Positions 1 to 64,000 of a stretch of DNA of 64,000 bases are shown piece after piece. Numbering within the stretch: position 1 is the first letter of the stretch; every line of letters begins with the position of its first letter. The notes under the pieces are model-generated. The model worked only from the letters and a program-made list of their open reading frames with translations, was not told the origin of the DNA and searched no databases. The stretch comes from Lachnospiraceae bacterium. Lineage in GTDB: Bacteria; Bacillota; Clostridia; Lachnospirales; Bianqueaceae. The stretch lies in the NCBI GenBank assembly GCA_022794035.1, contig JAAWDX010000009.1, forward strand, positions 1 to 64,000, written 5' to 3'. Both the position numbers and the translations under genes were made by a program.

Positions 1-112
1 TGACGATACGCCTATGGGAAACACCCGTAACCATGCCGAACACGAAGGTTAAGGCATAGGCGGCCGATGGTACTTGGTGGGGGACCGCCTGGGAGAGTAG
101 GAGGTTGCCGGT
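1..112 (+). rRNA. rrf: 5S ribosomal RNA, 3' part (cut by window edge)
   Basis: The sequence carries the conserved 5S core (CCGAACACGAAGGTTAAG), the GATGGTACTTGG segment and the 3' GGGAGAGTAGG box, and ends at about position 112. The 5' end lies left of the window. An intrinsic terminator follows within 20 bases, so this is probably the last gene of an rRNA operon. The small antisense reading frame over it is spurious. Confidence 0.93.
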
Positions 113-130
113 TTTTGAATGGAGAGAATG

Positions 131-157
131 AGGAGCAGATATGTCTGCTCCTTTTTT
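131..157 (+). terminator. Intrinsic terminator of the rRNA operon
   Basis: A perfect nine-base-pair stem (AGGAGCAGA with TCTGCTCCT) has a four-base loop and runs straight into a T tract. It lies just after the 5S gene. Confidence 0.9.
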
Positions 158-242
158 GATAGAGTGATGTAGCTAATAGTTTTTCTTTAGAAGAAACATA
201 TTTCTTTTTATATCGATAATAAAAAAAGGAAGGTGATTTTAA

Positions 243-1844
243 ATGATAAAGAAATTTTTGATATCTTTGGGAACTATGATTAGTATAGTTTGTGTTTTGA
301 TGATTATATCTTTCTGCATGAAGGCAAGAAAACAAACGGATACTTCTATAGTAAATGTAGAGGAATCATCTGATTATATAAATATCTATATGTTTAGTGA
401 TGTAGTCATTAATGGAGAAACGGGTGAGAAATTAAATCCATCTTGTTATACACTTGGAGAGTTTACAGAACGATCACAAATATGGGGAAATGAGGGACAT
501 TTATATTATTCCGCGATTGAGGAATTTAAAAAGAATACTTCTCTTGAAGTGAGAGTTTCTTATTTTGGAACTACTTATGAAATTTTAGAGCAGTTAAAGG
601 AGGATGCAAAGCAAAATAAGTTACCAGATGTTATTGTAGGAAGTTACACAAGTGAAAAGTATAATTTAATTCCGTTTTTGTTAAATGATTGGTTTTATGA
701 TTTGACTCCTTTTTTTGAAGAGGATGAAATTATATCTGGAGGAAATTATGTTTCAAAAGTGATCGAAGCTGGAAATATTAATGGAAGACAGGTATTGTTT
801 CCTTTGACTTTTAATATGAATATTTTGATGTCATCCAAGGAAGTTCTAAAAGAACATAATTTTCCTATCTTGAAAGATTATTCCTATGATGAAATAGTTA
901 ATGTATTTATAGAAGAGTGGTCTAATCCAAAGCGGGAAAATGATGAGATGCCTTTGATACAGTTTACGGATATGTGGAATACATATCCATATAGCCTTTT
1001 TGATGCAGCGAGTGGGGTTACTTATTTAGATTTAGAAACACAAAGGGTAACTTTAGATAAGAAATATTTTTTTCAATTAGCTAAAATTTATGAAGCATAC
1101 TTGTGTAATGATTTTACTATGAGTCAAAAAGAGTTGAAAGAAAGCGCAGCAAGAAATAATCAAGAACTAAGTTATAAACACTCAAAATATGAAAAGGTGA
1201 TTGGTTTGGTTACAGAAGAAATTTTGGATGGTTTTGATTATATACATGATCATGCTATTTATATTTCAGATGGAGGAATGCAGGGTTTTTCTCTACATTC
1301 CTTTGCAGCACAAGCGAATTATTATGAATCTCGCTTTAAAGAAAAAAATGAAGAATTTTTGTGTATTGGAATTCCGATGAAAGAAAGTCAAAACGAATAT
1401 ACAGCAGTAGTCACAACTTTTGGAGCAGTATTAAATCATTCACAGCATGCTAAGGAAGGGTATAATTTTTTAAAGCATTTAGCAGATTCTTCACATTTTA
1501 TGTATATGGATTTGTCTGTTAATAAAGAGCAAATTATGGAGACCTTTAGTGAGGTTACTAATACGCAATTTGATTTTTATCCAGCACAAGGGCAATTTCC
1601 ACCGGATGATGTTCCAGAAGGGCAAGACTGGTTAGGAGAGTCATATACTATACAACCAATGTCGGAACAAACCAGCCTTTATTTGCAGAATATGATAGAT
1701 AAGGTTGGAATCGCAATATTACCACAGGCAATACCACAACAAATGGTTCAGAATGAAATAGCACGATACATATATGGCGATATAGATTCTATGGAAAATG
1801 CTTATCAAAATGCAATAGACTCACTGGAAAGAGTATTTGAATAA
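243..1844 (+). CDS. Membrane-anchored extracellular solute-binding-like protein
   Basis: A 533-residue protein with one hydrophobic segment at residues 4-25, then an exported domain. Features such as LPDVIVG, the NDWFYDLTPFF segment and a late PQAIPQQM region resemble family 1 sugar-type ABC solute-binding proteins. A cysteine ends the hydrophobic segment, but Phe sits at the -1 position, so it is not a standard lipobox and the protein is probably anchored by an uncleaved helix. The start has a good ribosome site (AAGGAAGG, 227-234). No permease or ATPase gene is nearby. The gene is much richer in A+T than the following genes, which suggests separate origin. The ligand cannot be told from sequence. 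Confidence 0.6.
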   Translation: MIKKFLISLGTMISIVCVLMIISFCMKARKQTDTSIVNVEESSDYINIYMFSDVVINGETGEKLNPSCYTLGEFTERSQIWGNEGHLYYSAIEEFKKNTSLEVRVSYFGTTYEILEQLKEDAKQNKLPDVIVGSYTSEKYNLIPFLLNDWFYDLTPFFEEDEIISGGNYVSKVIEAGNINGRQVLFPLTFNMNILMSSKEVLKEHNFPILKDYSYDEIVNVFIEEWSNPKRENDEMPLIQFTDMWNTYPYSLFDAASGVTYLDLETQRVTLDKKYFFQLAKIYEAYLCNDFTMSQKELKESAARNNQELSYKHSKYEKVIGLVTEEILDGFDYIHDHAIYISDGGMQGFSLHSFAAQANYYESRFKEKNEEFLCIGIPMKESQNEYTAVVTTFGAVLNHSQHAKEGYNFLKHLADSSHFMYMDLSVNKEQIMETFSEVTNTQFDFYPAQGQFPPDDVPEGQDWLGESYTIQPMSEQTSLYLQNMIDKVGIAILPQAIPQQMVQNEIARYIYGDIDSMENAYQNAIDSLERVFE

Positions 1845-2194
1845 ATGATAGAAAAAGCCAATGAAAATAAGGTTTAAGTAATTTCTTTTAATAAACAATG
1901 TTTTCATTCCTAGAATAAGATATAAAAGGTATCTTTTACCAAAGATAATTTTTAATGTTAATGTTGAAAAAGAGATGGTTTTATGTTACCATTCTAAAGA
2001 AAATAACGTAATTAAAAGTTTTGGCAAAATGAGAAGAAGAAGTCTCACCTCTAACCGTTAAGGGTCATTTTTTCTTTTATTTTAGCAAAAGATAATGTTA
2101 TAAAGATATGATTTGTATTCTATTGCTTATTTATGGAAGAGAATGCCCTTTTTGTGTTGAGCCAAATCTAGCAATACGGAAAGGAAACGGTAAA
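1845..2194. other. AT-rich intergenic stretch, no confident feature
   Basis: About 350 bases separate the binding protein from the adhesin start. A weak hairpin (TGAGA/TCTCA near 2030-2047) and a T-rich stretch near 2068-2085 may end upstream transcription, but stem and T tract are not properly joined. No known riboswitch core, tRNA or convincing promoter was recognised. The in-frame extension upstream of 2195 lacks a ribosome site and is probably leader. Confidence 0.4.
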
Positions 2195-5100
2195 ATGCAA
2201 AGAATAAAAAGAATTTTGAGCCTCCTGCTCTGCAGTACACTGTTATTTTTAATGATGCCGCAAGTTACTTTTGCAGAAGAAAGTACATTAGATAACAACG
2301 TTTCTGAGGAGGCAAACGGTTTATGCGAGCATCATACAGAGCATGATGAGACTTGCGGATATAATGAAGAAGAAGGGACTGTCTGTCATTATATTTGTGA
2401 AGTCTGTGAAGCAAACAAAAAATCACAGGAGGAGCAGGAGCTGCAGCCGCTTAATGATATGGCGCGTTCCGTCCCTTCTGAAACGCTGGAAAGTCATATT
2501 GTAACAGATAAGGTTTCAGATCCCCAGGGGGCGATTGTGAATTTATTTGATTACTGGGTAAATGATACCGGAGAGGTTCCCAATGGAGGTACAACGCCTA
2601 AGGGAGATTTGCTTACAAAGGATCATTCACATGTGCGTGAAAAGCCAAGTGCATGGGGAAACAGCTCTGCTTATTCCAGTGAAAATGACTGGTGGCGGGG
2701 AATTAATGAAAACCACTTGTTGCTTTTTGGAGATGGTGTGATTCATGCTGGCCTTTGGAACAAAGGGGCAGGAGAGACTTCAGACTATGGCAAGCAGTAT
2801 GCCGGTATGGAAGGAATTGTTAAACCGGTACTGATAAACGGATATCCCAGCGTGAACATTGAGGCAGCACGGCAGCGACTGACAGGTGATGAAACAGTAA
2901 GAAACTGGAAATTAGTTAGCGATTGTATGCTAACGGGAGACCATATAGATACTTTGGACAGTCCTGGGGTTTATACGTATGACAGTAAGGATGTTCAGAA
3001 TTTTAGTAATACTTTGATTCAGAAATGGGAAAATGCCACGGGTCAGACAATTGAAAACGGAATAGAGTCATTGAATTATCTGTTTGATCCTAGTATTTCT
3101 CATGACTATAAGAAATCCTATCAAAATGTCCGGGGACTATTTCAGCTCAACGATGAAGGTTATTATTATTATAATATGCGTGAAAATTTCGCGGAATTTT
3201 GCAAAAATGAGACAACAGTAGTGAGTGAAGAGCCAAGCGGAAAAGTTGAGCAGCACAGTGATGGAAACTTTATTTTATATGATGCGCCGGCAACGGTGCG
3301 TACAGACGCAGAAAAAAGTGTCGGAAATTTCTTTCCTTTTAATACTGCGCAGCAGGTCTTTGACGGAGTGGATGCACAGGGAAAATTGACCAGTTCAGTC
3401 AACCAGGCAGGCAATGAAATGAATCATCATTTCGGCATGACAGTGGATGTAGATTTTCGTCAGCCCTTAAATGGTTTGATTAATATGGGAACGGCCGGCA
3501 ACAAGCATATGACCTTTGAGTTTTCCGGAGATGATGATGTTTGGGTTTATATTGATGATGTCCTAGTGCTGGATCTTGGCGGAGTGCATAGTGAGATCTA
3601 TGGACTGATTGACTTTGCGACAGGTGATGTCTTTATTGGTCAGAGCTTTGATTCTAAAGGGATTCCTGAATATGATCTGCAAGCAGATGGCTCTTATAAT
3701 ACGCCGGACCATTTGGTGACACGGACAACGCTGAAGGCATTATTTGAAGCTGCCGGCGTGGATACCAATACCTCGGCATGGAGAGACAATACCTTTGCCA
3801 GCAACACGGACCATAAATTGAATATGTATTATCTGGAGCGGGGCAATTACGATTCTAGTTTAGCAATGTATTTTAACCTGCAGCCACGTTTATATCAGCA
3901 GATCAAAAAAGTAGATCAAAATGGGGATCCTATTGAGAATGTTGAGTTTGATTTATACGAGGCTAAAAAAACCGGAGAGACGTATGAAGCAGTAGGAGAA
4001 GCATTGGCTTCTTTAAAAACAGGGAAAGATGGAATTGCTGTTTTTGAAGAGGTACAGGAGTATCAAGAGGATGGTACACCGGTCATGCGGCCGTTCAATT
4101 TTGCAGACCGCTATACCAATCAGAATATTGAATACTATATTCTAAAAGAAACCAAGCCGGCAGAAGGATATCGGGCTCTGCCAAATGACGTTGTGCTACA
4201 GTATAATAACGAAACAACGATGTTGATTGTAGCCAATCGATATTTGACAGGCGCATACGCCAGTTTTATTTCCAATATCATAGGAAATAGTCATGTTACC
4301 TATGGTAGCTTCAGTCCCGCCACTGGCCAAATTGAGCCAAGCAGTACGGCGATCAGCGAGCAGGCACAGAAGGAAGGCTTGATTCTTGCAGTACCCATGC
4401 TGCGCCAGGATGGCATGAGCGCGGAGACCGGAGATGGAAAATGGGTTGCGTTGTATGGCAGCAATACCAAAGGACTGAGTACCATAATTCCAGAAACGCG
4501 AACGGCGTTTGCATGGCGCAAGGCAATTTTGCATTCGGCGCTGTATCAGGCTTTAGATGCAGATACTCCCGGATGGTATTTGGAGTGGAATACCGATACG
4601 AAGCGGCTGGAAGGAACGCTTTCTGACCTACCGGGACGAGCAGATCGATACCAACTTATAGAAGATTTGGATAGCGATATGAAGATGGTATATGCGATCA
4701 TTGAGCCGGCTGTTTTTGAGAAGCTAGGGATTACAGGAGAAAGTTCTCAAGCGAGATATCAGGCTTTTGCAGAATATGTACAAAATGCAGTACAGAGATA
4801 TCTGGACGAGCATAAGGGAGAAGGAAAGACAAGCAAGGAGCTGACAGAGGCGGCAATTGAAGAGATTGGCGAACAGATCTATATGACACCAGCCGACGGC
4901 GGGGCATATGAAATGGACGGAGCATATCAAAGCAGAGGCTTTAGCTTTTTGAATACCGATCAGTTTATCCGCAATTTCCGTTCTTTACTATATATTCCTA
5001 ATGAGCAAAGAGAGCTGAGAGTCTGGAAGGTTGATCAAAATGGCAAAGGGGTAAACGGTGTAGAATTTACCTTATATCGAGATATTGACGGTACAGATGA

Positions 5101-6724
5101 AGAGGGAAATCCCATTCGGGATACGGTAGCGGCAAGAGGCATTACAGCAAATGTAGATGGCTTAGATGGCGTTCTGGTCTTTAGGCCACCGGTCAAGACA
5201 GAAGAGGGGCATTTAGCAGATACCGCACCGGACGGATATGCATGGACCTCATGGGTACAGGAGGAATGTGATCGGTATTATTTAAAAGAGACCAATGCGC
5301 CGGAGGGATATGATCTAAATAGTACGAAGATTCCGGTTATCGTAGGGCGGTATTCGATTTATGCAGATGCCGGGACGCCGGATAATGGCGTTACGGTCAT
5401 GGCTGGCGTTGGTAAATTGGTTCAAACCATGGTTAAATATGCGGCGGATGAAAATGTGAATATCACGTTGCGGGATATTACTGCTTATGCGCAGCAGCAG
5501 GCTAGTGGAAGCTTTGATCTGGAAGGCTGGGAGGATATGAAGCTGGAAGGAACAGAGGTAAAGCGGTATCTGAATTTGCATTATGGAGCCAATGCGATGA
5601 TTAGCTATGGTCTGCATGATGAGGACGGCGGGCAGACCATGTATCCCTTCTTTGTTACCGATTCAGGATTTTTACGGGCACGCGTGGAACAAAATTATGC
5701 TGCCCTGACAGTGCGCAGTCCATATGCCAAGGATCGCCCTAATTATGCGCAAAAAGATGATATCAGCGGACAGGATATTACTAGCTTATTTAGCTTGTTA
5801 AACATCGTGGTTGTTACAGATCAGAAAGATAACAGTGAACCAACTGGAAAGCTTTTAATCAGCAAAACGATACAAGGAAGTCAGCTAGAGGAAGCGGATT
5901 ATACCAGAAATTTTGAATTTGAGGTATCTTTGAAAGATGCAGAAGGAAACGCTCTTCCTGGCGAGTACTATTTCTATGGGACTAACCGCTCCGGTTATAT
6001 CCGGGACGGCGGCGCAGTTTTTCTGCATCATGATGAAAGTATTACGATTCTTGGATTACCAGAAGGAACAAAATGGGCTGTGAGTGAAACGCAGGTGAAG
6101 GATTGGTATGTCTCTGCAAGCACGGGTGTGATTGAGGGGACAATTGAGGAAGATCAGACTTCTATTGCCGCGTTTATCAACACCAATATGGAAGCAGAGA
6201 TGGGAAATCTGAAAATCCGCAAGCTGGTTTCAGGAGAAGGAGCAGAGCCAGACAGAGACTTTTCCTTCATTATTACCCTGCAGGATGAGCAGGGCAATGA
6301 GCTGACAGGGAGCTACCGATATGAGGGAGATAAAAGAGGTGAGCTGAGAAGCGGAGATACGGTGACGCTTCATCATAATGAAACCATTGAGATCATTGGA
6401 CTTCCGGCATATACGCAGTATATCATTACCGAAGAGAAAGTAGCAGGATATGTGCTTACGGCAGAAAATGACCGGGGGACGATCATAAAGGATGAAACGA
6501 TTACAGCGCTATTCTACAATGAGAGGAAGGATGGGGAGGAATCGGATCCCGACTCTTCCATGGAACAGCCGAAGAATCCCAATGATCCATCTGATCCGTC
6601 TGATCCATCATCAGGAAGACCGGCAACGGGAGACGCAGAGAATGCAGCAGTATGGATGCTGATGCTGAGTCTTTCGCTTATCTTACTTTGTGTTATGAAG
6701 AGGCTTGCTAAGAAAAAGGCATAA
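2195..6724 (+). CDS. Cell-wall-anchored adhesin with fibro-slime and SpaA/Cna-B repeats
   Basis: A 1509-residue surface protein. The start at 2195 follows an AAAGGA site and gives a clean signal peptide (MQRIKRILSLLL... to about residue 27). A Cys/His motif follows (CEHHTEHDETCGY). A fibro-slime type domain occupies about 377-480 (GDDDVWVYIDDVLVLDLGG). SpaA/Cna-B-like repeats with KVDQNG and KET...EGY features, typical of intramolecular isopeptide domains, lie at about 565-665 and 940-1050. Two further related beta domains lie at about 1217-1330 and 1336-1442. A Pro/Ser/Asp linker leads to a sorting signal (RPATGD, hydrophobic helix, KKK tail). The signal is a PxTG variant, not strict LPxTG. 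No sortase is in the window. Probable pilin-like adhesin or matrix-binding protein; ligand unknown. Confidence 0.85.
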   Translation: MQRIKRILSLLLCSTLLFLMMPQVTFAEESTLDNNVSEEANGLCEHHTEHDETCGYNEEEGTVCHYICEVCEANKKSQEEQELQPLNDMARSVPSETLESHIVTDKVSDPQGAIVNLFDYWVNDTGEVPNGGTTPKGDLLTKDHSHVREKPSAWGNSSAYSSENDWWRGINENHLLLFGDGVIHAGLWNKGAGETSDYGKQYAGMEGIVKPVLINGYPSVNIEAARQRLTGDETVRNWKLVSDCMLTGDHIDTLDSPGVYTYDSKDVQNFSNTLIQKWENATGQTIENGIESLNYLFDPSISHDYKKSYQNVRGLFQLNDEGYYYYNMRENFAEFCKNETTVVSEEPSGKVEQHSDGNFILYDAPATVRTDAEKSVGNFFPFNTAQQVFDGVDAQGKLTSSVNQAGNEMNHHFGMTVDVDFRQPLNGLINMGTAGNKHMTFEFSGDDDVWVYIDDVLVLDLGGVHSEIYGLIDFATGDVFIGQSFDSKGIPEYDLQADGSYNTPDHLVTRTTLKALFEAAGVDTNTSAWRDNTFASNTDHKLNMYYLERGNYDSSLAMYFNLQPRLYQQIKKVDQNGDPIENVEFDLYEAKKTGETYEAVGEALASLKTGKDGIAVFEEVQEYQEDGTPVMRPFNFADRYTNQNIEYYILKETKPAEGYRALPNDVVLQYNNETTMLIVANRYLTGAYASFISNIIGNSHVTYGSFSPATGQIEPSSTAISEQAQKEGLILAVPMLRQDGMSAETGDGKWVALYGSNTKGLSTIIPETRTAFAWRKAILHSALYQALDADTPGWYLEWNTDTKRLEGTLSDLPGRADRYQLIEDLDSDMKMVYAIIEPAVFEKLGITGESSQARYQAFAEYVQNAVQRYLDEHKGEGKTSKELTEAAIEEIGEQIYMTPADGGAYEMDGAYQSRGFSFLNTDQFIRNFRSLLYIPNEQRELRVWKVDQNGKGVNGVEFTLYRDIDGTDEEGNPIRDTVAARGITANVDGLDGVLVFRPPVKTEEGHLADTAPDGYAWTSWVQEECDRYYLKETNAPEGYDLNSTKIPVIVGRYSIYADAGTPDNGVTVMAGVGKLVQTMVKYAADENVNITLRDITAYAQQQASGSFDLEGWEDMKLEGTEVKRYLNLHYGANAMISYGLHDEDGGQTMYPFFVTDSGFLRARVEQNYAALTVRSPYAKDRPNYAQKDDISGQDITSLFSLLNIVVVTDQKDNSEPTGKLLISKTIQGSQLEEADYTRNFEFEVSLKDAEGNALPGEYYFYGTNRSGYIRDGGAVFLHHDESITILGLPEGTKWAVSETQVKDWYVSASTGVIEGTIEEDQTSIAAFINTNMEAEMGNLKIRKLVSGEGAEPDRDFSFIITLQDEQGNELTGSYRYEGDKRGELRSGDTVTLHHNETIEIIGLPAYTQYIITEEKVAGYVLTAENDRGTIIKDETITALFYNERKDGEESDPDSSMEQPKNPNDPSDPSDPSSGRPATGDAENAAVWMLMLSLSLILLCVMKRLAKKKA
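6584..6610 (+). repeat. Short tandem repeat encoding Asp-Pro-Ser units
   Basis: Three near-identical nine-base units (GATCCATCT type) encode DPS-DPS-DPS in the wall-spanning linker of the adhesin. Such repeats can change copy number by slippage and alter linker length. Confidence 0.7.
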
Positions 6725-6735
6725 TGTATTCAGCA

Positions 6736-6780
6736 AAGGCTATCGCCAGGATCATCAGATCGGGCGATGGCCTTTTTCTT
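6736..6780 (+). terminator. Intrinsic terminator after the adhesin gene
   Basis: AGGCTATCGCC pairs with GGGCGATGGCCT (one wobble or mismatch) across a loop of about 15 bases and is followed by TTTTTCTTTT. Confidence 0.85.
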
Positions 6781-6867
6781 TTGCAAATGAATTGATTTTC
6801 AGTTGCTTTTTCCGTTTTTAGCATCTATAATGGAGGAACTTATCATAAGGAAGCAGAGGAAATGGGC

Positions 6868-9800
6868 ATGTTATATCCTAAAAATAAAAGTAAAACCCTG
6901 AGCAGGGAGCTATTTCAAAATCCTACCAGCGAATACCGGGGAACTCCATTTTGGGCATGGAACGGAAGGCTTTCGGAAGAAACATTAGCAGAGCAGATTG
7001 ATATTTTCGAGCAGATGGGATTTGGCGGTTTTCATATGCATGTCCGAACAGGGATGGATACGCCCTATCTGAGCAAAGAGTTTATGGATTTTGCTGCATT
7101 TTGCGTGCAAACGGCAAAGAAGAAAAAGATGCTGGCTTGGCTGTATGATGAGGATCGCTGGCCTTCCGGAACAGCCGGCGGCCGGGTCACAGCTGGTAAG
7201 CCAGAAAATGCCAGAAAGACACTGCTTCTCACGACAAAGCCCTATGAAGAGGGCAGGCCGCATCAAAGCACAGAGCCGGAGCCGGGCCGCGGCCAAGAAA
7301 GCATGCGGCAGGATAATGGGACCCTGCTTGCCGTGTATGACGTGATATTGGACGATGAGGGGTGTTTGCGCTCTGCGCGTCGTATTGCAGAGGAGGCGCA
7401 GGCGGAAGGCACAAAGTGGTATGCCTATGAGGAGCATGCAGCAGCAGATCCTTGGTTTAATAATCAGGCCTATGTGGATACATTGAATCCGCAGGCGATC
7501 CAGATGTTTATTGAAATGACGCATGAACGATATAAACAAGGACTGAGCGAGGAGTTTGGCAGCACAGTTCCGGCGATTTTTACGGATGAGCCCCAGTTTG
7601 CGCCTAAGGATACGCTGCGTTTTGCCAAAGAAAAGAAGGATGTTTTTCTTTCCTGGACAACGCAGCTGCCGCAGCTGTATCAGGCGCGGTATCATGAGGA
7701 TTTGCTGGATAAAATTCCCGAGCTTTTGTGGGAGCTTCCGGCCGGACGTCTGTCCCGGGCGCGCTGGCGTTTCCAGAATTTGTTGACGGATCTTTTTATT
7801 GAGTCATATTGCAGGCCGATCGGGACATGGTGCCGGCAAAACAAGCTTTTACTGACAGGACATGTGATGGGGGAGCCCACGCTCGAAAGCCAGACGCAGG
7901 CGGTGGGAGATGCGATGCGCTGCTATCCGGAGTTTGGCCTGCCGGGCATCGATATGCTGTGTGATTTTCATGAATATACAACGGCCAAGCAGACGCAGTC
8001 TATGGTGCATCAGAGCGGTGCGGAGGGCATGCTGTCGGAGCTGTATGGCGTAACGGGCTGGGACTATGATTTTCGCGGCTATAAGCTGCAGGGAGACTGG
8101 CAGGCGGCACTTGGCGTGACAGTGCGCGTGCCTCATCTGGCGTGGATGACCATGAAGGGCGAAGCCAAGCGGGACTATCCGGCCTCGATCAGCTATCAAT
8201 CGCCGTGGTATCAGGAGTTTTCGCTGATAGAGGATCATTTTGCCCGTGTAAACACGGCCATGACCCGCGGCAAAACTAAAGTGAAGGTCGCAGTCGTGCA
8301 TCCGATTGAGTCATTTTGGATGTATTGGGGGCCCGCAGATCAGACAGCAGGGCTGCGCCGCCAGATGGAAGAGGAATTCAGGCATCTGGCCGAGATCCTC
8401 TTATTTGGCAGTATTGATTTTGATTATGTATGCGAAGCGCGTCTGCCGGAGCAATGCAAGCAGGGTGGGTATCCGCTGCAGGTGGGGCAGATGGCCTATG
8501 AGACGGTCATCGTTCCGCCGCTGCGCACGATCCGCAGCACCACGCTGGCGCGTCTGGAAGCCTTTCAAAGGGAAGGCGGCCGCGTGATCTTCTTAGGGCC
8601 GTGCCCGGATTATGTGGATGCAGAAAGAAGGCCCGAAGCGGCGGTTCAGCTGTATCAGGCGGCTCAGCATGTGAGCTTTGATGAGGCCGCCATTTTGGAG
8701 GCACTGGAGCCCGAGCGCTTTCTAGATATCCGCACGGCGGAAGGAGGACGAGCCGGCAGCCTTCTTTACCAGCTGCGAGAGGAGGATGAGCAAAAGTGGC
8801 TGTTCATCTGTAATGGCAAGAATCCCGTCAGTCCGGATGTGGATCCGGCGCCGCGGCTCAGATTTAGTTTGGATGGGGAGTATGTGCTGGAGTGGCTGGA
8901 TACGATGAGCGGAATGATTGTGCCGATGCAGGCCGCCTATGAAGATGGTAAAACGGTGTTTGAAAGACAGTGGCATATGCATGATAGTCTGCTGCTGCAT
9001 CTCACGCCGGGACGGGGAGAGATCGCAGAGAGAGAGCCTCAGGCGGAGGAGGAGCAGGCGGATGTGATTTTAAGGCCGGTGGAAGTGGCCTTGGAAGAGC
9101 CCAATATGCTGCTGCTGGACATGGCGGAGTATGCGATCAATGGCGGAGCGTATTATTCGGAAGAGGAGATTCTGAGGATCGATACGATAGCGCGGACCAA
9201 GCTGCATATTCCGCTGCGGCGCAAGGAGGTGCTGCAGCCGTATCTGATTGAGCCGGAGGAGGCGAAGGACCGGCTGCGGCTGCGGTTCTGGATTGAAAGC
9301 GAGGGAGCCGTAAACGGCGCGAAGCTAGGCATGGAGGATCCGGAAGCGGCTGCTATATGGCTGAACGGAGAGCGTGTGCAGACGAAGCCGGATGGATGGT
9401 ATGTGGATCATTGTATCAAGACGTTTGCGCTGCCGACGATTGCAGCAGGAGAGAATTGCTTAGAGATCGAGGTGCCTATCGGGCGGCGTACAAATCTGGA
9501 GGCCTTTTATCTGCTGGGAGATTTTGGCGTCCGGATAAATGGAGTGAAAAAGATGCTTACGCCGCCGGTTAAAAGACTGGGCTTCGGCGATATCGTAGGG
9601 CAGGGGCTTCCGTTTTATACCGGCAATTTGCTCTACACATTTAAGGTAGAAGCGGAGGGAGATTTTACGCTTCGGGTACCGCAGTACCGGGGCGGACTGG
9701 TGAAGGTACTGGTGGATGGAAAGGAGGCCGGCAGCATTGTTTTCTCGCCGTATCAGCTGAAAGTCAGGGCGGCAAAAGGCGTGCATACGGTGCAGCTGCG

Positions 9801-10035
9801 GCTTTATGGCACGCGTCAAAATGGGTTTGCACAGCTGCATCATACGCAGGGCGTGTATTTTTATCAGAGTCCCAATTCGTGGCGCAGCGCAGGCGATCTG
9901 TGGAGCTATGAATATCAGTTTAAGCCAGCCGGGATTTTAAAGTCGCCGGAGGTGTACGGAGCGGCGGTTTTGGATCAGAAGGGGCAAAAGCGTGTAAGCG
10001 GCGGCGTGCAAAAACATATCACAGATTTAAGCTAA
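6868..10035 (+). CDS. GH106-like glycoside hydrolase (putative alpha-L-rhamnosidase), copy 1
   Basis: A 1055-residue protein. The N-terminal TIM-barrel-like part (RGTPFWAWNG, GFGGFHMH, YDEDRWPSG) resembles GH106 alpha-L-rhamnosidases, followed by beta-rich C-terminal domains. Conserved acidic motifs that could hold catalytic or metal ligands include IFTDEPQF, GEPTLESQ and SELYGVTGWD. The start is placed at 6868 because the AGAGGA site (6855-6860) is seven bases upstream, whereas ATG 6862 is too close; 6868 also matches the start of the second copy. There is no signal peptide, so it should act in the cytoplasm on imported glycosides. The next gene is a paralogue 16 bases downstream. Exact linkage specificity is inferred only. 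Confidence 0.75.
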   Translation: MLYPKNKSKTLSRELFQNPTSEYRGTPFWAWNGRLSEETLAEQIDIFEQMGFGGFHMHVRTGMDTPYLSKEFMDFAAFCVQTAKKKKMLAWLYDEDRWPSGTAGGRVTAGKPENARKTLLLTTKPYEEGRPHQSTEPEPGRGQESMRQDNGTLLAVYDVILDDEGCLRSARRIAEEAQAEGTKWYAYEEHAAADPWFNNQAYVDTLNPQAIQMFIEMTHERYKQGLSEEFGSTVPAIFTDEPQFAPKDTLRFAKEKKDVFLSWTTQLPQLYQARYHEDLLDKIPELLWELPAGRLSRARWRFQNLLTDLFIESYCRPIGTWCRQNKLLLTGHVMGEPTLESQTQAVGDAMRCYPEFGLPGIDMLCDFHEYTTAKQTQSMVHQSGAEGMLSELYGVTGWDYDFRGYKLQGDWQAALGVTVRVPHLAWMTMKGEAKRDYPASISYQSPWYQEFSLIEDHFARVNTAMTRGKTKVKVAVVHPIESFWMYWGPADQTAGLRRQMEEEFRHLAEILLFGSIDFDYVCEARLPEQCKQGGYPLQVGQMAYETVIVPPLRTIRSTTLARLEAFQREGGRVIFLGPCPDYVDAERRPEAAVQLYQAAQHVSFDEAAILEALEPERFLDIRTAEGGRAGSLLYQLREEDEQKWLFICNGKNPVSPDVDPAPRLRFSLDGEYVLEWLDTMSGMIVPMQAAYEDGKTVFERQWHMHDSLLLHLTPGRGEIAEREPQAEEEQADVILRPVEVALEEPNMLLLDMAEYAINGGAYYSEEEILRIDTIARTKLHIPLRRKEVLQPYLIEPEEAKDRLRLRFWIESEGAVNGAKLGMEDPEAAAIWLNGERVQTKPDGWYVDHCIKTFALPTIAAGENCLEIEVPIGRRTNLEAFYLLGDFGVRINGVKKMLTPPVKRLGFGDIVGQGLPFYTGNLLYTFKVEAEGDFTLRVPQYRGGLVKVLVDGKEAGSIVFSPYQLKVRAAKGVHTVQLRLYGTRQNGFAQLHHTQGVYFYQSPNSWRSAGDLWSYEYQFKPAGILKSPEVYGAAVLDQKGQKRVSGGVQKHITDLS

Positions 10036-10051
10036 GGAGGAGGGCAAACAG

Positions 10052-13000
10052 ATGCTGTACAAGAAAAATGTAGCGCCAAGGCTGGAGAGGGAGTTGTTTC
10101 AGAATCCGACGGCTGAATACCGAGGAACGCCCTTTTGGGCGTGGAACTGCGAGCTGCATGAGGAGGAGCTGAAATGGCAGCTGGAGGTGCTCAAAAGGAT
10201 GGGGTTTGGCGGCGCCCATATGCATGTGCGTACGGGTATGGCTACTCCCTATTTGAGCGAGGAATACATGGCGCTGATCAAGGCCTGCGTAGAAAAGGCT
10301 AAAAGCGAGGGGATGCTGGCCTGGCTGTATGATGAGGACCGCTGGCCTTCGGGCGCTGCGGGAGGCCTGGTGACGAAGGAGCAGCAATACCGCGCAAGGC
10401 ATCTGCTGTTTACCCCCAGGCCGTATTCAAAGGATGGATCCGGCGCACGGCAGGTGGAGAGTTCGTCGGCTGCGGCCGGCCGTACGGAAAAGGGATATCT
10501 GCTGGCCTGCTTTGATGTAGAGCTCACAGCAGATGGATATCTGGCCGGGGCCAGACAGATCGAAGAGAATGAGAAAGCGGCGCATCACAAGTGGTATGCC
10601 TATGTAGAGCAAAACTCGGAAAGCGGCTGGTATAACAATCAGACCTATGTAGATACCTTAAATCAGAAAGCCATACAGCGGTTTATTGAAATCACCTATC
10701 AAAGCTATGAAAAAACGATTGGCAGTGAATTTGATCAGACCGTGCCGGCTATCTTTACCGATGAACCGCAGTTTTCTCGAAAATCGACGCTGCATTTTGC
10801 AGCGGATCAAAGCGACGTATTTCTGCCGTGGACAGAGGATCTGCCAAGCACCTTTGCTGCGGCCTATGATGAGGATCTGATCGCAGGGATCCCGGAGCTC
10901 ATCTGGGAAAAGGCAGGAGAAGCGCCGTCAGTTACGCGCTATCACTATCATGATCATATCTGTGAGCGGTTTGCACAGGCATTCGCCGATCAGTGCGGCG
11001 CATGGTGCCGCGCCCATGGGCTGGCGCTTACAGGGCACATGATGGAGGAGCCCACGCTGGAAAGTCAGACAGCAGCGCTGGGTGAGGCCATGCGGTCCTA
11101 CCGCGGCTTTGATCTGCCGGGCATCGACATGCTCTGCGCCCGCTTTGAGTACACGACGGCCAAGCAGACACAGTCGGCAGTGCATCAGTTTGGCTATGAA
11201 GGGATGACCAGCGAGTTATATGGCGTGACCAACTGGGATTTTGATTTTCGCGGACATAAGCTGCACGGCGACTGGCAGGCAGCGCTGGGAGTGACGATTC
11301 GCGTGCCGCATCTTTCGTGGGTATCCATGGCCGGCGAGGCCAAGCGCGATTATCCCGCCTCGATCAACTATCAGTCACCCTGGCATCAGCAGTATGCGCT
11401 GGTGGAAGATCATTTTGCCCGCGTCAATACGGCCATGACGCGCGGCAAGGCCATAGTGCGCGTAGGCGTCATTCATCCCATCGAAAGCTACTGGCTGCAC
11501 TGGGGCCCCTCAGAGCAGACAGCCATGGTGCGAGATGAACTGGATCAAAGCTTTCAAAATATGACGCAGTGGCTGCTCTTTGGCGGCATCGATTTTGACT
11601 TCATCAGCGAGTCTCTGCTGCAGCAGCTGTGCGCGCACGGCGGTGCGCCTCTTGCCGTAGGGCAGATGAACTATGACGTCATAGTGGTGCCCGGCTGCGA
11701 GACCCTGCGCACATCAACCGTAGAACGACTGGAAGCATTTGCCGCCGCGGGCGGAAAGTTAATTTTTGCCGGCCGCATTCCGGCTCTGGTGGATGCGAGA
11801 CCGAGCAGGAGAGTCGCAGAGCTGGCAGAGACCTGCGAGAAGGCAGCGCTGAGCGAAGGGGCGCTGCTGCAGGCGCTGGAGCCGGTGCGGATGGTGGAGA
11901 TCCGGGACGGAGCCGGAAAGCTTACGAGGAATCTGTTGCATCAACTGCGGCAGGATCAGACAGGCCGCTGGCTGTTTATTGCGCATGGCAAGGAGCCGTA
12001 TAATCCGGATGCACCGCAGGTTCAGGATCTGCGGATTCGGCTGCGGGGGCAGTGGAGACCGCTTGTCTATCAAACGCTGGATGGGACTACGGAAAGAATT
12101 GACTTTGAGGCAAGGGGCGACGAGACGATCATCAGCTGCCGGATGTATGAATATGATAGTCTGCTGCTTTTTTTGGAGCCCTGCGGGCAGGAGAGCTATG
12201 CAGCGCCGAAAGCAGAAAAAAAGCACAGCGCTTCTGTGGCTGTGCCGGTGCGGGTAGCGTATACGCTGGATGAGCCGAATGTGCTGCTGCTGGATCAGGC
12301 GGAATATGCGCTGGATGATGGTGCATGGGAGAGCAGAGAGGAAATTTTGCGTCTGGATAACGTGTGCCGTGAGCGGCTGGGGTGGCCAACCAGAAAGGAG
12401 GCGGTCGCGCAGCCTTGGGTCGTGCCGCCGGAGCCGCCTGTACACCGTGTGCGGCTGCGTTTTCGGTTTGATTCGCAGATGGAGGTGACGGAGGCCTGTC
12501 TGGCTTTGGAGGATGCGGAGCAGGCAGAGCTGACGCTCAATGGAGAGCCGGTAGATAAGCAGATTACGGGATGGTACGCGGATAAGGCCATTCGCACGGT
12601 GCGCCTGCCGGGGATCGTTAAGGGAGAAAATGTGCTGGAGGCGGTGTTGCCGTTTGGCCGCCGGACCAATTTGGAATGGATGTATGTGCTGGGAAACTTT
12701 GGCGTGCAGGCTAGCGGGCGCTATACATGCATTCAGCCGCTGCCGGAAAAGCTGTGTTTTGGAGATATTACGCGGCAGGGATTTCCGTTTTATGGAGGCA
12801 ATGTGACCTACCGGATTCCGGTTACAACGCATGGCGGAAGGCTGACGCTGCGTTCCTCGCAGTATAGAGGCGTGCTGCAAAAGGCAGCGCTGGACGGCGG
12901 TGAGGAAGTATCCGTGATTTATTCGCCGTATACAGTCGACTTGGGGGCGCCGCCAGCCGGAGAGCACCGGATAGAGCTGACGCTGTATGGCCATAGGCGC

Positions 13001-13156
13001 AATGCCTTTGGACCGGTGCATTTGACAGATCTGAAGGCACGGTGGATCGGGCCGATTGCCTGGCGCACGGAAGGAGATCTTTGGTGCTATGATTATCAGA
13101 TCTGTGAGGAAGGAGTGCTGACAACGCCGGAGATTCGGGAGGAAATAGAGGATTAA
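10052..13156 (+). CDS. GH106-like glycoside hydrolase (putative alpha-L-rhamnosidase), copy 2
   Basis: A 1034-residue paralogue of the preceding gene, collinear over its whole length: RGTPFWAWN, GFGGAHMHVRTGM, YDEDRWPSG, IFTDEPQF, EEPTLESQ, SELYGVTNWD, and matching C-terminal jelly-roll-like segments (GRRTNLE, GNFGV, SPYTVDL). A strong AAGGAGGAGGG ribosome site precedes ATG 10052. No signal peptide is visible. The pair is best read as a tandem duplication that has diverged, probably in one operon. The 3' end overlaps the converging deoR-type gene by four bases. The copies may differ in preferred aglycone or linkage; sequence alone does not say. Confidence 0.75.
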   Translation: MLYKKNVAPRLERELFQNPTAEYRGTPFWAWNCELHEEELKWQLEVLKRMGFGGAHMHVRTGMATPYLSEEYMALIKACVEKAKSEGMLAWLYDEDRWPSGAAGGLVTKEQQYRARHLLFTPRPYSKDGSGARQVESSSAAAGRTEKGYLLACFDVELTADGYLAGARQIEENEKAAHHKWYAYVEQNSESGWYNNQTYVDTLNQKAIQRFIEITYQSYEKTIGSEFDQTVPAIFTDEPQFSRKSTLHFAADQSDVFLPWTEDLPSTFAAAYDEDLIAGIPELIWEKAGEAPSVTRYHYHDHICERFAQAFADQCGAWCRAHGLALTGHMMEEPTLESQTAALGEAMRSYRGFDLPGIDMLCARFEYTTAKQTQSAVHQFGYEGMTSELYGVTNWDFDFRGHKLHGDWQAALGVTIRVPHLSWVSMAGEAKRDYPASINYQSPWHQQYALVEDHFARVNTAMTRGKAIVRVGVIHPIESYWLHWGPSEQTAMVRDELDQSFQNMTQWLLFGGIDFDFISESLLQQLCAHGGAPLAVGQMNYDVIVVPGCETLRTSTVERLEAFAAAGGKLIFAGRIPALVDARPSRRVAELAETCEKAALSEGALLQALEPVRMVEIRDGAGKLTRNLLHQLRQDQTGRWLFIAHGKEPYNPDAPQVQDLRIRLRGQWRPLVYQTLDGTTERIDFEARGDETIISCRMYEYDSLLLFLEPCGQESYAAPKAEKKHSASVAVPVRVAYTLDEPNVLLLDQAEYALDDGAWESREEILRLDNVCRERLGWPTRKEAVAQPWVVPPEPPVHRVRLRFRFDSQMEVTEACLALEDAEQAELTLNGEPVDKQITGWYADKAIRTVRLPGIVKGENVLEAVLPFGRRTNLEWMYVLGNFGVQASGRYTCIQPLPEKLCFGDITRQGFPFYGGNVTYRIPVTTHGGRLTLRSSQYRGVLQKAALDGGEEVSVIYSPYTVDLGAPPAGEHRIELTLYGHRRNAFGPVHLTDLKARWIGPIAWRTEGDLWCYDYQICEEGVLTTPEIREEIED

Positions 13157-13854
13157 TCCTCGGTAATGACGGTGTCGATGTCATCAAGTGTGCACAGGGT
13201 GTTTAAAAAGGTATGGCCGGTTTTGCTGCGGTCACAAAGCAAAATTTTCTTTTGACTGCGGGATAGCATAGCCTTGCGGATTTCATTTTCTTCGATAGAA
13301 TTATCAGTCAGAAGACCATCATGGGATAAGCCGCGGCAGGAAAAAAAGCAGAGATCAGCGTTATAATGCCGAATTGTGCGCAGTGCTTCAGGGCCAATGA
13401 GGGAAAAGGAACGGCTTAAAACCTCGCCGCCGGTACAGATGGTCTTGATATTCAGGCTGCTGAGCAGATAGGCGGCTTTTAGACCGCTGGTAATGACAAT
13501 TAGATTCTGGAAGCCGCTCAGATAGGGAATGAGGCAGTAGGCGCTGGTGGTGCCGTCGAGCATGAGCGTATCGCCATCTGAAATGAGTTTGGCTGCTTTG
13601 GCGGCCATTTGCTGCTTGGCTTCATTTTGTTCCTGTTCTCTCAGAAAAAAGGGAATCGTTTCATCAGCAGATTTTTTTAGGAGCTCAGCTCCGCCGTGCG
13701 TGCGGAGTATGAGCCCCTTTTTTTCAAGCTTTAATAGGTCGCGGCGGACGGTGGGCTTGCTGATAAAGAGCCGTTGAGATAATTCATCGACGCTGATACG
13801 GCCGTTTTGCATAATGAGCGTGAGTAGCTGCTGTTCTCTTTCATAAAAAGGCAT
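13153..13854 (-). CDS. DeoR/GlpR-family transcriptional repressor
   Basis: A 233-residue DeoR-family regulator. A winged helix-turn-helix spans about residues 1-57 (RISVDELSQRLFISKPTVRRDL, then THGGAEL), followed by a DeoRC sensor domain that in this family binds a sugar or polyol phosphate (MLDGTTS, ITSGLKAA, TGGEV). The start is ATG 13854, preceded by AAGGAGGA at eight bases; an upstream TTG in frame lacks a ribosome site. It is transcribed away from the glycerol-1-phosphate dehydrogenase gene across a region holding a promoter and inverted repeats, so it is the likely regulator of that operon and perhaps itself. The effector could be G1P, DHAP or a related phosphate (inference). Confidence 0.9.
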   Translation of the reverse strand: MPFYEREQQLLTLIMQNGRISVDELSQRLFISKPTVRRDLLKLEKKGLILRTHGGAELLKKSADETIPFFLREQEQNEAKQQMAAKAAKLISDGDTLMLDGTTSAYCLIPYLSGFQNLIVITSGLKAAYLLSSLNIKTICTGGEVLSRSFSLIGPEALRTIRHYNADLCFFSCRGLSHDGLLTDNSIEENEIRKAMLSRSQKKILLCDRSKTGHTFLNTLCTLDDIDTVITED

Positions 13855-13901
13855 GGACAGATCCTCCTTGTTCAAAAAATCAAAATAAAATCTAAAATAC
13901 G

Positions 13902-13918
13902 ATCAATTGCTGATTGAT
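13902..13918. promoter_or_regulatory. Candidate DeoR operator (inverted repeat)
   Basis: ATCAAT and ATTGAT form a perfect inverted repeat around a five-base spacer. A further TTGATC copy sits at 13951-13956 inside the dehydrogenase promoter. The layout fits a repressor binding two sites between the divergent genes. Confidence 0.55.
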
Positions 13919-13940
13919 TATCCAATATTTTACAGGGATA

Positions 13941-13968
13941 TTGACAATAGTTGATCGGGTTTTATAAT
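13941..13968 (+). promoter_or_regulatory. Sigma-A type promoter of the G1P dehydrogenase operon
   Basis: Perfect TTGACA (13941-13946) and TATAAT (13963-13968) boxes are 16 bases apart, about 50 bases before the start codon. A TTGATC element lies in the spacer, well placed for repression. Confidence 0.85.
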
Positions 13969-14016
13969 TGTAGCATGAGGAAATCGACAAGTCAATGAAA
14001 GAAAAGGAGGAATCCG

Positions 14017-15318
14017 ATGGGAAGTTCATTTGTCTGTACCTGTGGAAAAACACATGTATCCTTAGTGGATCAGGTGCTGGTAGGGAAGGGCGTGATCGGT
14101 CAGCTTCCGGAGATCGTAAAGCGGTATCAGGCTAAACGGGTATTTTTGCTTGCGGATCTGAATACCTATAAGGCGGCAGGAGAGCGCGTGGCCGCTTTGC
14201 TGAGCGAAGCGCAGATCGCTTACTCACAATATGTATTTGAAGAGAGCCATTTGGAGCCTGATGAGGCGGCCGTGGGCAGCGCCGTGATGCATTTTGATCA
14301 AAGCTGCGATCTTGTGATAGGCATTGGGTCTGGGGTAATCAATGATATTGGAAAGATTGTCAGCAGCATGGCGGATCTTCCCTACATGATCGTCGGAACC
14401 GCGCCCTCGATGGATGGCTATGCCTCGGCCACATCGTCGATGTCATTGGATGGCCTTAAGGTCTCGCTGCCTTCTAAATGTGCGAATGTGATTATCGGCG
14501 ATATTGATTTTTTAAAAACGGCTCCGGATCAGATGCTTATTGCGGGTCTCGGCGATATGCTAGCCAAATATATCAGCATCTGTGAGTGGAGGATTGCGCA
14601 TCTGCTGGTGGGGGAATATTATTGTGAGACCATTGCACAGATGATTCGAGAAGCTCTTGCCAAATGTGTACAGAATGCGGGCGGCCTGTTAAAAAGAGAG
14701 GACGAAGCGATCGCAGCTGTGTTTGAAGGCTTAGTCAAAGGAGGCGAGGCTATGATGTATGCCGGATTATCACGGCCGGCATCCGGCATAGAGCATTATT
14801 TTTCTCATATTTGGGATATGAGAGGGCTGGCCTTTCATACACCGGTCGCGCTTCATGGCCTGCAGTGTGCAGTAGGAACGCTGCTCTCGGCAAGGATCTA
14901 TGAGCAGCTTAAGCAGGTTAAGCCGGATGAGCAAAGGGCGCTGGCCTATGTGGAGCACTTTGATACAGCGGCATGGCAGGAAGTACTGGGCACTTTAGTA
15001 GGAAAAGGCGCTAAAAGCATGATAGCCCTCGAGGTAAAGGAAGGCAAATATGACCGGCAGAAGCATGCGCAGCGCCTTAAGAAAATCATCAGGCTATGGC
15101 CGGAGATTCTGCAGATCATAGAGGAAGAGGTGCCCTCCAGTCAGGAGATAGAGAAGGTCCTGAAAACAATTCACGGGCCTTTGTCGGCAGGAGAGGTAGG
15201 ACAGGAAGAAGCGCTTTTGCCGCAGGTTTTTCAGGCGACCAAGGATATCCGCGATAAGTATATTGCTTCGCGGCTGGCTTGGGATCTGGGCATTATAGAT
15301 GAAATTAAATTAGGATAA
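14017..15318 (+). CDS. egsA: sn-glycerol-1-phosphate dehydrogenase (AraM/EgsA family)
   Basis: A 433-residue protein of the iron-alcohol-dehydrogenase-like fold that interconverts dihydroxyacetone phosphate and sn-glycerol-1-phosphate using NAD(P)H and a divalent metal. The dinucleotide segment GIGSGVINDIGK (about 100-111), the TAPSMDGYAS segment (about 129-138) and the GLGDMLAKY metal region (about 179-187) are family hallmarks; HIWDM and the following His-containing segment complete the metal site. AGGAGG precedes ATG 14017. It is cotranscribed with a glycerophosphodiesterase 17 bases downstream and faces a DeoR-type regulator. In Bacillus the homologue makes G1P for a glycerol lipid; here the context also fits catabolic use. 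The length is slightly above the Bacillus protein, with a C-terminal helical extension. Confidence 0.88.
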   Translation: MGSSFVCTCGKTHVSLVDQVLVGKGVIGQLPEIVKRYQAKRVFLLADLNTYKAAGERVAALLSEAQIAYSQYVFEESHLEPDEAAVGSAVMHFDQSCDLVIGIGSGVINDIGKIVSSMADLPYMIVGTAPSMDGYASATSSMSLDGLKVSLPSKCANVIIGDIDFLKTAPDQMLIAGLGDMLAKYISICEWRIAHLLVGEYYCETIAQMIREALAKCVQNAGGLLKREDEAIAAVFEGLVKGGEAMMYAGLSRPASGIEHYFSHIWDMRGLAFHTPVALHGLQCAVGTLLSARIYEQLKQVKPDEQRALAYVEHFDTAAWQEVLGTLVGKGAKSMIALEVKEGKYDRQKHAQRLKKIIRLWPEILQIIEEEVPSSQEIEKVLKTIHGPLSAGEVGQEEALLPQVFQATKDIRDKYIASRLAWDLGIIDEIKLG

Positions 15319-15335
15319 GAGAGGATGAAAACAGG

Positions 15336-16106
15336 ATGATACGTTTACAGGCACACAGAGGAGCAAGCCGTCACTATCCGGAAAATACCATCATTGCTTA
15401 TGAGGGAGCGATCCGGGAAAATTATCAGATTATTGAGCTGGATACCAAGTTCACCAAGGATAATCAGTGTGTGATGCTGCACGACTTTACCATCAACCGG
15501 ACAGGGAGAAAAAAGGATGGCAGCATTTTAGAAAAAGAGATTCGTGCAGAGGAACTGACCTATGAAGAGCTTTTAGAGCTGGATTTTGGCATCTGGTTTT
15601 CTCAAGAATTTGCCGGTACGAAGATTCCGCTTTTTAGAGAAGCCGTGCGGTTTGCCCGTGAGCATCAGGCGCATATCAAGGTGGATAATGTGCTGGAGCG
15701 GTTTTCTGAGGAGCAGCAGCAACAAGCCTTTCAAATCGTAAAGGACGAGCAGGCACAGGCCTATGTAGGCTTCGTTGCCAAATCCATTGAATTTGCCCAG
15801 AGAGCGGCGGCCCAGTTCCCGGACTCTGAGCTGCATTATGACGGACCGGTGGATCAGGACATCTTAAAGCAGCTAGGCAGTCTAAAAGCAAAGCAGCTGC
15901 TTACCATCTGGCTGCCGGCGCAGAAAAAATCATGGCTGACATATCCCCCGGCTGATGAGGAGACAATTGCACTTTGCCGTGCGTATGGTTCGATTGGACT
16001 CTGGACAGCCACAGATGAGGAAAATCTGGCACACTGTCTTTCCTTAAAGCCGGATGCGATGGAAATTGAAGGCATTGTTACGCCGGAAATGGTCAACAAA
16101 ATGTGA
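15336..16106 (+). CDS. Cytoplasmic glycerophosphodiester phosphodiesterase
   Basis: A 256-residue GDPD-family TIM barrel that hydrolyses glycerophosphodiesters to glycerol phosphate and an alcohol. Motifs seen: HRGASRHYPENT at residues 7-18 (catalytic His, substrate Glu), ELDTKFTKD (about 35-43, metal Glu/Asp) and the HDFTINRTG loop (about 50-58, catalytic His). No signal peptide is present, unlike secreted GlpQ, so substrates must arise inside or be imported. It follows the G1P dehydrogenase directly, suggesting that its product is sn-glycerol-1-phosphate (inference). Confidence 0.88.
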   Translation: MIRLQAHRGASRHYPENTIIAYEGAIRENYQIIELDTKFTKDNQCVMLHDFTINRTGRKKDGSILEKEIRAEELTYEELLELDFGIWFSQEFAGTKIPLFREAVRFAREHQAHIKVDNVLERFSEEQQQQAFQIVKDEQAQAYVGFVAKSIEFAQRAAAQFPDSELHYDGPVDQDILKQLGSLKAKQLLTIWLPAQKKSWLTYPPADEETIALCRAYGSIGLWTATDEENLAHCLSLKPDAMEIEGIVTPEMVNKM

Positions 16107-16165
16107 TAATTCGAATGCTTTTTGGAAACAATAAGTTTAAATTCTAACCAGTTTGTGGTAAAATA

Positions 16166-16188
16166 AAGGCGGCAGAATATGCCGCCTT
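16166..16188 (+). promoter_or_regulatory. Leader hairpin before the flavodiiron gene
   Basis: A perfect nine-base-pair stem (AAGGCGGCA with TGCCGCCTT) with a five-base loop lies between a probable extended -10 box (TGTGGTAAAAT, ending 16164) and the ribosome site at 16201. It has no T tract, so it looks like an mRNA 5' stabilising or protein-binding element and not a terminator. Confidence 0.5.
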
Positions 16189-16212
16189 ATGAATATGCAC
16201 AGGGAGGATCTT

Positions 16213-18006
16213 ATGGAAATTACAAAAAGCATTCAATATGTAGGCGTCAATGATCATGCTGTGGATCTGTTTGAGGGACAGTACACGGTTAAAAACGGCA
16301 TGTCCTATAATTCGTATGTGATCATGGATGAAAAGATTGCCGTGATGGATACGGTTGATATTCATTTTGGCCATGAATGGCTGGACAATATTCAGAATCT
16401 GCTGGAGAAAAGGCAGCCAGATTACTTAATTGTGCAGCATATGGAGCCGGATCACTCGGCTAATATTGCGAATTTTATGAAGGTATATCCGCAGACGCAG
16501 ATTGTTTCCTCAGCGAAGGCCTTTGCTATGATGCAGCAGTTTTTCGGCACCGATTTCGCAGACCGGCGCATTGTGGTCAAAGAGGGCGATACGCTGGAGC
16601 TCGGCAGTCATGTACTGAGCTTTGTTGCGGCGCCGATGGTGCACTGGCCGGAGGTGATCGTGACCTATGATCAGACGGATAAGGTACTGTTTTCCGCCGA
16701 TGGCTTTGGCAAATTCGGAGCACTGGATGTGACGGAAGAATGGGATGATGAGGCGCGCCGGTATTATATCGGCATCGTAGGCAAATACGGCATGCAGGTG
16801 CAGAATCTGCTTAAAAAAGCGGCTGGACTGGATATTCAGATGATATGTCCGCTGCACGGCCCTGTACTCAAAGAAAATCTGGGCCATTATCTGAATCTGT
16901 ATAACACTTGGTCCTCCTATGCCGTGGAGACAGAGGGCATTGTCATTGCCTATACGTCCATCTATGGCAATACAAGAAAGGCGGTAGAGCTGCTGGCGCA
17001 GAAGCTGCAGGAAAAGGGCTGCCCCAAGGTTGTACTGCATGATTTAGCGCGCTGTGATATGGCGCAGGCAGTGGCCGACGCTTTCCGCTACAGCAAGCTG
17101 GTGCTGGCAACCACGACCTATAATGCAGGAATCTTTCCTTTTATGCGCGAATTCATTGATCACCTGACAGAGCGCAATTATCAGAACAGAACGGTTGCCT
17201 TCATAGAAAATGGCAGCTGGGCGCCGCTGGCGGCAAAGGTGATGAAGCAAATGCTTTCAGAGAGCAAAAAGCTGACGGTCGCCGATACGGTGGTACAGAT
17301 TAAATCTGCTTTAAATGAAGAAAGCACTCAGCAGCTGGAAGAGCTGGCCGCAGAGCTTTGCCGCGATTATATTGCGCAGCATGCAGAAACGGCCAATAAA
17401 AATGATATGTCCGCGCTGTTTAATATTGGATATGGATTATATGTGGTCACATCCAATGATGGAAAGCGCGATAACGGCTTGATTGTGAACACGGTTACAC
17501 AGGTGACGAATACGCCCAATCAGATTGCCGTAGCCATCAATAAGGAAAATTATTCTCATCATGTCATTAAACAGACGGGAATGATGAACATCAACTGCCT
17601 GTCGACAGAAGCGCCGTTCTCGGTATTTGAGAATTTTGGGTTCCAAAGCGGGCGCACGGTAGACAAGTTTGCAAATTATGAGGAAGTGCTGCGCAGCGAT
17701 AACGGACTGGCGTTTTTACCGCGCTATATCAATTCCTTTATGTCGCTGAAGGTAGAGCAATATGTGGATCTGGGGACGCATGGCATGTTCATCTGTTCCA
17801 TCACAGAGGCAAGGGTGATTTCGGATATCGAGACGATGACCTACACCTATTATCAGAATCATGTGAAGCCAAAACCACAGACAGAAGGAAAAAAAGGCTT
17901 TGTCTGCAAAATCTGCGGATATATTTATGAGGGCGATGTACTGCCCGAGGACTTTATCTGCCCGCTGTGCAAGCATGGCGCAGCTGATTTTGAGCCAATT
18001 GAATAA
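16213..18006 (+). CDS. Flavodiiron protein fused to flavin reductase and rubredoxin domains
   Basis: A 597-residue cytoplasmic O2 (and possibly NO) reductase. Domain order: metallo-beta-lactamase diiron domain (about 1-240, HMEPDH ligands at 76-81, later His/Asp ligands in MVHWPE, SADGFG and CPLHGP); FMN flavodoxin domain (about 241-390, TSIYGNTRKA); flavin-reductase split barrel (about 398-545); C-terminal rubredoxin (about 560-597, two CxxC pairs). The start is ATG 16213, six bases after AGGGAGG; ATG 16189 lies upstream of that site. Carrying reductase and rubredoxin in one chain suggests a nearly self-sufficient electron path from NAD(P)H. It stands alone, with its own promoter region and a terminator after it. 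Confidence 0.92.
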   Translation: MEITKSIQYVGVNDHAVDLFEGQYTVKNGMSYNSYVIMDEKIAVMDTVDIHFGHEWLDNIQNLLEKRQPDYLIVQHMEPDHSANIANFMKVYPQTQIVSSAKAFAMMQQFFGTDFADRRIVVKEGDTLELGSHVLSFVAAPMVHWPEVIVTYDQTDKVLFSADGFGKFGALDVTEEWDDEARRYYIGIVGKYGMQVQNLLKKAAGLDIQMICPLHGPVLKENLGHYLNLYNTWSSYAVETEGIVIAYTSIYGNTRKAVELLAQKLQEKGCPKVVLHDLARCDMAQAVADAFRYSKLVLATTTYNAGIFPFMREFIDHLTERNYQNRTVAFIENGSWAPLAAKVMKQMLSESKKLTVADTVVQIKSALNEESTQQLEELAAELCRDYIAQHAETANKNDMSALFNIGYGLYVVTSNDGKRDNGLIVNTVTQVTNTPNQIAVAINKENYSHHVIKQTGMMNINCLSTEAPFSVFENFGFQSGRTVDKFANYEEVLRSDNGLAFLPRYINSFMSLKVEQYVDLGTHGMFICSITEARVISDIETMTYTYYQNHVKPKPQTEGKKGFVCKICGYIYEGDVLPEDFICPLCKHGAADFEPIE

Positions 18007-18022
18007 GCATGTGAGAGCATAG

Positions 18023-18066
18023 AAAATCCGGTACTCATCAGCAAGACGAGTACCGGATTTTGTTTT
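18023..18066. terminator. Bidirectional intrinsic terminator
   Basis: AAAATCCGGTACTC and GAGTACCGGATTTT form a perfect 14-base-pair stem with an 11-base loop and T-rich flank. It separates the flavodiiron gene from the converging kinase gene. Confidence 0.92.
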
Positions 18067-18084
18067 GCATGGGCATGTGCTGAG

Positions 18085-18963
18085 TCAGGTGGTACGCGGG
18101 CGGTACCAAGAAGGGATGGGCGTTTGCATATCGTGATACCAGCTTAAGACATCATGCGCCTGTTTGCGCATGGTGGCAATTTCCTGATCGCCGTAGGAAA
18201 CGGCCCAGGCGATAGAGGAGAGCGTATTGCTGCTGATATAAAGAGCCAGCAGCTGCCAAAAGAGCAAAGGAACCGGCCCAGCAAAATATCCGTCTACCAT
18301 GCCGGAAGCAAAGGAGGGCGCAGCCTGCGCGCTCCAGACAATGCGATTAAACTCTTCCCAGGGATCGCCAAAATCAAAACGGTCAAAGTCGATGATGATC
18401 AGCTGATGGTTTTCGATCATCATATTGCCGATGTGATAATCACCGTGCTGCAGGCACTGCGGGCGACCGGACAGAAGCGGGCGGTTAGCCTGAATGTAGG
18501 AAAGGAGCTGGGGCGCTCCTTCAAACTCAATGGGGCATGCCTGATACAGCTTAATCTTGCGGTCTATTTTAGCATTAAACCGCGTTGCCCAGTCGGGTAA
18601 AGAAGCAGGCGCCGGAAGCGAGTGGATTTTTTGCAGAATCTGACCGGCGGTGAGGCCATAGGCATATTGCTCTGCATCGGAAAGAGAAGGAATCACATCC
18701 TCAGCATCGCATCCTTCAATCCAGGTTTGCAGAAGATAAGTGCCGTCAGGATGCTCCTCTATTGCCACCGGCTGGCACATGGGAATTCCCAGCGGCGCTA
18801 ATTGCTGCTGCACGCGGAACATGTCGGATAGGCGGCTGCCCTTAGCTTTTGGCGCTATGCGCAGAAGATACTGGGCGCCGTCTGCTGTGGCAACGCGATA
18901 TTTCTGATCACCGGACCAGCCCTTGCAAACAGGCTCCTTCGTAATAAACTGAAAAGACTTCAT
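18085..18963 (-). CDS. APH-family small-molecule phosphotransferase
   Basis: A 292-residue member of the aminoglycoside-phosphotransferase/choline-kinase fold. The catalytic loop HGDYHIGNMM (about 174-183) and the metal-binding IIDFDRF (about 190-196) are intact, and an N-terminal ATP-binding lobe precedes them. GGAGG lies eight bases upstream of ATG 18963. The family includes antibiotic kinases, homoserine and fructosamine kinases and others, so resistance is possible but not shown. It lies downstream of tRNA-Val in the same direction, past a terminator that may let some transcripts through. Confidence 0.75.
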   Translation of the reverse strand: MKSFQFITKEPVCKGWSGDQKYRVATADGAQYLLRIAPKAKGSRLSDMFRVQQQLAPLGIPMCQPVAIEEHPDGTYLLQTWIEGCDAEDVIPSLSDAEQYAYGLTAGQILQKIHSLPAPASLPDWATRFNAKIDRKIKLYQACPIEFEGAPQLLSYIQANRPLLSGRPQCLQHGDYHIGNMMIENHQLIIIDFDRFDFGDPWEEFNRIVWSAQAAPSFASGMVDGYFAGPVPLLFWQLLALYISSNTLSSIAWAVSYGDQEIATMRKQAHDVLSWYHDMQTPIPSWYRPRTT

Positions 18964-18978
18964 AAGAGATCCTCCGTT

Positions 18979-19009
18979 AAAAAATCTCCGTGAAGAAAAT
19001 CACGGAGAT
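18979..19009 (-). terminator. Intrinsic terminator after tRNA-Val (minus strand)
   Basis: A perfect ten-base-pair stem (ATCTCCGTGA with TCACGGAGAT) and, reading the minus strand, a run of T follow the tRNA gene and precede the kinase ribosome site. Confidence 0.88.
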
Positions 19010-19016
19010 GATGGAA

Positions 19017-19090
19017 TGGATGCTACAGGGTTCGAACCTGTGACCTCTGCGATGTGAACGCAGCGCTCTGACCAGCTGAGCTAAGCATCC
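19017..19090 (-). tRNA. tRNA-Val (anticodon CAC)
   Basis: On the minus strand the 74-base cloverleaf has a seven-base acceptor stem (GGATGCT/AGCATCC), D arm AGCTCAGCTGGTCAGAGC, anticodon stem CTGCG/CGCAG with loop TTCACAT giving anticodon CAC, and T arm with GTTCGAAC. The 3' CCA is not encoded. Upstream on the minus strand a TTGACT box and an AT-rich -10 region are present. Confidence 0.95.
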
Positions 19091-19175
19091 GAAATATGTC
19101 TAACTATAATTATTCTATCACAGTGTCAGTCAAAATGCAAGTTTTTTGTTGCAGTATTTGCACAGCTAATTCGGA

Positions 19176-19204
19176 TTGACTCTCGATATTCTCTACAGTA
19201 TAAT
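19176..19204 (+). promoter_or_regulatory. Promoter of the GTPase-nuclease fusion gene
   Basis: TTGACT (19176-19181) and a perfect TATAAT (19199-19204) are 17 bases apart, 42 bases before the start codon. Confidence 0.8.
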
Positions 19205-19246
19205 AAAACGTAGGAAAGCAAGTTAGATTTGAAAATGGGTGGATGA

Positions 19247-21877
19247 ATGAAGAAGCTAGTGGTTGGAATCTTGGCGCATGTGGATGCGGGCAAGACAACT
19301 TTATCAGAAGGAATGCTATTTGAAAGCGGGCGTTTGAGAAGATTGGGCCGTGTCGATCATCAGGACGCTTTTTTAGATCATGACGCGCAGGAGCGGGAGC
19401 GCGGGATTACGATTTTTTCCAAACAGGCCATCCTGCCGCTGGGGCAAACGGAAATCACACTGCTGGATACGCCTGGTCATGTTGATTTTTCCAGTGAGAT
19501 GGAGCGCACCCTGCAGGTGATGGATTATGCCATATTGGTCATCAGCAGCTTAGACGGCGTGCAGAGCCATACGCGGACCTTGTGGAAGCTATTGGAGCGG
19601 TATCAGATCCCTACCTTTTTATTTGTTAACAAAATGGATCTTGCCGGCAGCAGTCAGGAAGCGGTGCAAAAGGAGCTGCAGGAGCAGCTAAGCGAGGGCT
19701 GCGTTTGCTTTTCACAGGCGCAGGGCGAGGCCTTTTGGGAGAGCGTCGCCATGTGCGATGAGACAGCTCTCGGTGAGTATATAGAGACCGGCAGGCTCGA
19801 AGTGTCGCAGGTTCAGGAGCTCATTCAGAGGCGCAGGCTGTTTCCCTGTTATTATGGCTCCGCATTAAAGCTGCAGGCAGTTGGAGAATTTTTAGAAGGG
19901 CTGCAGCTGTATACGAAAAGCAGACAATATCCGGAGACCTTTGGCGCTAAGGTGTATAAAATTGCCTATGACCCTCAGGGCACAAGGCTGACCTACCTGA
20001 AGGTAACAGGCGGCATATTAAAAGTAAGGGACAGTATTTTATCAGCCGGCGGCGAGGAGAAGGTCAATCAGATCCGGCTGTATTCGGGCAGCAAATATGA
20101 AACGGCAGAGGCAGCGGCTGCCGGAGCTGTATGCGCGGTGACGGGCTTAAGCAAAACCTATCCCGGGGAAGGGCTGGGAGCGGAGAAGGATTCGCAGGCC
20201 CCTTTGCTGGATAGCTTTCTTACCTATCAGGTTATTTTGCCCGAAGGCTGTGAGCCGCATACGGCGATGCAGTATTTTCGGATGCTGGAAGAAGAGGATC
20301 CTCAGCTTCATGTGATTTGGAATGCGCAGCTCAAGGAGCTGCATGTGCAGCTGATGGGCGAGATCCAGCTGCAGGTGCTGCAGAGATTGGTACAGGACCG
20401 CTTTGGCCTTGCGATTCACTTTGGGCCCGGCAATATTGTGTACCGGGAAACGATTGAAGAGCCGGTTGAGGGCATGGGGCATTTTGAGCCATTGCGGCAT
20501 TATGCGGAGGTGCATTTGCTGCTGGAACCCGGCAGGCGGGGCAGCGGACTGGTGTTTGCAACGGACTGCAGCGAGGATGTGCTTGAAAAGAACTGGCAGA
20601 GGCTGATCCTGACACATTTGGCTGAGCGCAGCTATCCGGGCGTGCTTACCGGTTCGCCGATTACGGATATGAAGATTACGCTTCTGACCGGCAGAGCCCA
20701 TGTCAAGCATACCGAGGGCGGAGATTTCCGGCAGGCTACTTACCGCGCTGTGCGGCAGGGGCTTTTAAAGGCCAGAAGTGTGCTGCTTGAGCCGTGGTAT
20801 GCGTTTCAGCTGGAGATTCCCAGTCAGCAGGTAGGGCGCGCGCTAGCGGACCTGCAGCGTATGAGCGCAGAGTTTGAGCAGCCGGAGACGCACCAGAATG
20901 CAGCGCTTATCAGTGGCACAGCGCCGGTAGCCAAGCTGCAGGGCTATGCGCTGGAGGTCGCTGCTTACACAAAGGGACTGGGTCGTCTGATCTGCCTGCC
21001 GGAGGGCTATGCGCCCTGTCATAATGCAGACGAGGTCATAGCGAAGATCGCCTATAATGCCGAGAAGGACCTGGACAATCCGGGAGATTCTGTGTTTTGC
21101 GCCCATGGCGCCGGCTTTACGGTCAAGTGGAATGAGGCGGATGCCTATATGCATGTAAGCAGTCATCTGCAGCTGCAAAAGCCGCCGGAACGGACTGCAG
21201 ACTTGCCGGTGCGCGAGCGCAGGCTCTCACAAGCGGAGGATGCGGAGCTGATGGCCATTTTTGAACGGACCTATGGGCCGATTAAGCAGCAGGATATCCG
21301 GCGGAGCCGGGAGCTGTTTCAGCCGAGCGCGCAGACGGACAGGCTTGTGATGCAGGAGCAGGAGCCGGAGGAGGAATATCTGCTGGTGGACGGCTATAAT
21401 ATCATTTATGCATGGGAGGATTTGAAAAGGGCCGCCAAGGAGAATATGGATCTGGCGCGGCAAATGCTGATGGACAGGCTATGCGCGTATCAGAGCATTA
21501 AAAGATGCGTGTGCATTTTGGTGTTTGATGCCTACCGCATAGCGCGGGATATCGCGGAGACGCTTTCCTATCATAATATTTATGTTGTCTATACTAAGCA
21601 AGCCGAAACAGCGGATACCTATATTGAGCGGGCGACTTATGAGATGGGGAAGAAGCATAGAGTGCGGGTGGCTACCTCTGACCATGCGGAGCAGATGATT
21701 GTGCTGGGGCACGGCGCTTTTCGCATTTCGGCCCGCGAGTTTCAGGAGGAGGTGGAGGCGGCTGAAAGGCTTATGGCGCAGACACTGGAGGCGTGGAACG
21801 GAAACGAAGGCGAGCGGCTGCTGCAAACGCCGATTCAGGAGGAGACAGAAAAGTTTTCTGCCGAAAAAAATTCTTAA
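19247..21877 (+). CDS. TetM/EF-G-like ribosomal GTPase fused to a YacP/Rae1-type NYN ribonuclease
   Basis: An 876-residue two-part protein. Residues 1 to about 660 follow the tetracycline ribosomal protection/EF-G plan: G1 AHVDAGKTT (10-18), RERGIT (50-54), DTPGH (74-78), NKMD (128-131), then domains II-V. The domain IV tip that in TetM reads YSPVST is replaced here by a KHTEGGDFRQ segment (about 485-494), so classical tetracycline release is doubtful. After a charged linker, residues about 709-865 form a NYN/PIN-like domain matching YacP/Rae1: LLVDGYNII, VFDAYR, TADTYIE, ATSDHAEQ and GAFRISAREF. Rae1 is known to cleave mRNA in the ribosomal A site, which is also where TetM-like factors bind. 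A near-consensus promoter precedes it; the ribosome site (GGGTGG) is weak, and ATG 19243 is out of frame. Confidence 0.88.
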   Translation: MKKLVVGILAHVDAGKTTLSEGMLFESGRLRRLGRVDHQDAFLDHDAQERERGITIFSKQAILPLGQTEITLLDTPGHVDFSSEMERTLQVMDYAILVISSLDGVQSHTRTLWKLLERYQIPTFLFVNKMDLAGSSQEAVQKELQEQLSEGCVCFSQAQGEAFWESVAMCDETALGEYIETGRLEVSQVQELIQRRRLFPCYYGSALKLQAVGEFLEGLQLYTKSRQYPETFGAKVYKIAYDPQGTRLTYLKVTGGILKVRDSILSAGGEEKVNQIRLYSGSKYETAEAAAAGAVCAVTGLSKTYPGEGLGAEKDSQAPLLDSFLTYQVILPEGCEPHTAMQYFRMLEEEDPQLHVIWNAQLKELHVQLMGEIQLQVLQRLVQDRFGLAIHFGPGNIVYRETIEEPVEGMGHFEPLRHYAEVHLLLEPGRRGSGLVFATDCSEDVLEKNWQRLILTHLAERSYPGVLTGSPITDMKITLLTGRAHVKHTEGGDFRQATYRAVRQGLLKARSVLLEPWYAFQLEIPSQQVGRALADLQRMSAEFEQPETHQNAALISGTAPVAKLQGYALEVAAYTKGLGRLICLPEGYAPCHNADEVIAKIAYNAEKDLDNPGDSVFCAHGAGFTVKWNEADAYMHVSSHLQLQKPPERTADLPVRERRLSQAEDAELMAIFERTYGPIKQQDIRRSRELFQPSAQTDRLVMQEQEPEEEYLLVDGYNIIYAWEDLKRAAKENMDLARQMLMDRLCAYQSIKRCVCILVFDAYRIARDIAETLSYHNIYVVYTKQAETADTYIERATYEMGKKHRVRVATSDHAEQMIVLGHGAFRISAREFQEEVEAAERLMAQTLEAWNGNEGERLLQTPIQEETEKFSAEKNS

Positions 21878-21897
21878 ATTTGTTTCCGGAAAAACGC

Positions 21898-21927
21898 TTG
21901 ACTTAGAGTGAACTCCAATGATATACT
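21898..21927 (+). promoter_or_regulatory. MerR-type promoter with inverted-repeat operator
   Basis: TTGACT (21898-21903) and TATACT (21922-21927) are 18 bases apart, and the spacer holds a dyad of the TTAGAGT-GA-ACTCCAA type typical of MerR-family operators. It lies upstream of the MATE gene. No MerR gene is in the window. Confidence 0.65.
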
Positions 21928-21984
21928 AGATATTGTTTTTAAAATAAGTTTAAAAAGAGTGTATTCAGGAGAGGAGTTTATTCG

Positions 21985-23376
21985 ATGAGGGGTAAGGCAA
22001 GAACGGTTAATTTGATTGAGGGCTCTATTTGGAAGGGATTGATATTATTTTCGCTTCCGCTGATGGCCAGCAATCTGTTTCAGCAGTTTTATAATACGAT
22101 GGATTCTCTGGTGGTGGGGCAGTTTGTCGGCAGTACAGCGCTGGCCGCAGTTGGCTCTACGGGTTCTTTAAGCTTTCTGGTGATTGGCTTTTTTATGGGC
22201 TTCGGAACAGGATCGGGCGTGATTATTGCCCAGCATTATGGCGCTAAGGAGCCGGAGGAGGTTTCAAAAAGTGTACATACCGCTATGGCGCTGGCGATAT
22301 TTTTTGGCATTGTTTTAGGTGTGGTTGGAATTTTGATTGCACCAGGGCTCTTGAAGCTGATGAACACGCCGGATGATGTAATGGATCAGGCCGTGCTCTA
22401 TCTGAGAATCTATTTTGGCGGCGTGATTACGCTGACGGTCTACAACATCGGCAGCGGTATCATGCGCGCAGTAGGGGATTCGAAAAGACCCTTATATTAT
22501 CTGGTGATTTCCGGCATTACCAACGTAGTTTTAAATCTGGTTTTTGTCATTGTTTTCCATTTGGGCGTAGCCGGAGTGGCGCTGGCAACCATTGCCTCTC
22601 AGCTGCTGTCTTCTGTTTTGGTCGTGCGGGATCTGATGAGAACGCAGGAATCCTATCGGCTGGAGCTTCGCAAGATTCGTTTTCATAAAGAAATTTTGCT
22701 TAAGATCGCTAAAATTGGAATCCCTGCTGGCGTACAGTCCATGGTGATTTCACTTTCTAATATTGTGATTCAGTCTAAAATCAATATTTTCGGTTCCGAT
22801 GCGATGGCCGGACAGGCTGCGGCGCAGCGTATTGATGGCTTTGTGTATATGCCGCTGAATGCCTTTTCTTTGGCAATGACCACCTTTACCGCGCAGAACC
22901 TGGGGGCAGGCAAGTTTGACCGCGTTCACCGCGGTACAAAAACCGCGATGCTGCTGGGACTGATCTCTACTATCGCGCTCGGATGGAGCGCTGCATTGCT
23001 GGCAAGACCATTGGTTGGCTTATTTACGGATAAAGAAGAGGTGCTGTATTATGGAATCCGTTCCGTGCTCGTACTGGGCGGCACCTATTTTACCTTCGTG
23101 TTTAATGATATTTTAGCCGGCGTCATCCGCGGAGCCGGAAATGCAGTTGTGCCCATGACAATTTCCATTTTTAATATGTGTATCGTGCGAATCCTGTGGC
23201 TGACAATCATTCTTTCGATCTGGAAAAACTACTATCTGGTTCTAGTCTGCTATCCAATGACTTGGACGCTTTCCTCGCTATGCTATATTATTTACTATTT
23301 CAAGGGCAAATGGAGGGAGCCATGGAAGCAAAAGGAAGCCGAGCTCATGGCCGCAGCGGCAGAGAAGGAAGCTTAA
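21985..23376 (+). CDS. MATE-family multidrug/cation efflux transporter
   Basis: A 463-residue inner-membrane protein with about 12 hydrophobic segments in two homologous halves. MATE hallmarks include the N-terminal PLMASNLFQQFYNTMDSLVVG region, the VGDSKRPLYY loop and the second-half AAQRIDGFVYMP segment. MATE proteins export cationic drugs or metabolites in exchange for Na+ or H+. AGGAGAGGAG lies upstream of ATG 21985. It is preceded by a MerR-like operator, suggesting drug-inducible expression; the regulator must be encoded elsewhere. Confidence 0.9.
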   Translation: MRGKARTVNLIEGSIWKGLILFSLPLMASNLFQQFYNTMDSLVVGQFVGSTALAAVGSTGSLSFLVIGFFMGFGTGSGVIIAQHYGAKEPEEVSKSVHTAMALAIFFGIVLGVVGILIAPGLLKLMNTPDDVMDQAVLYLRIYFGGVITLTVYNIGSGIMRAVGDSKRPLYYLVISGITNVVLNLVFVIVFHLGVAGVALATIASQLLSSVLVVRDLMRTQESYRLELRKIRFHKEILLKIAKIGIPAGVQSMVISLSNIVIQSKINIFGSDAMAGQAAAQRIDGFVYMPLNAFSLAMTTFTAQNLGAGKFDRVHRGTKTAMLLGLISTIALGWSAALLARPLVGLFTDKEEVLYYGIRSVLVLGGTYFTFVFNDILAGVIRGAGNAVVPMTISIFNMCIVRILWLTIILSIWKNYYLVLVCYPMTWTLSSLCYIIYYFKGKWREPWKQKEAELMAAAAEKEA

Positions 23377-23520
23377 GGGCAGAGGGTGCAGTTTCTTTCG
23401 TCTTTTGCCATTTTCCACCGCCCATGGCGGAAATAGATGATATAGCTGAATTTTTTCAGCCGCGCATAGCTGAACTTGAATAAAATAGCGCAGATTATCA
23501 GCTAGCGAACATTCTTAAAT

Positions 23521-23553
23521 AAAAAATGACGGAAAAAATTCCGTCATTTTTTT
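23521..23553. terminator. Bidirectional intrinsic terminator
   Basis: AAAAAATGACGGAA pairs with TTCCGTCATTTTTT around a four-base loop. It serves the MATE gene and the converging minus-strand pair. Confidence 0.9.
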
Positions 23554-23580
23554 AAAAGACCCTGTAAGGGATAGAAATTT

Positions 23581-23624
23581 ATACGCTATTCTCTAAATTT
23601 CTCTAACAGTGGTGAATAGCGTAT
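23581..23624. repeat. Long perfect inverted repeat
   Basis: ATACGCTATTC (23581-23591) and GAATAGCGTAT (23614-23624) are perfect 11-base inverted copies separated by 22 bases. It has no T tract. It could be an operator or a remnant of a mobile repeat. Confidence 0.5.
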
Positions 23625-23644
23625 ACAACGATGACGCCTGTGAG

Positions 23645-23998
23645 CTATTCTGGTTTTTTCCAGATATGCTCCGGACAGGGAGGAAGCGCACGACCATCTG
23701 AAAAGGAAAGGACCTTTCCAATAATGCGTTTATGAGTAATGCGTTCAATGCGCACGCTATTATCTCCCCGGCAATGATAGAGGCCATGCTCAAAATAAAG
23801 AAAACGGTGAATCAAAAGGCCGCCGTGGCCATAGTCATAGACCAGAATATCGCCGGGCGTATAAGCAGGAGAGCGCTGCACCAGCACTTCATCGCCCTCC
23901 CAAAGCGTAGGATTCATGCTGATACCGTGTACAGATACGGGAAATGGCTTTCCCTGAAGGCTGCGAAGTAAGGCAAGTGTTTTAACAGATGGTTCCAT
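23645..23998 (-). CDS. S24/S26-like signal-peptidase-fold protein
   Basis: A 117-residue protein with the signal peptidase core: catalytic-Ser motif GISMNPTLWEGDEVLV (about 25-40), GDILVYDYG (about 49-57), IHRFLY where a His stands at the place of the general base as in SipW/ER-type enzymes (about 63-68), and RGDN (about 77-80). No transmembrane helix is visible, so it may be soluble or peripheral. ATG 23998 is preceded by AGGAGGAG. It lies 17 bases after the HprK-like gene and is surely cotranscribed. Such pairs are often seen in peptide-natural-product loci, but no precursor or modifying enzyme is evident here. Confidence 0.72.
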   Translation of the reverse strand: MEPSVKTLALLRSLQGKPFPVSVHGISMNPTLWEGDEVLVQRSPAYTPGDILVYDYGHGGLLIHRFLYFEHGLYHCRGDNSVRIERITHKRIIGKVLSFSDGRALPPCPEHIWKKPE

Positions 23999-24015
23999 AT
24001 ACGGCAGGACTCCTC

Positions 24016-24798
24016 CTATTTGAAATTTTGCTGCAGCAAAGCCTGCACATAAGCGGCATCATGATACGTCAGATCATAGCAAAGCGGCGTTAATTTCTGA
24101 AAGAACTGGATATAGCGCGCGCTCATATGATAGGGAATCAAAGCACTGGTGAAGAGGCGGTTAAGCGCCTCAGGCGCCGAAAGCGGGCAGCAGCGATTTG
24201 CCACAGCAGCGTCCTCCGTGCGGTTTAAAAAGAAAATAGCCTTTGGAGAAGCGGGCGCAAGCATTCGTTTCTCAGGAAAAAAGACATGACGCGGACTTTG
24301 ACGAGGTCCCATGTGCACGCAAGCCGGCATAGAAGCAGGGAAAACCCCTTGTAGATAATCATATCCGCCGTCCCGCAGATGAATCGGAGCACTGTAGGGC
24401 ATAACCTGCAGCGTATCCATATCCAGATAAAGGCAGTCATCATTTAGATAGGTATACCCCAGCTGCGACAAATAGGCAATGAGCGTTGTCTTTCCTGTGG
24501 TAGTGGCCGCCAGAAAAAGATAGGCGCCCGAGGCATCCGCCACTGCGCCGCCATGAAAGATAAAATAAGGCTCACGACAGGTGGTATGCTCGTACACAAA
24601 GGTTTGGATCTGCCCCAGAGGATTTTCATCGTCCATGCGCAGGGTCAGGAGCGGCTGCGCGCCGGCGCGCAAGGAAGGATCGGCCGGCTGCCATGCCGGA
24701 CCAAACCAAGAGGGCAGCAGAGCCGCCAGCGGGAGATCGTCCGGAAGGTCAAAGTAGATAGGATGAGCCTGAAATGGTCGGTTTAGCTGATAAAACAT
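24016..24798 (-). CDS. HPr-kinase-like P-loop ATPase
   Basis: A 260-residue protein with a C-terminal HprK-type core: HGGAV, a Walker A-like segment AATTTGKTTL (about 105-114, Ala replacing the first Gly) and the LNDDCLYLD aspartate motif (about 124-132). The N-terminal third resembles the leader region of HprK-related proteins in peptide clusters, and not the HPr sensor domain of true HprK. The start is ATG 24798, six bases after GGAG; an upstream in-frame TTG is less likely. It heads a two-gene operon with the S26-like peptidase and faces away from the GH95 gene. The phosphorylated target is unknown. Confidence 0.7.
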   Translation of the reverse strand: MFYQLNRPFQAHPIYFDLPDDLPLAALLPSWFGPAWQPADPSLRAGAQPLLTLRMDDENPLGQIQTFVYEHTTCREPYFIFHGGAVADASGAYLFLAATTTGKTTLIAYLSQLGYTYLNDDCLYLDMDTLQVMPYSAPIHLRDGGYDYLQGVFPASMPACVHMGPRQSPRHVFFPEKRMLAPASPKAIFFLNRTEDAAVANRCCPLSAPEALNRLFTSALIPYHMSARYIQFFQKLTPLCYDLTYHDAAYVQALLQQNFK

Positions 24799-24892
24799 AG
24801 AAAGCTCCAATCTGATTAACAAAATGATAGATATTACTAGTATATCACAGAAATTGAAAAATGGAAGATGATCCTTGTGAGGAGGTGTTTTT

Positions 24893-27007
24893 TTGAAACG
24901 ATTGTGGTACCGTCAGCCGGCCGCGGCATGGGAGGAGACATTGCCGCTGGGCAACGGCAGCCTGGGCGCTATGGTTTGGGGAGATCCGCAGCATGAGCGG
25001 ATCGGGCTCAATCAGGAGCGCCTTTGGTCCGGATATTATGCAGATCATACGCCTAAGGAGGCGGCTGCCCATCTGCCGCAGGTCAGACGGCTTATCTTTG
25101 AAAAGCAGTATGAGAAGGCGGAGCGGATCATGGAGCAGTATTTTCTGGGAGAATACACGGAGAGCTATATGCCGGCCGGAGAGCTCTGGATTGACTGTCC
25201 TCCTGCAAAGGAGATCCAACAGTATCAGCGGGAGCTGGTGCTGGATACGGCAGAGGCTCGGGTGAGCTATATGGCAGATGGAAATACGGTGCAAAAGCAG
25301 TATTTTGTAAGCTATCTGCAAAAGGCACTGATCATACGGCTTGAGGCTCAAAAGCCGGTGAGCCGGATAGAGATCTGCTATCAAAGCGAACTAAAAAAAC
25401 GATGTTTTGAGGAGCAGGAATGGGGAATGTCGTTTGGCATGCAGTGCCCGGAGCATGTAGATCCCAATTATTTAGGCGAGCGTGAAGAGGCCATTATATG
25501 GGGCAGCCGCGGCATGCAGTTTCCGGTGGAAATTCATGTATTGGAGACAGATGGCAGCTGGCATACAGAAAATGAGACGTTGATTTTTGAGGAAACAAAG
25601 AAAATCATATTTGCTGTTTCGATTCTGGATTCATTTGTACCGCTCACAGGGGGCTATGAGGCTTATGAAAGGGCACATCTGGAGGATTATCAGGCGCTGT
25701 ACCGCCGCATGGAGCTCGAGATGCCGGGGAAGGATGCCTTGCCCACTGATGAATGGATGGCGCAGCCGGATGCCGGGCTGTATGCCCTATATTTTCAATA
25801 TGGCCGCTATCTGTTGATCAGCTCTTCGAGACAGGGAGGGCTGCCAGCTAATTTGCAGGGCATTTGGAGCTGGCAGATGAGGGCGCCGTGGAGTAGCAAT
25901 TGGACGACCAATATCAATCTGGAAATGAATTATTGGCCGGCGCTTTCTGTGAATCTGCAGGAATGCGATGAGCCTTACATCGATATGGTGCGCCGATTAT
26001 GCATGGAAGGAAGAAAAACGGCGGCCGCTTTTGGCTGCCGGGGCTCCTGCTGCGCGCATAATACAGACGGATGGGGCACCACGCATCCGGTGGGGATCGC
26101 CAGAGGCGAGACCGGAGGAGAAAAGGGCTGCCTGATGTGGGCCTTCTGGCTGATGGCGCAGGTATGGATGGATCAGGAGGTCTGGAGATACTATTGGTAT
26201 CATCCGGATCAGCGGTATTTAAAAGAGACGGTATATCCTCTGTTAAAAGAATCTGTATTATTTTGCCTAGACTGGCTGACAGAATATGAGGGATATTATG
26301 TGACCTGTCCCTCTACAACGCCGGAAAATCAGTTCTGGTCGGAGGGCGGGCGCATCAGCGTATCTCTGGCAACGACTATGGATATGACGCTAATCCGCGA
26401 GCTTTTTCGCAATTTTGCAAGAGCTTCTCAGGAGCTGGGAGAGACAGAGCTGCTGAAGGAAATCGAAGAGAAAAAAGCGCGCTTATATCCCATACAAAAA
26501 AATGCAGACGGCTCTGTCTGCGAATGGTATGAGGAAAAGGCGGAGGTAGAGCCGGGGCATAGGCATCTGTCGCATCTGTATGGGCTCTTTCCTGCGGATT
26601 TATGGCGGGAAGATGAAGGGATGAAGCAAGCGGCCCAAAAGTCACTGGAGAAGCGTATGGCTGCCGGCAGCGGTCATACGGGATGGAGCCTGGCCTGGGT
26701 TTTAAATTTATATACGGTGCTAAAGGATGCTTCGAGCGTACAGAGATATTTGGAGCAGCTGATAAAAAAATCCTCTTATCCCAATCTGTGGAGCAAGCAT
26801 CCGCCGTTTCAAATTGATGGAAATTTTGGCGTAACGGCTGCGATTGCCCATATGTTGGCAGAGGAAAAAGAGGGGGAGATCAATCTGCTGCCATGTCTGC
26901 CGCCGGATTGGCAGGAGGGACGTGTGAGCGGGCTGTGTCTTCCGGGCGGTAAACAGGTCAGCTTTGCATGGAAGCAGGGCCGAGTGACCGAGCAGAGCAT
27001 CTTATGA
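24893..27007 (+). CDS. GH95 alpha-L-fucosidase (or related alpha-L-galactosidase)
   Basis: A 704-residue protein of glycoside hydrolase family 95. The N-terminal domain shows AWEETLPLGNGSLGAMVWG and LNQERLWSG. The (alpha/alpha)6 barrel holds the known catalytic set: the two Asn of TNINLEMNYWPA, the Glu of STTPENQF and the Asp of QIDGNFGVTAA. It hydrolyses terminal alpha-1,2-linked fucose, as in milk oligosaccharides and mucins, or L-galactose. The start is TTG 24893 with a strong AGGAGGTG site and no alternative ATG nearby. No signal peptide is present, so it is intracellular. The 3' end overlaps the converging yfhO-type gene by six bases. It is a little shorter than most family members. Confidence 0.88.
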   Translation: MKRLWYRQPAAAWEETLPLGNGSLGAMVWGDPQHERIGLNQERLWSGYYADHTPKEAAAHLPQVRRLIFEKQYEKAERIMEQYFLGEYTESYMPAGELWIDCPPAKEIQQYQRELVLDTAEARVSYMADGNTVQKQYFVSYLQKALIIRLEAQKPVSRIEICYQSELKKRCFEEQEWGMSFGMQCPEHVDPNYLGEREEAIIWGSRGMQFPVEIHVLETDGSWHTENETLIFEETKKIIFAVSILDSFVPLTGGYEAYERAHLEDYQALYRRMELEMPGKDALPTDEWMAQPDAGLYALYFQYGRYLLISSSRQGGLPANLQGIWSWQMRAPWSSNWTTNINLEMNYWPALSVNLQECDEPYIDMVRRLCMEGRKTAAAFGCRGSCCAHNTDGWGTTHPVGIARGETGGEKGCLMWAFWLMAQVWMDQEVWRYYWYHPDQRYLKETVYPLLKESVLFCLDWLTEYEGYYVTCPSTTPENQFWSEGGRISVSLATTMDMTLIRELFRNFARASQELGETELLKEIEEKKARLYPIQKNADGSVCEWYEEKAEVEPGHRHLSHLYGLFPADLWREDEGMKQAAQKSLEKRMAAGSGHTGWSLAWVLNLYTVLKDASSVQRYLEQLIKKSSYPNLWSKHPPFQIDGNFGVTAAIAHMLAEEKEGEINLLPCLPPDWQEGRVSGLCLPGGKQVSFAWKQGRVTEQSIL

Positions 27008-29716
27008 GACCTTTTCCAGCAAATTTAAAAACAGGGGCAGCACATAGATAAACAGAATCACGAATAAGAACAGAAGACGGACGCAATAGGCGGCCGTTTT
27101 CTGCATAATAGCAGAAGAAAAAAGCTGCTCTTTAGCCGCAGGCCTAAAAAGGAAAAAGAGAGCGAGCACGAGGCCCAGGATGCTTGCCAAAAGGCCGAGA
27201 GTAAAGCCGGGCGGCGTATAGCGCATTTCGATGTGATGTTCTCCAGCCGGAAGAAAGAAGGAGGAGAAGCCCATAAAGGCTTTAGAAAGCACGGCTTTCT
27301 CTCCATCGATCTGCAGGGACCAGCCTTTGTCATAAGGAATGGAGAGGAAGATGGTCTGATCGGCAGAGGTCTGGGTATCTCCTGAAAGGCAGCGATCAGC
27401 AGAGGTTAAATGCAGAGACTGCTTTTGGCAGAGGGCGTCCAGCAGAGGCGCCTGCTGAATGCCGAACAGGCCGAAGGAACGGCAGGTTACGCTCTGAAGC
27501 AGCTCAATATCGATTAGTACCGTTTCATTTTCAAATGTACCCAGGCAGAGCAGACCATTATTTTGCCGGGAGGGGTAATCGGTCTCTAGTATTGTGCCAT
27601 TGACTGAGATCTGAAAGCTGTCATTGATATGTTCTGTGAGCTGATTGCTGAGGCGGTCAAAGCAGTCAAAATACAGTGTTTGAGCTTCCTCAACCGGAAT
27701 TTCATAATAGATATGCCCCGAAAGCTCAGAGCTGATTTTCTCCAGCTGATATTGCTGATATTGGTCCTGGCTAATGCGGCAGGAGATCAGCTCAGCCCTT
27801 TCATAAGGATAAGAAATCAAAGGAGAAGACAGCGAAGGGAAAAGCTTAGCAAATAATAATTCCTGAATTTCCAGGCGAGTGAGGTCATCCAGCTGATTCG
27901 TGTCCGCTAAGGATTCTGTTGTAGGAATTCCCAGCGAGAGTGCAGCGGGAAGGGCAGAAATACTGTATGCTTGATTATGATAGAGAGAGGGCTCGGCGTC
28001 ATTCCAATGAATTTCGTAGGCCGCCGAAAGGACAGCATCAGACAGCAGGGTACCGCCATAGCCGCCAACCTCCATCCAATAAGAGGAATAGCCCAGCTTT
28101 TTCATGGCGAACATGTAGTCCTGTGAGGTAAGAGAGGTATAATGACTAAAGGAGGGATAGCCAAGAGCGCCGACTAAATTGACGTCAAAGTATTTTTGGC
28201 GGAGCTTTACGCGGTAGAATTCACCCTGCTGCTCCCTCTCGGGCTTAAAATTAGCTAAGTCGATGATATTAGAGAAGGTCTGCTGGTGTCCGCTATAGTC
28301 TGCTGAAAGCATATAAACGGAAACACCGCTGTAGGCATCAATAAAGAAAAGGACGGTGCAGAGGATGGTAAACAGGCGCACAGTGAGCCAGCGTTTATAG
28401 AGGCTTCGGTAAAGCAAAAAGTAGAGAAAAGCAGAAAGCAAAAAGAGAATTAAAAGTCCTTTGAAGGATTCGGAATCGCCCCAGAGCGTATGAGAATAGT
28501 GAGCCAGCGTATCCATATGCGTGTTTAGATAGGCATGGATAAAAAGACCATAGCCGACAATCAGAAAAAGAATACTTAAACATAAAGCTGTAGATTTTGA
28601 TTTGGATAAGGGTTTTGACTTGGGCAGGTCATCCAAAAAGGAGGCAGCCACTGTCATTGCCATAAAAATGGTGATAAACCCGTAGCGTACGGGAAAGGCC
28701 TGATAGTTTCCGGTATGCCACATCTTATTGATAGGTTCGAGCAGGATGGGGAGAAGCATACACAGGAAGAGCAAAAAGTAGCTACGCAGCAATCTGGTCT
28801 TGAGTGGCGCATGCAGCAGGCCATAGAACATAATGGTCAAGACACAGGCTGAGGGGAATAAAATGGGCAGCGTCGTTTCCAGCGGTGTAAAGAATCCGGC
28901 CTGCGCAACAGAGGTCAGCATATTGATATCACGGCCGGAGGAAAGATACTGCAAAAAGCAGGGCAGCCAGACGACGGACGTGAGCAGCGCGGCGATGAAC
29001 GAAGCGGACAGGAAGCGGATCGCCGTTTCTTTCCGGCGCTCGCCGGTAAGCCCTAAGGAAACAATGCCGAAATAAAGAAGCGTGAACAGGACGATCATAT
29101 AGCTGATATAGTAATTGACGACCATCATAGCACTGAGCGCGGCAATGTAGGGCAGGCATTTCCTCTGATAGACAAGGCGCTCGAAGGAAAGAAGAAGAAG
29201 CGGAAAGAGATACATCATATCGAGCCAGATGATGTTTTGATAAAATAAAAGGCCGTATCCGCAAAAGGCGTAGAACAGGCCAAAAAGAAAGGCCAGCGAG
29301 GGGGAGATGCGATGGCGGCTGCGCAGGAAATAGAGGGTAGCTGTCAGCGCACAGGTAGAAAGCTTGAGCAAGGCGAGAATGTTCATGAAAAGCAGCATAT
29401 GGCTTTTGGGGACAAAGAGCGTCAGCAAAGAAAACGGACTGGCAAGGAAAAAGAAGAAAACGCCCCAAAAGTTCATGCCGCCGGCATTCTGAAAGCTGTA
29501 GAGCAGGCTGCCCTGGCCGGAGAGGATATCCTTAAAATTCAGCAGGAGCGGGACTACCTGCTGATTCATATCGCACCAGGAGATCGTGTGCTCGCCAAAT
29601 GGATAGAAGTCTGCACCGGCGTAAAAAAATAATAAAAATAAAGCGGTGACAAGCGGCGCCGCTAAAAGAAAAAGAGTATCGCGAGAAAAAATTGCTTTTC
29701 TTGGATGGGTATGCAT
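27002..29716 (-). CDS. YfhO-family polytopic membrane protein
   Basis: A 904-residue protein with about a dozen transmembrane helices in the N-terminal half and one or more at the C terminus, with an extracytoplasmic beta-rich region between. The opening (YPFGEHTISWCDMNQQ) and YSFQNAGGMNFWG motifs match the YfhO family, GT-C-like enzymes linked in some Firmicutes to glycosylation of lipoteichoic acid. ATG 29716 is two bases after the tcdA stop and has GGAG within the tcdA end, so it is the last gene of the typA-marR-tcdA operon. Confidence 0.85.
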   Translation of the reverse strand: MHTHPRKAIFSRDTLFLLAAPLVTALFLLFFYAGADFYPFGEHTISWCDMNQQVVPLLLNFKDILSGQGSLLYSFQNAGGMNFWGVFFFFLASPFSLLTLFVPKSHMLLFMNILALLKLSTCALTATLYFLRSRHRISPSLAFLFGLFYAFCGYGLLFYQNIIWLDMMYLFPLLLLSFERLVYQRKCLPYIAALSAMMVVNYYISYMIVLFTLLYFGIVSLGLTGERRKETAIRFLSASFIAALLTSVVWLPCFLQYLSSGRDINMLTSVAQAGFFTPLETTLPILFPSACVLTIMFYGLLHAPLKTRLLRSYFLLFLCMLLPILLEPINKMWHTGNYQAFPVRYGFITIFMAMTVAASFLDDLPKSKPLSKSKSTALCLSILFLIVGYGLFIHAYLNTHMDTLAHYSHTLWGDSESFKGLLILFLLSAFLYFLLYRSLYKRWLTVRLFTILCTVLFFIDAYSGVSVYMLSADYSGHQQTFSNIIDLANFKPEREQQGEFYRVKLRQKYFDVNLVGALGYPSFSHYTSLTSQDYMFAMKKLGYSSYWMEVGGYGGTLLSDAVLSAAYEIHWNDAEPSLYHNQAYSISALPAALSLGIPTTESLADTNQLDDLTRLEIQELLFAKLFPSLSSPLISYPYERAELISCRISQDQYQQYQLEKISSELSGHIYYEIPVEEAQTLYFDCFDRLSNQLTEHINDSFQISVNGTILETDYPSRQNNGLLCLGTFENETVLIDIELLQSVTCRSFGLFGIQQAPLLDALCQKQSLHLTSADRCLSGDTQTSADQTIFLSIPYDKGWSLQIDGEKAVLSKAFMGFSSFFLPAGEHHIEMRYTPPGFTLGLLASILGLVLALFFLFRPAAKEQLFSSAIMQKTAAYCVRLLFLFVILFIYVLPLFLNLLEKVS

Positions 29717-29718
29717 AT

Positions 29719-30441
29719 TTACGCTCCATTACACAGATCACGGATGACTTCTGAGGCCATGATGAGGCCCATGACCGAGGGAACATAAGCTAAGCTGCCG
29801 GGGGCCGGACGCGTCCCTTTTTTTTCCGGGTCAGCCGGCAAAAAGGGAGCCGTAGGAGGCTCAGGCGAATAGACAACCTTTAGATGAGGAATGCCGCGTT
29901 TGCGAAGGGCCGTGCGCATCGCCTTGGCCAAGGGGCACATAGAAGTTTTGGTGATATCTGTTATTTTGAATTGAGTAGGATCCAGCTTATTTCCGGCGCC
30001 CATGGCGCTAAGCAGGGGAATCTGATGGTGATAGGCGTATTCAGCTAAAAACAGCTTAGCAGCTACTGTATCGATGGCGTCCACAAGATAATCGGCCTCT
30101 GCAAGAGGGAGCTGCGCAGCCGTTTCTTCAGAAAAAAAGATAGGATAGAGCTCTAGCTGCAGCCGGGGGTTAATATCCAGCAGGCGCGCTTTGGCAGCGT
30201 CCGTTTTGAGATGGCCAACCGTAGATTCAAGGGCGAAAAGCTGACGGTTGATATTGGAACGGGCAATATGATCATGATCAACTAAAACGAGCCGTCCGAT
30301 ACCGGTGCGAGCAAGCGCCTCCGCTACATAAGAGCCGACACCGCCAAGCCCAAAAAGAATAACGGTCTTGGTCTGCAGTAAAGAAAGGGCCTCTTCACCC
30401 AGCAGATAGGAGGAGCGGCAAAAGCGCTCATCTATTGACAT
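29719..30441 (-). CDS. tcdA: tRNA threonylcarbamoyladenosine dehydratase
   Basis: A 240-residue E1-like ThiF-fold enzyme that uses ATP to cyclise t6A37 of tRNAs to ct6A. Seen: GLGGVGSYVAEALARTGIG nucleotide-binding motif (about 31-49), the VDHD acidic motif, SNINRQL Arg finger, and MGAGNKLDP with ITKTSMCPLAK in the C-terminal half as in E. coli TcdA. It overlaps the preceding marR-type gene by ten bases, and its AGGTGAT ribosome site lies within that gene. Confidence 0.88.
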   Translation of the reverse strand: MSIDERFCRSSYLLGEEALSLLQTKTVILFGLGGVGSYVAEALARTGIGRLVLVDHDHIARSNINRQLFALESTVGHLKTDAAKARLLDINPRLQLELYPIFFSEETAAQLPLAEADYLVDAIDTVAAKLFLAEYAYHHQIPLLSAMGAGNKLDPTQFKITDITKTSMCPLAKAMRTALRKRGIPHLKVVYSPEPPTAPFLPADPEKKGTRPAPGSLAYVPSVMGLIMASEVIRDLCNGA

Positions 30442-30902
30442 GACGGATCACCTGCAGCATGCGAAGACTTGGATTCGCGGCTGTCTACATATTCTTTCGC
30501 GCGGTTGGCCACACGGTCTAATAAGGAGGACAGAAGAGAGAGCTCCTCTTCGGTGAATCCGTCTGTTAGGTATTCTCGCCAGGACTGATGAATATCCAGA
30601 ATAACAGGAAAAAGCGCCAGCGCCTTTTCCGTGGGATAGACCAGCAAAACCCGCTTATCTGTGGCTGAATATTCTCTGGTGACAAAGCCATTTTCTTCTA
30701 AATGGGCCAGCTGACGGGCAATATTGCTTTTATTGATATAAATGAGCTTACTAAGCTGCTCCTGCGAAATACCAGGCGTACGGCATATATGGGTAATGAT
30801 CGAATGCCATCCTCCACGCAGCCCTGTGCCGGCCAGATGATCTGTATGGAACTGCATGGCACAGCGGCTGATGGTAGTGATATTTTTGGTAAATGAATTC
30901 AT
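30432..30902 (-). CDS. MarR-family transcriptional regulator
   Basis: A 156-residue winged-helix protein. The recognition region runs from ICRTPGISQEQLSKLIYINKSN (about 45-66) to the wing TREYSATDKRVLLVYPT (about 83-99). The start ATG 30902 lies one base after the typA stop codon and shows no Shine-Dalgarno site, so translation is probably coupled to typA. A longer in-frame reading that runs back through typA is not real. It may control its own operon or an efflux system elsewhere; the ligand is unknown. Confidence 0.85.
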   Translation of the reverse strand: MNSFTKNITTISRCAMQFHTDHLAGTGLRGGWHSIITHICRTPGISQEQLSKLIYINKSNIARQLAHLEENGFVTREYSATDKRVLLVYPTEKALALFPVILDIHQSWREYLTDGFTEEELSLLSSLLDRVANRAKEYVDSRESKSSHAAGDPSCQ

Positions 30903-30903
30903 T

Positions 30904-32733
30904 TTATTTGTTTGCATTTGTATGATTGCGGGCCTTAGCGCGCAGCCCTGCTTCCAGAATTTGCTTACGCATGCGAATGCTCTTGGGGGTGATCTCCACC
31001 AGCTCATCATCGGCGATGAATTCAAGGCATTCTTCCAGAGACATCTCACGTGCAGGGGTGAGACGCAGAGATTCATCTGCGGAAGAGGAGCGCATATTGG
31101 TTGCATGTTTTTTCTTGCATACGTTGACAACAATATCATCGGCGCGTGAGCTTTCGCCAACGATCATGCCTTCATAAACCTGAACGCCGGGGCCGATAAA
31201 AAGAGAACCGCGTTCCTGAGCGTTGAACAGGCCGTAGGTAACGGCTTCACCCGGCTCATGGGCGATCAGAGAGCCGCGCGTTCTGGGGGCAATTTCACCT
31301 TTAAAGGGTTTAAAGCTATGAAATACATGGTTGATGACGGCAGTACCGCGCGTTTCTGTCATTAGCTGAGAGCGGTATCCGATGAGGCCGCGGGAAGGAA
31401 TTAAAAATTCCAGCCGACTGTAGCCGCCCTGTGTGGGCATCATATTGAGCAGCTCTGCCTTGCGCAGACTGGCGCCCTCCATTAAAACACCGGTGTATTC
31501 ATCGGGCAGATCTACGACTAATTCCTCATAGGGCTCCCACACCTGCCCATTGACGATTTTTGTAATGACCTGCGGTTTTGAAACAGCAAATTCATAGCCC
31601 TGGCGCCGCATGTTTTCAACCAGTACAGAGAGATGCAGCTCACCGCGGCCGGAAACGACAAAGGAATCCGGAGAATCCGTTTCTTCTACCCGCAGGGAGA
31701 TATTGGATTCAAGCTCCTTGAAAAGCCGGTCTCTTAAATGGCGGGATGTCACATAGTCGCCTTCTTTGCCGGCAAAGGGGCTTTTATTAACGGTAAAGGT
31801 CATAGAGAGAACGGGTTCATCAATGGCAACAAAGGGAAGCGGCTCTACATTAGTAGGGCAGCAGATGGTTTCGCCGATGTTGATATCTTTAATGCCCGAT
31901 ACGGCCACAATTTCACCAACGCCGGCTTCCTCTACCGGTACACGCTGCATGTCGTTATATACATAGAGATTGGTGAGCTTGATGGTGGTCGACACACCGT
32001 TTTTGCGGCAGATGACGGCTGTATCACCCACATGGATCTGTCCGCGGTCAATACGGCCGATGGCAATACGGCCGGTATAGGCATCATAATCAATATTGGA
32101 AACAAGCAGCTGCAGATCACCGTCCATATGTCCTTCCGGAGAAGGGATCGTATGAATGATAGCATCAAAGAGGGGTTTCATATCCTGACCAGGCTGTGTA
32201 TAGTCAGTAGAAGCCCAGCCTTCCTTAGCAGAGGCATAGATCACAGGCGAATCCAGCTGTTCGTCGGAGGCCCCCAGATCCAGTAAAAGCTCTAGGACCT
32301 CGTCTACGACTTCATCCGGACGAGCCATAGGGCGGTCTACCTTGTTGATGACGATGATTGGCGTCAGGTTTAGATCCAAGGCCTTTTTCAGCACAAAACG
32401 AGTCTGCGGCATGCAGCCTTCATAGGCGTCAACTAACAAAAGGACACCGTTGGCCATTTTTAGCGAACGCTCGACTTCACCGCCAAAATCAGCATGGCCG
32501 GGCGTGTCAATGATGTTGATTTTAAAGCCATCATAGTGCAGGGAGGTATTCTTAGCTAAAATTGTGATGCCGCGTTCGCGTTCCAGATCATTGGAATCCA
32601 TAACGCGTTCGACAACCTCCTGATTTTCGCGAAAGATACCGCTCTGCGCCAATAATGCATCTACTAAAGTGGTTTTGCCGTGGTCAACATGAGCGATGAT
32701 AGCAATATTACGAATTTTTGTTTGATCTAACAT
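30904..32733 (-). CDS. typA: Ribosome-associated GTPase TypA/BipA
   Basis: A 609-residue translational GTPase. G1 [18 protein letters not shown]3 DTPGHADF and G4 NKVD are intact; EF-G-like domains II, III and V and the BipA-specific C-terminal domain (GLIGYRSQLMTETRGTA, then RPGE-like and KHATNMRSS segments) follow. BipA binds the 70S ribosome and assists 50S assembly and stress translation. AAGGAAGG precedes ATG 32733. It heads a four-gene operon. Confidence 0.95.
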   Translation of the reverse strand: MLDQTKIRNIAIIAHVDHGKTTLVDALLAQSGIFRENQEVVERVMDSNDLERERGITILAKNTSLHYDGFKINIIDTPGHADFGGEVERSLKMANGVLLLVDAYEGCMPQTRFVLKKALDLNLTPIIVINKVDRPMARPDEVVDEVLELLLDLGASDEQLDSPVIYASAKEGWASTDYTQPGQDMKPLFDAIIHTIPSPEGHMDGDLQLLVSNIDYDAYTGRIAIGRIDRGQIHVGDTAVICRKNGVSTTIKLTNLYVYNDMQRVPVEEAGVGEIVAVSGIKDINIGETICCPTNVEPLPFVAIDEPVLSMTFTVNKSPFAGKEGDYVTSRHLRDRLFKELESNISLRVEETDSPDSFVVSGRGELHLSVLVENMRRQGYEFAVSKPQVITKIVNGQVWEPYEELVVDLPDEYTGVLMEGASLRKAELLNMMPTQGGYSRLEFLIPSRGLIGYRSQLMTETRGTAVINHVFHSFKPFKGEIAPRTRGSLIAHEPGEAVTYGLFNAQERGSLFIGPGVQVYEGMIVGESSRADDIVVNVCKKKHATNMRSSSADESLRLTPAREMSLEECLEFIADDELVEITPKSIRMRKQILEAGLRAKARNHTNANK

Positions 32734-32785
32734 AAAAACCTTCCTTAATTATTCGATACAAAATGAGTCAAAATTTCCACTCGTT

Positions 32786-32814
32786 ATATTACCACAAAAT
32801 ACAGGCTGATTCAA
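32786..32814 (-). promoter_or_regulatory. Promoter of the typA-marR-tcdA-yfhO operon
   Basis: On the minus strand TTGAAT (32814-32809) and TAATAT (32791-32786) are 17 bases apart, with an upstream TGTGG extended element. Confidence 0.65.
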
Positions 32815-32820
32815 CAAAAT

Positions 32821-34104
32821 TTAGAAAAGAGTAGGCTTTCGGCGAAAAAAGTACGATACTAATAGTATGGGGAGGAGCATCACTAAAGCTGCATCAAAGA
32901 AATGCGTATGAGAGAGGGGCGGGGTAGCCGCTGAAAGGGAGGTGATCTGAAGAAGAGGAGCAGTAAGACGATGCAGTACGATTTGGAAAAGCAGAGGAGA
33001 AACAGAGGCCCTGCATGGAATGGAGGCAATGAGCTCCTGCTTTTGATAATACTCAATATAGCCAACGGGCTCCTGGGATAAAAGGGGCAAGGATAAGGTG
33101 GCAGGGAGAAGCAGGTGCATTTCAAGATCAGAGGGGGAGGAAGCATCAGGACTGATATATAGAAGATCCTGCATCGTGAGAATATCGGCATATCCTAATT
33201 TAGAAGCGTTTTGATAGATCGGAATTTTGCTGACTAACGTGCCTTTAATAGGGTAAATAACAGGGGAAAAGCTTTGATGAGCATATTGCAGAAGTCGGGA
33301 ATGCTCCTGTGCGCTTTCAGAAATTGTTTTTTGATTGACTGTGATGGCAATCAAGGTAAGATCCTTCTGCTGATCATAGGAAAGCAAAAAGGTACCATCC
33401 TTAAAGGAGCTGTTTAGATAGCCGCCTAAACAGGTGGGCATATAGGAAGCTTCTTCTGGAAGCGTAAGGGGATGGGTGCGATTATAAAAGCGGGATTCCG
33501 AAGTTTGATTGGTAGGAAGAATTTCATATTGAGGTGTCCGTAAAATAGAACGCAGACAAGGGATTTGCCAAAAGGCCTTTGCAATCCTTAGAAGATCTGA
33601 GGGCGTGGTAGAGCAGGCAGAAGGGGAAGCAGCCAAAGAGGATATATGCGTATGAACGGCTCCAAGCGCTTCTGCTTTTTGATTCATTAACGCGATGAAA
33701 TCTTCAAAGGAGGAGGCAATATGGAGCGCTAAAGCACGCAGCGCATCATCAGCATCAGAAAGCAGCATGGCCGCCAGGCAGTCCTGAACCGGAAGCGTTT
33801 CGCCTATTTCGAGATACATGCGAGGAGCAGAATCATTTAAACGCAGCGCAGCTTCGCTTACCGTTACCTGCTCAAGCGGCGCCGTATGCTCTGCAATCAC
33901 AATGGCGGCCAGCAGCTTCATAAAGCCAGAAGGATACATCTGAATATCACTATTTAATTCGTATAAAATTTGGTCGTTTTCCAGACAGCCCAATATGACG
34001 GCAGAGGAGGAAGAGGGGGGAAAATCGGCAGATACAGAGTAGGGAAAAAGGAAGCTGAAAAAAATGGATAAGAATGCGCAGATAAGCTGGCACTTTTTTT
34101 TCAT
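32821..34104 (-). CDS. DacA-like (peptidase S11) protein with degenerate active site
   Basis: A 427-residue exported protein with a signal peptide (about 1-26), an S11 D-alanyl-D-alanine carboxypeptidase-like domain, a beta domain and a C-terminal anchor (about 400-422, then RRKP). In active relatives the motifs are SxxK, SxN and KTG. Here the aligned positions read PSGFMK (58-63; Gly where the nucleophile Ser should be, Ser shifted one place), SDA (116-118; Asn lost) and LGG (226-228; Lys-Thr lost). It therefore looks catalytically dead, perhaps a peptidoglycan-binding or scaffold protein. ATG 34104 has GGAGG eight bases upstream. It is divergent from comEA. Confidence 0.75.
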   Translation of the reverse strand: MKKKCQLICAFLSIFFSFLFPYSVSADFPPSSSSAVILGCLENDQILYELNSDIQMYPSGFMKLLAAIVIAEHTAPLEQVTVSEAALRLNDSAPRMYLEIGETLPVQDCLAAMLLSDADDALRALALHIASSFEDFIALMNQKAEALGAVHTHISSLAASPSACSTTPSDLLRIAKAFWQIPCLRSILRTPQYEILPTNQTSESRFYNRTHPLTLPEEASYMPTCLGGYLNSSFKDGTFLLSYDQQKDLTLIAITVNQKTISESAQEHSRLLQYAHQSFSPVIYPIKGTLVSKIPIYQNASKLGYADILTMQDLLYISPDASSPSDLEMHLLLPATLSLPLLSQEPVGYIEYYQKQELIASIPCRASVSPLLFQIVLHRLTAPLLQITSLSAATPPLSHTHFFDAALVMLLPILLVSYFFRRKPTLF

Positions 34105-34152
34105 AAACAACACCTCCGTAAATGGAATAGACAATAAAAGAAAGGAACATGT

Positions 34153-34776
34153 GTGGAAAAGATATATATTTCAAAAAAGGGGCTTCAAAAAGTAGTTTTG
34201 CTGATCCTGATTCTTAGCATGGGTATGATTTGGTATAATCATTCAGAAAATGAAGAAATATCTTTTGAAGAAGAAACAGAACCAGGGTCCATACTCTTTA
34301 ATGAAGAGGAGGATTCCTTAAAGGAAAAAGAAAAGCAGAGCGAGGCATGGTTGGGGGTGCACGTAACAGGAGCCGTTTGCTTCCCGGATCAGATTTATTA
34401 CCTGCAGGAAGGAGCACGGGTGGGCGATGCGATTGGCGCAGCAGGAGGAGCGCAAAAGGAAGCAGATTTAAGCCGTCTCAATCTGGCAGGCTATATTCAT
34501 GATGGTCAAAGAATTTACGTACCGCGTCAAGGAGAGATATGGGAAGAGAGTGAAAATAGCGCAGAGGAAAATCCTCAAAACCTCTTGACCAATATCAACT
34601 TAGCAACTAAAATAGAATTATTGAGTTTACCCGGAATAGGGGAGACCTATGCGCAAAGAATCTTAGATTATCGTGAAGAGCACGGGCCTTTTAAAACCAT
34701 CGAGGACATTATGAAGGTGAGAGGAATCGGCGAGAGCAAATTCGCGGAGTTAAAAGATAGAATTACAGTCGAGTAA
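34153..34776 (+). CDS. comEA: ComEA-type competence DNA-binding protein
   Basis: A 207-residue membrane-anchored protein: N-terminal helix (about 10-28), an acidic linker, an SLBB-type domain (VHVTGAV...VGDAIGAAGG...GQRIYVP, about 69-125) and a C-terminal tandem helix-hairpin-helix DNA-binding domain (NINLATKIELLSLPGIGETYAQRI...VRGIGESKF). ComEA receives double-stranded DNA outside the membrane during uptake through ComEC. GTG 34153 is the start, after AAAGGAA. It is the first gene of the block leading to comEC, with a two-component system inserted between. Confidence 0.9.
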   Translation: MEKIYISKKGLQKVVLLILILSMGMIWYNHSENEEISFEEETEPGSILFNEEEDSLKEKEKQSEAWLGVHVTGAVCFPDQIYYLQEGARVGDAIGAAGGAQKEADLSRLNLAGYIHDGQRIYVPRQGEIWEESENSAEENPQNLLTNINLATKIELLSLPGIGETYAQRILDYREEHGPFKTIEDIMKVRGIGESKFAELKDRITVE

Positions 34777-34788
34777 AGGGGTATGAAG

Positions 34789-35475
34789 ATGGCTACAAAA
34801 GTATTGGTCGTAGATGATGAGAAATTTATTGTTAAAGGGATAAAATTTAGTCTGGAACAGGATGGGATGGAAGTAGATGCCGCCTATGACGGGGAGGAGG
34901 CCTATAATCTCATTCAGGAAAAAAATTATGATATCATTATTTTAGATGTGATGCTGCCCAAGATGGATGGCGTACAGGTGTGCCAGCAGGTACGGGAATT
35001 TTCTGCGGTTCCGATTCTGATGCTGACAGCAAAGGGTGAGGATATGGATAAAATATTAGGGCTTGAGTACGGAGCCGATGATTATATGACAAAGCCATTT
35101 AATATTTTAGAGCTTAAAGCAAGGATTAAGGCGATCCTGCGGCGCTACCGCCATCATGAGGAAAAGGAGAGCAGCGTACAGGAATTCCGCGATCTAAAGA
35201 TTGATTATGACAGCCGCCGGGTATTTATTAAGGATAAAGGAGAAGCAGATTTAACAGCCAAGGAATTTGATCTGCTAGAGCTATTGTCTAAAAATGTTGG
35301 AAAGGTCTACAGCCGAGAAAAGCTTTTGGATGTAGTTTGGGGATATGATTATCCAGGAGAAGTGCGGACGGTGGATGTGCATGTTCGGCGATTGAGAGAA
35401 AAAATAGAAGCAAACCCCGGAGACCCCTTGTATATTCAGACCAAATGGGGCGTGGGATATTATTTTAAGGGCTGA
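34789..35475 (+). CDS. OmpR/PhoB-family response regulator
   Basis: A 228-residue two-domain regulator: receiver (acidic DDE at 9-11, phospho-acceptor Asp53 in ILDVMLPKMDG, Lys in TKPF) and winged-helix DNA-binding domain (LTAKEFDLLELL, REKLLDVVWGYDYPGEVRTVDVHV, about 130-228). The start is set at ATG 34789, seven bases after AAAGGGG; ATG 34783 is too near. The cognate kinase begins five bases after the stop. Confidence 0.93.
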   Translation: MATKVLVVDDEKFIVKGIKFSLEQDGMEVDAAYDGEEAYNLIQEKNYDIIILDVMLPKMDGVQVCQQVREFSAVPILMLTAKGEDMDKILGLEYGADDYMTKPFNILELKARIKAILRRYRHHEEKESSVQEFRDLKIDYDSRRVFIKDKGEADLTAKEFDLLELLSKNVGKVYSREKLLDVVWGYDYPGEVRTVDVHVRRLREKIEANPGDPLYIQTKWGVGYYFKG

Positions 35476-35480
35476 CGAGA

Positions 35481-36926
35481 ATGATACAATCAAAAAAAGT
35501 TTCATGGTATCGGAGTGTTCAGTTCAAGCTGTTTGCCTGCATAACGCTCATATACATCGTATCCTCCGTCATTTTTGGAAATCTATTGTATCATGTATGG
35601 GAAAATTACTGGGTGAATCAGAAGATCACAGAAATCAGCCGCTATGCTAACTTTCTGGCAAGTGATATTGCAATCAACCGGCTGACATCAGAAGAAGATC
35701 CAGATCAGAATTTGAATCACGAGCTTCAAAGCTTTAGCCGTCTGTACAGCTACGCAAGAGTCATGATTTTAGATGAAAAGGCTATGGTGATTCAGGATTC
35801 TTCTCAAACAAAAATGGGAAGATATATTGTAAACGATGATGTTTTGATGGCTCTATCCGGTAAAATTGCGAATATTCAGGAGGATTCCTTTGTTCGCCTG
35901 GCAATTCCGGTGACGGATTATTCAGGGAGTACGGTCGATGGTGTGGTATATGTTTTTTTCTCCGTGGACACGCTTTTGGAATCGCTTTCCATCAATCAAG
36001 GCAATATTACGCTGCTTCAGTTCGCGATTGGCGTTGCGGTCTGCGCTATATTCTATGCCTTGATTGCTGTCTTTACCAGACCCTTTAAATCTATTTTAAA
36101 TTGGCTAAGGCAGGTATCAAACGGAAATGCGGAGGCGCCGATTGATCTGCAGCGACAGGATGATTACGGATTGATGGTGGAAGCCATACAGGATGTCACG
36201 CATGATTTGATTGCGATTGATCGTTCTCGTAAGGAATTTGTGTCCAATGTATCTCACGAATTAAAAACGCCGCTCAGTTCAATTAAGGTATTGACGGAGT
36301 CCCTGCTTCTGCAGGAAAGTGTTCCGGAGCCTATGTACAAAGAATTTTTACAGGATATCAACAGTGAAATAGACAGGCAGACGACGATTGTCAATGATCT
36401 GCTTACTTTAGTGCGCTTGGAGGAAGGAGAGAATGCGCTCAATATCAGTTCCTTTGTCTTAAATGACATGACGGAGGATATTTTAAAGCGTTTAAAACCG
36501 CTTGCTCAGGGAAAGAATGTAGAGCTTGTGATTGAAAGTATTCGTGAAGTAGAGCTGGAAGCTGATGAAACAAAATTAACGCTGGCGCTTTCTAATTTAA
36601 TCCAAAATGGAGTCAAATATAATAAAGAGGGCGGCCAGGTCAAAGTGGTGATTGACAGTGATCATTTGAATGCGTTAATTACGGTAACCGATACAGGAAT
36701 TGGAATTGAGAAGGAGCACTTTAATAAATTGTTTCAGCGTTTCTATCGCGTAGACAAGGCAAGAGATAGAGAAGCAGGCGGTTCTGGATTGGGGCTTTCC
36801 ATTGTAAAGCAGATTATTACTTTGCATAAGGGAACCATTTCAGTAGAAAGCGAATTAGGAGAGGGCACGAGCTTTTTAGTGAAGCTTCCCTTGATTCAAG
36901 TGATTGAACAGGAGGAAGAGGAATGA
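35481..36926 (+). CDS. Sensor histidine kinase
   Basis: A 481-residue membrane kinase with two transmembrane segments (about 15-38 and 177-199) flanking a 140-residue extracytoplasmic sensor, then a HAMP-like linker, a HisKA domain with His259 in SHELKTPLSSIK, and an HATPase_c domain (NLIQNGVKYN, DTGIGI, GGSGLGLSIV). It pairs with the response regulator just upstream. The 3' end overlaps the GerMN lipoprotein start by four bases (ATGA), which ties the lipoprotein to the signalling unit. Confidence 0.92.
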   Translation: MIQSKKVSWYRSVQFKLFACITLIYIVSSVIFGNLLYHVWENYWVNQKITEISRYANFLASDIAINRLTSEEDPDQNLNHELQSFSRLYSYARVMILDEKAMVIQDSSQTKMGRYIVNDDVLMALSGKIANIQEDSFVRLAIPVTDYSGSTVDGVVYVFFSVDTLLESLSINQGNITLLQFAIGVAVCAIFYALIAVFTRPFKSILNWLRQVSNGNAEAPIDLQRQDDYGLMVEAIQDVTHDLIAIDRSRKEFVSNVSHELKTPLSSIKVLTESLLLQESVPEPMYKEFLQDINSEIDRQTTIVNDLLTLVRLEEGENALNISSFVLNDMTEDILKRLKPLAQGKNVELVIESIREVELEADETKLTLALSNLIQNGVKYNKEGGQVKVVIDSDHLNALITVTDTGIGIEKEHFNKLFQRFYRVDKARDREAGGSGLGLSIVKQIITLHKGTISVESELGEGTSFLVKLPLIQVIEQEEEE

Positions 36927-37972
36927 AAAAATGGGGGAGAATAGGGCTGTTGGCGTTGCTGGCTTTCCTTATGGGCTGTACATCCGCTACGAAAGATATG
37001 AATAGCGAGGAGCAGCTGACAGAATCTGCTTATTTAGAAAAAACAGCTAAAAACACAGAAGAAGTGGCGAACGAAGAAATTATACTTTACTACACAAATC
37101 CTACGGCCACATCGCTTTATAAGGAAGAAAAGGGATATGATTTTTCTGAGAAGAGCAGTGAAGAGATTGTCTGGACGATCTTGCATGATCTGGAGACTGC
37201 AGAAGGACTGGAGGATAAAAGCCTAAAAGAATCTAGTCTGCAATCTATTTTTCCTTCGGGAGTGCTGGATGAGATCGTTGTTCGCTCGGAAGAAAAGGTA
37301 AAGATGGCAGAAGAGGAAGGTAGTACATGTAATATTGTCGAGCTTCATATGACCAAGCTCTATCATGAGATGAGCTTAAATGAAATGGTTGTTTTAAGGA
37401 CGGGAGTAAGCCGAAGTATTTTCTCTGCCGGCATTATAGATCAAATAGAATTTTGGGCCCCTATTTCAAAGGAAGGGGGCGGAGAGAAGCTCATGGATAC
37501 CCTGTCCGCTGATGATAAAGTCATTATCAATCAATATAGCCGGGATTTTTATACAGATGATATCAATGTAACATTGTATTTTGGAAATGCAGACAAAACA
37601 GCACTTAAGGCAGAAACGAGGACGCTTACGCTAACGATGACAGATCCTCTGCCAACAGCAATTATGAAAGCCTTGCTTGCCGGGCCGGTTGAAGAAGGAA
37701 TGACTTCTGTGATTCCGCAGGGGACAATGATAGAAGATGTATTTATTAAAGACAGTGTATGCTATGTGGACTTAAGTGCTGAATTCCAAAAAAATCATTT
37801 GGGAGGAGAATTAGAAGAGACGCTGACGATTTATTCTATTGTGAACTCCTTGCAGGACATTAGCGGGATTCATTATGTGCAGTTTTTGGTCGAAGGGAGA
37901 AAACTGGAATACTATAAGTCATATATGAAAATTGATACGTTCTTAACAGGGGATATGACATTGGTGGAGTGA
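36923..37972 (+). CDS. GerMN-domain lipoprotein
   Basis: A 349-residue lipoprotein with lipobox LMGC (Cys19). A C-terminal GerMN domain is clear (VTLYFGNADK, LLAGPVEEGMTSVIPQGTMIEDVFI, CYVDLSAEF, about 210-325); residues about 55-190 look like a second, diverged GerMN copy, as in Bacillus GerM. It is translationally coupled to the histidine kinase. In actinobacteria the GerMN lipoprotein LpqB works with the MtrAB two-component system, so a partner role is plausible here; a sporulation or germination role as in GerM is the alternative. Confidence 0.82.
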   Translation: MKKWGRIGLLALLAFLMGCTSATKDMNSEEQLTESAYLEKTAKNTEEVANEEIILYYTNPTATSLYKEEKGYDFSEKSSEEIVWTILHDLETAEGLEDKSLKESSLQSIFPSGVLDEIVVRSEEKVKMAEEEGSTCNIVELHMTKLYHEMSLNEMVVLRTGVSRSIFSAGIIDQIEFWAPISKEGGGEKLMDTLSADDKVIINQYSRDFYTDDINVTLYFGNADKTALKAETRTLTLTMTDPLPTAIMKALLAGPVEEGMTSVIPQGTMIEDVFIKDSVCYVDLSAEFQKNHLGGELEETLTIYSIVNSLQDISGIHYVQFLVEGRKLEYYKSYMKIDTFLTGDMTLVE

Positions 37973-37984
37973 ACCCGTCGTGAG

Positions 37985-38030
37985 AAAGGCTTCCAACCGG
38001 TAAGTAAAACGGATTGGAGGCCTTTATGAT
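37985..38030 (+). terminator. Imperfect hairpin, possible attenuator before comEC
   Basis: AAAGGC-T-TCCAA pairs with TTGGA-G-GCCTTT around a 14-base loop region, followed only by a weak T-rich stretch. It may partly stop transcription between the lipoprotein gene and comEC. Confidence 0.45.
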
Positions 38031-38043
38031 TTGAGGAAAAAAG

Positions 38044-40182
38044 ATGAAGAAGCGTCCTATTGTCTGGACATGTTTTGGATATATTGTTTTTTTGCTGATC
38101 ATTTTACTTGTAAAGCCTGAATGGGGAGAGACTCTTTTTAGATGGAGCGCAGCAGAAGAGGAGGTAAAGAAGCGGTATGTGAATACCGGTGAAATACAAG
38201 GAGAGGTTTTATCGGTAGAAATCAAAAAGCAGCAGTATCAAATCAGAATCAGACTGCAGGATGGGACTATTTGTATCGGAATAGTGCCGATAGAAAAGCA
38301 GGTCTTTCCCGGAGATACGATTAAGCTAAAAGGAAAAGTGCGATGGCCAGAGCCGCCTGCCAATCCCGGGGAGTGGGATGGTCAGCTTTACGCAAGAACA
38401 CACCGTTTTTCTTTTTATATGCAGGGCGAGCAGATACAAGTGATAGAAAAAGGAAAAAGAAGCTTGCAGAGGTTGCTTTTTTTGTGGAAGCAGCAGCTTT
38501 CGGATGGTATTGACAGACAATGGAGCATGCCATGGAGCGGCATTATGAAATCCATTTTATTGGGGCAAAGAGGAGAAGTAGAGCCACTGATTAAGGATAC
38601 GTGGAGTCAGGCCGGGATTGCCCATGTGATTGCCATTTCAGGGCTGCATCTAACCGTGCTGTCGCAGGCCGTATTCTGTTTTTTAAAGCGATTTCAAAGG
38701 ATTAGGACGGCTCAAGCAGAAACCATGGCTGTAATATGGCTGTATGTGGTCTTTACAGGCGGTGCCATAGCGACGCTGAGGGCAGCGTTGATGTTTACCA
38801 TCCAAACATTGGCAGCTCTTTTAAACCGAGAGGAGGATACGCCGACCACGCTTGCTTTAACAGCAGGGATTCTTTTGCTGATACAACCATTATATCTTTT
38901 GGAGGCTGGGTTTTGGCTGTCTTTTTCAGCAGTACTGGCGCTCCGGTATGGAAGAGTATGGATTATGTCATTGCCTTTTCTTCCTTATCGAATCAGGAGA
39001 AAAATAGCGGCATCCTTAGCGGTAAGTCTTATGGTTACCCCCATTTCATTATGGTTTTTTTATCAGAGCTCTATTTGGGGATTTGTTTTAAACTTTTGGG
39101 TGCTGCCGGCAATGGGGGCTGTTATTCCAATAGGACTGGCCTCTCTTATGCTGGGAGCAATTCATCCGGCGCTGGGGGCTGGTTTTTCAGAAGTGGTACG
39201 ATTTATTTTATGGAGTTTTCAAAAGGGAAGCGAACTTTTTTTGCAAATACCGGGAGGAATGCTGCGCGGACAGCCGTCATGGTACAAGCTGATCGTCTAT
39301 TATTTGCTTTTAGGCAGTGTGATTTATTATTTTTCAAAGCCATCCCCGTACGGCAAGAGGATGGTGTATGGTCTATGTCTATCCGTACTGACGTTTATTT
39401 TGTTTTATCGGGTTTCTTTTTGGCGCATTATCTATTTGGATGTTGGACAAGGAGACTGTGCTGTGATAGAATGGAAGAACAGGGTGTGGATTATCGATGC
39501 AGGTCCGCAGTATGATTCGGTTTTAAAGCCATATTTGCTGCAAAGAGGTATTAAAGAGATTGAGGGAATTATTTTGTCGCATCCGGATTGGGATCATATA
39601 GAGGGGCTGCTTGCACTCTCAGAGGATTCGAATTTTAAGATTAAAGGATTGTGGGAAGCGCAGGAGAAAGTACAGGAGACCGAATATCGGCAGCAGCTGG
39701 AGCAAAATATCAGCAGGCAAGGCGGAGAAATCAGAAAAATCAGGGCCGGATATCAGCTGTCCTATAACGGAATGCACTGGAAAGCGATATCGCCGGTTAA
39801 GGAATATCCTGATATCAACCAAAGCTCTCTGGTTGTGCAGTTTCAAATAGAAGATATAAAGTTTCTTTTTACAGGTGATATAGATGTATATACAGAAGCA
39901 GATCAGGCTGGTCTATGGGAAAAGGTACAGATTCTCAAAGTGGCACACCATGGCTCCCGAAGCTCTTCTTCTTTAGAGTTTTTAATTAAAGTAGATCCTA
40001 GATTAGCCGTAATCAGCTGTGAACGTCAGCATGCCTATGGCCATCCGCATCCGGAAGTGCTTGAGCGGCTGCAGAAAGAGAATATTGAATGTGTTGTTAC
40101 GGATGATGCAGGAGCAGTTTGGGTTGAGAATCGATGGGGAAAGGTTTGTTATTCTACCTTTAAAGAGGGAGGCACAGAGTGA
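38044..40182 (+). CDS. comEC: ComEC/Rec2 DNA uptake channel
   Basis: A 712-residue polytopic membrane protein with the three ComEC parts: N-terminal DUF4131/OB-like region (about 45-140), a competence membrane domain (about 170-450, GIAHVIAISGLHLTVLS) and a C-terminal metallo-beta-lactamase-like domain (YLDVGQGDCAVIEW, IDAGP, LSHPDWDHIEGL, FTGDI, VAHHGS, about 460-700). It imports single-stranded DNA across the membrane. GAGG lies upstream of ATG 38044. It overlaps holA by four bases. Confidence 0.93.
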   Translation: MKKRPIVWTCFGYIVFLLIILLVKPEWGETLFRWSAAEEEVKKRYVNTGEIQGEVLSVEIKKQQYQIRIRLQDGTICIGIVPIEKQVFPGDTIKLKGKVRWPEPPANPGEWDGQLYARTHRFSFYMQGEQIQVIEKGKRSLQRLLFLWKQQLSDGIDRQWSMPWSGIMKSILLGQRGEVEPLIKDTWSQAGIAHVIAISGLHLTVLSQAVFCFLKRFQRIRTAQAETMAVIWLYVVFTGGAIATLRAALMFTIQTLAALLNREEDTPTTLALTAGILLLIQPLYLLEAGFWLSFSAVLALRYGRVWIMSLPFLPYRIRRKIAASLAVSLMVTPISLWFFYQSSIWGFVLNFWVLPAMGAVIPIGLASLMLGAIHPALGAGFSEVVRFILWSFQKGSELFLQIPGGMLRGQPSWYKLIVYYLLLGSVIYYFSKPSPYGKRMVYGLCLSVLTFILFYRVSFWRIIYLDVGQGDCAVIEWKNRVWIIDAGPQYDSVLKPYLLQRGIKEIEGIILSHPDWDHIEGLLALSEDSNFKIKGLWEAQEKVQETEYRQQLEQNISRQGGEIRKIRAGYQLSYNGMHWKAISPVKEYPDINQSSLVVQFQIEDIKFLFTGDIDVYTEADQAGLWEKVQILKVAHHGSRSSSSLEFLIKVDPRLAVISCERQHAYGHPHPEVLERLQKENIECVVTDDAGAVWVENRWGKVCYSTFKEGGTE

Positions 40183-41168
40183 AGCAGTTAAAAGAACAGA
40201 TCCAGAAAAAGGACATTGGCAATTTATATCTATTTTACGGAGAGGAACGATATTTAATTGACATATATGAGAAAAGAATTAAACGAGCCCTGCTGCAGCC
40301 AGAAGATGAAATGATGAATCTGGATGTTTTGCAATCGCCGCAGGACCTCATGCAGATAGAGGCGAGCATAGAGACGCTTCCGTTCATGGCAGAAAAACGA
40401 CTTGTGATTGTAAAAGAAAGCGGAGCATTTGATAAAGGGGGACGCCTGATAGAGCTAGCAGATAGAATAGGGCAGCTGCCGGAAACGACAGTACTGATTT
40501 GGATTGAGACAAAAATCGATAAACGCTCCAAGCTTTTCAAGGCTGTACAAAAATATGGCCGTGTGATTGAGTTTAAACGTCTGACAGAGCGGGAACTGCT
40601 TCTTTGGATTGAAAAGGAAGCACGGCAGAAAAAAACGCAGATCGATCAGCGCACAGCGTCATATTTTTTAAGCTGTACAGGAAATGATATGACACACATC
40701 TATACAGAGCTGGAGAAGCTGCTGAGTTATGTTAAAGAAAAGGGAGTGATCGAGCGACAGGATATTGACGCCATGATTACCCCGACGATTGAAAATAGTA
40801 TCTTTAAATTGACCGATTATTTGGGCAGTCAAAGACCGGCAGCGGCCTATCAGATCTATCGTCAATTGATTGAGGATAATGAGCCGGTACAGCGTATTTT
40901 ATATATGATTATTCGGCAGTTTCGGTTGCTGTACCGAGCTTCTTTGATGCAAAATGCAGATGCGGCTGCGGTAGCGAAGGAGCTGGGGGTACCGGGATTT
41001 GCAGCAGGCAATTATCAGATACAGGCTAAAAGGTTTGGTCAGGTGCGTTTAAAAGAGCTGCTGAGACATCTGTTGGAAATGGATGTAGCGATCAAGACAG
41101 GAGAGATGAGCGCAGAGGAAGCGGCCGATCTGATTATGCTGCAGTATGCCAAGCCATCTGTGCAGTAA
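40179..41168 (+). CDS. holA: DNA polymerase III delta subunit
   Basis: A 329-residue clamp-loader subunit with the delta N-terminal motif NLYLFYGEERYLID and the LPFMAEKRLVIVKES segment. Delta opens the beta clamp in the DnaX complex. GTG 40179 overlaps the comEC stop (GTGA) and follows GGGAGG. The comEC-holA-rpsT order is a conserved Firmicutes arrangement. Confidence 0.93.
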   Translation: MKQLKEQIQKKDIGNLYLFYGEERYLIDIYEKRIKRALLQPEDEMMNLDVLQSPQDLMQIEASIETLPFMAEKRLVIVKESGAFDKGGRLIELADRIGQLPETTVLIWIETKIDKRSKLFKAVQKYGRVIEFKRLTERELLLWIEKEARQKKTQIDQRTASYFLSCTGNDMTHIYTELEKLLSYVKEKGVIERQDIDAMITPTIENSIFKLTDYLGSQRPAAAYQIYRQLIEDNEPVQRILYMIIRQFRLLYRASLMQNADAAAVAKELGVPGFAAGNYQIQAKRFGQVRLKELLRHLLEMDVAIKTGEMSAEEAADLIMLQYAKPSVQ

Positions 41169-41199
41169 TAAGAAAATTTTTTAAAAGTCCTAAAATGGA

Positions 41200-41228
41200 T
41201 TGACGAAACCCATAAAAACAGTTATAAT
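41200..41228 (+). promoter_or_regulatory. Promoter of rpsT
   Basis: TTGACG (41200-41205) and TATAAT (41223-41228) are 17 bases apart, leaving a leader of about 90 bases before the S20 start. Confidence 0.8.
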
Positions 41229-41325
41229 GACAATTGTGTCTTAGTTTGTCCATTCTATTTTTACAATGCATATATCATATCATGTATATGCGTGCAATAA
41301 GAATCTCAGGAGGTTTCATCAAACA

Positions 41326-41589
41326 ATGGCTAATATTAAATCTGCCAAAAAGCGTATTCTGGTTATTCGTACTAAAACTCTTCGTAACAAAATGATCAAA
41401 TCCAGTGTAAAGACTGCTATTAAAAAAGTAACGGCTGCTTGTGAGGCAAAGGATGCTGCAGCAGCTAAAGCAGCACTTACTCAGGCAATTTCTGCGATTG
41501 ATAAGGCGAAGAGCAAGGGCGTATACCATAAAAATAACGCAGCGCGTAAAGTTTCGCGTTTAACCAAGATGGTTAACAAAATCGCCTAA
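41326..41589 (+). CDS. rpsT: 30S ribosomal protein S20
   Basis: An 87-residue, strongly basic, alanine- and lysine-rich helical protein ([11 protein letters not shown] start, [16 protein letters not shown] end) of normal S20 length. It binds 16S rRNA. ATG 41326 follows AGGAGG at about 12 bases; the longer in-frame extension starting at 41266 is untranslated leader. Confidence 0.97.
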
Positions 41590-41631
41590 GTTTTATGTAA
41601 AAATAGAAACGAAGCGGTGAAAGCTGCTAAA

Positions 41632-41669
41632 GAGCACCTTTTAAGCGAAAGGCTTAAAGGGTGTTTTTT
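41632..41669 (+). terminator. Intrinsic terminator after rpsT
   Basis: GCACCTTTTAAGC pairs with GCTTAAAGGGTG(T) around a short GAAAG loop, followed by TTTTTT. Confidence 0.88.
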
Positions 41670-41733
41670 GTATATTTTTTTATATTTCGTCAAGAATAGA
41701 AGACATATATATGAAAGGAAAGAGGCTAGATCG

Positions 41734-42570
41734 ATGAGAACAGATATAGCGCTGGAAGCATGTTTAAACGCAGCGGAAGAAATAACGGGGGCGGAGTGGA
41801 CACAGGAAAACGGGGAAGACAAGGTCGTTGTGTCCACTGTGAAGATTACTACGCCAGAGGGCGCAAAACGTTTAGGCCGACCGATGGGAAAATATATTAC
41901 TCTGGAATGTCCTTATTTGAGAGAGAATACGTTGGAAATCCACGAACGAATTATTGAGGGCCTGACTAAGATTTGGAAGGACTTTTTAGATACCTTTTCT
42001 AAAGCAAATTCTATTTTGGTGGTAGGGCTGGGAAACCGAAGGGTGACGGCCGATGCGCTGGGTCCGCAGGTTGTGGATCAGGTGCTGGCAACCAGACATA
42101 TCCGTGAGCAGCTGCCAAAGGAATGGAAGGGGAATTTGGGAGTGGTTTCGGCGCTGGCGCCGGGTGTGATGGGACAGACGGGAATAGAAACGGGAGAGAT
42201 CATTGAGGCGCTAGTGAAGGCGATTAGTCCGGATGTTGTGATTGCGATTGATGCTTTGGCGGCAGGTTCTATAGAGCGTCTGGTGAATACGATTCAGATC
42301 TGCGATACAGGCATTCAGCCAGGAGCGGGGATGGGAAACCGCAGACGTGAGCTGTCGGAGAAGACTTTAGGCGTACCGGTGCTTGCGGTGGGGGTGCCTA
42401 CCGTGGTGGATGCATCAGATATTGCTGAAAAGGAAGATATGGATGCCTACTATGTGACGCCGAAAGATATGGATGTAGTGATGAAACGGCTTAGTCTGAT
42501 GATTGCCAGCAGTCTGAATAGGGCGCTGCATCGTTTATCACCAGAAGAACTAAAGGCATATTTATATTAA
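41734..42570 (+). CDS. gpr: Spore germination protease GPR
   Basis: A 278-residue A25-family protease that degrades small acid-soluble DNA-binding proteins when spores germinate. Matching features: RTDIALEA at the very N terminus, VVGLGNRRVTADALGPQVVDQVLATRHI, SALAPGVMGQTGIET and DALAAGSIERL. The start ATG 41734 is eight bases after GAGG and lies downstream of the rpsT terminator. It begins almost exactly where Bacillus GPR is cut during zymogen activation, so little or no prosequence is present. It forms an operon with spoIIP. Confidence 0.93.
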   Translation: MRTDIALEACLNAAEEITGAEWTQENGEDKVVVSTVKITTPEGAKRLGRPMGKYITLECPYLRENTLEIHERIIEGLTKIWKDFLDTFSKANSILVVGLGNRRVTADALGPQVVDQVLATRHIREQLPKEWKGNLGVVSALAPGVMGQTGIETGEIIEALVKAISPDVVIAIDALAAGSIERLVNTIQICDTGIQPGAGMGNRRRELSEKTLGVPVLAVGVPTVVDASDIAEKEDMDAYYVTPKDMDVVMKRLSLMIASSLNRALHRLSPEELKAYLY

Positions 42571-42611
42571 CTGCGCATATTCTGTAAAGAGTACAGAAGG
42601 GCGGTGAAGTA

Positions 42612-43778
42612 ATGCGAAAGGTCATTTTGGGACTGTGTATGACCATGTTTTTGGCTGCTTTGCCAATGACGCAGGATGGTTCTATGAGAGGTTTTTTTAT
42701 ATCAATGCTGGACAGGGCATATCCTTTTGAGCAGGCGCGGAGCCTGATTACCAAAGAGGGTTTGTCAGAGGAAATGCTGGAAGACTGGGTGGAGGCGATC
42801 CTGCCTTGGGAGGAAGCAGGCCTGATTGGAACAGGAAAGGACGGGCAGGAGGAAGAGGACCCGGTGACTTGGCCGAGTGAGCTTGATGAAGCGGTGCTGG
42901 ATGCGGCAGCAATATCAAGAGAGAACCAGTTTACAGGAATACCAACGGATTATTATGTAACCATACAGGAAAAACCACAGATTGATACGAGTATTTCTAG
43001 CTTAAAAGGCTTGTACAATCAAGAGCTTATTCAAAATTATGCTAAAACGGTAAGTTTGTATAATTATGACTCGGAGTCCATGCGCCCAAGTCCGGAGTTT
43101 ATCAATGGAGAGGCGTTTATGCAGGAGGATCTTTCTTTGAATCTGCAGGATTTGGGGGATGAACCGACTGTTTTGATTTTTCATACCCACGGCCATGAGG
43201 GCTATATTGGAAAAGAAGAGTATGGGATTTTAGATGTAGGAGATTATCTGGAACAAATATTAGAGGAAAATTACGGGATCCAGGTGCTTCATCATAAAGG
43301 AATCTATGATGAGGGAGGCGTGAATGGCGCTTATACACGGATGGGCGAGGAAATTCCGCAGATACTGGCAGAGCATCCTTCGATTCAGATTGCCATTGAT
43401 ATGCACCGGGATGGCGTAGGAGAAAATACGCGGCTTGTCAGTAATGTGGATGGCCGGGAGGTAGCAAAGGTGATGCTGGTGACGGGTGTGAGCCGAAGCT
43501 TTGATGAAAATGGAGATTTGCAGCCGATTGAATATTTGCCAAATGAGAATTTGCATTCGGTACTGTCATTAGGCTTTCAGCTAAAAATGGCGGCTGATAC
43601 GCTGTATCCCGGATTTATGCGTCAGTTATATCTTTCCAGCTGGCGATACAGCACTTATATGCTACCAAGGTCTATGCTGCTGGAGGTGGGGGCACAGACG
43701 AATACATTAGAAGAGGCGAAAGCGGCTATGATTCCGTTTGCACGTACTTTAGTTACGGTTTTATCAGATCAGGGATAA
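42612..43778 (+). CDS. spoIIP: Stage II sporulation protein P (peptidoglycan hydrolase)
   Basis: A 388-residue exported protein with an N-terminal hydrophobic segment and a C-terminal SpoIIP amidase/endopeptidase domain. Catalytic His motifs are seen as IFHTHGHEGYIG (about 182-193) and AIDMHRDGVG (about 261-270). With SpoIID and SpoIIM it thins septal peptidoglycan during forespore engulfment. It lies 41 bases after gpr, a conserved pairing in spore formers. Confidence 0.92.
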   Translation: MRKVILGLCMTMFLAALPMTQDGSMRGFFISMLDRAYPFEQARSLITKEGLSEEMLEDWVEAILPWEEAGLIGTGKDGQEEEDPVTWPSELDEAVLDAAAISRENQFTGIPTDYYVTIQEKPQIDTSISSLKGLYNQELIQNYAKTVSLYNYDSESMRPSPEFINGEAFMQEDLSLNLQDLGDEPTVLIFHTHGHEGYIGKEEYGILDVGDYLEQILEENYGIQVLHHKGIYDEGGVNGAYTRMGEEIPQILAEHPSIQIAIDMHRDGVGENTRLVSNVDGREVAKVMLVTGVSRSFDENGDLQPIEYLPNENLHSVLSLGFQLKMAADTLYPGFMRQLYLSSWRYSTYMLPRSMLLEVGAQTNTLEEAKAAMIPFARTLVTVLSDQG

Positions 43779-43811
43779 AGGAGTCGAAAGTATGATTTGA
43801 TGAAAGGTTTG

Positions 43812-43855
43812 GGAAGTCATCGGTTGGCTGTATAAGCCGGATGGCTTCCTTTTAT
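43812..43855 (+). terminator. Intrinsic terminator of gpr-spoIIP
   Basis: GGAAGTCATCGG pairs with CCGGATGGCTTCC (one wobble and one bulge), followed by TTTTATG. Confidence 0.75.
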
Positions 43856-43859
43856 GTGG

Positions 43860-44098
43860 GAGAATATAAAAACTCTGGCTAGCCCATGTCCGCAATTTAT
43901 GGTATAATACAGACACAGAATGACCGCAAGAATCCCGCAGGGATTCCTTGCCAAGTTCAGTGAGGAACGAGCTGAACTTGTGGTATACTAAGCGCAGCCA
44001 GATATATTTTGGCTAATCAAGTCCTTAAGCTGCCTTATAAGTCCGATATTGTACAAGAATTCCGTAGGGGTTTTAAAGAACGAAGGAGAGGCATATAG
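43860..44098 (+). promoter_or_regulatory. Structured 5' leader or small RNA region before the P-loop kinase
   Basis: An extended -10 box (TGGTATAAT, ending 43908) is followed by a chain of hairpins: GCAAGAATCCC/GGGATTCCTTGC (43926-43951), the perfect CAAGTTCAG/CTGAACTTG (43952-43980), AGCCA/TGGCT (43996-44014), and AATTCC-GTA-GGGGTT (44057-44071), which copies the stem-loop layout of the first and runs into TTTT just before the ribosome site. The last could be an attenuator. It matches no RNA class I recognise (not T-box). Confidence 0.5.
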
Positions 44099-44602
44099 AT
44101 GCAAAAATTGATCATGATAGCGGGTTCTCCCTGTGTGGGGAAAACGACGGTGACAGAGAAGCTTTTTACTTCCTATGAAAACAGTGCTTATTTTGATGGC
44201 GATTGGGCATGGTGCGTCAATCCATTTTCACTTGACGATCCGAGATTGAGAAATGGCGATAAAACAATGTCATTCGCGTTATCTACATATTTAAACTCTG
44301 GTTTTGATTATGTCTTTTTTTCGTCGGTAGTTCTTGTTGATAAATCAATTCGTGAAGCGATATTGAAAGATATAACGGCAAAAGAATATGCTGTTATTGG
44401 GATTACTCTGACCTGCTCAGAGGAAACCTTGCAGGAACGCCATAAAAAGCGGGGCGATGAAACTGAGTGCTCTTTTTTTTGGCTACATCTGAAACCATAT
44501 GAAGGTGATTATGTTATCAATACAGATCATAAAAGTGTTCAGCAAATCGTTGATGAAATAAAAGGTATTGTAAATAATGAGGAAATGAATAGTGGAAATT
44601 AA
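44099..44602 (+). CDS. Small P-loop kinase-like ATPase of unknown substrate
   Basis: A 167-residue protein with Walker A GSPCVGKTT (9-17), a DGDW motif (about 34-37) in place of the usual substrate-binding acidic loop, and a possible lid RHKKRGDE (about 121-128). It resembles AAA_33/zeta-toxin/shikimate-kinase-type small-molecule kinases. GGAGAGG lies seven bases before ATG 44099. It is rich in A+T and interrupts the usual spoIIP-lepA adjacency, so it is probably an accessory insertion. Function unknown. Confidence 0.7.
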   Translation: MQKLIMIAGSPCVGKTTVTEKLFTSYENSAYFDGDWAWCVNPFSLDDPRLRNGDKTMSFALSTYLNSGFDYVFFSSVVLVDKSIREAILKDITAKEYAVIGITLTCSEETLQERHKKRGDETECSFFWLHLKPYEGDYVINTDHKSVQQIVDEIKGIVNNEEMNSGN

Positions 44603-44644
44603 AACAGAGGATGAAACATTTTTAAATTCCGTTTGAAAAGCTGG

Positions 44645-44672
44645 TTGCTTATTTGCCGGGATTTGCTATAAT
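44645..44672 (+). promoter_or_regulatory. Promoter of lepA
   Basis: TTGCTT (44645-44650) and TATAAT (44667-44672), 16 bases apart, with an extended TGC before the -10 box. Confidence 0.65.
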
Positions 44673-44740
44673 AAAGGCGTGACAACGATAAATATAATTA
44701 AAAATAACAAAGAGCACACGGAGTATAGGGGGAAATAGAT

Positions 44741-46555
44741 TTGACGAATCAACAAAAGATACGGAACTTTAGTATCATTGCGCATATTGATCATGGTAAA
44801 TCGACATTGGCCGATCGAATCATACAAAAAACAGGACTGCTGACAGAACGTGAAATGCAGGATCAGGTTCTGGATAATATGGATCTGGAACGAGAAAGAG
44901 GCATTACGATCAAAGCACAGGCTGTACGGCTTGTGTACAGAGCCCAAAATGGAGAAGAATATATTTTTAATCTAATTGATACACCAGGACATGTGGACTT
45001 TAACTATGAAGTTTCACGAAGCCTAGCTGCCTGTGAAGGGGCTGTTTTAGTCGTAGATGCTGCTCAGGGGGTAGAGGCACAGACGCTGGCTAATGTTTAC
45101 TTGGCGCTGGAGCATGATCTGGAGATTCTACCTGTAATCAATAAGATCGATCTGCCTGCCGCAGAGCCAGAGCGGGTAAAGCAGGAGATCGAAGATGTGA
45201 TTGGACTGGAGGCGGGGGATGCACCTCTGATCTCTGCTAAAGCAGGGCTTAACATAGAAGAAGTTTTAGAAAAAATAGTGGAAGTCATTCCGCCGCCGCA
45301 GGGAGATCATGAGGCGCCGCTGCAGGCTCTGATCTTTGACTCTCTGTATGATTCATATCGGGGGGTGATCGTTTTTTGCCGGGTTAAAGAGGGGTATATG
45401 AAATCCGGCATGAAGGTCCGGATGATGGCTACGAATAAAGAATATGAGATTGTCGAAGTCGGCTATATGGGCGCCGGTACGCTGATTCCAGCACAGGAGC
45501 TGTCGGTAGGGGAGGTAGGATACTTTACAGCGAGCATTAAAGAAGTAAGTCACACAAGAGTGGGCGATACGGTCACAAGTGTTGAAAATCCCGCGAAAGA
45601 AGCGCTTCCCGGATATAAACAGGTTCAGCCTATGGTTTACTGCGGTCTATATCCGGCAGACGGTGCTAAATATCCCGATCTTCGGGATGCACTGGATAAG
45701 CTGCAGCTTAATGATGCGTCGCTCTTTTTTGAGCCGGAAACATCTATAGCGCTTGGCTTTGGTTTTCGGTGCGGTTTTCTGGGTCTTCTTCATATGGAGA
45801 TCATTCAAGAGCGGCTAGAAAGAGAATTTAATCTTGATTTGGTGACAACAGCGCCAGGGGTTGTTTATAAGGTTCATAAAACAGACGGGGAGCTGATTCT
45901 TCTTTCCAATCCCTCCAATATGCCCGATCCCGCCGAGATTAATTATATGGAGGAGCCGATTGTAAAGGCCGAGATCATGGTGCCGACAGAATATATCGGC
46001 ACGATTATGGATCTGTGTCAGGATCGCCGCGGAGTATATCAGGAGATGGAATACATTGAAGATACAAGAGCAATGCTCACCTATCATTTACCGCTCAACG
46101 AGATTATCTATGATTTTTTTGATGCCCTAAAGTCCAGAAGCAGAGGATATGCCTCCTTTGATTATGAATTATTAGGATATGAACGTTCAGAGCTGGTACG
46201 TCTGGATATGCTGATTAATCGGGAGATGGTAGATGCGCTATCCTTTATTGTACATGAGAGCAAAGCGTATGAAAGAGGAAGACGGATTGCAGAGAAGCTG
46301 AAGGATGAGATTCCGAGGCATCTGTTTGAAATTCCCATTCAGGCCGCCATAGGCGGAAAAGTGATTGCGCGTGAAACTGTTAAAGCGATGCGCAAAGATG
46401 TGCTTGCAAAATGCTACGGCGGCGATATCAGTCGTAAGAAAAAACTTCTGGAAAAGCAGAAGGAAGGAAAAAAGAGAATGAGGCAGGTGGGAAATGTCGA
46501 GGTGCCACAGGCAGCATTTATGAGTGTATTGAAATTTGATGACCAGAAAAATTGA
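44741..46555 (+). CDS. lepA: Elongation factor 4 (LepA)
   Basis: A 604-residue translational GTPase with [28 protein letters not shown] and NKIDLP motifs, EF-G-like domains, and the LepA-specific C-terminal domain ([21 protein letters not shown]). EF4 aids initiation or back-translocation under ionic stress. The start is TTG 44741, about seven bases after an AGGGGGG site. The gene is monocistronic here, ended by a strong terminator. Confidence 0.96.
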
Positions 46556-46560
46556 TAAAG

Positions 46561-46599
46561 AAAAGCTCAGAAACAAGAAGTCTTGTTTCTGAGCTTTTT
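46561..46599. terminator. Bidirectional intrinsic terminator
   Basis: AAAGCTCAGAAACAAGA and TCTTGTTTCTGAGCTTT form a perfect 17-base-pair stem with a two-base inner gap and T tract, between converging lepA and lgt. Confidence 0.93.
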
Positions 46600-46601
46600 G
46601 C

Positions 46602-47597
46602 TTAGTCCCATAAATCATCATCTTCCTCTTTGGGATCGTCCTTTGAATCCGGATTGGAAGAAGAAACAGACGAGAGTTCATCTAAAAGAGAAGCTTCTGT
46701 CTCAACCTCGGGAGCAAATTTTTCCTCTGATAGCTGCTGCTTTTGTTTTTCAATTCGATATCGGAAGGAATAGATGATCATCAGCAAAACACCTAAGAAA
46801 ACGAGGCAGATAGAGACGACTACCGAGACCGGTACAGAGGTATTCCAAAGCAAAAGCTGATCCGTGCGCAGGGTTTCGATGAAGGCGCGGCCAAGTCCAT
46901 AGCCGATTAAATAAGTAAAGGCAACCTGCCCTTTGAATTTACGATGCTTCCAAACCAGAAGCATGATGGCTAAAATCAGCAGACACCAAAGAGATTCATA
47001 TAAAAAGGTGGGATGTACCTGAATGTAGCGAACGCCGCCAGCCTTAATCGCCTTTTGGGTAAGCTCAGTTGTTGTGTAGGCGGCTGTCTCAACATTAAGC
47101 CGCATGGCAAAAAAGGTATCGGTATAGCCGCCGAATGCCTCTTGGTTAAAGAAGTTCCCCCAGCGGCCGATTGCCTGTCCTAAAATTAAGCCCGGCATGG
47201 CAGTATCGCAAAGCTGTAAAAGAGAATATTTTTTAATTTTGCAGAAGATGGCGGCAGTGAGAACGGCACCGATAAAACCGCCATATATAGCAAGTCCGCC
47301 ATTTCTAAGATTGAAAATACTCCAGAGATCGTTTTGGTATTGATCCCAAGAGAAAATGACATAATAAAGTCTGGCGCCAATTAAAGCGAAGATCAGGGCA
47401 TAAATCAGAAAATCTAAATATAAATCGGGATTCTGATCGGATTTTTTAGCTAACCGCCTGGCCAAAAGAAGTCCGGCAATAACGCCAAGCATAATGATAA
47501 TGCCGTACCAAGCAATATCAAGGCCAAACAATGAGAAAGCGGTCTTGCTTAAATGAGAAATTTCGATTCCTAAATAAGGAAACCAAATATCGGGCAT
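46602..47597 (-). CDS. lgt: Prolipoprotein diacylglyceryl transferase
   Basis: A 331-residue membrane enzyme that moves diacylglycerol from phosphatidylglycerol to the lipobox Cys of prolipoproteins. Seven hydrophobic segments and the Lgt signature GQAIGRWGNFFNQEAFGG (about 137-154), plus YGGFIGA and HPTFLYES, are present. ATG 47597 has GGAGG six bases upstream; the upstream in-frame ATG lacks a site. A Ser/Asp/Glu-rich C-terminal tail of about 45 residues extends past the usual end. Confidence 0.95.
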   Translation of the reverse strand: MPDIWFPYLGIEISHLSKTAFSLFGLDIAWYGIIIMLGVIAGLLLARRLAKKSDQNPDLYLDFLIYALIFALIGARLYYVIFSWDQYQNDLWSIFNLRNGGLAIYGGFIGAVLTAAIFCKIKKYSLLQLCDTAMPGLILGQAIGRWGNFFNQEAFGGYTDTFFAMRLNVETAAYTTTELTQKAIKAGGVRYIQVHPTFLYESLWCLLILAIMLLVWKHRKFKGQVAFTYLIGYGLGRAFIETLRTDQLLLWNTSVPVSVVVSICLVFLGVLLMIIYSFRYRIEKQKQQLSEEKFAPEVETEASLLDELSSVSSSNPDSKDDPKEEDDDLWD

Positions 47598-47686
47598 AAT
47601 AATCCTCCATTCAAGAAATAACAAGAACTTAAAAAAACTTTAATCTGAAAGTAAGCAAACTTAAAGCCTGCTCCGACAGGAAGAAC

Positions 47687-47714
47687 TTGAAATTTCCATT
47701 TTTTATGATACAAT
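47687..47714 (+). promoter_or_regulatory. Promoter of ychF
   Basis: TTGAAA (47687-47692) and TACAAT (47709-47714), 16 bases apart. The leader is about 110 bases. Confidence 0.6.
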
Positions 47715-47830
47715 GTTACAAGTATACATCAAATAATGAAATATGCCAATAGATTTTTTGTAAACATTCATTTGAAGGATGATCGCAGGCATGGCTGTGC
47801 GGCGTACTCTAGGAAAGGGATAAAACATAT

Positions 47831-48928
47831 ATGAAACTAGGAATCGTAGGACTTCCCAATGTTGGAAAAAGTACCTTATTTAATTGTTTGACAAAAGCAG
47901 GAGCGGCGGCTGCCGCTAATTATCCGTTTTGTACGATTGACCCCAATGTTGGCATGGCGGCTGTGCCGGATGAAAGATTGAATGTACTCACGAAGATGTA
48001 CCAGTCAGAGAAAACAACACCGGCGATTATTGAATTTGTCGACATTGCCGGACTGGTGCGCGGAGCCAGTAAGGGAGAAGGACTTGGAAACCAGTTTTTA
48101 TCACATATTCGTGAAGTCGACGCAATTGTGCATGTCGTGCGCTGTTTTGAGGATGACGATATTATTCATGTCGATGGCTCCGTAGATCCGCTGCGGGATA
48201 TTGAAACAATCAATTTAGAGCTCATTTTCTCTGATCTTGAAATGCTGGAGCGGCGTAAGGCTAAAGTGGCGAAACAGGCAAAGGGAGATAAAAGCTTGCT
48301 GCAAGAGCTGAACCTAATTGAAAAGGTGAAGGAAGCGCTGGAGCAGGGAGTCCGCGCTAAAAACATAGAGCTGGAGGAAGAAGAAAAAGCACTTTTAGAC
48401 AGCTTCCAGCTGCTTAGTGCTAAACCGGTGATTTATGCAGCGAATGTCCTGGAGGATGATCTGGCGGATGACGGCGCTTCTAATGCCAATGTAGAAAAGG
48501 TACGCATTCATGCACGGGAGCAGGGCGAAGAGGTATTTGTAGTATGTGCCAAGATCGAGGAAGAGATCTCCTCTCTTGATGAGGAGGAAAAACAGCTCTT
48601 TTTAGAAGAACTGGGAATCAGCAGGTCAGGGCTGGATCGGTTGATCGTTGCCAGCTACCGGCTCTTGGGGTTGATTAGCTATCTGACAGCAGGGCCGACA
48701 GAAAGCCGTGCATGGACAATTGAGCGGGGGACGCTTGCGCCGCAGGCGGCTGGAAAGATTCATTCAGATTTTGAGCGCGGGTTTATTCGCGCCGAAGTTG
48801 TGGCTTATGAGGATCTGATTGCCTGTGGATCCTATACAGCGGCAAAGGAAAAAGGATTGGTGCGTTCAGAAGGAAAGGAATATGAAGTAAAAGACGGAGA
48901 TGTCGTATTGTTCCGTTTTAATGTTTGA
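47831..48928 (+). CDS. ychF: Redox-regulated ATPase YchF (Obg-like)
   Basis: A 365-residue Obg-family P-loop protein: GLPNVGKST (7-15), DIAGLVRGASKGEGLGNQFL (G3 region), and ANVLED in place of NKxD, which gives this family ATP preference. A coiled-coil insertion (about 130-200) and C-terminal TGS domain (AWTIERGTLAPQAAGKIHSDFE) follow. It binds ribosomes and tunes stress responses. The RF3 gene begins 21 bases downstream. Confidence 0.95.
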   Translation: MKLGIVGLPNVGKSTLFNCLTKAGAAAAANYPFCTIDPNVGMAAVPDERLNVLTKMYQSEKTTPAIIEFVDIAGLVRGASKGEGLGNQFLSHIREVDAIVHVVRCFEDDDIIHVDGSVDPLRDIETINLELIFSDLEMLERRKAKVAKQAKGDKSLLQELNLIEKVKEALEQGVRAKNIELEEEEKALLDSFQLLSAKPVIYAANVLEDDLADDGASNANVEKVRIHAREQGEEVFVVCAKIEEEISSLDEEEKQLFLEELGISRSGLDRLIVASYRLLGLISYLTAGPTESRAWTIERGTLAPQAAGKIHSDFERGFIRAEVVAYEDLIACGSYTAAKEKGLVRSEGKEYEVKDGDVVLFRFNV

Positions 48929-48949
48929 TAGTGGAGGAAAACTAAGTTC

Positions 48950-50560
48950 ATGGCAGAGTTGGTTTCTAAAAAAGACAGGGAAGAGATTGAAAAAAGAAGG
49001 ACGTTTGCAATCATCTCCCATCCGGATGCCGGCAAGACGACACTGACAGAAAAGCTGCTGCTGTATGGAGGCGCTATCGCAGAAGCCGGAATGGTAAAGG
49101 GTAAAAAGAATATGCGCCATGCGGTGTCCGACTGGATGGAGATTGAAAAGCAGCGTGGTATTTCGGTGACTTCCTCTGTTATGCAGTTTAGATATGAGGG
49201 CTATTGTATCAATATTTTGGATACGCCGGGTCATCAGGATTTCTCAGAGGATACGTATCGGACGCTGATGGCGGCAGATTCGGCCGTGATGGTGATTGAC
49301 GGCTCCAAAGGCGTTGAGGCGCAGACGAGGAAGCTTTTTAAGGTTTGTCGTATGCGCGGCATCCCGATTTTTACCTTTATCAATAAGATGGACCGGGAGG
49401 CAAAGGACAGCTTCGATTTGATGGCAGACATCGAAGGAGAGCTAGGAATTGAAACCTGCCCTGTGAACTGGCCTATTGGATCAGGAAAAGGATTCCAAGG
49501 GGTTTATGATAGGCAAAGAGGCGAGCTCATTCAGTTTATGAATGCGGAAGGAGCTGGAAACGGCAATAAGGAAGTGCAGGCGATTCAGCTGAGTCTGGAC
49601 GATCCGGACCTGAAGGCGCATATTGGAGAAGCCGCATTGGAAAAGCTGCTAGAAGAGCTGGAATTACTGGATGGGGCTGGTCATGAGCTGGATATGGACA
49701 TGGTGAACCGCGGTGAATTATCACCGGTATTTTTCGGTTCTGCGCTAACCAATTTTGGTGTAGAGCCCTTTTTGAGGGATTTTTTGCAGATGACAACTTC
49801 GCCCCTGCCGCGAACCAGTAAGGATGGCGTTGTAGATCCATTTGATTCTCATTTTTCAGGTTTTGTGTTTAAAATCCAGGCCAATATGAATAAAGCCCAT
49901 CGTGACCGCGTTGCTTTTATGAGAATTTGTTCTGGCACCTTTGAAAAGGGAATGGAAGTCTTTCATGTACAAGAAGGAAAGAAGATCAAAATATCTCAGC
50001 CCACGCAGCTGATGGCGCAGGATCGTTCTATTGTGGATAAAGCTTGGGCAGGGGATATTATCAGCGTGTTCGATCCGGGAATCTTTGCCATCGGAGATAC
50101 ACTCTGTGATGCTAGACAGATTGTGGAATATCAGGGAATTCCCACCTTTGCCCCTGAGCATTTTTGCCGCTTGCGGCAGGTGGACACATTAAAGCGCAAG
50201 CAATTTATTAAAGGGACAACGCAAATTGCACAGGAAGGTGCTATCCAGATCTTCCAGGAGCCGGGCAAGGGCATGGAGGAGGTCATTGTCGGGGTAGTGG
50301 GAACACTGCAGTTTGATGTTTTGAAATATCGGCTCAATCATGAATATAATATCGAGATCCGAATGGAGATGCTGCCTTATGAGCATATTCGCTGGATTGA
50401 AAATAAGGAGCTGGATCCGCAGACCTTAACGCTGACATCAGACACTAAGATCGTGCAGGATTTAAAAGGAAATTATTTGCTTTTGTTCGCAAATGAATGG
50501 AATATTGACTGGGCCTATCAGCATAATGACGATTTGAAATTATTGGAGTTTAATAAATAA
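48950..50560 (+). CDS. prfC: Peptide chain release factor 3
   Basis: A 536-residue translational GTPase that recycles RF1/RF2 from the ribosome. Motifs: SHPDAGKTTLTEKLLLYGGAI, RGISVTSSVMQF, DTPGHQDFSEDTYRTL, INKMDRE, and the C-terminal QFDVLKYRLNHEYN segment. GTGGAGGA precedes ATG 48950. It sits between ychF and glnS, likely cotranscribed with both. Confidence 0.95.
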   Translation: MAELVSKKDREEIEKRRTFAIISHPDAGKTTLTEKLLLYGGAIAEAGMVKGKKNMRHAVSDWMEIEKQRGISVTSSVMQFRYEGYCINILDTPGHQDFSEDTYRTLMAADSAVMVIDGSKGVEAQTRKLFKVCRMRGIPIFTFINKMDREAKDSFDLMADIEGELGIETCPVNWPIGSGKGFQGVYDRQRGELIQFMNAEGAGNGNKEVQAIQLSLDDPDLKAHIGEAALEKLLEELELLDGAGHELDMDMVNRGELSPVFFGSALTNFGVEPFLRDFLQMTTSPLPRTSKDGVVDPFDSHFSGFVFKIQANMNKAHRDRVAFMRICSGTFEKGMEVFHVQEGKKIKISQPTQLMAQDRSIVDKAWAGDIISVFDPGIFAIGDTLCDARQIVEYQGIPTFAPEHFCRLRQVDTLKRKQFIKGTTQIAQEGAIQIFQEPGKGMEEVIVGVVGTLQFDVLKYRLNHEYNIEIRMEMLPYEHIRWIENKELDPQTLTLTSDTKIVQDLKGNYLLLFANEWNIDWAYQHNDDLKLLEFNK

Positions 50561-50577
50561 TTGAAATGGAGATTACG

Positions 50578-52251
50578 ATGAGCGAAGAAATAAGAAGAGA
50601 ATTACCGGAAGCAGAAAATTTCATTGAACGTGAAATCAACAGCGATTTGGAAAAGGGGATTAACACAGAGGTCTATACGCGGTTTCCGCCCGAGCCAAAC
50701 GGATATATGCATATTGGACATATTAAAGCAATCTGTGTGGATTTTGGCACGGCGGAGAAATATGGGGGGAAGTGCAATCTGCGCTTTGATGATACCAATC
50801 CTTCTAAAGAAGAAACCGAGTATGTGGAAGGCATTATGGATGATATCCGCTGGATGGGATTTCAGTGGGATAAAATGTTTTATGCTTCCGAATACTATGA
50901 TCAGCTGTATGAGTTTGCAGTGAGGCTGATTAAAAAGGGTGTGGCATATGTGGATGATCTTTCGCAGGAGGAGATGCGTGAATATCGCGGAACTCTGACA
51001 GAGCCAGGCAAGAACAGCCCCTATCGCGACCGCAGCGTGGAGGAAAATCTGGATCTCTTTACGCGTATGAAAAATGGAGAATTTAAAGAAGGCGAGAAGG
51101 TTCTGCGGGCTAAAATCGATATGGCATCGCCGAATATCAACATGAGAGATCCGGCGATGTACCGAATTACGTATGCACATCATCATCGGACGGGAAATAA
51201 GTGGTGTATTTATCCGATGTATGATTTTGCACATCCGCTTTCTGATGCACTGGAGGGGATTACTTATTCTCTGTGCAGCTTTGAGTTTGAAGATCATCGT
51301 CCGCTTTACAACTGGTTTATTGAACAGGTGGGAGGATTTGATCATCCTCCGCGTCAGATTGAATTTTCGCGCATGGAAATTACAAATGTAGTAACCAGTA
51401 AGCGAAAGCTGCGGGCGCTTGTGGAAGGCGGGATTGTAGAAGGATGGGATGATCCGCGGATGCCTACGCTGGCAGGCCTGCGTAAGAGAGGCTTTACGCC
51501 CAGCTCTATTAAGAACTTTATTACAAGTACGGGAGTTTCTAAATCCCGCGGATCGACAATTGATTATCAGTATTTGGAATACTGTATTCGTGACGATCTG
51601 AAGCTGGATAACAAGCGGATTATGGCGGTGCTGGACCCCATCAAGGTAGTGGTGACCAATTATCCGGAGGGGCAGATTGAATATTTTACGGTGGATAATA
51701 ATCCGGAAAACCCAGAGCTTGGAACGCGCGAGGTTCCTTTTAGCCGTGAGCTTTATATTGAACGCAGTGATTTTATGGAGGAACCGGAGAAAAAGTTTTT
51801 CCGGATGTCTCCCGGACGTGAAGTACGCTTGATGGGAGCCTATTTCGTCACCTGTGAAGAAGTGATTAAGGATGCTGACGGAAATGTTACGGAGATTCAT
51901 TGTGTGTATGATCCGCAGACCAAGGGCGGCAACGCGCCGGATGGACGGAAGGTAAAGGGAACCATTCATTGGGTGAGTGCAGAAAAAGGGGTGCCGGCAA
52001 CAGTGCGGCTTTATGAGCATCTTTTCCAGTATGATGAAGAGCAGGAGGATTATGTGCCTAATCCAGATTCTATTCAGATTATGGAACAGGCTGTGATTGA
52101 GCCCTCTATTTTAGAGGAAGAGCTGGGACAGAGATTTCAGTTTGTCCGTAACGGCTATTTCATTACAGATCCTTCAGATTCTAAGCCGGGACATCTGGTT
52201 GTCAATCGAATTGTGGCACTTAAAAGCTCCTATAAGCCGCAGAACGCATAG
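50578..52251 (+). CDS. glnS: Glutaminyl-tRNA synthetase
   Basis: A 557-residue class I synthetase. Signatures: PPEPNGYMHIGH (HIGH motif, about 35-46), FDDTNP, ALEGITYSLCSFEF, VTSKRKL (KMSKS-type loop) followed by EGWDDPRMPTLAGLRKRGF, and the C-terminal anticodon-binding beta barrels. The start is ATG 50578, six bases after GGAG; ATG 50566 has no site. Direct Gln-tRNA charging is not universal in Firmicutes, many of which use GatCAB, so this gene is probably of transferred ancestry. A 472-residue antisense frame over it is a shadow. Confidence 0.95.
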   Translation: MSEEIRRELPEAENFIEREINSDLEKGINTEVYTRFPPEPNGYMHIGHIKAICVDFGTAEKYGGKCNLRFDDTNPSKEETEYVEGIMDDIRWMGFQWDKMFYASEYYDQLYEFAVRLIKKGVAYVDDLSQEEMREYRGTLTEPGKNSPYRDRSVEENLDLFTRMKNGEFKEGEKVLRAKIDMASPNINMRDPAMYRITYAHHHRTGNKWCIYPMYDFAHPLSDALEGITYSLCSFEFEDHRPLYNWFIEQVGGFDHPPRQIEFSRMEITNVVTSKRKLRALVEGGIVEGWDDPRMPTLAGLRKRGFTPSSIKNFITSTGVSKSRGSTIDYQYLEYCIRDDLKLDNKRIMAVLDPIKVVVTNYPEGQIEYFTVDNNPENPELGTREVPFSRELYIERSDFMEEPEKKFFRMSPGREVRLMGAYFVTCEEVIKDADGNVTEIHCVYDPQTKGGNAPDGRKVKGTIHWVSAEKGVPATVRLYEHLFQYDEEQEDYVPNPDSIQIMEQAVIEPSILEEELGQRFQFVRNGYFITDPSDSKPGHLVVNRIVALKSSYKPQNA

Positions 52252-52312
52252 AAGAGTTGATCGGGAGAAAGGAAGCAGGAAGCTAATGTAACGCTTCGGA
52301 ATGGAGATGAGT

Positions 52313-53374
52313 ATGAGTCAGGCAGGGAAAATGAGCGGAAAGAAACATGCGCTCAGTCTTGCATTCTTAATCGTTTTGATCATAGGCACCTTTGCGTTTC
52401 TGTTAAAAGATATTGGCATAAAGGGATTGATCAAGGCGGTTGAACAGGCGGATACGGGATATATGCTGCTGGCCTTTATGATGCTGCTGCTATATCTGGC
52501 TGCAGAAGGAGAGGCGATTCGCTCTATCACAAAATCCTTAGGCTATCCGGTTAAACGGCGGAGAGGCTTTGTGTATGCTTGTACAGATTTTTATTTTAGC
52601 GCCATTACGCCCTCAGCCACAGGCGGTCAGCCTGTATGCCTGTATTATATGAGTAAAGATCATATACCGGTGTCGGTTTCTGGGCTAGCGATGCTGCTGC
52701 ATACCGTTGTGTATAAATTGATTCTCTTGCTATTAGGCATCTGGGCTCTTATGGCAAAATGGTCATTTTTTGCAGAAGGAAACTGGACGGTGAAGCTTTT
52801 ATTTGTCGTAGGGTTTATTATCAATGTGATTGTGATCATTGTCTGCCTGCTGGCGATGTTTTCTCAGAAAGTGATTCACAAAATTGCGATGGGAATCATT
52901 CATTTGGGAGTAAAGCTTCACATGGTTAAAAAACCAGAGGAGACCATTCAGCGGCTTACAAAATCGTTAAAAGAATATGAAACGGGAGCAGAGTACATTC
53001 GTTCACACTGGTTTTTAGTAGCTAGGGTTTTAGTGATCACTTTTGTTCAGCGCATTGCTATGTTTTCGATCTCCTATTGGATTTATAAGGCGATGGGAGG
53101 ACAAAAATATAATTTATATGATATGATGGCATTGCAGACGCTGATTGCTATGGCGATTGATTCCTTGCCCCTTCCTGGAGGAATCGGGGCTACGGAGGGT
53201 ATATTTACAATGCTGTACCGAGCGATTTACGGAGCCAGTTTGATTCCCGCACTGATTTTGACACGGGGCATTAATTATTATTGCGGGCTGATTGTGAGCA
53301 GTACGGCAGTGATCATCACGCAGTCCCGCATTGTAAAGCAAGAAAAAATAAAGCAATTAAAAGAGCAGAAATAA
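52313..53374 (+). CDS. YbhN/MprF-like flippase-domain membrane protein (UPF0104)
   Basis: A 353-residue protein with about eight hydrophobic segments and the lysylphosphatidylglycerol-synthetase-type transmembrane signature (ITPSATGGQP, about 96-105; LPLPGGIGATEG near 280-291). It contains the flippase-like domain only, without the aminoacyl-transfer domain of MprF. The start is ATG 52313, with GGAG six bases upstream (ATG 52301 lies before that site). A start-stop ATGTAA sits 27 bases earlier. The lipid substrate is unknown. Confidence 0.82.
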   Translation: MSQAGKMSGKKHALSLAFLIVLIIGTFAFLLKDIGIKGLIKAVEQADTGYMLLAFMMLLLYLAAEGEAIRSITKSLGYPVKRRRGFVYACTDFYFSAITPSATGGQPVCLYYMSKDHIPVSVSGLAMLLHTVVYKLILLLLGIWALMAKWSFFAEGNWTVKLLFVVGFIINVIVIIVCLLAMFSQKVIHKIAMGIIHLGVKLHMVKKPEETIQRLTKSLKEYETGAEYIRSHWFLVARVLVITFVQRIAMFSISYWIYKAMGGQKYNLYDMMALQTLIAMAIDSLPLPGGIGATEGIFTMLYRAIYGASLIPALILTRGINYYCGLIVSSTAVIITQSRIVKQEKIKQLKEQK

Positions 53375-53375
53375 A

Positions 53376-53417
53376 AAAATCCGGCAGCTAGTGAAGTGAT
53401 TGGCTGTCGGATTTTCA
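53376..53417. terminator. Bidirectional intrinsic terminator
   Basis: AAAATCCGGCAGC pairs with GCTGTCGGATTTT (one wobble) between the converging flippase and fucosidase genes, with A/T tracts on both sides. Confidence 0.85.
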
Positions 53418-53425
53418 TATATAGA

Positions 53426-54766
53426 TTAAAAAACTTGTATACAGCGAAGCTGTACCTGATCGCGCGCGCCGGTAATCAGGAGCGTTAAATTTTTCGCCTT
53501 TACCGGCTTAGATAAACAGCAAATTTTTTTGTGACCAATTGTTGTACCGCGATAGATGACAGTATCGATTCCCTGATCAGTCAAAATACGAAGCTGAAAG
53601 CTCTCGGTGCGCTGCCCTTGAGCGATGTCTTCCATCAGCGTTATATAATGAAATTCATACTCGTGTGGGAATTCCAGATGCCACATTGCCTGCGTGTCAC
53701 TCAGTCTTTCATAGCTGGAAATTGCCAGAGGAGCTAAGTCATGAGAAAAGGCAGTTTGAATTTGAGAGCCGAGCTCCTGCAGGCGCACAACATCCTCTTC
53801 TGCAAAAAGCCCTGAAGGCATGGGCGGAATGTTTAAATTAAAGCAGGTATTGCCGCCCACAGTGTGAAGATAGGTCTGAAAAAGGCGGTCCAAAGAATGG
53901 GGCTGCTCCTCCGGATGATAAAACCAGCCGGGACGGATCGACATATCAACCTCTGCCGGACAAAATACAAGTCCTTTGGAATACAAAATATTCGATAAGG
54001 AGCCAATATCAGGATCCGGATTATACATATGGCGTAAGCTTCCGCTTAAAGGACCGGGGCCGCTTTGGATGGGGCTGCGGTGACAAAGCTCAGAAGGCAC
54101 CACCGCCCACTCCGCATAGCGTGCGTTGCCGGCTTCATTGCCGCACCAGCGCACATCGGGGCCATAGTCATTGAAAATGACGGCCTGAGGCTGATACTGA
54201 CGGATAAGAGCGATATAGCGATCAAAATCGTATTCCTGCTTTTTTCCATTAGGGCCTTCGCCGCAGGCATTATCAAACCACACGCAGAAAATATCGCCGT
54301 ATTGTGTGAGCAGCTCAGTAAGCTGGTTGCAATAATAATCGTTATAAGCGGGGCTGCCGTAAAGCTTTGAGTTCCGGTCCCAAGGAGAAAGATAAAACCC
54401 AAATTTTAAGCCGGCACGCCGGCAAGCATCGGAGGCTTCCCTTACGACGTCTTTTTGGCAAGGACTGTTTTTTACACTGTGCTCAGTATAGGCAGAAGGC
54501 CAGAGGCAAAAGCCATCATGATGCTTAGCCGTTAAAATGAGTCCCTTCATGCCAGCGCTTTGGATGGCACGTACCCATTGATCACAATCGAGCTCGGTTG
54601 GGTTAAAAAGAGCAGGGTCTTCCTGGCCGGTGCCCCATTCTAAGCCAGTGTAGGTGTTAGGACTGAAGTGCACAAAAGCGTAAAATTCAGTATCGAACCA
54701 GCGCAGCTGATTTTCAGTGGGGTGTACAGAGGCCGCCTCTTTAAGAAAGGTTTTAAAATCCTGCAT
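53426..54766 (-). CDS. GH29 alpha-L-fucosidase
   Basis: A 446-residue retaining fucosidase. N-terminal TIM barrel motifs: HFSPNTYTGLEWG, LTAKHHDGFCLWPS, FGFYLSPWDRN, and VWFDNACGEG holding the nucleophile Asp (about residue 187). The C-terminal beta domain is short. The sequence is nearest the stricter alpha-1,3/1,4 (GH29-B) type by its NEAGN region, which is a judgement by eye. No signal peptide is visible, so it is cytoplasmic. It stands alone on the minus strand. Confidence 0.88.
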   Translation of the reverse strand: MQDFKTFLKEAASVHPTENQLRWFDTEFYAFVHFSPNTYTGLEWGTGQEDPALFNPTELDCDQWVRAIQSAGMKGLILTAKHHDGFCLWPSAYTEHSVKNSPCQKDVVREASDACRRAGLKFGFYLSPWDRNSKLYGSPAYNDYYCNQLTELLTQYGDIFCVWFDNACGEGPNGKKQEYDFDRYIALIRQYQPQAVIFNDYGPDVRWCGNEAGNARYAEWAVVPSELCHRSPIQSGPGPLSGSLRHMYNPDPDIGSLSNILYSKGLVFCPAEVDMSIRPGWFYHPEEQPHSLDRLFQTYLHTVGGNTCFNLNIPPMPSGLFAEEDVVRLQELGSQIQTAFSHDLAPLAISSYERLSDTQAMWHLEFPHEYEFHYITLMEDIAQGQRTESFQLRILTDQGIDTVIYRGTTIGHKKICCLSKPVKAKNLTLLITGARDQVQLRCIQVF

Positions 54767-54822
54767 ACATAATCTCCTAAAGTTTTTATTTTATCTTACT
54801 GCAATGGCATAGGGGATGTCAA

Positions 54823-54851
54823 TTGACATTATGAAAAAAGGCGACTATAAT
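54823..54851 (+). promoter_or_regulatory. Promoter of the ygiQ-pfkB operon
   Basis: Perfect TTGACA (54823-54828) and TATAAT (54846-54851), 17 bases apart, 33 bases before the start codon. Confidence 0.88.
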
Positions 54852-54884
54852 CATAAAGACGCATTTTATAAAGGAGTGTAGCGG

Positions 54885-56750
54885 ATGAGAAGTGATTTTA
54901 TTCCCACGCAGCCGGAGGATCTGGATGGTCCGCTGGATTATATTTTAATAACGGGAGATTCTTACGTGGATCATCCGAGCTTTGGCACGGCGCTGATTGG
55001 TCGGTATTTGCAAAAGCTAGGCTATAGCTGCGGAATTATCGCACAGCCTGAGTATCATACCACAGCAGATTTTATGCGCTTAGGGCGTCCTGTGCTAGGA
55101 TTTATGATTGCCGCAGGCAACATGGACAGTATGGTCAGCAATTATACGGTGTCTAAAAAGCGCCGCCGTCAGGACTATTATGCGCCAAACAAGGAGCCAG
55201 GACATAGACCCGATAGAGCGACAATTGTATACTGCAATCGTGTGCGAGAAGCTTTTCCACATGTGCCCATTATTATTGCGGGCGTGGAGGCTAGCCTAAG
55301 GCGGTTTGCGCATTATGATTATTGGGAAGATAAGGTGCGTCGTTCTATGCTGGTGGATGCAGGTGCGGATATGCTGATATACGGTATGGCAGAGCGGGCG
55401 ACAAAGGAAGTATGCGCACGGATGCGGGCAGGAGAGAGGCTTTCTGAGATACGAGGCGTGCCGGGAACCTGTTATATGACGGATGAGCTTCCGGAGCATG
55501 TAACGGAGATCGCTTCTTATGAAGAAGTAGCATCAGATAAAAAAATCTATGCAGAGTGCTTTGCAATGCAATATTTAGAGCAGGATCCGATTCGGGGGAA
55601 AAGTCTGGGACAGCGTCACGGAGATAAATATGTCATAGTAGAAAAGCCGGCGATGCCGCTAAACCGGCAGGAGCTGGACGAGCTTGCAAAACTGAAATTT
55701 ATGCGGACATGGCACCCGGATTATGATGAGGTTGGCGGTATTGCAGCAGCTGCAGAGGTCAAATTCTCTATCACGGCCAACCGCGGCTGCTTTGGAGAAT
55801 GCGCCTTTTGTGCATTGGCTTTTCATCAGGGCAAGATTGTACAGTCACGTTCTGTAGAATCCATCGTGGAGGAGGCCAAAGAGCTGATAAAGCTGCCGGA
55901 TTTTAAAGGCTATATTCATGATATTGGCGGACCAACGGCTAATTTTATGCGGCCGGCATGCGATAAGCAGCTGACGCAGGGAAGCTGCCGAGGAAAACGG
56001 TGCTTATCGCCAAAGCCGTGCCCTAATTTAAAGGTGGATCACAGAGAATATTTACAGGCACTGGAGGCCGTGCGTAAGCTGCCGGGCGTTAAAAAGGTAT
56101 TTGTGCGTTCAGGCGTGCGCTTTGATTATGCGCTATTGGATCCCTCTGATCGATTTATTTGGGAGCTATGTCGAAATCATGTCAGCGGCCAGCTGCGGGT
56201 AGCACCGGAGCATATTGCACCGGCAGTGCTGAATTTGATGGGAAAGCCGGAATGTCAGGTGTTTTCTGCGTTTGAAGACCGGTTTAAACAAGTAAATGAA
56301 AAACTGGGCAAGGATCAGTACATGGTTTCATATTTTATGTCCAGTCATCCTGGAAGTACTTTAAAAGAAGCGGTCCTTTTGGCTGAATACATGCGGGATC
56401 ATCACATCCATCCAGAGCAGGTGCAGGATTTTTACCCAACGCCGGGAACTAGAGCGACAACTATGTATTATACTGGTTATGATCCTATGACAATGAAAAA
56501 GGTATATGTACCTAAAACCTATGAAGAGAAGGCTATGCAGCGGGCGCTACTGCAATACCGAAATCCGCAGAACCACGAGCTCGTAAGAAAGGCGCTGCGG
56601 ATAGCGCACCGAGAGGACCTTATTGGTCTAGGTCCCAAGTGCTTAGTGCCGCCTGACGGCAGGAAAGCAGAAAGAAAAGAAAAAGGGATTCGAGAGGAAA
56701 GAAAAGTTAAACATACACCGCGTTATGCGAAGAGAAAGGGAAAACGATGA
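54885..56750 (+). CDS. YgiQ-family radical SAM protein
   Basis: A 621-residue protein with the UPF0313/YgiQ layout: N-terminal domain (GDSYVDHPSFGTALIGRYL), radical SAM cluster motif CFGECAFC (about 304-311), a Cys-rich segment (about 350-375: GSCRGKRC, KPCPNL) and the C-terminal DUF3362-like region ending in a basic tail. The reaction is unknown for the family. GGAG precedes ATG 54885. It overlaps the sugar kinase start by four bases. Confidence 0.9.
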   Translation: MRSDFIPTQPEDLDGPLDYILITGDSYVDHPSFGTALIGRYLQKLGYSCGIIAQPEYHTTADFMRLGRPVLGFMIAAGNMDSMVSNYTVSKKRRRQDYYAPNKEPGHRPDRATIVYCNRVREAFPHVPIIIAGVEASLRRFAHYDYWEDKVRRSMLVDAGADMLIYGMAERATKEVCARMRAGERLSEIRGVPGTCYMTDELPEHVTEIASYEEVASDKKIYAECFAMQYLEQDPIRGKSLGQRHGDKYVIVEKPAMPLNRQELDELAKLKFMRTWHPDYDEVGGIAAAAEVKFSITANRGCFGECAFCALAFHQGKIVQSRSVESIVEEAKELIKLPDFKGYIHDIGGPTANFMRPACDKQLTQGSCRGKRCLSPKPCPNLKVDHREYLQALEAVRKLPGVKKVFVRSGVRFDYALLDPSDRFIWELCRNHVSGQLRVAPEHIAPAVLNLMGKPECQVFSAFEDRFKQVNEKLGKDQYMVSYFMSSHPGSTLKEAVLLAEYMRDHHIHPEQVQDFYPTPGTRATTMYYTGYDPMTMKKVYVPKTYEEKAMQRALLQYRNPQNHELVRKALRIAHREDLIGLGPKCLVPPDGRKAERKEKGIREERKVKHTPRYAKRKGKR

Positions 56751-57688
56751 GCAAATTAGATTTAGTATCGGTTGGGGAGCTGTTAGTTGATTTTACACCG
56801 CTGGAGCAGGATGGGTTTCAGTACAATCCGGGCGGAGGCCCTGCCAATATGGTGTGTATGGCGGCAAAACTGGGGATGAAGACAGCCTTTGTCGGACAGG
56901 TGGGGGCGGATGCCTTTGGAAAGAAATTGGCGGCGAAGCTTGCAAGCGAAGGGGTAGATGTGTCTGCACTTTCGTTTTCAGAGAAATATCCAACAACGCT
57001 GGCATTTGTTCATTGGGCTGAAAATGGAGAACGGAGCTTTAGCTTTTATCGGCATGGAGGCGCCGATACAATGCTCGAGGTCAGCAAAGAGGCGCTGGAG
57101 CTGATTCAAGATGCTAGTTATTTATTTATGAGCTCTGTGATGATGGCAGAGGGAAGCTCTAGAGAAAGCTGCTTTCAAATGATGGAGTATGCTAAATCAA
57201 AGGGAGTCAGAATTGCCTTTGATCCTAATCTGCGCAGAAATTTGTGGGATTCGGAGGAAGCGGCGAAGGAGCAGATCGTAAGGGCGCTTCCCTATGCGGA
57301 TGTGGTGAAGGTATCAGAAGAAGAGCTGGAGTTTATTACAGGCTGCCAAGAGCCTGAGCAGGGAATGGTGCGTCTGTTGGACGAATTTCCTACGATTCAT
57401 CTGGTTTTGGTTACCTTGGGAGAAAAGGGAACGATTGTCGGCCATGCCGGCGGACAGATTGCGATGCCTTCTTATGAAGTAAAGGCCATTGATACCACGG
57501 GTGCCGGCGATGCATTTATGGGGGCTTTTTTGTCCTTGCTAATCAGGAGTGGGCAAACGCCGGAGCAGCTGCGGCTGGAGGAGGCGGAGCAGATGGTTCG
57601 CTTTGCGAATGGAGCAGGCGCGCTTACTACCACCAAAAGAGGCGGAATTGATGCACAGCCCTCTTTGGAAGAAATTCTTGCAATCTGA
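56747..57688 (+). CDS. PfkB-family sugar kinase (fructokinase-like)
   Basis: A 313-residue ribokinase-fold enzyme: GELLVDF, the GGGPANMVCMAAKLG signature 1 region (about 28-42) and the catalytic DTTGAGDAFMGAF motif (about 245-257). Sequence style (SVGELLVDFTP) is that of bacterial fructokinases. It is followed by fructose-bisphosphate aldolase, so fructose use is plausible. ATG 56747 overlaps the ygiQ-type stop (ATGA). Confidence 0.85.
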   Translation: MSKLDLVSVGELLVDFTPLEQDGFQYNPGGGPANMVCMAAKLGMKTAFVGQVGADAFGKKLAAKLASEGVDVSALSFSEKYPTTLAFVHWAENGERSFSFYRHGGADTMLEVSKEALELIQDASYLFMSSVMMAEGSSRESCFQMMEYAKSKGVRIAFDPNLRRNLWDSEEAAKEQIVRALPYADVVKVSEEELEFITGCQEPEQGMVRLLDEFPTIHLVLVTLGEKGTIVGHAGGQIAMPSYEVKAIDTTGAGDAFMGAFLSLLIRSGQTPEQLRLEEAEQMVRFANGAGALTTTKRGGIDAQPSLEEILAI

Positions 57689-57706
57689 CAAGGTTTGACT
57701 TATAAT
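57678..57706 (+). promoter_or_regulatory. Promoter of the aldolase gene
   Basis: TTGCAA (57678-57683, inside the kinase end) and TATAAT (57701-57706), 17 bases apart. A TTGACT directly next to the -10 box is too close to serve as -35. Confidence 0.75.
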
Positions 57707-57763
57707 AGAATGGAAATTTAAGGTTTCTTTTGGGTTCTATTAACTATTTAGGAGGAATTTATC

Positions 57764-58627
57764 ATGTTAGTATCCGCAGCAGAAATGCTCAAAAAGGCTA
57801 AAGCAGGTCATTATGCCGTAGGCCAGTTTAACATTAACAACCTAGAGTGGACCAAGATGGTGCTGCAGGCAGCACAGGAGAATCAGTCCCCTGTTATTTT
57901 AGGCGTGTCTGAAGGCGCTGGCAAATATATGACTGGTTTTAAGACGGTGGCTGCTATGGTGGCCGCTATGGTGGAGGAAATGGGAATTACGGTTCCGGTG
58001 GCTCTTCATCTGGATCATGGCAGCTATGAAGGTGCTAAGAAATGTATTGAAGCTGGTTTTTCTTCCGTTATGTTTGACGGCTCTCACTACGGAATTGAGG
58101 AGAATATTCAAAAGACGAAAGAGATCATTGAGCTGGCACATGGTCTTGGCATTTCTGTAGAGGCTGAGGTTGGCGCGATCGGCGGCGAAGAAGACGGCGT
58201 TGTAGGCGGCGGCGAAGTGGCGGATCCTGAGGAATGCAAACAGATCGCTGATTTGGGCGTTGATATGCTGGCGGCTGGTATCGGCAATATTCACGGTGTA
58301 TATCCTGAAAACTGGCAGGGACTTAATTTTGATGTGCTGGCTAAAATTCAGGAGAAGACGGGTACGATGCCGTTGGTGCTGCATGGCGGTACCGGTATTC
58401 CGGATGATATGATTAAAAAGGCGATTGATCTGGGCGTATCTAAAATCAATGTCAACACAGAGTGTCAGCTGGTATTTGCCGCTGCGACCCGCGAATATAT
58501 TGAGGCTGGTAAGGATCAGCAGGGCAAAGGCTTTGATCCGCGTAAGCTGCTGGCGCCTGGTGCAGCTGCGATCAAAGAAAAGGTAACGGAGAAGATGCAG
58601 CTGTTCGGGTCTGTTGGCAAGGCTTGA
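57764..58627 (+). CDS. fba: Class II fructose-1,6-bisphosphate aldolase
   Basis: A 287-residue zinc-dependent aldolase of glycolysis. Motifs: FNINNLEW, LHLDHG (metal and catalytic residues, 81-86), EAEVGAIGGEEDG, NIHG and LHGGTGIPDD. AGGAGG precedes ATG 57764, and codon use looks like that of a highly expressed gene. It has its own promoter downstream of the sugar kinase. Confidence 0.96.
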   Translation: MLVSAAEMLKKAKAGHYAVGQFNINNLEWTKMVLQAAQENQSPVILGVSEGAGKYMTGFKTVAAMVAAMVEEMGITVPVALHLDHGSYEGAKKCIEAGFSSVMFDGSHYGIEENIQKTKEIIELAHGLGISVEAEVGAIGGEEDGVVGGGEVADPEECKQIADLGVDMLAAGIGNIHGVYPENWQGLNFDVLAKIQEKTGTMPLVLHGGTGIPDDMIKKAIDLGVSKINVNTECQLVFAAATREYIEAGKDQQGKGFDPRKLLAPGAAAIKEKVTEKMQLFGSVGKA

Positions 58628-58653
58628 GCGAAGGTTTCAAAATAGGAGGGCTG

Positions 58654-58911
58654 GTGCTTTATTGGCTGGGCATTAACTTAATTGCATTTTTGCAGTTTGG
58701 GGCTGATAAACGGCGGGCCCGAAAGGGAAAATGGCGTATCTCTGAGAGAATGCTCTTTTTTACGGCTATGCTGGGCGGCAGTGCCGGCAGCATATTAGGC
58801 ATGAGGCATTTTCATCATAAAACGCTTCACCGAAAGTTTGCAATTGGCCTTCCTGTTTTATTGCTGTTTCAGAGTATTCTGATGATTTGCATAGGGTATG
58901 CACTGTTTTAG
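58654..58911 (+). CDS. DUF1294 small membrane protein
   Basis: An 85-residue protein with two or three hydrophobic segments and the DUF1294 features FGADKRRARKGKWRISERML, GGSAGSILGMRHFHHKT and a C-terminal helix. Function unknown. The start is placed at GTG 58654, four bases after AGGAGG, which also fits family length. An alternative TTG 58624 overlaps the aldolase stop (TTGA) and would add ten residues. Confidence 0.78.
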   Translation: MLYWLGINLIAFLQFGADKRRARKGKWRISERMLFFTAMLGGSAGSILGMRHFHHKTLHRKFAIGLPVLLLFQSILMICIGYALF

Positions 58912-58922
58912 CATATAAATGA

Positions 58923-58970
58923 AAATCCCTGAATAAATTCAATCTTTGGATTTATTCAGGGATTGCTTTT
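58923..58970. terminator. Bidirectional intrinsic terminator
   Basis: AATCCCTGAATAAAT and ATTTATTCAGGGATT form a perfect 15-base-pair stem with an 11-base loop, then GCTTTT. Confidence 0.9.
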
Positions 58971-58986
58971 AAATGGGGGATCAGGG

Positions 58987-59361
58987 TTAAAGCAGAAAGT
59001 GATTCTCTGCAGGCGCTTCTTCTGAATCTGTGGGGATATCTTCTTCGTCTTTGCGTTGTTTCCAGCGTAAAAAAAGAATGTATTGATTGACGAGGGCTCT
59101 ATGTTCGCTGTCCATGGATTTCATATAGCAGAAGCGGCTGGGGCAGGAGCTTTCCTGTCTCACAGGATTATCGAGAAGATAATCTAAAGAAACCTGAAAG
59201 GCTTTAGCGATGGCTACCAAAATTTGCTGATTTTTAGGAAAACGGTCATCTGTTTCATAATAGCCGACAACACGGGCCGAAACATGGATCATGCGCCCAA
59301 GCTGCTCCTGGGAGAGGCCTGCTTCCTGCCTCAGGGTACGAAGTCGTTCGCCAAAGGTCAT
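58987..59361 (-). CDS. XRE-family transcriptional regulator
   Basis: A 124-residue protein with an N-terminal helix-turn-helix (RLRTLRQEAGLSQEQLG, about 6-22; recognition helix around VSARVVGYYE) and a C-terminal region without recognised domain, acidic at the end. ATG 59361 overlaps the flavin reductase stop by four bases, with AAGGAG just inside that gene. The two are translationally coupled. Confidence 0.88.
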   Translation of the reverse strand: MTFGERLRTLRQEAGLSQEQLGRMIHVSARVVGYYETDDRFPKNQQILVAIAKAFQVSLDYLLDNPVRQESSCPSRFCYMKSMDSEHRALVNQYILFLRWKQRKDEEDIPTDSEEAPAENHFLL

Positions 59362-59951
59362 GTTGAGGATCTCCTTTCTTTGCGTACAGAAAAGCCGAAT
59401 TTTCCAAGATCCCTGCCCAGTGTCATATAAGTACCGTGGGAATAGGCGATTAAATCCGCTTTTTCTAGGTGAAATTTTCCGTTGGCATCCATCAGGTCCT
59501 GCGCAACGCGTACAGCGGTGATTTCAGCTAAAAACATATCGTGGGAGCCAAGAGGAAGTATGCGGCTTACTTTGCATTCTAAGTTAACAGGGCTTTCGGC
59601 AATGAGAGGAGCGCAGACGGTTTCGGCTTTCTGAGCAGTGAGTCCAAAGCGATTGAATTTATGGACGTCAGCACCGGATAGAACGCCGCAGGAATCTGTG
59701 ATGCGGCATAGCGCCTGTGTAGTAAGATTGATGACAAATTCGCCGGTTTCCTTAATGATATGATGAGAATACCGATTGGGACGAATGGAAACATAGGTCA
59801 TAGCAGGATCAGAGCAGACTGTGCCGGTCCAGGCCACAGTAATGATGTTGCACTGATCTTCGTCGCCTGGATTTTCATAGGAGCCGCAGGATACCATGAC
59901 GGCAGGAAGCGGATAGAGCATATTACCAGGTTTCCAAGTGAGTTTCTTCAT
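59358..59951 (-). CDS. Flavin reductase family protein (FMN-binding split barrel)
   Basis: A 197-residue protein of the flavin reductase-like split-barrel family: PLPAVMVSCG near the start, NIITVAWTGTVCSDPAMTYVSIRP, SHHIIKETGEFVINL, and a late YSHGTYMTLG. Such proteins bind FMN and move electrons from NAD(P)H or ferredoxin-like donors; the partner here is unknown. AAGGAGAT precedes ATG 59951. It is followed by an XRE regulator with overlapping ends. Confidence 0.88.
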   Translation of the reverse strand: MKKLTWKPGNMLYPLPAVMVSCGSYENPGDEDQCNIITVAWTGTVCSDPAMTYVSIRPNRYSHHIIKETGEFVINLTTQALCRITDSCGVLSGADVHKFNRFGLTAQKAETVCAPLIAESPVNLECKVSRILPLGSHDMFLAEITAVRVAQDLMDANGKFHLEKADLIAYSHGTYMTLGRDLGKFGFSVRKERRSST

Positions 59952-60062
59952 ATAAATCTCCTTTCGCGCTCATGGGGACTGATTGCTGCGCGGAGTACAT
60001 TTTGATATATGCTATTATAGCAAAAAAAGAGGGGAAAGGCTAGAGAAATTCAAAAAAACTGC

Positions 60063-60091
60063 TTGCAATGTGAAAATGCCTATGCTATAAT
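60063..60091 (+). promoter_or_regulatory. Promoter of rpmE
   Basis: TTGCAA (60063-60068) and TATAAT (60086-60091), 17 bases apart, with extended TGC before the -10 box. Confidence 0.82.
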
Positions 60092-60156
60092 AAATCCTGT
60101 GCATTTTGGTCGGTAATCAAACTGTACGAATAATCCATGAAAGAGGTGAATCCCGG

Positions 60157-60363
60157 ATGAAGCAAGGAATTCATCCTGAATATTTTCAGGCTAAAGTAAA
60201 GTGCCATTGCGGTAATGAGTTCACAGTCGGCTCTACGGTAGAAGAGATCACAGTAGAAATTTGTTCTAAGTGCCATCCTTTCTATACCGGTACGCAGAAG
60301 GCTATTGCTGCTCGCGGTCGTGTAGAGAAGTTTAACCGCAAGTACAATATGAATAACAATTAA
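60157..60363 (+). CDS. rpmE: 50S ribosomal protein L31 (zinc-binding type)
   Basis: A 68-residue L31 of normal length ([10 protein letters not shown] start, [10 protein letters not shown] end). It keeps the four cysteines (CHC and CSKC), so it is the zinc-containing form that can release zinc when the metal is scarce. ATG 60157 is seven bases after AGAGGTGA; the longer in-frame extension is leader. Confidence 0.96.
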
Positions 60364-60427
60364 GCTCCGGCAGGGATCGGATGCTGACTGTTTCCGCAGA
60401 GCGGAATGGTTTTATATGAAGGGAAAT

Positions 60428-60466
60428 ATAACCGGTCGGAGCAATGCTTCGGCCGGTTATTTACTT
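60428..60466 (+). terminator. Intrinsic terminator after rpmE
   Basis: ATAACCGGTCGGAGC pairs with GCTTCGGCCGGTTAT around a three-base loop, followed by a short T-rich stretch. Confidence 0.78.
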
Positions 60467-60493
60467 AAATAAAAGTTAAAAATGGAGTGACAC

Positions 60494-61435
60494 ATGAAAA
60501 AATCAGGTGAGAAAAAGGAAGCAAGGCCTTCTATAGGCGGCCAGGCGGTGATGGAAGGCGTCATGATGAATGGCCGTCTGCATTATTCTGTTTCTGTACG
60601 AAAGCCAAATGGCGAGATTCAGACGGAGCTCTTTGATAACCAATCTGTCACAGAGAAGCATGCCATTTTGTCAGTGCCAGTGGTTAGGGGCGTGATTCGC
60701 TTTGCAGAGTCTTTGATCATTGGCATGAAAACGCTGAATTATTCTGCAGAATTTTTTATGGAAGAGGAATCAGAGGAGAAGAAAAAAGAGCGGAGCCATT
60801 TCTGGCAGACCTATGGGGATCGGATTCTGATGGCGGGCAGCATGATTTTGGCTGTTGTGCTGTGCCTTGGCATCTTTGTAGCCCTGCCTGTGGGGGCCTC
60901 CAGGCTTTTATATACGTATGTGACTCATAATGTGTACTGGATGGGGCTTACAGAGGGAATTCTTCGTATGCTGCTTTTTTTACTATATTTGTTTTTAGTG
61001 TCTAAGGTCAAGGATATTGCCAGAACATTTGAATATCATGGGGCAGAGCATAAAACGATTAATTGCTTGGAGGCAGGAGAGAGTCTCACGCCGGAGCATG
61101 TAAAAAAGTACAGCCGCTTTAACAAGCGGTGCGGCACCAGTTTTTTGTTTATTATTATGCTGATCAGTATTTTGTTTTTTTCGTTTATACAGGTGACAGA
61201 TCCCTTGCTTCGCTTTGCGCTTCATTTATTGTTGATTCCTGTTATTGCAGGAGTATCCTATGAGGTTTTAAAGTTTTCGGCTAAGTCAGAGTCTAGGCTG
61301 ATCAATATCTTGGTGGCACCAGGACTTTTGATCCAGCGAATCACTACCAAGGAGCCGGATGAAGAGCAGATTGAAGTTGCCATTGCTTCTGTGAAAAAGG
61401 TGTTGGAGGCGGAATATCCGGACATGAAATCATGA
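60494..61435 (+). CDS. DUF1385 (YqhQ-like) membrane protein
   Basis: A 313-residue protein with the DUF1385 hallmarks: IGGQAVMEGVMM (about 14-25), VPVVRGVI, the YHGAEHKTINCLE segment (about 182-194) and the RCGTSFLF stretch, with about four hydrophobic segments between residues 105 and 270. Function is not established. It often sits between rpmE and prmC-prfA in clostridia, as here, and overlaps prmC by four bases. Confidence 0.88.
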   Translation: MKKSGEKKEARPSIGGQAVMEGVMMNGRLHYSVSVRKPNGEIQTELFDNQSVTEKHAILSVPVVRGVIRFAESLIIGMKTLNYSAEFFMEEESEEKKKERSHFWQTYGDRILMAGSMILAVVLCLGIFVALPVGASRLLYTYVTHNVYWMGLTEGILRMLLFLLYLFLVSKVKDIARTFEYHGAEHKTINCLEAGESLTPEHVKKYSRFNKRCGTSFLFIIMLISILFFSFIQVTDPLLRFALHLLLIPVIAGVSYEVLKFSAKSESRLINILVAPGLLIQRITTKEPDEEQIEVAIASVKKVLEAEYPDMKS

Positions 61436-62271
61436 TCTGGCGGTGCTTGCTTCAGCAGGGGAAGCAGATTTTAACAGGAGATGAGGCCGCTTGGGAGGCA
61501 TGGCTCCTTTTTGCGGAGGTTTTTCAAACCACACGAGCGGAGTTTTTGCTAAAGGAAGAGACAGAGGTGACAGGGCAGCAGGAGAGAGCGTATCGGCAGC
61601 TGCTGCAAAGGAGAAGAGAAGGGGAGCCGGTGGCCTATATCCTGCGAAGCTGGGAGTTTATGGGCCTTGCGTTTAAGGTGACGCCAGAGGTTCTCATCCC
61701 GCGGCCGGATACGGAGACACTTGTAGAGGCAGCGCTGGAATGGGCGCCTTTAGAGGCTGACATTCTGGATCTATGCACGGGGAGCGGATGTATTGCTATA
61801 AGTCTGGCGCATTATTTGCCTCAGGCTCATGTGGAAGCGACGGATTTGTCTGCAGCGGCGCTGGAGATAGCCGTCTGGAATGCGAAGGAAAATGGCGTGC
61901 GTGTAAGCTTTTGGCAGGGCGATCTGTGGGAGGCACTGCCGGCTGGCCGGCAATATGACCTGATTACGGCAAATCCGCCGTATATTGATGCCGATCAGTA
62001 TGAGAGGCTGGACCGGGAGGTGCGGGAATTTGAACCTAAGATGGCGCTGCACGGAGGAGAGGATGGTCTGGCGTTTTACCGGAGACTGGCGAAGCAAACG
62101 GGCTTTTTTTTGAAGAAGGGCGGCAGAGCCTATTGGGAGATTGGCTATGATCAGGGAAAGGCTGTAGCGGATATTGTGAAAGGGCAAGGGCTTAGGCTGA
62201 TCGAAGTGCGTAAGGATTTGGCCGGACATGACCGAGTGGTGATTGTAGAGAAGGAGGTGGCATATGTTTGA
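61432..62271 (+). CDS. prmC: Release factor glutamine methyltransferase
   Basis: A 279-residue SAM methyltransferase that methylates the GGQ glutamine of RF1/RF2. Seen: N-terminal helical domain (about 1-85), IPRPDTE (89-95), SAM motif LDLCTGSGC (112-120) and catalytic NPPY (181-184). It overlaps the RF1 gene by eight bases, the typical arrangement of the enzyme with its substrate. Confidence 0.95.
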
Positions 62272-63337
62272 TAGATTAGAAGAGCTGGTGAATCGATATG
62301 AGGAGCTGGGCATTCGGCTGAATGAGCCGAGTATTATCGGAGATCAGGGACTCTGGCAGAAAATTATGAAAGAGCATGCTGGATTGATGCCTCTGGTGGA
62401 GACCTATCAGCGGTATAAAGCGGTGAAGCAAAATGAAGAAGAGGCCAGAATGCTGTTGGAGGAGGAAAAAGAGGAGGAGCTGAGGCAGCTGGCCAAGGAG
62501 GAGTTGGCGCAGGCTAAAGAAGAATTGGCTGAGCTTGAGACGAGGCTGAAGGTCTTGCTGCTGCCCAAAGATCCTAATGATGAAAAGAATGTATTTGTGG
62601 AGATTCGCAGCGGTGCGGGTGGAGATGAAGCGGCCTTGTTTGCTTCAGAGCTGTACCGGATGTACGGACGGTATGCGGAGCGCAGGGGATGGAAGACAGA
62701 GCTGGCCAGCTTGAATGAAAACGGATTGGGGGGCTTTAAAGAGGTTGTCTTTATGGTACAGGGCGCAGGCGCTTTTTCAAGGCTCAAATATGAAAGCGGA
62801 GTGCATAGAGTGCAGCGGGTACCGGCTACGGAATCGGGAGGAAGGATTCATACGTCTACGGTAACGGTAGCGGTGCTGCCGGAAGCGGAGGAGGTGGATG
62901 TGGACATCAATCCTAATGATATCCGCATTGATGTTTTTCGCTCTTCCGGTAATGGAGGACAGTGCGTCAATACAACGGATTCAGCTGTTAGGATTACTCA
63001 TTATCCTACCGGAATCGTGGTCAGCTGTCAGGATGAAAAAAGCCAGCTGAAAAATAAGGATAAGGCGATGAAGGTGCTGCGTGCCAGGCTGTATGAACGG
63101 GAGCTGGCGAAGCAACAGGCAGAGATATCGGCAGATCGCCGCAGTCAGGTAGGGACGGGGGATCGGAGCGAAAAGATCCGGACGTATAATTTTCCGCAGA
63201 CACGCGTCACAGATCACAGGATTAAGCTGACAACGCATCGGATCAGCGAGATTATGGACGGAGATCTGGATGAGCTGATTGATGGATTGATCACAGCAGA
63301 TCAAACGGCTAAGCTAGCTAAAATGAATGAAGAATAA
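62264..63337 (+). CDS. prfA: Peptide chain release factor 1
   Basis: A 357-residue class I release factor reading UAA and UAG. The stop-codon tripeptide PAT (187-189) and catalytic GGQ (231-233) are present; Cys follows GGQ where His is found in E. coli, as seen in other clostridial RF1s. AAGGAGGTG lies inside the end of prmC just before ATG 62264. Confidence 0.96.
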
Positions 63338-63361
63338 TAAAATTAAAAATGTTTTATGGTA

Positions 63362-63406
63362 AACATGGCCAGGCTTTTAAATGAAAAATTAAAAGTTTGG
63401 CCATGT
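63362..63406 (+). terminator. Long hairpin after prfA (probable terminator without T tract)
   Basis: AACATGGCCAGGCTTTTAA pairs with TTAAAAGTTTGGCCATGTT (one gap) around a short loop. No T run follows directly, so termination is probable but not certain. Confidence 0.55.
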
Positions 63407-63504
63407 TCTGCATAAAAATCTCTTTTCAAATGGAAAGATTTGTGGTAAAATCGTACAAAACGGAAAAGGAGTAACTTTTCAAATCGAATAAGGAGGAACG
63501 ACAC

Positions 63505-64000
63505 ATGGAAGTATATTCTGCGGAGAATATCCGCAATATCGTATTATTGGGACATGGAGGGGTCGGTAAGACGACGATTGCCGAACAGATGGCATATATT
63601 TCTAAAGCGATTGCAAGACCGGGTAAAATAGCAGATAAAAATACTATCAGTGATTTTGATCCTGAAGAAACGAAACGAGGCTTTTCAATTAATACGTCTG
63701 TACTGCCGATTGAATGGAGCAGCAGCTTTATTAAACATAAAATTAATGTGTTGGATACGCCTGGCTATTTTGATTTTGCAGGGGAAGTGGATGAGGCGAT
63801 TCGGGCCGCCGGAGGCGCTGTGATTGTAGTATCGGCAAAAGCAGGCGTACAGGTAGGAACGGAGATTGCGTGGGAAAAGGCCGAAAAGAAGGGCCTGCCG
63901 CGTATGATTTTTGTAAATGGTATGGATGAAGCAGAGGCTGATTTGGTGAAGGTACTGGAAGAATTAAAAGAAAAATTCGGCAAGGTTATTGCACCTTTTC
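63505..64000 (+). CDS. EF-G-like translational GTPase, N-terminal part (cut by window edge)
   Basis: The first 165 residues of an elongation-factor-G paralogue. G1 reads GHGGVGKTT (16-24), the switch region SDFDPEETKRGFSINTS, G3 DTPGY (84-88; Tyr where canonical EF-G has the catalytic His) and G4 NGMD (138-141; Gly in place of the NKxD Lys). These changes place it with EF-G-like proteins, not housekeeping FusA, and suggest altered GTP handling. AAGGAGGA lies upstream of ATG 63505. The frame is open to the edge. Confidence 0.85.
   Translation, partial: MEVYSAENIRNIVLLGHGGVGKTTIAEQMAYISKAIARPGKIADKNTISDFDPEETKRGFSINTSVLPIEWSSSFIKHKINVLDTPGYFDFAGEVDEAIRAAGGAVIVVSAKAGVQVGTEIAWEKAEKKGLPRMIFVNGMDEAEADLVKVLEELKEKFGKVIAPF

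Follow-up and report, generated by a model that had tools for sequence, protein, structure and literature searches.

Whether a D,D-carboxypeptidase gene whose catalytic residues are gone still serves its bacterium, or is on its way out of the genome, is the question raised by a peptidase S11 gene in a Lachnospiraceae bacterium. The gene lies within a 64,000-nucleotide stretch of contig JAAWDX010000009.1, referred to here as the window. Its open reading frame starts with ATG and runs for 427 codons with neither stop nor frameshift inside, giving a 427-aa product, and a GGAGG ribosome-binding site stands about 9 nt 5' of the start codon. The features of the locus are:

32821-34104, minus strand: inactive peptidase S11 (DacA/DacF-type) pseudoenzyme, 427 aa (Pfam, motif alignments, AlphaFold2 model)
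34048-34101, minus strand: predicted N-terminal hydrophobic export helix, residues 2-19 (sequence, AlphaFold2 helix)
33916-33927, minus strand: SxTK site, residues 60-63, now G-F-M-K (phmmer, alignment)
33748-33756, minus strand: SxN site, residues 117-119, now D-A-D (phmmer, alignment)
33412-33420, minus strand: KTG site, residues 229-231, now Y-L-N (phmmer, alignment)
32842-32910, minus strand: predicted C-terminal membrane helix, residues 399-421 (sequence, AlphaFold2 model)
34110-34118, minus strand: ribosome-binding site region (GGAGG) 5' of the ATG (sequence)
34153-34776, plus strand: comEA-like gene (SLBB and HHH), divergent neighbour and marker of the orthologous site, outside the system (domains, synteny)
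30904-32733, minus strand: typA/bipA, downstream neighbour, which adjoins comEA where the S11 gene is absent (G001, g5) (domains, synteny)

The protein matched Pfam Peptidase_S11 with 64.7 bits against a curated cutoff of 27.6, which places it in the sequence family; the match to PBP5_C was below threshold (12.8 against 21.2), and the best solved D,D-carboxypeptidase was 4k91 (E 1e-14). An AlphaFold2 model, built on a shallow alignment, reached a mean pLDDT of 71 and a pTM of 0.62, and 339-350 of its residues could be aligned to PBP5 of E. coli (Foldseek E about 1e-22; VIA Z 34). On this model, the protein has the penicillin-binding/DD-peptidase fold, and its helices at residues 2-19 and 399-421 stand where an export signal and a membrane anchor are expected. 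The original prediction of an S11 fold in an intact frame, with a helix at each end, is thus borne out. The protein has its fold, predicted export, C-terminal anchor and domain order in common with S11 D,D-carboxypeptidases such as E. coli PBP5/DacA, B. subtilis DacB (3mfd) and the DacF type.

The catalytic motifs were placed in register by phmmer against B. subtilis DacB and by alignment with 39 homologues from outside the family, all with intact motifs, among which eight catalytic positions are invariant. All three motifs proved lost in the window protein, as had been proposed, and Gly does occupy the nucleophile place: the SxTK site reads G60-F-M62-K63, with the Ser nucleophile and the Thr gone and the Lys still present. 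The two other sites had been read out of register, as SDA and LGG; the true SxN site is D117-A-D119 and the true KTG site is Y229-L-N231, the two glycines of LGG being the ordinary Gly-Gly that precedes KTG. None of the three marks of an active S11 enzyme (SxxK with a Ser nucleophile, SxN, KTG) is present, and in comparison with the active D,D-carboxypeptidases only Lys63 is kept. The protein retains 1/8 catalytic positions versus 33/58 other conserved ones (Fisher p 0.02), a loss beyond chance; four other S11 paralogues in the same genome, about equally divergent, retain 7-8/8 and 33-45/58, respectively. Sequencing error was rejected as a cause, since several codons are changed per motif and relatives are inactivated too. 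At the level of its residues, the active site is destroyed. With Ser60, Thr62, Ser117, Asn119, Lys229, Thr230 and Gly231 replaced, the window protein would be expected neither to cleave D-Ala-D-Ala nor to be acylated by penicillin, that is, to bind it covalently. The four paralogues keep the motifs, one of them with SGA for SxN. This variant, with SxxK and KTG intact, occurs in the S11 paralogues L004 (on C7 of the same genome), L144 and L148, and its presence in viral-contig relatives as well indicates a natural S11 sub-type.

Copies of the same S11 type were found in 7/19 family genomes, namely in the window's genome and in three genomes each of genera g3 and g4, and the alignment reads all seven as inactivated. 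In each of the six g3/g4 copies (6/6), Asn replaces Lys63, and Val or Leu replaces Thr62; at the KTG site a Lys or Arg precedes a deletion of five residues. Position 60 is Gly in four of them and still Ser in two, and SxN reads SAN in five and DAN in G007. None of the seven copies retains Thr62 or the Thr-Gly of KTG, and the replacements mostly differ. Loss of catalytic residues, as aligned here, is therefore shared among the family orthologues, and the expectation that the same substitutions would be fixed in them failed, the window copy differing from the g3/g4 copies at most catalytic positions. Because Thr62 and the Thr-Gly were lost in all seven, inactivation is probably older than the split of the window's family, with later changes made independently. 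Intact orthologues, which the original prediction named as contrary evidence, do exist in the wider order (the 39 homologues above); they refute only a pseudoenzyme common to the whole order, and the idea holds for the family, where every copy is inactivated. In a quick maximum-likelihood tree, the seven inactive copies formed one clade (SH-aLRT 98), of which the window copy was the most divergent member, on a long end branch of 2.44 amino acid changes per site. A profile built from the seven copies themselves was run against 392 genomes of the order; the seven scored 526-725 bits and the next match 225. Judged by one family with very many genera, this order is probably Lachnospirales. A single-protein search of genome contigs gave only one remote relative, and viral contigs held only a few ordinary S11 genes, which were used in the fold alignment.

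The intact homologue often lies divergent to comEA and an OmpR-type regulator (14 loci of the order and L036), so active S11 orthologues share their genomic site with the window gene; the arrangement is retained in g4 and in G003 and G011 of g3. Across much of the order, an active S11 D,D-carboxypeptidase that is exported and membrane-anchored stands divergent to comEA; the window gene is its orthologue, and catalysis was probably lost in the family ancestor. In G007 the S11 gene lies elsewhere and the comEA operon stays. It is absent from the site in a species of the window's genus (G001) and in four g5 genomes, in which typA adjoins comEA directly; comEA stands without an adjacent S11 gene, its operon remaining, in G001, G005, G013, G015 and G016. 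Genus g2 has comEA-comEC without the S11 gene. A tree of neighbouring genes set g3 and g4 (100/100) opposite g1, g2 and g5 (82/85), and as inactive copies occur on both sides of this basal split, deletion is the best reading of the gaps. Taken as a whole, the gene encodes a pseudoenzyme specific to this family; some lineages have kept it and others have deleted it.

Other observations were made around these loci. In the window, positions 34153-40182 form one operon of the comEA-like gene, an OmpR-type regulator, a histidine kinase, a GerMN-domain protein and comEC, and its regulator-kinase-GerMN order resembles MtrAB-LpqB. In two g2 genomes (L108, L110 or L105) comEA adjoins comEC with the two-component genes absent between them, and g2 also has S11-type frames of ~727-745 codons (L058, L059), one with an internal TGA. 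In g3, the inactive S11 gene is separated from typA by a gene for a GDSL-type lipase (L039:3397-4185, L041:10781-11446), and an M55 D-aminopeptidase gene adjoins the inactive gene in G008 (L040:4976-5776). The window has a germination protease gene at 41617-42570 (Peptidase_A25, Gpr), so at least one sporulation gene is present in this lineage. The frame listed at 30432-31160 opens at a TTG inside typA and has its MarR domain only at residues 113-170; the true start of the gene is probably much further in, the first part being a typA shadow.

For the inactive gene in the pair G004/G008, pN was 0.163, pS 0.704 and dN/dS 0.09, and for G003/G011 the values were 0.119, 0.568 and 0.12, with synonymous differences near saturation in both pairs. 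These ratios are similar to those of the neighbours comEA and GerMN, and the inactive g3/g4 copies are under purifying selection. For the window copy, no orthologue close enough for a dN/dS of its own was found among the 19 family genomes or in the 392-genome survey. In a neutral simulation its frame stayed open with p 0.018 after 120 substitutions; the branch of 2.44 implies far more than 120, which places most of this copy's history under selection for an open frame. The proposal of a maintained pseudoenzyme rather than decay therefore stands for g3 and g4; for the window copy the open frame is the one argument, and selection may have relaxed recently.

We consider it likely that the gene is an S11 orthologue that has lost catalysis, kept its fold and anchor, and acts non-enzymatically on the outer side of the membrane. 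An active D,D-carboxypeptidase beside comEA would have lost catalysis in the family ancestor; fold and membrane anchor were retained although the acylating and substrate-stabilising residues had gone, and other lineages of the family have deleted the gene. That it was kept intact in several genera and deleted in others makes a non-enzymatic job most likely. Most probably, the protein would hold on to peptides of the wall or to a partner, which may be among the four other S11 paralogues, and would thereby tune wall trimming, by analogy with the way degenerate LytM proteins act on their enzymes.

The main rival to this non-catalytic role is late decay, in which the inactive protein was functional in the family ancestor, its function is fading in the genus of the window and the still-open frame is a relic. 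The window copy has the longest branch and the most degraded motifs of its clade, and the gene is cleanly absent from G001, apart from 27 bp that may be left over from its 3' end (81% identity, E 0.003). The S11 and comEA start codons are only 48 bp apart (34105-34152), and this divergent region contains no match to a sigma-70 type promoter, scan hits being no better than in shuffled sequence. (In g3/g4 the two start codons are about 100 bp apart, and by eye a TATAAT-like box can be seen between them.) The window copy may therefore be nearing loss. However, neutral drift could have proceeded to only about 0.1 substitutions per nucleotide before a stop became probable, and the 427 codons are uninterrupted, with the ribosome-binding site and fold-critical residues kept, so we regard late decay as unlikely. 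A more specific role, that of a non-catalytic wall-peptide receptor feeding the divergent two-component system (OmpR regulator, kinase and GerMN protein) in an MtrAB-LpqB-like manner, appears quite improbable; if it were true, lineages without the receptor would have lost that input.

Residual catalysis by another arrangement, such as K63 with D117 and D119, is very improbable: the retained Lys and the two Asp at the SxN place would allow it, but the other inactive copies lack the Asp pair (bar one Asp in G007), have Asn for Lys and carry the five-residue deletion in the KTG strand, and an alternative catalytic set was rejected after no common new set was visible across the aligned inactive copies. 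Equally hard to credit is the structural part in DNA uptake originally suggested by the position divergent to comEA, opposite the comEA-RR-HK-GerMN-comEC operon, and it was rejected on gene co-occurrence, since active enzymes hold the same position across the order, so that it predates inactivation and was inherited from active ancestors, and the comEA operon, or comEA adjoining comEC in g2, persists where the S11 gene is missing (G001, g5, g2) or has moved (G007).

Pseudoenzymes occur in most enzyme families, and among wall proteins EnvC and NlpD are degenerate LytM regulators of wall hydrolases. The degenerate LytM protein DipM likewise regulates wall hydrolases (PMC10336132). As a working analogy, the window protein resembles these as an inactive member of a wall-peptidase family retained as an exported protein; the LytM fold is unrelated to that of S11, and any likeness in role would be by analogy. 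Inactive metallopeptidases that lost their catalytic residues and retained their fold under selection have been reviewed (PMC11266112), whereas the window protein is bacterial and belongs to a serine penicillin-binding family. No S11 pseudoenzyme was found described in the open-access literature, and what is new here is an inactive variant of this known family.

The locus offers a syntenic series for a single gene, active across the order, inactive under selection in some genera and cleanly lost in others. We call this series dated, and through it the passage from enzyme to pseudoenzyme and on to deletion can be tested step by step within a family of penicillin-binding proteins. To annotate the inactive copies of the family as D-alanyl-D-alanine carboxypeptidases would be a mistake, and these copies should not be counted as beta-lactam targets.
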